Shown here one piece after another: positions 1 to 26,128 of a stretch of 26,128 bases of DNA. This DNA is from a virus. A program made the position numbers and the translations under genes. The notes below the pieces were generated by a model. It searched no databases. It was not told the DNA's origin and worked only from the letters and a program-made list of their open reading frames with translations. The DNA is taken from positions 1-26,128 of the IMG/VR virus record IMGVR_UViG_3300031659_000078; one strand, given 5' to 3'. The number at the start of each line of letters is the position of its first letter. The first letter of the stretch is position 1.

Positions 1-2
1 AG

Positions 3-155
3 ACGATAGAATACAAGACGATAGTAAAACCAAATAACTGTGAAATTCCAGACAAGGCAAAAAAAAGCGACATAGGAAATGCCGCTGAGGTTATAAACTA
101 CTATAGAAGGGAATGGGTCTTTAAATACAAAGCCTGCCTTGAGTCATTAAGCTAA
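3..155 (+). CDS. 3' end of an unidentified gene (partial)
   Basis: An uninterrupted reading frame enters from the left edge and stops at TAA 153-155, giving 50 residues that begin TIEYKTIVKPNNCEIPDKAK and end in a hydrophilic, aromatic-rich tail with two cysteines. The start lies outside the window. Short phage proteins with a Cys/Pro-containing middle and a tail of this kind include spanin-type lysis proteins, but nothing here proves that. The stop overlaps the end of the convergent minus-strand helicase gene by 9 nt, which supports a real gene end at a tail-to-tail junction. Confidence is limited because no start, signal sequence or lipobox is visible. Confidence 0.45.
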   Translation, partial: TIEYKTIVKPNNCEIPDKAKKSDIGNAAEVINYYRREWVFKYKACLESLS

Positions 156-1775
156 TCCAAAACTGAGAATCTTGTGACCCATTAGGTTGGCTCCCGAGGT
201 TTTCTTTACATCCGTATAATCCACCACTATATTCTTTATCTCCTTCATTCCGAACTGCCTAAGCTCAACCAGAGCCGTCTGTAAGTGCTTTGGGCAGTGG
301 TTCGCTATCTCAGGGCTAACCATTGTCGCCCACCATTTACAAGCCCTTGCACGCTGCCATCCTTGCGTCTCAAAGTCAAAGTAATCGTGTATCTCTTCAA
401 GCCCATGATGGTATGTAACCCTCAGTGAGTTATTTTTGCTTCTGTGCGAGTAGTGATTCGAGTATGAGACTCTACTTATATTTACTGTCTGGATATTCCT
501 TTCGCCATCCATTAGCTTACCTGTTGAGGCTTGAGTGCCATGACTGGGCGTAGTATCACCACCAAACTCAATAAAGCAGAATGGGCAGCTCTTATCAAGA
601 TATTTAATCAGCGCTTCGCAACTGTGACAGATCTTGAATGGTGTACGTTTTGCTTCCTTGCTTTGTTCTTTTGTTGGCGGAGGCCCAATCATATCTACCG
701 GGCCAAATCGCTCAACATTCTGACCGTAATCCAGAACCATAGCATCCGTCTTACTCTCATGCGTCCGAAGCAATCGACCCAGCATCTGCATCCACAGAGA
801 TGAAGATTGAGTCGCCCTAAGTATTATCGCCAAGTCTGCATTCTTTGCGTTAAAGCCTGTCGTCAATGTTCCGACAGAAATAATCCAGCGTAACTTAAAG
901 TTTCTGAAATCATCTATTATTCTTTTTCGCTCATCGGTATCTGTCTCGCCAACAATAACTTCTGCAGTCTCACCGCGACTCAGTAGCGCGTACCTTACTC
1001 TTTCAGCGTGATCGACACCTGACGCAAAAACAAGAATGCTGTTTCTGTTTGAAGCAAACTTCATTGCATCGTCTATTGCGGTATCAATAAGAAAATCATT
1101 GTTCATTAATTCCTGCATTGCCTTCTCATCAAACTCACCTGTCGAGCTAACCTTCAATCCTGAAGTGTCGGCGTAGGTTGATGTTGGTGGTGTCAACAAT
1201 GGGCACAGAAATCCCTCATCAAACAGAGTTTTCATTTCAATCTTGTAGACTATCTTGTCGCAGATCCAAGTGCCCTCAAGCGTACCAGTGTTCAACTTCC
1301 ACGGTGTGGCAGACATTGACACGATCCTAACGAATGGATTGTTTTTCTTTATGCCGTCTATGAATTTCTTGTACATTGATTTTTCTGATAGCGAAGCCCT
1401 GTGAACCTCATCAATAAATATCACTGATACGTTTTTAAATAAATCAGCCTGCTTATAAACAGATTGAATTCCACAAAAAACTAATTCACCGTTATGATTC
1501 TTCTGCCCGTAGGAGGCGCTGTACACAGATGTTTTAGCGTCAGGCCACTGCTCCATTAGCTCATCTTTATTCTGCCCTATCAGTGCCGTTATGTCGGTCA
1601 GGAATATCATTTGCTGATCAGACGCGAACTCATAAACACGCTTTGCTATTTCTGCCTGTATTAATGCCTTTCCACCAGCAGTAGGAATCCAGATTAATGG
1701 ATTCCCACTATGGTCAAAAAGATATTCAATTACAGAATCAATTGCTTCTAATTGATAATATCTTGGTGTTAACAA
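147..1775 (-). CDS. Superfamily 2 DNA helicase (DEVH box) with C-terminal zinc finger
   Basis: The 542-residue protein has the ordered SF2 helicase motifs: Walker A-like PTAGGKAL (31-38), DEVH box in IFIDEVHRAS (about 119-128), motif III SATPW (155-159), motif V TTGFNAKNADLAI (about 305-317) and motif VI QMLGRLLRT (330-338). After the two RecA folds comes CHSCEAL...CPFC (383-400), a four-cysteine zinc-binding knuckle, and a tail of about 140 residues. It should be an ATP-dependent DNA translocase for phage replication, recombination or repair, like the SSL2/UvsW-type helicases of many phages. The residue after the Walker A lysine is Ala rather than the usual Ser/Thr. The gene is last in the leftward arm, 1 nt downstream of the nuclease gene. 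Confidence 0.9.
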   Translation of the reverse strand: MLTPRYYQLEAIDSVIEYLFDHSGNPLIWIPTAGGKALIQAEIAKRVYEFASDQQMIFLTDITALIGQNKDELMEQWPDAKTSVYSASYGQKNHNGELVFCGIQSVYKQADLFKNVSVIFIDEVHRASLSEKSMYKKFIDGIKKNNPFVRIVSMSATPWKLNTGTLEGTWICDKIVYKIEMKTLFDEGFLCPLLTPPTSTYADTSGLKVSSTGEFDEKAMQELMNNDFLIDTAIDDAMKFASNRNSILVFASGVDHAERVRYALLSRGETAEVIVGETDTDERKRIIDDFRNFKLRWIISVGTLTTGFNAKNADLAIILRATQSSSLWMQMLGRLLRTHESKTDAMVLDYGQNVERFGPVDMIGPPPTKEQSKEAKRTPFKICHSCEALIKYLDKSCPFCFIEFGGDTTPSHGTQASTGKLMDGERNIQTVNISRVSYSNHYSHRSKNNSLRVTYHHGLEEIHDYFDFETQGWQRARACKWWATMVSPEIANHCPKHLQTALVELRQFGMKEIKNIVVDYTDVKKTSGANLMGHKILSFGLA

Positions 1776-1776
1776 A

Positions 1777-2778
1777 TCATCCTCCTAATTTATTAAACTC
1801 TAACCTAAAGTCGTTTGAATTTCGATTAACAAGCTCGGTGCCAGACTCGTTGCGATAGTGAACGTGTCCTTCATCATCAAGATCCACGACAAAGAATTCA
1901 TGCACAAGCTCTGGATTGTATTTATGGCACTCCTTAAACTCAAGCATATTTTTTTCATTTAAATCCTCTTTACCTAATGCACAGGTAGCGCCCTCGGTTG
2001 TAAAAGTTACGTGTCCGCAATTTCTGCAGTTGGGCTTACCGATCTCTTTGCCTTTGCAAAAGTCATATGCTTCACACTTTCCATTTTTCCATATGCACAG
2101 CGGCTTGTCAACAGCTAGTGACCATGCAGCCTGAGGCATCTTGTCTGTGGTGATGATGTGCTTGGCTTTATCTCTAAGAGACTCGAATACCTCACTATCA
2201 AATAAAGTCTCGCAGATAACAGTCCTGAAGTCACCTTTAGAGTTAATTCTTTCCCTGCCACCGTGAGCAGCAGCCATGAGTATGTGCTTATCTATACCAC
2301 TATAACCCATATACAGTTGAGCTTGACAGAAGTATTGATAGCTCCACTTTTCTAAGGCTGCATGCTCATCCTTTACTATAAGCCTTCTGAGTTTATTTTG
2401 TTTCTCCCCATCCGTTGACTTTGCTTCCCATACATACCTATCGCCATCAATGGTGCATTCGCCATCAGAGTGTCCTTTTAGCCATGTCATGTCACTAAAA
2501 CCAAACTGACTACCGTCATCAGCTACTGGCTTTAAGTCAAGCCCAGACTCCATTAGCCTATCAATCAAAAGAGCCTCAACATGATGTCCATCAGAGAAAT
2601 GGCTGCTACTGCTGTATCCTATAAATGGATCGAAAGCATGCCTAAAATCAAGCCATTGCTTTCTTTCGCAAAATCCACCAAATGACGACATCCCAAGGTA
2701 GGTTCTTCTTGAATTCTCACTGTTTGCTTTTTTCTCCATTGACTCAAACATGTCATCTAGTATTTTTTGATGCTTCAT
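1777..2778 (-). CDS. PD-(D/E)XK-family nuclease, Cas4/RecB-like
   Basis: This 333-residue protein shows the PD-(D/E)XK core: Asp105 in KGHSDG, then Glu118-x-Lys120 in WEAKS, followed by a helix with YQYFCQAQLYM (148-157) that resembles the RecB/Cas4 QxxxY motif. One cysteine lies near the N-terminus (Cys37 in GGFCERKQW). Six lie in the C-terminal third (228, 235, 241, 251, 254, 266). This recalls the one-plus-three cysteine layout of Cas4/AddB iron-sulfur nucleases, although a zinc site is equally possible. It probably resects DNA ends alongside the Sak4-like and SSB-like proteins encoded upstream. Start ATG 2776-2778 has GAGG 6-9 nt upstream, inside the HNH gene, which overlaps it by 26 nt. 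It abuts the helicase gene, suggesting coupled translation. Confidence 0.85.
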   Translation of the reverse strand: MKHQKILDDMFESMEKKANSENSRRTYLGMSSFGGFCERKQWLDFRHAFDPFIGYSSSSHFSDGHHVEALLIDRLMESGLDLKPVADDGSQFGFSDMTWLKGHSDGECTIDGDRYVWEAKSTDGEKQNKLRRLIVKDEHAALEKWSYQYFCQAQLYMGYSGIDKHILMAAAHGGRERINSKGDFRTVICETLFDSEVFESLRDKAKHIITTDKMPQAAWSLAVDKPLCIWKNGKCEAYDFCKGKEIGKPNCRNCGHVTFTTEGATCALGKEDLNEKNMLEFKECHKYNPELVHEFFVVDLDDEGHVHYRNESGTELVNRNSNDFRLEFNKLGG

Positions 2779-3397
2779 CTAAAACCTCACTTAGCGATGC
2801 GCTTAATCCATAAAGCTCAATAGCTTTTACATTGTACGCTTCAACAGCAAGAGCTTGAGTTGAAAACATACCGAGAAAGAATTTTTCATTCTCTTTACCT
2901 ATCTGTGAAAACCATTTATTTCCACTTGCCCAAACACCTTTAGTTTTTCCAAAACTTCTATTGTGATTTTGAACGCTATTGCCTGACCATCTGCAATTAC
3001 TTTTGCAGTAATCCCCGCTTGAATCTATTCTGTCTATAGTCATTCCTTCTGGTCTATCACCCATGTCTTTATGAAATCCAGATAAGGTTAACCATTCATC
3101 ACAAACAGATACACCAAGCCCTCCATACCTTTCGTACGAGTCGTTTTTTTTATTAAAGCACCTTTGCAGCATGTGATGCCAAGATGACTCTGTTCTGCTT
3201 CTGGCTAGCCCATGTTTTATTCTTGACTCCCGTTGCAGGCATCCGCAAGAACGGGTATTTCCACTGATAACTTTGTATTTATTTATTGATTTTATATTTC
3301 CACATATGCATTCACAAAACCACTTCGGGTATTTAGATTCATCTTTATGCAGAAACGTAAGCCTTCCGTATACTTCACCTTCGATACTTGAATTCAT
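2753..3397 (-). CDS. HNH homing endonuclease with AP2-type DNA-binding domain
   Basis: The 214-residue protein has three parts. An N-terminal cysteine-rich module (Cys28, 30, 32 and Cys51, 53) has the CxCxC...SCGC pattern common in phage HNH proteins. The central HNH core reads SSWHHMLQRC...YGGLGVSVCDEW...MTIDRIDSSGDY...NCRW (72-137). The C-terminal stretch from GVWASGNKWFSQI to AYNVKAIELYG (154-197) fits an AP2/ERF-like fold used by mobile endonucleases to bind target DNA. It is most likely a free-standing homing endonuclease inserted between the SSB-like and nuclease genes. The start has AAGGGG 7 nt upstream. A hairpin lies between it and the SSB-like gene. Its last 26 nt overlap the nuclease start, so the insertion was fitted to keep the neighbour's ribosome site. 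Confidence 0.88.
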   Translation of the reverse strand: MNSSIEGEVYGRLTFLHKDESKYPKWFCECICGNIKSINKYKVISGNTRSCGCLQRESRIKHGLARSRTESSWHHMLQRCFNKKNDSYERYGGLGVSVCDEWLTLSGFHKDMGDRPEGMTIDRIDSSGDYCKSNCRWSGNSVQNHNRSFGKTKGVWASGNKWFSQIGKENEKFFLGMFSTQALAVEAYNVKAIELYGLSASLSEVLDEASKNTR

Positions 3398-3411
3398 ATC
3401 TTTTCCCCTTA

Positions 3412-3441
3412 AACAACAAAGGCCGCAATTAAGCGACCTTT
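3412..3441 (-). terminator. Hairpin terminator downstream of the SSB-like gene
   Basis: On the minus strand AAAGGTCGC, a 6-nt loop TTAATT and GCGGCCTTT form a 9-bp stem with one G-U pair, followed by GTTGTTT. On the plus strand the same stem has a C-A mismatch, so minus-strand RNA folds better. It sits between the SSB-like stop (3458) and the HNH start (3397), so it may limit read-through into the HNH gene. Confidence 0.6.
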
Positions 3442-3457
3442 TTATTATTTGCTACAT

Positions 3458-3997
3458 CTATCGTCGAGCGAAAGCATTCCCTGCTTGGCTTGTTTGCGGA
3501 GCCATCCGTTGTGGTTGTGCTTGTCCCTGAGACTGTGCAGCGCCAGCTACAGGGGTCTTTTTGTATGAAGCGACCTTGGTGTCAGGCTCGCCATTGCTGT
3601 TGGTTCCCATCTTGGTTTTTACTGTCAGCATCTTGCCGATCAGGTTAATTGGATCACCAGCTTGCTGTGGCGTAAGGTCTGCTGCAGAGCACAACTTACC
3701 GTAAGTCAGCTTACCGATATTCTTTACAACACCGCTCTTATCTGTCCAAGTCATCTCAGTTACTTGGTCGTCTCGGAAGAACATGAATGTATCAAATACT
3801 TTCTTGTTGTCGAACTGGCCTCCACCGTATACTGACATGGTTACATTTACACCGTAGTTACCTGATGCGAACTGCTTGTATTCTGCGTTATCGACAATGA
3901 CAGGGTAGTCTCCTGCAGGGAGTGGAGCGTAAGAGCCTTGGTCTTGCTCGTTTTGCTCGTAGATGTCTTCCATACCCAAATTTAAATTCATAGTCAT
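3458..3997 (-). CDS. Phage single-stranded-DNA-binding-like protein (DUF669 type)
   Basis: The 179-residue protein has a compact beta-rich region beginning LPAGDYPVIVDNAEYKQ, then GNYGVNVTMSVYGG and NKKVFDTFMFF, matching the usual start of phage DUF669 proteins, which often sit beside Sak4 or other recombinases and serve as SSBs. The C-terminal 35 residues are rich in Gln, Ala, Pro and Thr and look disordered, as in SSB tails. It ends in ARR rather than the acidic host SSB tip. I chose ATG 3995-3997, which has GAGGAAG upstream. The longer in-frame start at 4045 would lie inside the promoter. A strong promoter immediately upstream gives it its own transcription start in the leftward operon. 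Confidence 0.75.
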   Translation of the reverse strand: MTMNLNLGMEDIYEQNEQDQGSYAPLPAGDYPVIVDNAEYKQFASGNYGVNVTMSVYGGGQFDNKKVFDTFMFFRDDQVTEMTWTDKSGVVKNIGKLTYGKLCSAADLTPQQAGDPINLIGKMLTVKTKMGTNSNGEPDTKVASYKKTPVAGAAQSQGQAQPQRMAPQTSQAGNAFARR

Positions 3998-4026
3998 TTT
4001 GTACTTCCTCTTTGTTGGTTGATGTA

Positions 4027-4058
4027 GAGATATTACATTGTGCAATATCTCCTGTCAA
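4027..4058 (-). promoter_or_regulatory. Sigma-70 promoter overlapping an 11-bp inverted repeat
   Basis: On the minus strand TTGACA (4053-4058), a 17-nt spacer and TAATAT (4030-4035) form a near-consensus promoter for the SSB-like gene. The stretch 4027-4051 is an inverted repeat, GAGATATTGCA / TGTAATATCTC with loop CAA and one G-U pair, covering the spacer and -10 box. The predicted start, near 4023, lies beyond the repeat. No U-tract follows, so it could be an operator rather than a terminator. Confidence 0.75.
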
Positions 4059-4063
4059 GCTAA

Positions 4064-4855
4064 TTAATCTTTTTTATTCCAAAGATCAAGAATTGAATTG
4101 CAGTCAAACAGTAACTCATGCGGTAGTGAGGGTTGAGACCGGTTCTTAGCTAAGAACGCAGGCATCTCACTCGTGTACATGAATCGCTCGCCTTGACCGA
4201 TTGCCTTGTTCTCCTTTGCTCCCATCTTCCCATCGATCTTTCGTACTATCTCACGAAACTTTGCAAAAATCAAGGCATCTGAATTCTTTTGTAGCAATCC
4301 AATTGCATCTTTATGTAGCTCTGGCATGTAACGATCGTAAGGCTCGTTATCAGGGTTACTGACAGTCTTGATCATTGAGTGACCAATAAGCCAGATATTG
4401 ACATTAAGCTCGCTTCGTACCAGTGAGATCTTGTCGTAAAACTCTTGCCAGTATTTTAGTGCTCGCTTGTAACCACCACCGTAACCGAAGTCTTCGATGT
4501 TTGCTTTGACGTGCCCCTTATCATCCCCTGCTGCACAAACGTCTCGGTGGATCAGTGGCTCAAGTGCGGATGCTGAGTCAATAATAATATTCTCAAACCC
4601 AGAGTCTCTACCTTCGGTCAGTAGCATGTCCAGAATTCCCATTACTTCACCGAATGCTTGAAGCTTTACACTTCCGTCCTCGAATGTGTACTGAGCTACG
4701 TCAAGATCTGCTGTTCCGTCTTCGATTGGCAAGAAGAATGCGTTTGGCAGTGCAGCACACTGGGTAGTTTTGCCTATACCCGGAACACCGTATAACATGA
4801 TGATCTTTTTATGATCTCGTGTACCTTTTTTTACTGCGCTAAAATCAAATGACAT
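4064..4855 (-). CDS. Sak4-like RecA-fold ATPase (AAA_24), single-strand annealing/recombination
   Basis: This 263-residue protein is a compact RecA-core ATPase with Walker A GVPGIGKTT (23-31), an acidic strand IEDGTADLD and Walker B-like IIIDSASAL. Phage proteins of this shape, annotated as nucleotide-binding AAA_24 or Sak4, promote strand annealing or exchange and generally need an SSB. The DUF669-like gene lies directly downstream, as expected. The start is ATG 4853-4855 with AGGAGAG upstream. An upstream in-frame ATG at 4894 overlaps the -10 box and is rejected. Together with the SSB-like protein, nuclease and helicase it forms a plausible recombination module. Confidence 0.82.
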   Translation of the reverse strand: MSFDFSAVKKGTRDHKKIIMLYGVPGIGKTTQCAALPNAFFLPIEDGTADLDVAQYTFEDGSVKLQAFGEVMGILDMLLTEGRDSGFENIIIDSASALEPLIHRDVCAAGDDKGHVKANIEDFGYGGGYKRALKYWQEFYDKISLVRSELNVNIWLIGHSMIKTVSNPDNEPYDRYMPELHKDAIGLLQKNSDALIFAKFREIVRKIDGKMGAKENKAIGQGERFMYTSEMPAFLAKNRSQPSLPHELLFDCNSILDLWNKKD

Positions 4856-4885
4856 ATTTTTCTCTCCTGTTTTATTTATTTCGCT

Positions 4886-4913
4886 ATTATACATAGTTAT
4901 TTATCTGTGTCAA
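4886..4913 (-). promoter_or_regulatory. Sigma-70 promoter for the Sak4-like gene
   Basis: TTGACA (4908-4913), a 16-nt spacer and a perfect TATAAT (4886-4891) on the minus strand lie between the primase stop (4924) and the Sak4-like start (4855). Only a weak 4-bp repeat (CTAT...ATAG) brackets the -10 box. Confidence 0.8.
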
Positions 4914-4923
4914 CAATGTTTAT

Positions 4924-7257
4924 TTAACTTTCTACAAACTTTGCTGCTACCAGCCTGTGGGCCTTCCTTCCCTTGCCTTCTCCTTCCTCTATCAAGAATA
5001 TATCTTGTGACTCAAGAATCAAGTAATTAAATATTTCTTTTCGCATATTGCTGTCCGTTGACTTAAACGGGTGAAGCTTCATGAGATCCTTTTTCATTAT
5101 TCCTTCTGGGCCCATCTTCTCGATTACATTGTAAGCATCTCGGTATCGCTTATCAATAGAATTCTCAACCATCTCGAATTCAATGTATTCTATCAGCTGC
5201 TCAAAACAAAAGTCAACAAGAGCGATAGAAAAGTTAACGCTATCCAAACCAACTGACAAAGCGTATGGATCTTTTGACAATTCCATCGTCAAAGAGATAC
5301 GCATAGCCTTCTCGCGGTTACGTACGATCATCAGCTCCAACCCATTCTTTCTCAGCTCTTTCTTTCGAGTCATAATATCGTCTTCATACGAGTCGAGTCT
5401 GTCAAACGCCTCAGCTGTAAACGGCAGGACGATAGGCTCCATTGGCTTGTCGTAATCGTTACGGCCTTGTGAATTCTTTCCTCGATTGTGGTGCAGTACT
5501 CTACGCTCGATCGTTTCAATCCATGACAGTATCTCTTGAGGTACAGCCCGAGACTTTGAATTCTTATTCATCTTCTGATCGCCTTCCTGAGCAAACATAA
5601 CAATGAATCGATTCAAGAAACCATCACTAATCATCATCTTAGTCATTGACTCTGACAATTTATGTGGCGTAGTCATACCAAGCAGGCTAACAGACGGTCT
5701 GTTGATCGTTAGTGAGTTCTGCTCATCACCAGTCAGCTTATTCTTTAAGATCTCACTCAGGCTCGTGAAGGAGTCTGACGAGTAGGTGCTATCCTGCTTA
5801 CTGAAAAGCTCCATCCAAGCTTTAACCTCAGACAGTTTGTTCTCAGATACATTCTTAGATCCGATTATCTGCATCCAGTGAGCCATTTCGTCTTTAAAGA
5901 ACAAAGCTCGTGGCTCGCTGTATAGCTCAGTGATGATTGCACTCTTGCCGGTAACTTCACCTTTGATAATACTGCCTTGGTTTGCAGCCTGTAATATCTT
6001 AGATACGATTTTGTATGAGTGCTCCTTACCAGCGCCCGTCTCTGCAACGCTCATTGTGTAGACACTTGAGTAATTGTCAAAGTCAGTAGTGAAGTCACGA
6101 CCGATAACGACAGCACACATAGCCAATGAAGCATTCAGTGATGGCATGTAGAGCGGGTACTGAGCAGTAGAGAGCATATAGCTAACAGAGTCACCCATCA
6201 CACCTTTGATCTTTTGAAGCTCAGTAGGTATGTCGTTAAACTCGATGACCTTGCTCTCATCTTGCTTTTTCATTGAGAACTTCTCAGCGCGTCCCTCCTC
6301 GAACTTTCTTACGAATGCTGACAGGTCTATCTCATTACCGTAAGTCTGCTCCCAGCCGTTGTCATACGCCAGCTTGAAGATCGTACCTGCAGTTCTTGGC
6401 GTTGAAGTGTGGTTGGTGTTGGCAAAGGATGCCCACTTCTTTTCCATCGCTGTGCCGTCATGCTTTTGAGACTTATCACTCCACTCATCCCACAGCGCGT
6501 AGCCATTATCAGAGTTTGAGGTCTCGTAAGACAGTGCCATGCCGATGTTAATCCACACGTCATAGTCAGTGTTCTCATCGTTTGGTATAGCCTCCAGAGC
6601 CTCGCGTAGCTCGTCTAGGTTTGATGATCCAGCCTCGTATGCCGAGTCCTTCACAACATCTGGTCGCTCGATAAGGTCTAGTAAGGCTTGAGGCGCATCG
6701 TCAATACCACGGATGTTTGATTTATCGTGCTGAATCGCTTCGTATGAAAAGCCGCTCTTATGGAATGAACCACAGCCCACAACAAAGCTACCGGCAGACA
6801 GAAAGTCAATACCTTTAATTTCTTTCAGGATCTTAACAGTCTTAATGTCTTTGGACTTCTTAAAGTAAAAGTGCTTACCGCCAGAACCCGTCTTAATGAC
6901 AAAGTTACACTTGGTCTCAATGTCAAAGCCAAGCATTGCGTTCAGTTCTTCTATTGCGTTCTCGTTATTTCTTGGATCGAAGTCAACAACAATATCGTCA
7001 GCCGTTAATACAATTCCGTAAGACTGAGCAAATATCTTCTGAGATATAAACGCCTCAATCTGATCCATAGATGGTAAGGGTGCCTTGCTCCAGCCTGTCA
7101 TGCGCGGGTGCTTGTATTGGTTATTGCAATCTTCCATTCCGCACATGCAATTACCGTTTGAGTAAACCCCACGGATTGGCATTACATGATAACCGCAATC
7201 TGCGAAATCAAGAAGCCACTCCTGCATGGTTTCATAGCTCCAATTCTTATCTATCAA
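4924..7257 (-). CDS. Bifunctional primase-polymerase / DUF3987-type helicase
   Basis: This 777-residue fusion has an archaeo-eukaryotic-type prim-pol head: a Cys/His knuckle CMCGMEDC...KHPR (37-52), catalytic DFD (92-94), SGGKHFYF (125-132) and Asp151 in IDFLSAG. A PriCT-2-like segment follows (about 213-300). The C-terminal half is a helicase/ATPase with Walker A AETGAGKE (405-412) and Walker B ALFFKDE (451-457), typical of DUF3987. It should prime and unwind phage DNA and is the main replication initiator candidate here. I read a TTG start at 7255-7257, preceded by a perfect GGAGG seven nucleotides away. No family DNA polymerase is seen in the window, so elongation depends on a gene elsewhere or on the host. 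Confidence 0.9.
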   Translation of the reverse strand: MIDKNWSYETMQEWLLDFADCGYHVMPIRGVYSNGNCMCGMEDCNNQYKHPRMTGWSKAPLPSMDQIEAFISQKIFAQSYGIVLTADDIVVDFDPRNNENAIEELNAMLGFDIETKCNFVIKTGSGGKHFYFKKSKDIKTVKILKEIKGIDFLSAGSFVVGCGSFHKSGFSYEAIQHDKSNIRGIDDAPQALLDLIERPDVVKDSAYEAGSSNLDELREALEAIPNDENTDYDVWINIGMALSYETSNSDNGYALWDEWSDKSQKHDGTAMEKKWASFANTNHTSTPRTAGTIFKLAYDNGWEQTYGNEIDLSAFVRKFEEGRAEKFSMKKQDESKVIEFNDIPTELQKIKGVMGDSVSYMLSTAQYPLYMPSLNASLAMCAVVIGRDFTTDFDNYSSVYTMSVAETGAGKEHSYKIVSKILQAANQGSIIKGEVTGKSAIITELYSEPRALFFKDEMAHWMQIIGSKNVSENKLSEVKAWMELFSKQDSTYSSDSFTSLSEILKNKLTGDEQNSLTINRPSVSLLGMTTPHKLSESMTKMMISDGFLNRFIVMFAQEGDQKMNKNSKSRAVPQEILSWIETIERRVLHHNRGKNSQGRNDYDKPMEPIVLPFTAEAFDRLDSYEDDIMTRKKELRKNGLELMIVRNREKAMRISLTMELSKDPYALSVGLDSVNFSIALVDFCFEQLIEYIEFEMVENSIDKRYRDAYNVIEKMGPEGIMKKDLMKLHPFKSTDSNMRKEIFNYLILESQDIFLIEEGEGKGRKAHRLVAAKFVES

Positions 7258-7272
7258 AATGCAACCTCCAAG

Positions 7273-7812
7273 TTAATCATAAATACCTACAATTCTTTTT
7301 ATTTCAGTCAAGTCTTTTGGGTGCCAGAGATTATATACTGGAACTCCGTAGTCATGCGCTATAGATACCGCTGTAGCAGTTCCACCTTTAACTTTTTTTA
7401 TTCCTATCGGCTGAGCATAGCAAATCAGCACCTGAGATGGGTTATCTAGTCCAAACCCAAGAACTTGATATGCGTTTCTAGCATGAAGAGCCTTCACTCC
7501 TTGCTTTAGACTTTCCCATGCCGGATGGTGCATTGATGCAATGTACATGGCCTTGTCGTAATTGTAAAGGCTTTTTGCATTTAAGTGAGCACCGCACGCT
7601 GAAGTATGACCATTAAACCCATCCCAAGGCAAATATATCTCAGTGTTTGCACCTGCCCCTACCTCGAATGCAGTGTCAGACCCAACAGCGGCACCTGAAC
7701 GTACCACGTAGAGGTTTCTGGCCATCGCCTTAGCAATCATCTTCATCTCATTAAAGATACTGTCGGGGACTTCTCTAGCGCCTACCCCGGTGTAGTACTT
7801 AGGGCTACTCAT
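7273..7812 (-). CDS. SLOG/DprA-like nucleotide-binding protein
   Basis: The 179-residue protein opens with YYTGVGAREVP and carries RSGAAVGSDTAFEVGA, the Rossmann-like glycine-rich pattern of DprA/SLOG proteins (compare GSRxxxP and RSGGAxGAD), then EIYLPWDGFNG. A later GGTATAVSIAHDYGVPVYNL fits the second conserved block. Cellular DprA loads RecA on single-stranded DNA, while other SLOG proteins bind small nucleotides. The phage form is single-domain, so the exact role is open. It overlaps the upstream gene by ATGA and is followed 15 nt later by the primase gene, placing it in the replication operon. Confidence 0.75.
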   Translation of the reverse strand: MSSPKYYTGVGAREVPDSIFNEMKMIAKAMARNLYVVRSGAAVGSDTAFEVGAGANTEIYLPWDGFNGHTSACGAHLNAKSLYNYDKAMYIASMHHPAWESLKQGVKALHARNAYQVLGFGLDNPSQVLICYAQPIGIKKVKGGTATAVSIAHDYGVPVYNLWHPKDLTEIKRIVGIYD

Positions 7813-8018
7813 TTGTAGCTAAGTTTGATAATAGAGTCACCTTCATTGCTTTCTGCGTCGTCCAAACCGTGATGACGTGTATAGTTTTTGCTATATTCTA
7901 TACACTTCAGCATTGTCTCCCATGATCCGTGGTAGTCACCGCCTTCAATCATTACGTCACAGTCACCGTGCTGCCACTGCAAACCTTGTAGTGCGCTTAT
8001 TAGTTCAGATGCCTTCAT
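7809..8018 (-). CDS. Small acidic phage protein of unknown function
   Basis: This 69-residue acidic protein starts MKASELISALQGLQWQHGDC and contains CDVMIEGGDYHGSW; no catalytic motif or membrane segment is visible. ATGA overlaps link it to genes on both sides (8015-8018 and 7809-7812), so it is almost certainly translated with them. GGAGGT lies just upstream of its start. Confidence 0.7.
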   Translation of the reverse strand: MKASELISALQGLQWQHGDCDVMIEGGDYHGSWETMLKCIEYSKNYTRHHGLDDAESNEGDSIIKLSYK

Positions 8019-8215
8019 TGTAAACCTCCAATCTCTATAATCTTAGTTGACCCGCATACTGGGCAGTTGTACTCAGACATATCAATATCAGAGTAAGCAT
8101 CGCAGGTCAAGCATTTTACACAAAAACCGTCTGGTGCGTTTACTGGCTTACTTGTCTCTGAGTGGAACCCAGAACCAGACCTTTGGGCGTGTTTTGCAAT
8201 AAAGTTATTTTTCAT
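8015..8215 (-). CDS. Small zinc-ribbon protein
   Basis: This 66-residue protein has a C-terminal CVKCLTC...NCPVCG array consistent with a zinc ribbon; the first half is basic and probably flexible. It is the first gene of the leftward operon, directly behind the promoter at 8255-8283. I chose ATG 8213-8215, although the adjacent TTG (8216-8218) would add one residue; AAGGAAAG precedes both. Phage proteins of this type may bind nucleic acid or host factors, but no specific role can be read. Confidence 0.7.
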   Translation of the reverse strand: MKNNFIAKHAQRSGSGFHSETSKPVNAPDGFCVKCLTCDAYSDIDMSEYNCPVCGSTKIIEIGGLQ

Positions 8216-8254
8216 CAATTCTTTCCTTTTTTTATAATGCTCTGTAGGCCACGA

Positions 8255-8283
8255 ACTATAAGGGTTTGAGCCTCTGAAGTCAA
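8255..8283 (-). promoter_or_regulatory. Leftward promoter of the replication arm
   Basis: On the minus strand TTGACT (8278-8283), a 17-nt spacer and TATAGT (8255-8260) give a strong sigma-70 promoter 40 nt before the first leftward gene. It faces away from the rightward promoter at 8554-8582. Confidence 0.75.
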
Positions 8284-8285
8284 TT

Positions 8286-8379
8286 AAAAGAAAAAAAGGA
8301 GAATAAGAAGGATTAATCCCCCTTGGTATTTAGCCCCTCTTTCAAAATCTCAGAGAAAAAATTCTCCTTTTTTTCTTTT
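8286..8379. repeat. Long inverted repeat in the divergent intergenic region
   Basis: Arms AAAAGAAAAAAAGGAGAAT (8286-8304) and its exact complement (8361-8379) are 19 bp each, separated by 56 nt. The loop contains the 10-bp palindrome GGATTAATCC (8310-8319). The arms have long A and T tracts and the surrounding 8219-8611 region has no gene. It could be a replication origin element, a bidirectional terminator or a transcript-end structure between the two promoters. Confidence 0.8.
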
Positions 8380-8460
8380 TATTAGAATCAGGGAAGAACC
8401 AATAGAATATAAGTAGTATTATTATTAAAAGAATGTATATATTATAGTACTTGTAGCCGT

Positions 8461-8474
8461 AGTTAGCGCTAACT
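8461..8474. repeat. 14-bp perfect palindrome in the divergent region
   Basis: AGTTAGCGCTAACT is a perfect palindrome about 80 nt upstream of the rightward -35 box. Its symmetry suits a dimeric DNA-binding protein, but no second copy was noticed in the window. The rest of 8219-8611 outside the listed sites is A/T-rich and holds no ORF I can support. Confidence 0.65.
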
Positions 8475-8553
8475 TACCACTTGGTTTTTACGTCTCAATA
8501 AAAAAGTAGATTTCTCTTTTAAATTGATATTAATTACTTTTAATTAAAACATC

Positions 8554-8582
8554 TTGACTTTACAGAAAGGCAGTGGTAGTAT
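8554..8582 (+). promoter_or_regulatory. Rightward promoter of the nucleotide-metabolism arm
   Basis: TTGACT (8554-8559), a 17-nt spacer and TAGTAT (8577-8582) lie 30 nt before the RuvC-like start, which has AAGGAG upstream. This promoter likely drives the RuvC-like, thyA and dfr genes. Confidence 0.7.
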
Positions 8583-8611
8583 CGCGTACATACACACATA
8601 AGGAGTCAAAA

Positions 8612-9121
8612 ATGATTTACGCATCCATAGACCCCGGCATCGACGGAGCTATTGCTTTCTTTGAAGACAAAGAGCTTCTCTTCGTCAGCTCGCTCTCATA
8701 CCAGATTTATGGAAAGAACAAGATACTGGAGTTGATCACCCACCTGAATGACATAAAGAATATCTTGGGATCAACCAAGAAGGTGGAGCGAGTAATTATT
8801 GAGCAGGTCGGTGCAATGAAGGGTCAGGGTGTTACTTCTATGTTCTCTTTTGGTGCAAGGTTCGGTGACGCATGCTCACTTGCTAATATGCTGACAAACG
8901 ACATAGAGTTCATCACCCCACAGAAATGGAAGAAGGCGGTAGGTTTGATAGGTCAGGACAAAAAGCAGTCTGCCGTCATGGCTGCAAGACTCTACCCTAA
9001 CCGGTCGGATAGTTTTGTTGAGAAGAACAATCGATGCAAAGATGGATTCAAATACTACGATGGACGCGGTGATGCAGTAATGCTAGGATTGGCAGCTAAC
9101 AAAATGGGAATGGTAAAATGA
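8612..9121 (+). CDS. RuvC-like Holliday junction resolvase
   Basis: The 169-residue protein has the RNase H-fold layout of Ruv[13 protein letters not shown] near the N-terminus (catalytic Asp7), [14 protein letters not shown] (catalytic Glu) in the middle, [11 protein letters not shown]...[14 protein letters not shown], and [15 protein letters not shown] (catalytic Asp) at the C-terminus. It should cut four-way or branched DNA produced during phage recombination or before packaging. The start is ATG 8612 with AAGGAG. A longer frame from GTG 8573 would begin inside the promoter and is rejected. It overlaps thyA by ATGA. Confidence 0.87.
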
Positions 9122-9969
9122 CGCACCAGTACATCGAACTCTGCAAAAGAATACTTGACGAGGGTGAATACATCTTCAATGAGCGCACAGGTAAAAATTG
9201 CCTTACGTTAATTAATGCCGACCTTGAGTACAATGTTGGGGCAGGTGAGTTTCCATTAGTGACGACAAGAAAGTCTTTCTATAAGTCTGCAATAGCTGAG
9301 ATGATCGGTTACTTACGTGGTTACGACAACGCTGAGGACTTCAGGAACATAGGAACCAACACTTGGAATGCTAATGCAAACCTGAATGACGACTGGCTTA
9401 GTAACCCCACCAGAAAAGGTGACGATGATATGGGTCGGGTCTACGGTGTGCAGGGTAGGTCTTGGATGAGGCCGGATGGTGACTCCATTGATCAGCTTGC
9501 TAAGTTAATATCAAACCTCTCAAATGGTATTGATGATAGAGGCGAGATTCTTAGTTTCTATAATCCGGGTGAGTTTGATCTGGGCTGCTTACGACCTTGC
9601 ATGCACACTCATACATTCTCATTGGTCAATGGAACGCTTAACCTGACAAGCTACCAGCGCTCCTGTGACGCCCCTCTGGGCCTTGTGTTTAATATGATAC
9701 AAGTATACTTCCTGCTGGCGATCGTCGCTAGGATCACCGGTAACAAGCCCGGAATGGCATATCACAAGATAGTTAACGCTCATATGTATGAGGATCAAGT
9801 TGAGCTAATGAAGATGCAAGTAGAGCGTGAAGTTAAGCCTGCTGCTAGGTTAATAATTAACCAAGAGATCAAAACACTGAACGATCTTGAGACGTGGGTC
9901 TCAATGGACGACTTCTCTGTTGCAGATTACGAGCACCACAACCCAATCAAATACCCATTCTCAGTATAA
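9118..9969 (+). CDS. thyA: Thymidylate synthase
   Basis: This 283-residue enzyme converts dUMP to dTMP using methylene-tetrahydrofolate. Conserved features are NERTGKN (phosphate Arg), [10 protein letters not shown], the catalytic Cys in [21 protein letters not shown] including the dUMP-selecting Asn, [12 protein letters not shown], and a C-terminal [18 protein letters not shown] replaces the E. coli-type VYGKQWRAW; I associate this variant with the ThyA of Vibrio and relatives, which suggests host-derived ancestry. It overlaps the RuvC-like gene and is followed 13 nt later by DHFR, which recycles the dihydrofolate it makes. Confidence 0.96.
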
Positions 9970-9982
9970 GGAAAATATATTT

Positions 9983-10471
9983 ATGATTAAGTTAATTGTC
10001 GCAGCGGATCTAAACGGAGCGATAGGCATAAGAAATAAAATGCCGTGGCATCTACCTGCGGATTTGGCTAACTTTAAAAAATTGACGCTAGGCAAGAAAA
10101 TAATAATGGGCAGGAAGACTTTCGAAAGTCTGCCCGGAATGCTTCCGGGTAGGGAGCATATAGTTATCACGAGGAATAAGAACTACAAAGCGAAAGACTG
10201 TGTTGTCGTTAACAGCTTGAAAGAGGCGATCTATCATGTTGGTTCGAGTGAGGCTTTTATTATTGGTGGCGGTGATATATACCGACAAGCGATGGATATG
10301 AAGGTGGTCAGCAAGGTTCACTTAACGATCGTACACACTGAGCTAAAGAGCGCAGATACATTCTTTGATTTAGATTTTACTGGCTTTGTTCTCGTTGACG
10401 GAATGAAGAATTACGCAGACAGTAAAAATAAATATGATTTCACTTTCCATGATTTTATTTCTTGCGATTAA
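9983..10471 (+). CDS. folA: Dihydrofolate reductase
   Basis: The 162-residue protein shows the classical DHFR pattern: IVAADLNGAIGIRNKMPWHLPADLANFKKLT at the N-terminus (acidic catalytic Asp in LPAD), IIMGRKTFESLP, then FIIGGGDIYRQAM and a C-terminal strand pair with VHLTIVHTEL. It reduces dihydrofolate with NADPH, completing the thymidylate cycle with ThyA. ATG 9983 has AAGGAAA about 8 nt upstream. The longer frame starting at 9887 lies inside thyA and is rejected. Confidence 0.95.
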   Translation: MIKLIVAADLNGAIGIRNKMPWHLPADLANFKKLTLGKKIIMGRKTFESLPGMLPGREHIVITRNKNYKAKDCVVVNSLKEAIYHVGSSEAFIIGGGDIYRQAMDMKVVSKVHLTIVHTELKSADTFFDLDFTGFVLVDGMKNYADSKNKYDFTFHDFISCD

Positions 10472-10478
10472 ATAAATA

Positions 10479-10487
10479 TGGTATTCT
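10479..10487 (+). promoter_or_regulatory. Possible extended -10 promoter before phoH
   Basis: TGGTATTCT is a TGn-TATTCT extended -10 lying 29 nt before the phoH ATG. No good -35 is placed correctly (TTGCGA at 10462-10467 is only 14 nt away). The call is weak. Confidence 0.3.
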
Positions 10488-10515
10488 ATAGTCTCTATTA
10501 ACGAGAGGTAGCTTT

Positions 10516-11205
10516 ATGAGTAAGAAGGCGCGTGTAACTAGAATTGAAGACTTCAAGCCTAAGTCTGGGATTGATACATGGGAATTATCTGACGAACAGA
10601 GAGACCTAAGAAGCATTATTAGGTCAAGCGATTTAACTCTTGTTACGGGTAAAGCTGGGGTTGGTAAGACAGCCGCTATTCTTTATACGTTTGCTGAAAT
10701 CTACCTGAAGGATGTCACAAAAAATATTATTGTAATTAGAACCCCTGTCGAAGCTGGTATTGATAAGATCGGATTCTTGCCCGGTGATACACTTGAAAAG
10801 CTCGAACCTCACTTCGCACCCGCAAAGAAAATCCTTGAGCAGTTAATGGGCAAAGGGAAAGTTGAGTGTGATGTTGGTAAGCGAATCCATTTCAAGATCC
10901 CTAACTTCGTCCTAGGCGACACTTTTGACGATAGCCTTATCGTTATCAGTGAAGCACAACAGATGGCTCCAAACATGATTAAGCTCCTTCTAGAGCGGGT
11001 CGGTAAGGATTCAATTGTTGTAGTTGAGGGTGATGAGACCCAGTTGTACACAACAGGTGGTAGCCGTAACGGTCTAACTCATGCTTTTGACTTATTTAAA
11101 AAGCATCCTCAGCCCGGTATTGACTTCTTTGAGTTTAGTAATAATACAAATATGCGCTCTGATTTTGTTGGTCGAGTGAATAAAGTATATGAACTAGACG
11201 ACTAA
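10516..11205 (+). CDS. phoH: PhoH-like P-loop ATPase
   Basis: The 229-residue protein matches phage PhoH: Walker A TGKAGVGKT (44-52), IIVIRTPVEAGIDKIGFLPGD (71-91), Walker B region LIVISEAQQM (141-150), and VVVEGDETQL followed by an Arg-bearing NTNMRSDF. The usual Walker B Asp before Glu is Ser145. PhoH proteins are predicted ATPases with proposed roles in RNA metabolism or phosphate stress and are frequent in marine phages; the molecular job is unsettled. The start has AGAGGTAG upstream. The stop is one nucleotide before the next -35 box. Confidence 0.9.
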   Translation: MSKKARVTRIEDFKPKSGIDTWELSDEQRDLRSIIRSSDLTLVTGKAGVGKTAAILYTFAEIYLKDVTKNIIVIRTPVEAGIDKIGFLPGDTLEKLEPHFAPAKKILEQLMGKGKVECDVGKRIHFKIPNFVLGDTFDDSLIVISEAQQMAPNMIKLLLERVGKDSIVVVEGDETQLYTTGGSRNGLTHAFDLFKKHPQPGIDFFEFSNNTNMRSDFVGRVNKVYELDD

Positions 11206-11206
11206 C

Positions 11207-11265
11207 TTGACAATCTGTTAATTTTATAAGATAATCTCCTTCAAATAAAGCAAGGGGATTTTTTT
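11207..11265 (+). promoter_or_regulatory. Promoter built into a terminator hairpin
   Basis: TTGACA (11207-11212), a 17-nt spacer and GATAAT (11230-11235) form a strong promoter. Overlapping it, AATCTCCTT (11233-11241) pairs with AAGGGGATT (11252-11260) with one G-U pair, followed by T tracts up to the ATG at 11266. RNA entering from phoH can form this terminator. RNA started near 11242 lacks the left arm and cannot. The right arm also contains the AAGGGG ribosome site. Confidence 0.75.
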
Positions 11266-11739
11266 ATGTCTAAAAACAAAACAAAAGTAGAGGCTTTGGC
11301 GTTAGCAGACGATCTGTGCGGTAAGCATAGTGCCCATACTTTACAACAATTAGCTTCAACTCTTTTCCAAAGAACGCTTGACACAAAGCAGCGTATAAAA
11401 TGGATGTCTTCAGAAGATGACATGCTGGCAACATTCTTTTACTTAACGTCAAAAGAAGAGTTGTGTGAAGCATTATCTTGTGATATGGAGTCTCTGTATC
11501 GTCGCGCCAGACACCTCGGTGTGGTATCACCTTCGTTCGACACAATAACAGCTATTGACTTATCTGCTGCTGTTGATTTATTCTCTGCAGGTATCGACCA
11601 GCGTGAAGTTCTTTCTTTCTTTGGTATAGATTCAGTAACTGTACCGGTAAGATCACTAACGATGGCAGAGCATTCCGGCATCTATGCCTCACTCGAAGAT
11701 GCTCCAAACTACCAGATGGATTTATTTGATGAAGATTAA
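11266..11739 (+). CDS. HTH-like protein with C-terminal sliding-clamp-binding motif
   Basis: The 157-residue protein is not a family I can name. Residues 45-86 (KWMSSEDDMLATFF...LCEALSCDMESLYRRARHLG) have the Myb/SANT-like helix-turn-helix spacing, with an acidic ED start and a recognition-helix-like LYRRARHLG. The last eight residues are QMDLFDED; QMDLF fits the bacterial beta-clamp-binding consensus QL(S/D)LF. The sliding clamp gene follows immediately and overlaps by 11 nt. Together these suggest a DNA-binding factor that docks on the phage clamp, perhaps in replication or replication-coupled transcription; this role is inferred. Expression comes from the adjacent promoter with AAGGGG as ribosome site. 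Confidence 0.7.
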   Translation: MSKNKTKVEALALADDLCGKHSAHTLQQLASTLFQRTLDTKQRIKWMSSEDDMLATFFYLTSKEELCEALSCDMESLYRRARHLGVVSPSFDTITAIDLSAAVDLFSAGIDQREVLSFFGIDSVTVPVRSLTMAEHSGIYASLEDAPNYQMDLFDED

Positions 11740-12823
11740 ACTAACAGCCTTAAATCTAAGGGAGGCACTGTCACAGGTGTCTAAGATGGTCTCTAAGGGG
11801 TCTCACAATCCAATATTGACGCATGTGTTGCTTGAACTTAGTGATGGTTTTATTGAGTTCACTGGCAAAAACGATTCAATGCAGAAGACTGTGAAGATAG
11901 AATGCAATGCTGATGTTGACTGCTTTGCTATAGCTATTGAGTTTACAAAGCTTTACAATCTATGCAAATCTTTGCAGGATGAGAAGATAGTCACAATATC
12001 TATTGAAGACGAGAAGGCAAAGTTATCTTGTGGCAAAAGCAAGATAACATTATCAACGCTACCTGCTGCTGACTTCCCATCGTTTGAATCTGGAGAGATG
12101 AAACAAATTGAAGTACCTATAGAAGAAATAATTACTGGTATTGACTATGTTGCATCATCTGCCGGAAAAGACCACCCACGCCGCTGCGTAAACTCTGTCG
12201 TGTTGGCATCTGACGGTGTAACATTCGATGTGGTGGCTACCAGTGGTGCAAAGCTTTCTGTTTACTCTATAAAAAGTAACGTTGCACCAATGAGTATAAT
12301 AATACCCATAAAAAGCGTAGCTGCAGTAAAAGAAGGGCTTATGTCATGCCTCACTGCCGGATACTGCAATAATTCAATCGTAATAAAAGGCGACAACTCA
12401 ATATTGTACGTCTCTGTACTTGATGAGAAGTTCGTTCAATACAAAGCAGCCATACCGACTGGGGAGATAAGACATAAATTAACCTTCAGCAAGGAAAATA
12501 TAGTTGACAGCCTCGGTAGAATCAGTATTATAGCTGATGACCCCAAGACAAGTCGGTGCTCAATAGACTCAAAGGCCGGTGTCTCGGATGCAATAATAGT
12601 TGGGAAGTTATTGTCTGGCAGTGGAAACCAGATAACAGAATCATTTCCAATTGACAATGAATCAGAGTATGATCTATCAGTATCTTACAATCCACAGTAT
12701 CTTCTTGATTCAATTAACAAGATGGCGGAAGAGAAGGTTACTTGCAGTATTTACGGGGATAAGAAAATAATAGTTTTAAAAAGCGGAAACTTTACTAGCG
12801 TAATCACTCAAGTATTAATATAG
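11729..12823 (+). CDS. dnaN: DNA polymerase III beta subunit-like sliding clamp
   Basis: The 364-residue length is close to the 366 residues of E. coli DnaN. Conserved signs include SHNPILTHVLLEL near the N-terminus, the LPAADFPSFE signature in the first third, and the repeating three-domain beta pattern with a C-terminal region DKKIIVLKSGNFTSVITQV. It should form a dimeric ring that tethers polymerase and other partners to DNA. ATG 11729 lies inside the end of the preceding gene, so translation is probably coupled; the earlier start at 11684 is within that gene and rejected. The coding sequence is visibly rich in ATA isoleucine codons, matching the phage tRNA for that codon. Confidence 0.92.
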   Translation: MKIKLTALNLREALSQVSKMVSKGSHNPILTHVLLELSDGFIEFTGKNDSMQKTVKIECNADVDCFAIAIEFTKLYNLCKSLQDEKIVTISIEDEKAKLSCGKSKITLSTLPAADFPSFESGEMKQIEVPIEEIITGIDYVASSAGKDHPRRCVNSVVLASDGVTFDVVATSGAKLSVYSIKSNVAPMSIIIPIKSVAAVKEGLMSCLTAGYCNNSIVIKGDNSILYVSVLDEKFVQYKAAIPTGEIRHKLTFSKENIVDSLGRISIIADDPKTSRCSIDSKAGVSDAIIVGKLLSGSGNQITESFPIDNESEYDLSVSYNPQYLLDSINKMAEEKVTCSIYGDKKIIVLKSGNFTSVITQVLI

Positions 12824-12834
12824 GGAATATTATT

Positions 12835-13413
12835 TTGGATATTGAAGTCTTAGAGCCATTTAACGATCAGAAAGTAATCAACAACTATACCTTTCACTTA
12901 GACGAGGAAATTAAAGAGCCAAGATATTACAGAATGCTAACTGAGGTAATGGCATCTGCCAGCAAGGATGATTCTGTTTCGCTTTACATTAATAGTCAAG
13001 GGGGTAGTGCTGACGGCATGAACACAATCATAACCAGCATCGCAATGTGCGAATGCGGGGTTACAGGGATACTTACAGGTGATGCATCTAGTGCGGCATC
13101 AGCAATACTGTTAGCCTGTGACGAAGCTATGATTGCCGACATGGCGACAATGATGATCCATACCGCAGCATATGGTGCTGGTGGAAAGTCCACAGACGTT
13201 GCTTCAATGGTTGAGCATACTCAAAAGTGGATCGCTGAGTTTATGGAAAGAACCTACGCAGATTTCTTGTATCCAGATGAGTTTGAAAAAGCAATTAACG
13301 GAAAAGATGTATACCTTGATGCCCAGCAAATAGTCGAGCGTTTTGAGAATAGGGATAACATTCGCTTAAAAAAGATGGAGAGTGATCATTTAGAAGAGGA
13401 GATTATACAATAA
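12835..13413 (+). CDS. ClpP-like serine protease
   Basis: The 192-residue protein has the ClpP/crotonase fold signs: SLYINSQGGSADGMNTI, the catalytic Ser in TGDASSAASAILLA (Ser86 is the best fit), the catalytic His in MMIHTAAYG (His109) and a likely Asp158 in GKDVYLDAQQ. The acidic C-terminal tail ends DHLEEEIIQ. It is probably active, but no Clp ATPase is encoded nearby, so it would need a host unfoldase or act alone. The start is TTG 12835 with GGGAA upstream. It overlaps the next gene by one base (TAATG). Phage ClpP-like proteins are often head maturation proteases, but no capsid gene is near, so a regulatory role is also possible. Confidence 0.85.
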   Translation: MDIEVLEPFNDQKVINNYTFHLDEEIKEPRYYRMLTEVMASASKDDSVSLYINSQGGSADGMNTIITSIAMCECGVTGILTGDASSAASAILLACDEAMIADMATMMIHTAAYGAGGKSTDVASMVEHTQKWIAEFMERTYADFLYPDEFEKAINGKDVYLDAQQIVERFENRDNIRLKKMESDHLEEEIIQ

Positions 13414-15017
13414 TGCAAGTCTTGGATGATAATGACTTTATTGAAATACTTAGGTTGACCTACAATGAGGGTAGGTCTTCACGGGAGGTAGCCGAGATTA
13501 TCGGCTGCTCAAAAACAACCATTGGTAGCTTCCTCCGTAGGGAGGGAGGCTACAATGAGTTCTGGGAGAAATACGATGACAAGCCTGTCGCAGCTGGCGA
13601 AACAAAATCAAGACGCGATCAACTAAAAAAACTTAGCGGTAAAAGTTTTGTGATTACTTCTGCACAGAATAATACTTATGTTCACGATGGTTTTCTTAGT
13701 GCATTGAAAGTTTACGCAGAAAAGAATGACGCTGAAATTATTGTTGGTACGTTTCACTACAATAAGAACGCATACCAAAAAAGCGATTCTTACGACACAG
13801 AGTGCTGGTTTGATCCAAAGATTCGAGAGTACATTCTTGATGAGGATTGCGAGCTTGCAGAGTCCCTGATGTGGTGCGGAAGCCTAGACATTATACCTAC
13901 TGCAGTAAACCCAATGACTGGCTTACACAGCTACACAGGCTGCTCTAGCGGTATATTTCCACACGCAAAGGTGCAGCTAGAATCTCTCCCTACTGGAAAG
14001 TTTTCGCCTGCTAAAATAATGTACGCGACTGGTGCAGTGACTCAGTTAAATTACATCCAAAGGAAGGCTGGTCAGATTGCAGAGTTTCACCATGTGTTTG
14101 GTGCTCTGTCTGTGACTATTGATGACGATGGTGATTGGTTTGTCCGGCAGTTAATTGCAGACTCAGACACTGGCTCTTTCCATGATCTTAATTATTGCTA
14201 CGATAGTGATTCATTTAGTCTTACTGAGTCTATTGAGGCGATTAACTGGGGTGATGTTCACGCTGCAAAGCTTGACAGCTCAGTGGCTAACGCAAGCTGG
14301 CTAGATAATGATTCTATGCTTGACAAGCTAAAGCCAAAACGACAATTCCTACATGATATTTTTGACATGGAGTATAGGAACCACCACAGTATTGGAAATC
14401 ACTACTTCCGATATAAAATGTTTGTCAATCAAACTGAAAGCGTAAAAAAGGAAATAGAATTAACGTCAAATGTGATTGCGTCAATGGATCGTGATTTTTC
14501 AGAAATAATTATCGTGCAAAGTAATCACGACTTAGCGTTAAAGAAATGGTTGTCTGAGCAGGACTATAGGAGCGACCCGGTAAACGCTGAGTTCTTTCTT
14601 GAGTTACAGCTTGCGTCTTATAAGGCGATCTCAGGTAATGACTCCTCCTTCGCCGTCTTTGAGTATGCGTGTAAGAGTTCAAACGAGGCGTTAAAGGACG
14701 TACTGTTTTTACGCGAAGATGAAAGCTATCAGATCGCTGGTGGTATTGAGTGTGGTCAGCATGGTCACAATGGCAATAATGGTGCTAGAGGTTCTGTGCG
14801 ATCTTTACAAATATCTGGCAGTAAGTCCAACTCAGGTCATACTCACTCTGCAACGATTAAAGATGGCGTGTATATAGCGGGTGTAAGCGGTAAGTTGGAT
14901 ATGGGGTACAACATCGGTGGAAGTTCGTGGTCTAATTCACACATTGTAACGTACAGCAACGGCAAAAGAGCGATCATTACGTTGAGGGATGGCAAGTGGC
15001 GAGCTACAAATAAGTAG
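13413..15017 (+). CDS. HTH-containing calcineurin-like metallophosphoesterase
   Basis: The 534-residue protein starts with a helix-turn-helix (EGRSSREVAEIIGCSKTTIGSFLRR, 19-43) and then a region of unknown fold. The second half has the metallophosphoesterase series in order: GDVHAAKLD (280-288), HDIFDMEYRNHH (314-325), QSNHDLAL (369-376), CGQHGHNG (447-454) and SGHTHS (474-479). These are the metal-binding Asp/His/Asn residues of a dinuclear phosphoesterase, plausibly a nuclease. I vaguely recall large proteins of this type in T5-like phages, where such a protein acts early against the host, but I could not check this. It follows clpP by a one-base overlap, and a hairpin ends the unit at 15046-15067. 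Confidence 0.8.
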   Translation: MQVLDDNDFIEILRLTYNEGRSSREVAEIIGCSKTTIGSFLRREGGYNEFWEKYDDKPVAAGETKSRRDQLKKLSGKSFVITSAQNNTYVHDGFLSALKVYAEKNDAEIIVGTFHYNKNAYQKSDSYDTECWFDPKIREYILDEDCELAESLMWCGSLDIIPTAVNPMTGLHSYTGCSSGIFPHAKVQLESLPTGKFSPAKIMYATGAVTQLNYIQRKAGQIAEFHHVFGALSVTIDDDGDWFVRQLIADSDTGSFHDLNYCYDSDSFSLTESIEAINWGDVHAAKLDSSVANASWLDNDSMLDKLKPKRQFLHDIFDMEYRNHHSIGNHYFRYKMFVNQTESVKKEIELTSNVIASMDRDFSEIIIVQSNHDLALKKWLSEQDYRSDPVNAEFFLELQLASYKAISGNDSSFAVFEYACKSSNEALKDVLFLREDESYQIAGGIECGQHGHNGNNGARGSVRSLQISGSKSNSGHTHSATIKDGVYIAGVSGKLDMGYNIGGSSWSNSHIVTYSNGKRAIITLRDGKWRATNK

Positions 15018-15033
15018 TATCCAAATTCCTTTC

Positions 15034-15067
15034 TGTTATAATAACAAACCCGGCTCTCGTCGGGTTT
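15034..15067 (+). terminator. Terminator-like hairpin with extended -10 promoter
   Basis: AAACCCGGC (15046-15054), loop TCTC and GTCGGGTTT (15059-15067) form a 9-bp stem with one G-U pair; the T tail is short. Just upstream is TGTTATAAT (15034-15042), an extended -10 without a clear -35. A start near 15049 would fall inside the left arm, as at other unit boundaries in this window. Confidence 0.6.
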
Positions 15068-15089
15068 ACTTCCTAAAAGGTATCAATAA

Positions 15090-15338
15090 GTGATAGAAAC
15101 AATATTATTCAGCGCATCTTGGTGTGGGCCATGCAAGGCACTAAAGAAATACGCGAAAGAGAATGACATTAGCTTTAATTCAGTATACGATATAGATACT
15201 GAAGAAGGCGCAGAGCTATCGGCATTGCACAATATTCGGGGAGTCCCAACAGTCATTACTTTAAATGACAGTACCGAAGTAAGCAGGTTTACTGGTATGA
15301 ATTTTGATAAACTATATGAAATTAAGGATCTAAAATGA
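15090..15338 (+). CDS. Thioredoxin-like protein
   Basis: This 82-residue single-domain protein has the active site SASWCGPCKALKKYA (Cys12, Cys15) and the cis-proline region IRGVPTVITL, followed by the GMNFDKLYE helix. It probably reduces the disulfide formed on the NrdA subunit encoded downstream. The start is GTG 15090 with AAAGG about 9 nt away; no ATG is placed suitably. The stop overlaps nrdB by ATGA. Confidence 0.9.
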   Translation: MIETILFSASWCGPCKALKKYAKENDISFNSVYDIDTEEGAELSALHNIRGVPTVITLNDSTEVSRFTGMNFDKLYEIKDLK

Positions 15339-16315
15339 CATCTATTTACGACCAGCCAGAAGGTTGGATTGTTGAGTACCCTCAGTTTGCTGATCTGGCT
15401 GATGAGCAAATGCACACGTTCTGGCCTTGGGATGAGCCGGAAGTTGAGAATGACATTCAAGACCTGCGAGTCTCAGCAACGGAAGCTGAAAAGAAATCAA
15501 TTGTAGATGTTCTTCGCCTGTTTACGCATTACGAGTTATTTGCTGGCGATGACTACTGGGCTGGCAGAATAATGAAAACCTTTAAGCGCCCTGAGATTCA
15601 GCGAATGGCTTCAATGTTCTCTGCTGTTGAGTTTAATTCTCATGCGCCATTCTACAATAAAATAAATGAGCTGCTGTACCTAGATAACGAAGAGTTTTAC
15701 TCAAGCTGGAAAGAGTCTCCAGTACTCAGTAACCGAATGAGTTTTATAGGCAAAGCTGTTGGATCAAAAGACGACCTAATCAGCATTGGTGCATTTAGTT
15801 TCATTGAAGGTGCAGTGTTGTACAGCTCGTTTGCATTCTTAAAGCATTTTCAATCAGAAAAGTGCGGAAAGGATCTGATGAAAAACATCTGCCGAGGAGT
15901 TAACCTTAGCGTTGCAGATGAGAACGCGCACGCAGTCGGTGGTGCCTTACTGTACCGCGAGATACTGAAAGAACGTACCTCAGATGAGATCGCAGCAAGC
16001 ATGAAGCTTATGCAAGAGATCGGTCGTGAAGTTTACGATCACGAGTGCGATATTATTGACATTATATTTTCTCACGGCGACATCAAAGGAATTACAAAGC
16101 AAAACTTAAAAGACTTTGTAGCGCACAGAGTAAACCTTTGCCTATCAAACCTTGACGCTGAAAAAATATTCGATGAAAGTAAGCTTGACGGCTTTATTGA
16201 ATCTTGGTTCTATGAGAACATTAGCTCGGTACAGTTCCATGACTTCTTTACAGGTAATGGCAGCGAGTACAACATCAACTGGAAAGAAAACCGATTTGGA
16301 GACGTTTGGAAATGA
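15335..16315 (+). CDS. nrdB: Class I ribonucleotide reductase beta subunit
   Basis: The 326-residue protein has the ferritin-like metal ligands of NrdB: THYELFAGDDYW, SAVEFNSHAPFYN, IEGAVLYSSF and ADENAHAVGG, where the last is a normal ExxH. The first Glu-His pair is spaced ExxxH rather than ExxH. Aligning on the His puts Tyr at the radical position; aligning on the Glu puts Phe there. The C-terminus (NRFGDVWK, with Tyr312 nearby) would dock on NrdA. It makes the radical needed to reduce ribonucleotides. It overlaps both the thioredoxin and nrdA genes by 4 nt. Confidence 0.93.
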   Translation: MTSIYDQPEGWIVEYPQFADLADEQMHTFWPWDEPEVENDIQDLRVSATEAEKKSIVDVLRLFTHYELFAGDDYWAGRIMKTFKRPEIQRMASMFSAVEFNSHAPFYNKINELLYLDNEEFYSSWKESPVLSNRMSFIGKAVGSKDDLISIGAFSFIEGAVLYSSFAFLKHFQSEKCGKDLMKNICRGVNLSVADENAHAVGGALLYREILKERTSDEIAASMKLMQEIGREVYDHECDIIDIIFSHGDIKGITKQNLKDFVAHRVNLCLSNLDAEKIFDESKLDGFIESWFYENISSVQFHDFFTGNGSEYNINWKENRFGDVWK

Positions 16316-17994
16316 GTGAATTTGAAGTAATTAGCGCAAAGCGTAAAAGACTGACGGAATCTGGTGAGGTGCCCGAGTGGTACACCACTCAAGGTCTGCT
16401 GATGTTTGAGCGTAAGTACGCATTTAACGGAGAAACAGTAAGAGAATCTTTCTTACGAGTGGCGAATCACTTGGGTGCATTAGTGCCTGAGATGGAAGGT
16501 GCTAAGCAGAAGTTTTTTGACCTGATGTGGAGCGGTAAGCTGGCCCCCAGTACGCCTGTTCTATGTAACGTTGGCACTGGTAGGGGTCATCCTGTTAGTT
16601 GCTCTGGCGGCTTCATGGGAGACTCTATAGACGAGTTCTATAAGAACCACCATGAGAATGCGATGCTTTCTAAGAAAGGCTACGGCACCTCATCTTACTT
16701 GGGTTCTATCCGACCTCGCGGCGATAAAATATCAAGTGGTGGTGAAGCGGATGGTGTTATCCCTCAGTTTGACTCTGCTATAGATGTTGTGCGGAAAGTA
16801 TCGCAAGGCAACAATCGTCGTGGTAATTGGGCTGGCTATTTGGAAGTTGATCACGAGGACTTTTACGAGTTGGCTGGATACGTCCAAAAGAATCCTGCAA
16901 GCGCTAATGTGGGCTGGATATTTAAAGATGCTTTCATTGAGCGCCTAGTCGCTGGCGAGAAGGATGCTGTTGATCGCTTCAATAAGGTCTGTTACCTTCG
17001 CGCAAGAAGTGGTAAGGGATACATCTGGAAGTCTGACACTGCAAACAAGTTATCACCGCAGGCGATTAAGAATTCAGGCATTACGATTAAAGGTTCAAAC
17101 CTATGCAGTGAAATTGCACTGCCACAGGATGCGGAGCACACCTTTAGTTGTGTTTTGTCCAGCATTAACTTACTGATGTGGGATAGCATTGAAGACGAAG
17201 ACATTGAGTGGATGATTGTATTTTTGGATGCTGTTGTCACCGAGATGCTTAACTTAGCCAAGGGTCATTCTGGGTTTGAGAGAATAGTTCGGTTCACTGA
17301 GAAGTCCAGAGCATTGGGTCTTGGTACACTGGGTTTGCACTCTTACTTTCAGAGTAAGATGCTGCCATTCGATAGCTTTGACGCACGACTGCTGAACACG
17401 TCTATATACTCACGAATTCAGAAGTGCGCCATCAGATCTTCACAGAATCTTGCCAAGGTATACGGTGAGCCTGAGTGGTGCAAAGGTACAGGTATGCGTA
17501 ATGCTACCACTATGGCCATAGCACCCAACACAAGCTCTGCACTGCTGTGTGGTGGCGTAAGTCAGAGTATTGAGCCATTGGTAACCAATGCCTTTAATCA
17601 GCCTACGGCAGCCGGTGAGATGACTCGAATGAATCCTCAGCTCGTAGAAACTTTAAAGGAAAAGGGCATCTTCAGTGTAGCGCTAATGAAGGATTTGGCG
17701 ATGAACTTCAAAGGGTCTGTCCAGCATATGACTGAGCTTACTGACCACGAGAAGTTAGTATTCAGAACCGCATTTGAGATTGATCAAATGTCATTAGTGC
17801 AGATGGCAAGTTCGCGACAGAGATTCATTGATCAGGGTCAGTCACTCAACCTGTTCTTCTCTGAAGATGAAGTTGAGATAGCTAACGTCATTAAGGCGAT
17901 ACTGTTAGATGAGTACATTAAAGGAGCTTACTACCAGCGATCTATGCGAGGTGCGACAGGAAGCACTGGTGATTGTTTAGCTTGCGAAGGTTAA
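16312..17994 (+). CDS. nrdA: Class I ribonucleotide reductase alpha subunit
   Basis: The 560-residue catalytic subunit lacks the N-terminal ATP-cone and is shorter than E. coli NrdA. Key residues are visible: Cys97 in PVSCSGG, NLCSE (Asn263, Cys265, Glu267), Cys280 in FSCVLSSINL, and the radical-transfer pair Tyr540-Tyr541 in GAYYQRSM. The Tyr pair, with adjacent nrdB, marks a class I enzyme, not the B12-dependent class II that its short length might suggest. A C-terminal CLAC (555-558) is the redox tail served by thioredoxin. Start ATG 16312 overlaps the nrdB stop; an ATG two codons earlier is less likely. Without an ATP-cone the usual dATP shut-off should be absent. Confidence 0.94.
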   Translation: MSEFEVISAKRKRLTESGEVPEWYTTQGLLMFERKYAFNGETVRESFLRVANHLGALVPEMEGAKQKFFDLMWSGKLAPSTPVLCNVGTGRGHPVSCSGGFMGDSIDEFYKNHHENAMLSKKGYGTSSYLGSIRPRGDKISSGGEADGVIPQFDSAIDVVRKVSQGNNRRGNWAGYLEVDHEDFYELAGYVQKNPASANVGWIFKDAFIERLVAGEKDAVDRFNKVCYLRARSGKGYIWKSDTANKLSPQAIKNSGITIKGSNLCSEIALPQDAEHTFSCVLSSINLLMWDSIEDEDIEWMIVFLDAVVTEMLNLAKGHSGFERIVRFTEKSRALGLGTLGLHSYFQSKMLPFDSFDARLLNTSIYSRIQKCAIRSSQNLAKVYGEPEWCKGTGMRNATTMAIAPNTSSALLCGGVSQSIEPLVTNAFNQPTAAGEMTRMNPQLVETLKEKGIFSVALMKDLAMNFKGSVQHMTELTDHEKLVFRTAFEIDQMSLVQMASSRQRFIDQGQSLNLFFSEDEVEIANVIKAILLDEYIKGAYYQRSMRGATGSTGDCLACEG

Positions 17995-18001
17995 AAACTT
18001 G

Positions 18002-18039
18002 TTGACTTGAAACAAAGCCCACTATATAGTGGGTTTTTT
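18002..18039 (+). promoter_or_regulatory. Promoter overlapping the nrdA terminator
   Basis: TTGACT (18002-18007), a 17-nt spacer and TATAGT (18025-18030) form a promoter whose -10 box lies inside the perfect 16-bp palindrome CCCACTATATAGTGGG (18018-18033), followed by six Ts. Read-through RNA from nrdA would end here, while RNA started near 18037 lacks the hairpin. Confidence 0.8.
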
Positions 18040-18058
18040 AACGCAAACAGGAGTTGTT

Positions 18059-18454
18059 ATGAAAGACGATTTAGGATTTTTAGTTGGTCAAGTAATAAAG
18101 GATATAAAAGGTCTGGAAAAATGGTCTGAAGAGGTGGAGATAAACACTGAGGATGGGCACTCTTATGTTTTTTATCACGAGCAGAATTGCTGCGAGAATG
18201 TATCCCTAGAGGATTTTGACGGTGACAAGCAAGACATTGTTGGTGGAATTGTTATTTCCGCAGATAAAGTAAGTAGTTCAGAATCAGAAAACTACACGAA
18301 ATATGAGGACGAAGATAATGAGTGGACATTTTACAAAATAGAAACAACCAAAGGAGGGTTGTGGATGCGCTGGTTTGGTAGCTCAAACGGATACTACGGA
18401 ACTAGTGTACATTGCTGGATGAAATCAGCAATTGATAACAAACCCACGCCATAG
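18059..18454 (+). CDS. Phage protein resembling DUF7448
   Basis: The 131-residue acidic protein has YHEQNCCENVSLEDFDGD and later EWTFYKIETTKGGLWMRWFGSSNGYYGTSV. These blocks match phage proteins annotated as DUF7448, whose function is unknown. No membrane segment or catalytic motif is evident. ATG 18059 has AGGAG 5 nt upstream; the ATG-less longer frame begins inside the promoter-terminator. The gene has its own promoter and its own terminator (18440-18465), and the two flanking hairpins are near-copies, so it looks like a movable single-gene cassette. Confidence 0.75.
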   Translation: MKDDLGFLVGQVIKDIKGLEKWSEEVEINTEDGHSYVFYHEQNCCENVSLEDFDGDKQDIVGGIVISADKVSSSESENYTKYEDEDNEWTFYKIETTKGGLWMRWFGSSNGYYGTSVHCWMKSAIDNKPTP

Positions 18455-18465
18455 TGTGTTTTTTT
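18440..18465 (+). terminator. Terminator after the DUF7448-like gene
   Basis: AAACCCAC (18440-18447), loop GCCATA and GTGTGTTT (18454-18461) form a stem with one C-U mismatch, followed by more Ts to 18465. It resembles the hairpin at 18018-18039 in sequence. The stop codon of the gene lies in the loop. Confidence 0.65.
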
Positions 18466-18509
18466 ATATGTGATAAAATGTTTACATGTTTCAACTATAG
18501 AATAGCTAT

Positions 18510-18776
18510 ATGAAAGATTTGAACCTAAGTCATTACCCTAGATCGGGTGACGATGCCGATATTGCAGCGATCAACACTGAGAATGATCTCAAGTTGGCGC
18601 TGTACAGGCACAAGATAGATCAGCATAACGATGAAATGCTGGCTACGGGCTTCTGTGCTTTCTGCCAAGCGCCTGTAGACTCCGGCAAATTCTGCCCTGC
18701 TGACATAGAATACGATTACTCGTGCGCTGTTGAATTCCAAAAAGAAAAAGACGCAGCAAAGAGAAACGGACGATAA
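18510..18776 (+). CDS. Small zinc-finger phage protein
   Basis: The 88-residue protein ends in FCAFCQAPVDSGKFCPADIEYDYSCAVEFQKEKD, a four-cysteine arrangement seen in many phage zinc-finger proteins with a C-terminal basic tail. The N-terminal half is acidic and helical. No clear Shine-Dalgarno precedes ATG 18510 (upstream is AATAGCTAT) and no convincing promoter is seen, so it may be expressed weakly or the start may be wrong. Function is unknown. Confidence 0.65.
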   Translation: MKDLNLSHYPRSGDDADIAAINTENDLKLALYRHKIDQHNDEMLATGFCAFCQAPVDSGKFCPADIEYDYSCAVEFQKEKDAAKRNGR

Positions 18777-18811
18777 AAACCTAATATTGACAAACCATAT
18801 GATATAATTAC

Positions 18812-18839
18812 TTGACATAGGTAGTTATTGCTGTACTAT
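18812..18839 (+). promoter_or_regulatory. tRNA promoter
   Basis: TTGACA (18812-18817), a 16-nt spacer and TACTAT (18834-18839) place a start near 18846, 13 nt before the first tRNA. An extended -10, TGATATAAT (18800-18808), lies upstream as a possible second start. Confidence 0.7.
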
Positions 18840-18858
18840 CTCTCTCGTAGATTCGTAA

Positions 18859-18935
18859 GGGCCTTTAGCTCAGTTGGTTAGAGCATACGACTCATAATCG
18901 TCAGGCCCCCAGTTCGAGTCTGGGAAGGCCCACCA
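18859..18935 (+). tRNA. tRNA-Ile2 (CAT anticodon, reads AUA after lysidine modification)
   Basis: The 77-nt cloverleaf has acceptor GGGCCTT / AAGGCCC (7 bp), D stem GCTC/GAGC, anticodon loop CTCATAA, T stem CCCAG/CTGGG with TTCGAGT, discriminator A and an encoded CCA. The CAT anticodon also fits tRNA-Met. However, C4-G69 and C5-G68 in the acceptor and CGA/TCG in the anticodon stem match tRNA-Ile2, the TilS substrate, rather than elongator Met. The pair at 27-43 is a T-C mismatch. Confidence 0.85.
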
Positions 18936-18951
18936 AATTTACAAAGGATAA

Positions 18952-19028
18952 GCGTCTATAGCTCAACTGGATAGAGCACTCCCCTTCTAAGGGAGTGGTT
19001 GCAGATTCGATTTCTGCTAGGCGCACCA
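18952..19028 (+). tRNA. tRNA-Arg (TCT anticodon, reads AGA/AGG)
   Basis: The 77-nt cloverleaf has acceptor GCGTCTA / TAGGCGC with one T-G pair, D stem GCTC/GAGC, anticodon stem CTCCC/GGGAG with loop CTTCTAA, T stem GCAGA/TCTGC, discriminator A and encoded CCA. It is 16 nt after tRNA-Ile2 and probably co-transcribed. Confidence 0.93.
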
Positions 19029-19072
19029 ATTAATACTTTCAGGAGCTTATGTAATACATTAAAGGCTTTTGA

Positions 19073-19234
19073 ATGGACGGCTACAGTTTTATTGAATTAG
19101 TTTCTGCGTTATGGCCGATATTAGCTGGGTTCGTGGGCTTAATATTTTGGCTAGCAAAGAGCTATGCCGACATCGAAACTTTAAAGGAAAAGGTAAGAGT
19201 GCTGTACGATCTATACAATAAGCAGGATAAGTAA
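19073..19234 (+). CDS. Small single-span membrane protein, holin-like candidate
   Basis: The 53-residue protein begins MDGYSFIELVSALWPILAGF, has one hydrophobic span over about residues 8-28, and then a charged, heptad-like tail (YADIETLKEKVRVLYDLYNK). AAAGG lies 7 nt before the ATG. The layout resembles small phage proteins annotated as XhlA/holin-like, with an N-terminal membrane span and a cytoplasmic coil, but no name can be proven. It lies between the tRNAs and a strong terminator. A cell-wall hydrolase is encoded in the same arm about 3.7 kb downstream. Confidence 0.6.
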   Translation: MDGYSFIELVSALWPILAGFVGLIFWLAKSYADIETLKEKVRVLYDLYNKQDK

Positions 19235-19244
19235 TCAGAGAGAT

Positions 19245-19304
19245 TTGACATTGTTAATTATTAAGTATAGAATCCATTAGTCAGAAATGATTAGTGGATT
19301 TTTT
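19245..19304 (+). promoter_or_regulatory. Promoter running into a strong terminator hairpin
   Basis: TTGACA (19245-19250), a 17-nt spacer and TAGAAT (19268-19273) are followed by a 13-bp stem, AATCCATTAGTCA (19271-19283) / TGATTAGTGGATT (19288-19300) with two G-U pairs and loop GAAA, then a T tract. Transcripts from upstream would terminate. Transcripts started near 19280 lose most of the left arm. Confidence 0.75.
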
Positions 19305-19337
19305 ATTAAACAATGATTAACACTGGAGGTAATAAAG

Positions 19338-19583
19338 TTGAGTAAAGCATGTGAGAATTGCTCTAACGCTCGAAAGCTGGTAAACTCAAACAGACCAAAT
19401 CAGGTTGCGTGTAGACTTGGCAGGATAGAGACTCACGAGGAAACTCTTATTGAGTTACTTGAAGTAAAAGATTACAGCATGTACTTCAAGCATTCAAAAC
19501 CTGAGAGCAAAAAGCGCGGTGTAATGTGTAGGGGTATACTTGTTCCACGAGACTTTAGCTGCAAGGAATATAAGGAGGATTGA
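19338..19583 (+). CDS. Small cysteine-rich protein of unknown function
   Basis: This 81-residue protein carries CENCSNARKL, then VACRLGR, VMCRGIL and FSCKEYKE. The five spread cysteines suggest a small metal-binding domain of the kind found in many phage orphan proteins. The start is TTG 19338 with a strong GGAGGT 8 nt upstream. It leads a chain of tightly packed small genes. Confidence 0.7.
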   Translation: MSKACENCSNARKLVNSNRPNQVACRLGRIETHEETLIELLEVKDYSMYFKHSKPESKKRGVMCRGILVPRDFSCKEYKED

Positions 19584-19584
19584 C

Positions 19585-19806
19585 ATGAATAAAATTAAAA
19601 CGTATGAGTTCTTTGAGGCAAAAAGCTACGAACCGGTTCTTCATAATAAGTTTATCTTTGTAAGTCGAATCAATGATAATTTGCACGTTGATACTTACAG
19701 TGAACTTGATGGTGATTGGGTATTTTCTGAAGTAAGAAACAAGAAGAACCAATTACACTCTGAAGGATTTAAAGAAGTTAAACTTGAAAGTCTAAAAGGT
19801 ATTTAA
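19585..19806 (+). CDS. Small phage protein of unknown function
   Basis: This 73-residue protein starts MNKIKTYEFFEAKSYEPVLH and has alternating polar and hydrophobic residues suggesting beta strands. ATG 19585 has AGGAGG 6 nt upstream, one nucleotide beyond the previous stop. No motif I recognise. Confidence 0.65.
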   Translation: MNKIKTYEFFEAKSYEPVLHNKFIFVSRINDNLHVDTYSELDGDWVFSEVRNKKNQLHSEGFKEVKLESLKGI

Positions 19807-20037
19807 ATGAACGCTCAAGAATTTAAGGAAAAGGCAATAAACTTTAACAACGCCTTGACTGGATTTGGGCTTTACTGCCACGTATCCCATGATCGCAATG
19901 GGACGTGGTTTAGTTTCCAATACAGAGGTCAGGTTATGTACATATATAACTCTGAAGAATTGGGGCCAGTGCATTGCCATAACTTAGATTTAAATACTAG
20001 AATGAAAGAATCAAATAAATATGTAGGTGATGAATAA
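19807..20037 (+). CDS. Small phage protein of unknown function
   Basis: The 76-residue protein starts immediately after the previous stop and has an aromatic, Gly/His-containing middle (FGLYCHVSHDRNGTWFSFQY). It is probably a small folded orphan. It overlaps the next gene by one base (TAATG), supporting coupled translation. Confidence 0.65.
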   Translation: MNAQEFKEKAINFNNALTGFGLYCHVSHDRNGTWFSFQYRGQVMYIYNSEELGPVHCHNLDLNTRMKESNKYVGDE

Positions 20038-20282
20038 TGATTAAATTAATTTTAAGTCTTGTTTTTTCATTGATTTTTATTTGTTTAATATTAATTTCTA
20101 TTCCGTTTACACTTATTTTAAGTTTGTGTATTTCTCCGTTTTACCCTTATTTTATAGGCTTATATTGCAAGGCACTAGAAAGACATAATAGATTAAATCC
20201 GAATAATGTTTACAGTAATAAAATTTTATCTAAAAAATTATTTAACAAAACCAATAAACTTATGAAAAAAAACAGGAAATAA
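20037..20282 (+). CDS. Small membrane protein
   Basis: The 81-residue protein has a hydrophobic N-terminal half (about residues 3-45, one or two spans: IKLILSLVFSLIFICLILIS and further) and a strongly basic C-terminal tail ending KKLFNKTNKLMKKNRK. By the positive-inside rule the tail is cytoplasmic. It is AT-rich even for this arm. Role unknown. Confidence 0.65.
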   Translation: MIKLILSLVFSLIFICLILISIPFTLILSLCISPFYPYFIGLYCKALERHNRLNPNNVYSNKILSKKLFNKTNKLMKKNRK

Positions 20283-20284
20283 AA

Positions 20285-20485
20285 ATGAATATGAAATTCT
20301 TAGGGTTGATTTTTTTAATTATTTATTCGCTCGCTGCATTCGGATGGTGTATGAATTTATATAAACTTTCTAAACTCGATCTTGCATCCCCGTATAAAGC
20401 TGAAGTCGTTCGCCTTATCGGCATTACTCCATTGGGTGCTGTGATCGGATGGATGGAATTAAAAGAGGAGGAAAAGCATGATTGA
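20285..20485 (+). CDS. Small membrane protein with two predicted spans
   Basis: The 66-residue protein has a span near residues 4-22 and a second hydrophobic stretch (IGITPLGAVIGWM) before an acidic tail KEEEKHD. Similar hairpin-like small proteins with a PLGA motif occur in many enterophages; their function is unknown to me. It overlaps the next gene by 8 nt. Confidence 0.65.
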   Translation: MNMKFLGLIFLIIYSLAAFGWCMNLYKLSKLDLASPYKAEVVRLIGITPLGAVIGWMELKEEEKHD

Positions 20486-20750
20486 AATTGGTGACAAATA
20501 CCGACTATCATCTGATAAATATCAGTTCATATTAGGTACGGCATCCAAGGGTACGCGCAAAGATACAGGTGAGGAGTTTGTATCGTTTTCAGACTCTTAC
20601 TACCCGACGATAAAGCAGGTGATAAATAAAATCACGAGCGACAATTTAATGACTGGGTTGAATGAATATTCAGACTTAAAAGAATTGGTTTTATTTATGA
20701 AACAATCTCAAGCAGAAATGGTTGAGTTACTGAAAGGGGTAAAAAGATGA
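20478..20750 (+). CDS. Phage protein resembling DUF5405
   Basis: The 90-residue protein has IEIGDKYRLSSDKYQFILG near the start and SDSYYPTIKQVINKI, a layout like the DUF5405 family (short phage proteins with a YYPTL-type motif and a C-terminal helix). Function is unknown. AGGAGG lies inside the preceding gene. The stop overlaps the next start by 4 nt. Confidence 0.6.
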   Translation: MIEIGDKYRLSSDKYQFILGTASKGTRKDTGEEFVSFSDSYYPTIKQVINKITSDNLMTGLNEYSDLKELVLFMKQSQAEMVELLKGVKR

Positions 20751-21052
20751 GCGCTGAAGAAAGTCAGCAGTATGACGCATGGAAATCAAATGCAGTTAAG
20801 GAATTAACAGCGTGCTTTGATAATTTTGAATTTGTTAAGCTGAACTCATTGTGCAGATGGTATTTGATGGATAACCGCATCGCTGTTCCATTCTTGAAAT
20901 GGCTGTACAATTACCACCTCGACATGGAACTCTTTATTGCAATAGTAAATAAAGATAAAACAAATTGTGATTTTGAACCGCTTATTAGCGTTTACGTTGA
21001 TATGTTCTTTAAGAAACAGCACTTCAATAAAATTAAATCAAAAAGAGGATAA
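20747..21052 (+). CDS. Small helical phage protein of unknown function
   Basis: This 101-residue protein appears mostly helical, with several Trp/Tyr residues (WKSNAV, CRWYLMDNR, FLKWLYNYHLDM) and a basic tail. ATGA overlaps the upstream stop. No motif is recognised. Confidence 0.65.
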   Translation: MSAEESQQYDAWKSNAVKELTACFDNFEFVKLNSLCRWYLMDNRIAVPFLKWLYNYHLDMELFIAIVNKDKTNCDFEPLISVYVDMFFKKQHFNKIKSKRG

Positions 21053-21055
21053 TAT

Positions 21056-21226
21056 ATGAATTACATTTCGCAAGAAACATTAGATGACCAAACACTGCCA
21101 GAGTTTAGCATTGGTGATGCCGTTTATAAAGGCCGAGAGCCATTATACCAAATATTAAATGTTGGTGGTGAGCCTCAGTACGTTAAAATCGTGAAGGGTA
21201 TCCCATTCGTCAAGATTAAATCCTAA
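21056..21226 (+). CDS. Small phage protein of unknown function (56 residues)
   Basis: An unbroken frame of 56 codons, starting MNYISQETLDDQTLPEFSIG, lies 3 nt after the previous stop with AGAGGAT 6-7 nt before the ATG. Its DAVYKGREPLYQILNVGG stretch looks like a small beta-barrel of the SH3 or KOW type. Spacing and ribosome site support it as a real gene. Confidence 0.65.
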   Translation: MNYISQETLDDQTLPEFSIGDAVYKGREPLYQILNVGGEPQYVKIVKGIPFVKIKS

Positions 21227-21237
21227 GTAATAAACTT

Positions 21238-21278
21238 CACTATTAACTGTTGACAAGGCAGTTAGTAGTGGAGATAAT
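21238..21278 (+). promoter_or_regulatory. Promoter inside a 12-bp inverted repeat
   Basis: TTGACA (21250-21255), a 17-nt spacer and GATAAT (21273-21278) form a strong promoter. CACTATTAACTG (21238-21249) and CAGTTAGTAGTG (21259-21270) pair over 12 bp with one G-U, with the -35 box in the loop. There is no T tract, so it could be an operator or a read-through hairpin. Confidence 0.8.
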
Positions 21279-21310
21279 GGCCTCACCAAACACACACAGA
21301 GGCAGTAACC

Positions 21311-21562
21311 ATGAAAACATTACCTTTTGACGAACGAATAGAGTGGCTTGAGAACCACTTTGCACACTTTATTCTTAACAATGACTGGAATGCCATTGAT
21401 GAGTATGTGAGTGAGTGCGATGAGCTTGTCGGTTTGTCTTTTCAAGACTGGCTAGTGGATGATTGTGAGATTGAAATGGCTAGTGATATTGAAGCTGGGC
21501 TTAATCTTGGACGCCATGCTGATAAAGCTGCCGCTGATTACATTGATCACTTTATGTTATAA
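21311..21562 (+). CDS. Small acidic helical phage protein of unknown function
   Basis: The 83-residue protein is very acidic (DERIEWLENHFAHF, DEYVSECDELVG, DDCEIEMASDIEAG) and predicted helical. It is the first gene behind the promoter at 21250-21278, with AGAGGC upstream of ATG 21311. Strong negative charge is common in small early phage proteins that bind host enzymes, but no target can be read. Confidence 0.65.
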   Translation: MKTLPFDERIEWLENHFAHFILNNDWNAIDEYVSECDELVGLSFQDWLVDDCEIEMASDIEAGLNLGRHADKAAADYIDHFML

Positions 21563-21592
21563 TTGGGTAAATAGTAAAAAAAGAGCTTTAAG

Positions 21593-21997
21593 ATGCGACC
21601 TAAGAAAACAATTGGAGAGCTACCAGAGGGATGGTATGAGACTATTGTCTCCCTTGGATCTCAAGGTAAAACACAATTGTCTATACACAAAGCCCTTGGA
21701 ATCTCACAGAGCTTATTTGAGCGATTCAGAGATGAAGAGCCGGAATTTAAGCAGGCAGTAAAGGAGTTCCGAATGGAATCCTCACTGTTCTGGACTGACC
21801 TTGCCCGAGCCTATGCGCTGGGTGACCCTGACGTTATTAATCAATTCAGTAACTTCAACGCACTAAAATACAACATCCTCAACCGTCCCCATATCGGCTG
21901 GACTGACAAGCAGGTAGTTGAGCAGGAAACCGTTGTGACTGTCTCAGAGAGCGCTACAGACCTGTTTCATAAGATGATGAACGCTGATAAGAAGTAA
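21593..21997 (+). CDS. Terminase small subunit-like HTH protein
   Basis: The 134-residue protein has the phage TerS-like pattern: ELPEGWYETIVSLGSQGKT, an HTH with IHKALGISQSLFERFRDEEPEFKQAVKEFR, then ESSLFWTDLARAYALGD and a helical tail. TerS recognises packaging sites and partners with the large ATPase, but no large subunit lies in this window, so it may be another HTH protein of the same fold. A clean terminator (22014-22033) closes the unit. Confidence 0.6.
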   Translation: MRPKKTIGELPEGWYETIVSLGSQGKTQLSIHKALGISQSLFERFRDEEPEFKQAVKEFRMESSLFWTDLARAYALGDPDVINQFSNFNALKYNILNRPHIGWTDKQVVEQETVVTVSESATDLFHKMMNADKK

Positions 21998-22013
21998 GTA
22001 AAAGATCTGATAC

Positions 22014-22036
22014 AAAGGGGCTTAGGCCCCTTTTTT
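22014..22036 (+). terminator. Rho-independent terminator
   Basis: AAAGGGGC (22014-22021), loop TTAG and GCCCCTTT (22026-22033) form an 8-bp GC-rich stem that runs into TTTTTT (22031-22036). It closes the TerS-like transcription unit. Confidence 0.9.
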
Positions 22037-22065
22037 GTTGCCTGAAATAAAGTTTAAATAAAGTG

Positions 22066-22094
22066 TTGCATTGTCATTTGGTTCATGGCATTAT
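22066..22094 (+). promoter_or_regulatory. Promoter for the 22138-23426 group
   Basis: TTGCAT (22066-22071), a 17-nt spacer and CATTAT (22089-22094) lie between the terminator and ATG 22138. The -10 match is moderate. Confidence 0.5.
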
Positions 22095-22137
22095 TCCCTT
22101 ATCGAAACAACACAACACAGCAAATCAGGAGAAACAC

Positions 22138-22416
22138 ATGAAGACAATGAACTCTAACGAAGTAAACGAGATCCTCGCCCCGCTGCGTAAGTCTGGCAAG
22201 ATGTTCTCTGTCACCTTCATCAAGAAGGACGACACTGAGCGCACCTTCTCTGGTGTACGCTTCGGCGTTAAGAAGCACCTACGCGGTGGTGTATCCACTA
22301 TCGCTGGCAAGGCTGACCTAGTGGGTGTCTGGGGTAAGGATGAGTCTTACAAGTGTTTCTCTAATGAGCGCGTCTTGTCGATCCGAGCATCAGGATCTGA
22401 AATAGCAGCCGAATAA
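22138..22416 (+). CDS. Phage SH3-like fold protein
   Basis: The 92-residue protein has FSVTFIKKDDTERTFSGV, RFGVKKHLRGG and KCFSNERVLSIRAS. This resembles phage proteins annotated as SH3 beta-barrel fold-containing, where a GVKK(Y/H)LKGG segment precedes an NxxRVLxI strand. Function is unknown. ATG 22138 has AGGAG 7 nt upstream; the longer frame from 22063 crosses the promoter. Its GC content and codon use look higher than its neighbours, with many AAG and CTG/CGC-type codons, so it may be highly expressed or recently acquired. Confidence 0.7.
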   Translation: MKTMNSNEVNEILAPLRKSGKMFSVTFIKKDDTERTFSGVRFGVKKHLRGGVSTIAGKADLVGVWGKDESYKCFSNERVLSIRASGSEIAAE

Positions 22417-22443
22417 GGCTGCTCCACCCGGTAGGAGATTGAG

Positions 22444-22710
22444 ATGAAAGTACTTAGGTCTATAGAGATACACGAAGAGGACGACGGCATGGCAAGTGCT
22501 GCTGGTGTCTATGTCTTACGTGGTGAGTCTGTGCATGAGTCTGGGTTCACTGGGCCTGAGTATTACGAAGTCGTGCCAACATCACCATATTGGTTAGTTA
22601 AAAAGGAAGCTGCTAGGATAGCTTTAAGGTATGGCGTACCAATTGTTGATTGCATTGTGTTAAACGCTGGCGTACCATTGTCAGAATCATTCGCTAAGAT
22701 GGAGAAATAA
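22444..22710 (+). CDS. Small phage protein of unknown function
   Basis: This 88-residue protein starts MKVLRSIEIHEEDDGMASAA and contains YYEVVPTSPYWLVKKEAARIALRYGVPIVDC. No known motif is recognised. AGGAG lies 6-7 nt before ATG 22444. The next gene begins 1 nt after its stop. Confidence 0.65.
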   Translation: MKVLRSIEIHEEDDGMASAAGVYVLRGESVHESGFTGPEYYEVVPTSPYWLVKKEAARIALRYGVPIVDCIVLNAGVPLSESFAKMEK

Positions 22711-22711
22711 T

Positions 22712-22924
22712 ATGAAAGCTTTAATTGATGACATTACTGGCTACTTATTTGAGTATCGACAGTCGCGCAGTGCAAACTATCGGTCAATGGCAATAGCTCG
22801 CCGGTTCAATCTTGAGAAGCCGGTCATAACTGAAGAGCAGGCATGTGCAGTATTCTATCTGCTTGGTGATGATCCTGTTCAGCCGATCATTATTGATATA
22901 GATCGAGGTCTGTATGATAAATAA
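22712..22924 (+). CDS. Small phage protein of unknown function
   Basis: The 70-residue protein has FEYRQSRSANYRSMAIARRF and an ITEEQACAVFYLLGDD helix. It overlaps the lysin gene by 11 nt, which carries its ribosome site in this frame. No function can be assigned. Confidence 0.65.
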   Translation: MKALIDDITGYLFEYRQSRSANYRSMAIARRFNLEKPVITEEQACAVFYLLGDDPVQPIIIDIDRGLYDK

Positions 22925-23426
22925 GCTGCTGTTAGCGCTGACCTTGGTGTCAACGGCATCGTTCGGGTATGATTGGACTGATGTAATTGATGTGCCAGAT
23001 CACTACATTAGAGATGTCTCATCTTCAGAGCTTACAGAGATGGAATGTCTAGCCCTAAACATCTATCACGAGTCAAGAGGTGAGGGTATTCTAGGTCGAA
23101 AGCTTGTAGCTCAGGTCACAATGAATAGAATGAGGCACCCCAGCTTCCCTGACACGCTCTGTGAGGTCGTGAGAGACCCTAGTCAGTTTAGCTGGACGAA
23201 CGATGGCAGTACAGATCACCCTTACAACAGAGAGGCTTATGAGATCTCATACTTGATTGCCGTTGCGTATGTTGAGTTTGACTTCCATATCAAAATGAAA
23301 TACTCTTCGCTGGTGCTTAACTATCACAACTTAGATGTTGAGCCGGGATGGCATGATCTAACCCCGGTATTGATTCAGGGCTACCATAAGTTTTATGTGA
23401 GGAAAAGGGACATTAATGAGCAATGA
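22914..23426 (+). CDS. Secreted SleB/CwlJ-type cell-wall hydrolase (endolysin candidate)
   Basis: The 170-residue protein has an N-terminal signal-like segment MINKLLLALTLVSTASFG and then a Hydrolase_2 domain: ALNIYHESRGEGILGRKLVAQV with the catalytic Glu, TMNRMRHPSFPDTLCEVV, and DPSQFSWTNDG. SleB-type enzymes cut peptidoglycan. With a Sec signal it could reach the periplasm without a holin, as signal-arrest-release or exported lysins do. GAGG lies 5 nt before ATG 22914. It overlaps the preceding gene by 11 nt and the following one by 4 nt. Confidence 0.85.
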   Translation: MINKLLLALTLVSTASFGYDWTDVIDVPDHYIRDVSSSELTEMECLALNIYHESRGEGILGRKLVAQVTMNRMRHPSFPDTLCEVVRDPSQFSWTNDGSTDHPYNREAYEISYLIAVAYVEFDFHIKMKYSSLVLNYHNLDVEPGWHDLTPVLIQGYHKFYVRKRDINEQ

Positions 23427-23590
23427 CTAAATTAGATGAATTAAAGTTAGCGGTTGACGAAGCCGTAGAGGCTCGTCACAAAGCAGTGGACGATGAGTGT
23501 ACCGAAGCGTGGCAGGTGGCTTGGGAGGCGTGGAGAATAGCTCACGATCTGTATATGAGCGAGTATTTCAGACTAAAAAAAGAGGATTGA
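23423..23590 (+). CDS. Small acidic helical protein, paralogue-like pair member
   Basis: The 55-residue protein overlaps the lysin stop by ATGA. It is acidic and rich in Ala, Trp and Asp (ECTEAWQVAWEAWRIAHDLY), probably a helical coil. The gene at 23900 has a similar start (M-S/T-K-L-x-x-LK) and DLxxE pattern, so the two may be diverged copies flanking the membrane protein gene. Function is unknown. Confidence 0.65.
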   Translation: MTKLDELKLAVDEAVEARHKAVDDECTEAWQVAWEAWRIAHDLYMSEYFRLKKED

Positions 23591-23899
23591 ATGATGTTAT
23601 TTAAAGATGAACAAATAATGTGGTTTCCAGAAAAAGAAAACTTAATTGGCCGACTGGCAAATAAGTCGGAAAGAGAGATAGACTTAGAAATGCGTGACTC
23701 TGAAGTAATTATTCTCAGATTGCGAGATAAGCCAAAAGCGCCAGCAATAGGGCGGATTTTAATGCCTGTCATTATGATTTTCTTCCTTATTTTAATGTTT
23801 ATAAAGTGGGTTATTACAGGGGAAAAGTATCTTGATTCTTGGTGTAAGAAGTTTAAATTCTTAGATTCCTTGAGTGAGTTTGCCGGGCTTAAGGATTGA
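23591..23899 (+). CDS. Single-span membrane protein of unknown function
   Basis: The 102-residue protein has a charged N-terminal half with repeated acidic/basic residues (NKSEREIDLEMRDSEVIILRLRDK), one span over about 53-73 (IGRILMPVIMIFFLILMFIKWVI), and a short basic C-terminal part (KKFKFLDSL). The gene begins directly after the previous stop. It could belong to lysis or membrane remodelling given the lysin two genes upstream; this is inference. Confidence 0.65.
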   Translation: MMLFKDEQIMWFPEKENLIGRLANKSEREIDLEMRDSEVIILRLRDKPKAPAIGRILMPVIMIFFLILMFIKWVITGEKYLDSWCKKFKFLDSLSEFAGLKD

Positions 23900-24121
23900 A
23901 TGATGAGTAAATTAGCAGATCTGAAGATTAAGCTAAACAATGCTTACACTATATCAAATGAAGCATACGATGAGATGGACTTGGCTTGGGGTGTTTTGCG
24001 ACCTCGCGATACTCAAGGTGATGCTTACGATGACTGGTGTGAGGCTAAGGCTAAGTGGGATGACTCCTACGACCTGTGCAGTGAGCTTCAGGCTGAGTAT
24101 GATAAAGAATTAGAGAAATGA
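23900..24121 (+). CDS. Small acidic Asp/Trp/Tyr-rich protein
   Basis: The 73-residue protein has repeated acidic-aromatic units (AYDEMDLAW, GDAYDDWCEAKAKWDDSYDLC). It looks like a helical protein of the Asp/Tyr/Trp-rich type seen in many phages. It resembles the 55-residue protein at 23423-23590. No catalytic feature is visible. Confidence 0.65.
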   Translation: MMSKLADLKIKLNNAYTISNEAYDEMDLAWGVLRPRDTQGDAYDDWCEAKAKWDDSYDLCSELQAEYDKELEK

Positions 24122-24122
24122 G

Positions 24123-24161
24123 AAAATAATGCTTGCGTTCTTTTTATGGCAGAAGTATGAT
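24123..24161 (+). promoter_or_regulatory. Promoter with duplicated upstream sequence
   Basis: TTGCGT (24133-24138), a 17-nt spacer and TATGAT (24156-24161) form a promoter. The 14-nt sequence AAAATAATGCTTGC (24123-24136) recurs exactly at 24563-24576, also at a promoter. Confidence 0.65.
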
Positions 24162-24195
24162 TTACTTACTTTCAAAAAGACAAGAGGAATTAGAC

Positions 24196-24555
24196 ATGAC
24201 AAGCTTAACTAAAGAACAGATTGAAATTATATTAGACGAAGCAGAGCACGCAGCTTATGAAGCTGCTGGCAATATGTACCGAAATAATTTTAACAGTAAA
24301 GACGGTGGCATGTGCGGATTTGCTTGGGTGACTATAACTGGGTTTAATGGTTATAAAATTAAAGGCAATACAAAGATGGGTCGTACCATGAAGATGGCTG
24401 GTGTCAAGCAAAACTATCGTCGATCATTTGAAGTGTGGAATCCTAGTAATTTCCCAGTTCAAAGCATTGACATCTTATATGAAGGTGCATTGGCTTATTC
24501 AAAAGTGCTGAAGCGTCACGGGTTTGAAGCGGATGCAGGAAGCAGATTCGATTAA
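24196..24555 (+). CDS. Phage protein of unknown function
   Basis: The 119-residue protein begins MTSLTKEQIEIILDEAEHAA and has a conserved-looking FAWVTITGFNGYKIKGNTKMG, then a Tyr/Arg-rich middle and VQSIDILYEGALAYSKVLKRHGFEAD. Its N-terminus resembles that of the protein at 24999 (MTYLTDAQIEEMAETALSSY). ATG 24196 has AGAGGAAT upstream; an upstream TTG at 24133 falls inside the promoter and is rejected. The gene lies between two copies of the same promoter upstream sequence. Confidence 0.65.
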   Translation: MTSLTKEQIEIILDEAEHAAYEAAGNMYRNNFNSKDGGMCGFAWVTITGFNGYKIKGNTKMGRTMKMAGVKQNYRRSFEVWNPSNFPVQSIDILYEGALAYSKVLKRHGFEADAGSRFD

Positions 24556-24562
24556 TAAAAGT

Positions 24563-24601
24563 AAAATAATGCTTGCACTCGTAACTGGGTGCCAGTACTA
24601 T
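24563..24601 (+). promoter_or_regulatory. Second promoter copy
   Basis: TTGCAC (24573-24578), a 17-nt spacer and TACTAT (24596-24601) follow the repeated AAAATAATGCTTGC (24563-24576). A small hairpin ACTGGgtgCCAGT overlaps the spacer and the first base of the -10 box. Confidence 0.7.
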
Positions 24602-24642
24602 CACTGTATTGAAACGAAACAGCAAGCCAACGGAGAAATACA

Positions 24643-24999
24643 ATGAAATTATCAATGTACAGCAACACGGCAACATCGAACCTTATACGCTACGGTGTTA
24701 GTCTTTCTGATCTTGGTGATGATCTATCCTTGGCTTGTGGCGATGCGGCCTACAGCGCTTGCATTCTTGCTGGTGATTGCCTTTCGATAATAGAGCAGTA
24801 TGAGAACAGTGTAACCGGAGAACACCAGAACCAAGACAAAAAAGAGTATTTGCCTTCTGATTGGCTATCTGCTTTAAAATCACACGCCTACTCTATTGCG
24901 TTTGAAGTTATTCAAAATCAAACTTTAGAGGCACTGGAAGAATACGAAGCAGCAACTAAAGCAGCATACAAATTAGCAACTTCTAAAGGGGAATCATAA
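24643..24999 (+). CDS. Helical phage protein of unknown function
   Basis: The 118-residue protein has SLSDLGDDLSLACGDAAYSACILAGDC, a Cys-rich helical stretch, and a tail of Glu/Ala-rich helix (ALEEYEAATKAAYKL). GGAG lies before ATG 24643. Its stop overlaps the next start by one base. No function is assigned. Confidence 0.65.
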   Translation: MKLSMYSNTATSNLIRYGVSLSDLGDDLSLACGDAAYSACILAGDCLSIIEQYENSVTGEHQNQDKKEYLPSDWLSALKSHAYSIAFEVIQNQTLEALEEYEAATKAAYKLATSKGES

Positions 25000-25223
25000 T
25001 GACTTACTTAACAGATGCACAGATCGAAGAGATGGCCGAGACGGCCCTAAGCTCTTATGAGATGGCATGCTCTTGGGGGCCTGCTACTCAAGCAGCTCTT
25101 GAGCACTCACTTGACGAGTTTGGCATCAAGCCAAGCAAGTCAGCAGTGCTACTAAGCGTTAAGCTCGCCAAGCTTAAATGGCATGCCATATCAATCAAAA
25201 CCAAATCAATACTGGAGTCTTAA
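24999..25223 (+). CDS. Small phage protein, possible paralogue of the 24196 gene
   Basis: The 74-residue protein begins MTYLTDAQIEEMAETALSSY, closely matching MTSLTKEQIEIILDEAEHAA of the gene at 24196 in its first ten residues, then has a C-terminal basic helix. It is probably a shortened family member. Function is unknown. Confidence 0.65.
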   Translation: MTYLTDAQIEEMAETALSSYEMACSWGPATQAALEHSLDEFGIKPSKSAVLLSVKLAKLKWHAISIKTKSILES

Positions 25224-25224
25224 T

Positions 25225-25656
25225 ATGATTAAGCTAACGCTATCCGAAGCTCTTGAAATGCTGCAAAATACAGAGCTTTGGACTGTAACTAAAACATTTC
25301 AGGTGTTTGACGTAGCACCGAGAATGCAAGAGATATTCTGTGATGACCATTCCACCCATGAAGAGATCATGCAGGTATTTGGTGAGGGTGAAGTGTTGGC
25401 GGTCAATGGTGATATTAAGATCCGATACACAGAGTCATGGTCTTATGATCAGGATGATAAAGACTCGCTCCATATGGAGATGCTGGACAGTGATGCATTG
25501 CAGATTGAAGGTGCCGAGCTGGTTGATGAAGATGGCGACAGTCTAAACTTCTCACAAGAAATGTGGCACGAATGGTATAACCTGCCAAAGGTGTTCTATG
25601 ATGTGGATTACAGCTCAGTAATGGAATCAAACCTATGGTTTTTAAATAAGTGTTGA
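25225..25656 (+). CDS. Acidic phage protein of unknown function
   Basis: The 143-residue protein is strongly acidic (SYDQDDKDSLHMEMLDSD, GAELVDEDGDSLNF) and has a Trp-rich C-terminal part. ATG 25225 has GGAG upstream; an earlier frame starting at 25183 lies within the previous gene. Its codons are richer in GAT/GAA than its neighbours. No catalytic motif is recognised. Confidence 0.65.
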   Translation: MIKLTLSEALEMLQNTELWTVTKTFQVFDVAPRMQEIFCDDHSTHEEIMQVFGEGEVLAVNGDIKIRYTESWSYDQDDKDSLHMEMLDSDALQIEGAELVDEDGDSLNFSQEMWHEWYNLPKVFYDVDYSSVMESNLWFLNKC

Positions 25657-25689
25657 CATGGTGCTGGACTGGGCTTAATATGGGTCAAC
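25652..25689 (+). promoter_or_regulatory. Promoter bracketed by GTTGAC/GTCAAC repeat
   Basis: TTGACA (25653-25658), a 17-nt spacer and TAATAT (25676-25681) form the promoter. GTTGAC (25652-25657) and GTCAAC (25684-25689) are 6-bp inverted repeats flanking it. It drives the 67-residue gene. Confidence 0.75.
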
Positions 25690-25714
25690 TTCAACAAAGC
25701 AAGAGGAAAGCATC

Positions 25715-25918
25715 ATGAATAAGCAAAACTGGTTTGAAACATTGAACGCAGCACTAGAGTCAGAAGGTCTTGTATCAAGCTGGACTTCAACAGGCTCTAT
25801 GAGCTACGGAGAAGCGCTGCGTTACACGTTTGAAGATGGCTCTCGCAATGGTCGCCAAGTTTGCTTGTATCGCTCAGACAGTGGCTTATATGAGCGCCCT
25901 GTTCATTACCCGCGATAA
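25715..25918 (+). CDS. Small phage protein of unknown function
   Basis: This 67-residue protein begins MNKQNWFETLNAALESEGLV and has a Ser/Tyr-rich middle (SSWTSTGSMSYGEALRYTF). AGAGGAAA lies before ATG 25715. It has a single-gene promoter and is followed by another. No motif is recognised. Confidence 0.65.
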   Translation: MNKQNWFETLNAALESEGLVSSWTSTGSMSYGEALRYTFEDGSRNGRQVCLYRSDSGLYERPVHYPR

Positions 25919-25921
25919 TTC

Positions 25922-25955
25922 TTGACATTGATTCCCGCCTCCTTATAATGGAGGC
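25922..25955 (+). promoter_or_regulatory. Promoter with the -10 box in a hairpin loop
   Basis: TTGACA (25922-25927), a 16-nt spacer and a perfect TATAAT (25944-25949) form the promoter. GCCTCC (25937-25942) and GGAGGC (25950-25955) form a 6-bp GC stem whose loop is TTATAAT. The predicted start near 25956 lies just past the hairpin. No T tract follows. Confidence 0.8.
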
Positions 25956-25979
25956 ATAACCCATAAATAGGAACTATCA

Positions 25980-26128
25980 ATGAGACTTTCAAAGACATCA
26001 GCAGTAGGCATCTTCAAAGAAGAGATTGAGGCGTATAAGATCAGCAGTGGTAATACAGTGACAAAGGATACCCTGATTGAGGCGTGGGATAACTACACAA
26101 AAAGACTATACATTGATTGTTTTTTGAC
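25980..26128 (+). CDS. Phage protein of unknown function (partial, runs off the window)
   Basis: ATG 25980 with AGGAA about 7 nt upstream opens a frame of 49 codons that continues past the right edge. It begins MRLSKTSAVGIFKEEIEAYK and looks helical and soluble. Function cannot be read. The window ends in TTTTTTGAC, which might be the start of the next promoter. Confidence 0.55.
   Translation, partial: MRLSKTSAVGIFKEEIEAYKISSGNTVTKDTLIEAWDNYTKRLYIDCFL

Follow-up and report, generated by a model that had tools for sequence, protein, structure and literature searches.

A putative tandem helix-turn-helix phage protein with a conserved candidate clamp-binding tail, and its possible part in late-gene activation

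The DNA analysed here, a stretch of 26,128 nucleotides from the IMG/VR virus record IMGVR_UViG_3300031659_000078 (the window), encodes at positions 11266-11739 (plus strand) a 157-residue protein (P0001), which is a real, conserved feature and belongs to an unnamed family. Its conservation across three phage lineages gives good support to a two-part architecture, in which a predicted DNA-binding body, putatively of two tandem helix-turn-helix (HTH) units, is followed by a tail that would dock on a sliding clamp. The late structural genes of these phages have extended -10 promoters lacking a -35 element; this late-promoter architecture is a new finding and raises the case above the sighting of a motif. 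We propose that the tandem-HTH protein, tethered to the phage clamp and co-expressed with it, may act as a replication-coupled activator of late genes, a reading which we consider tenable, if somewhat short of probable.

The C-terminal motif, the homologues and the predicted DNA-binding body

The open reading frame ends ...NYQMDLFDED, and the candidate clamp-binding motif QMDLF (residues 150-154; 11713-11727, plus strand), followed by the acidic residues DED, lies at the extreme C-terminus, as a sequence-only reading of the window had claimed. It stands behind a non-conserved linker (residues 133-149; 11662-11712, plus strand). The pattern Q[LM][SDEN]LF has a probability of P = 2.3e-5 in a random C-terminal 12-mer of the same composition, and was present in three of the 293 ORF tails of related contigs, all three of which are orthologues of the protein. 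The motif is of the Q-x-x-L-F type and is both terminal and conserved, the properties by which beta-clamp-binding motifs were judged here. A possible clamp-binding tail was also observed in a protein of Microcystis phage Mae-JY04 (L040, 5255-6691), which is encoded two genes 3′ of dnaN and ends RQIDLFGAVA.

Within IMG/VR, the window phage itself or its near-identical relatives are represented by L001 (100%) and L002 (97%), and homologues occur in two further lineages, one being the 104-kb contig L006 (56%) and the other L003/L004, with 51% identity over the alignment. The homologues end QMELFADED and QMELFE; all three lineages share Q, M, L and F without exception, and the approximately 16 residues preceding them vary in sequence, forming a divergent linker. 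Across the lineages the protein is more conserved (51-56% identity) than the clamp (29-36%). The position noted for the gene, directly upstream of the clamp gene with an overlap of 11 nt, is correct for the window, where the ATG of DnaN is at 11729, and for L003, where the overlap is the same 11 nt, but does not extend to L006, in which DNA methyltransferase-like and HNH endonuclease-like genes (6447-7759) separate the homologue from dnaN. Conservation of QxxLF in homologues beside dnaN, which the sequence-only reading had proposed as a check, was seen as QM[DE]LF in both further lineages, and loss of the motif with retention of the neighbour was not encountered, because QM[DE]LF persists even where dnaN is not the next gene. 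We also weighed a programmed frameshift that would fuse the protein to the clamp and set it aside, since the overlap of 11 nt, also present in L002 and L003, is an ordinary translational one.

Rescans with alignments of the protein, the clamp and PhoH as baits gave no new lineage, and the family as known here therefore comprises three lineages. Pfam, NCBIfam and PHROGs returned no family match for the protein, and no relative was found among annotated phage records or in a search of genome contigs.

The most conserved segment of the protein, residues 45-88 (11398-11529, plus strand), has Myb-like spacing and is predicted to form a first HTH; a second HTH is predicted at residues 96-131 (11551-11658, plus strand). 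An AlphaFold2 model, built from the four available sequences in both orders, is of low confidence (pLDDT about 46) and places helices at residues 49-60, 63-69 and 74-83. Profile comparison with hhalign gave an end-to-end alignment of residues 64-127 with gp53 of mycobacteriophage DotProduct (prob 94), and the HTH proteins whose genes immediately precede dnaN in Arthrobacter phages give prob 53 as a pair, compared with a maximum of prob 1 among 40 random phage proteins. The helix pattern and the profile comparison thus point to two tandem HTHs. The Myb/HTH-like spacing originally reported for residues 45-86 is strengthened by the predicted helices and by the similarity to phage HTH proteins, although none of the Pfam HTH models scores on the protein.

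DotProduct gp53 and the Arthrobacter phage proteins BillyTP gp77 and Persistence gp70 are of the PHROG 664 type and have two consecutive HTHs that align with those predicted in the window protein; the genes for BillyTP gp77 and Persistence gp70 (L034, 3615-4004; L035, 3615-3980) also adjoin their own dnaN upstream, as in the window phage. Unlike the window protein, the PHROG 664-type proteins have neither a QxxLF tail nor the N-terminal helices. We describe the window protein as similar to this type, and not as a member of it, because neither it nor its homologues directly match the PHROG 664 profile.

The neighbouring clamp and the operon

The next gene (11729-12823, plus strand) had been read as a DnaN-type clamp of 364 residues, an assignment confirmed by Pfam matches to all three DnaN domains (PF00712/02767/02768) and by TIGR00663, which scores above its cut-off; like bacterial beta clamps, the product is a full three-domain DnaN. 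On alignment with the Salmonella beta clamp, its T171, G173, L176 and P243 match T172, G174, L177 and P242, which we take to be pocket positions by analogy to E. coli beta. Whereas host clamps keep an MPMRL-type pocket motif, the window clamp lacks it, its C-tail being VITQVLI instead of VVMPMRL; in the three lineages the tails read TQVLI, SQVMV and TKKII where the canonical sequence is MPMRL. The derived tail is common to the clamps at window 11729-12823, L003 6386-7480 and L006 7865-8965, and the clamps of Arthrobacter, Salinibacter and Rhizobium phages retain MP-containing tails. Judged from these sequences, the QMDLF tail is likely to bind the phage clamp; the specificity of the pocket is uncertain, because the clamps carry the derived C-tail in place of MPMRL, and the phage clamp may differ from that of the host in what it binds.

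The intergenic gap upstream of the operon contains an early-type sigma70 promoter-like sequence, TTGACA-17-GATAAT (11207-11235, plus strand), which at 11/12 is the joint best promoter-like match within 8200-15100.

Several other features of these genomes were recorded. The divergent intergenic region of the window contains a 23-bp inverted repeat (8282-8304 and 8361-8383), and a weaker, similar pair is present at the equivalent place in L003 (3143-3166 and 3295-3318). The phoH-P0001 genes of the 104-kb relative are preceded, at a distance of about 1.3 kb, by the gene for an AAA ATPase (L010, 11185-12495) that weakly resembles phage clamp-loader profiles. At 13413-15017, the window encodes a T5 A1-like 'DNA transfer protein' (PHROG 1745); this protein has an HTH segment at its N-terminus (residues about 10-45), and its relatives carry a homeodomain-like annotation.

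Two promoter classes

Genes outside the structural block, those of this operon included, have TTGACA-type promoters. The late structural block of all three lineages carries TGNTATAAT about 18-80 nt 5′ of the start codon, matches to terminase, scaffold and tape measure serving as a check on the late identity of the genes. In the 104-kb relative (G005), 9 of 32 late genes have TGNTATAAT in the 90 nt before them, compared with 1 of the 132 remaining genes (Fisher p=1.3e-6); it precedes 7 of 22 late genes in G004, and a 13-kb late fragment of a window-type phage has six sites, all on the coding strand. Such late sites often overlap the stop codon of the preceding gene. Motif scanning of the window located two extended -10 promoter-like sites without a -35 element (TGTTATAAT), both on the plus strand, one upstream of the thioredoxin/nrd genes (15034-15042) and the other preceding a terminase-small-subunit-like gene by 30 nt (21555-21563). 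Besides these window positions, sites of the two promoter classes were located in L007-L012 (G005), L019-L021 (G004) and L063.

No strongly conserved position was found upstream of 20 TGNTATAAT sites, and their mean best match to a -35 element (2.4/6) is below the 2.96 (sd 0.18) obtained in shuffles. As a positive control, the same procedure recovered TATAAATA before 8 of 34 T4 late genes, and in five control phages without the protein, a small set whose late modules are mostly unrelated, TGNTATAAT precedes 0-3 genes. Extended -10 promoters can function with sigma70 alone, so the existence of this class proves no activator, and the late promoters could be served by some different factor of the phage.

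Late transcription and competing readings

To our knowledge, activation of late genes through a clamp is known from T4-like phages only. The late promoters of T4 consist of a -10 box, with no -35 element and no need of an upstream activator site (PMC2988020); at the beta flap, gp33 replaces sigma domain 4, and the activating clamp is bound to no specific site (PMC2988020, PMC7892883). T4 gp55 has a conserved clamp epitope behind a divergent linker (PMC2988020). Its C-terminus reads SLDFLYEAND. The window protein resembles gp33 and gp55, the partners of gp45, in being small and in having a conserved C-terminal hydrophobic-acidic candidate clamp epitope preceded by a divergent linker, and the two kinds of phage are alike in encoding a clamp and in having late genes with single-element -10 promoters that lack a -35. 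They differ in that gp33 does not recognise DNA sequence, whereas the window protein has predicted HTHs; in the clamp, which is gp45 in T4 and a DnaN-type beta clamp here; in the late promoter, which is TATAAATA in T4, whereas TGNTATAAT resembles the host sigma70 extended -10; and in gp55, since no gp55-like sigma was noticed in window-type phages. The analogy with late transcription, raised by the sequence-only reading, has gained from the -35-less extended -10 late promoters and the early-type operon promoter, but not from any sequence relation to gp33 or gp55, for which hhalign gave prob 0.1 and 0.2, respectively.

Because the late promoters show T4-late-type architecture, a clamp-tethered late activator is plausible, and a clamp-coupled late activator is our leading explanation for finding together late promoters with neither a -35 element nor an upstream site, a clamp encoded by the phage and, co-expressed with that clamp, a protein bearing a terminal epitope. 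In the proposed mechanism, the protein and the clamp would be co-expressed from the early promoter, and the QM[DE]LF tail would tether the phage-specific tandem-HTH protein to the beta-type clamp of the phage itself. Clamp rings remaining on replicating DNA would carry the protein, which could then recruit or stabilise host sigma70 RNA polymerase at late promoters possessing only an extended -10 (TGNTATAAT), substituting for the missing -35 contact as T4 gp33 does with gp45. The motif and its conservation, the operon and the promoter classes are observed, and we infer clamp binding, polymerase contact and activation. Against the late-activator reading stand the position of the gene among replication genes, the restriction of the family to three lineages, the derived clamp tails and the absence of gp33/gp55 homology. 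The wider proposition, of a replication-coupled late switch that arose independently of T4 and in which a non-T4 tailed phage relies on a tandem-HTH protein on a DnaN clamp, sigma70, -35-less promoters and the host polymerase, strikes us as possible but decidedly tentative.

The best rival takes the protein for a replication factor tethered to the clamp; as an HTH protein it would bind an origin or a fork, and its tail would bring the phage clamp and host polymerase III to phage DNA. The gene shares with that of the clamp a replication module comprising a primase-helicase (4924-7257, minus strand), a Sak4-like ATPase, a DUF669 protein, a Cas4-like nuclease, a helicase and a protein weakly resembling RuvC. 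The related contigs yielded no DNA polymerase of family A, B or C-alpha type; as IMG/VR contigs they are possibly fragments, although the 104-kb contig among them has structural, replication and nucleotide genes; host Pol III would therefore need engaging, and a phage clamp working with host polymerase III is the simplest reading. This rival ranks as the best because the contigs have a gene for a primase-helicase but none detectable for a DNA polymerase, and it is a serious one because sigma70 alone can use extended -10 promoters and the gene lies among replication genes. It also has a precedent in the plasmid initiator TrfA, which recruits the clamp and host DNA polymerase III; TrfA and other clamp-binding replication proteins combine DNA binding, a clamp motif and a replication context as the window protein appears to, but TrfA is unlike it in size and domains, and no iterons were found near the window gene. 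Three relatives have only AT-rich inverted repeats and no iteron-like array in their divergent intergenic region, the protein contains neither the ATPase nor the large winged-helix domain usual in initiators, and a replication factor would leave the late promoter class unexplained. Overall we hold this function to be unlikely, though far from negligible.

Three further readings are less likely. That the protein is a small HTH regulator of the usual kind, such as one controlling its own operon, with a C-terminal motif unrelated to clamps, would be in keeping with the actinophage tandem-HTH proteins that have no QxxLF tail, those of the Arthrobacter phages being encoded directly upstream of dnaN; given Q, M, L and F invariant in three lineages behind a variable linker, and a chance expectation of 2.3e-5, this is improbable. 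S. aureus phage clamp inhibitors offer a comparison for a host-directed role, in which the tail would occupy the host beta clamp and inhibit or redirect host replication, the HTH being secondary. The motif matches the general bacterial consensus and the operon promoter is of early type, as such a role would have it, but the conserved HTH body and co-expression with the phage clamp favour a partner role, and the phage itself appears dependent on host Pol III, making interference with the host clamp very improbable. We likewise give little credence to the protein as a diverged relative of phage T5 D5, a DNA-binding protein named as a transcriptional regulator, to which a clamp tail has been added. 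PHROG 323 ('transcriptional regulator, D5-like') scores on the homologues in L006 (E=0.029) and L003 (0.27), over the part of the profile to which the Arthrobacter HTH protein also aligns, and a T5 A1-type gene lies nearby; however, PHROG 323 also scores in nearly all control genomes and does not match the window protein itself, and an alignment of four D5 proteins of T5-like phages gives no significant score in profile comparison (prob 0.15). A KASIA 'DNA binding protein', taken up as a D5 candidate, was rejected as unrelated.

If the late-activator reading is true, these phages would provide a second, unrelated case of late genes coupled to replication through a clamp, using a bacterial-type clamp and ordinary sigma70. 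Clamp-based coupling of late genes to replication would thereby be shown to be a general solution, and standard E. coli proteins would allow the proposal to be tested. How T5 switches from one temporal class to the next has been stated to be unexplained (PMC7472727), and a clamp-tethered activator would be a concrete kind of factor to seek there.
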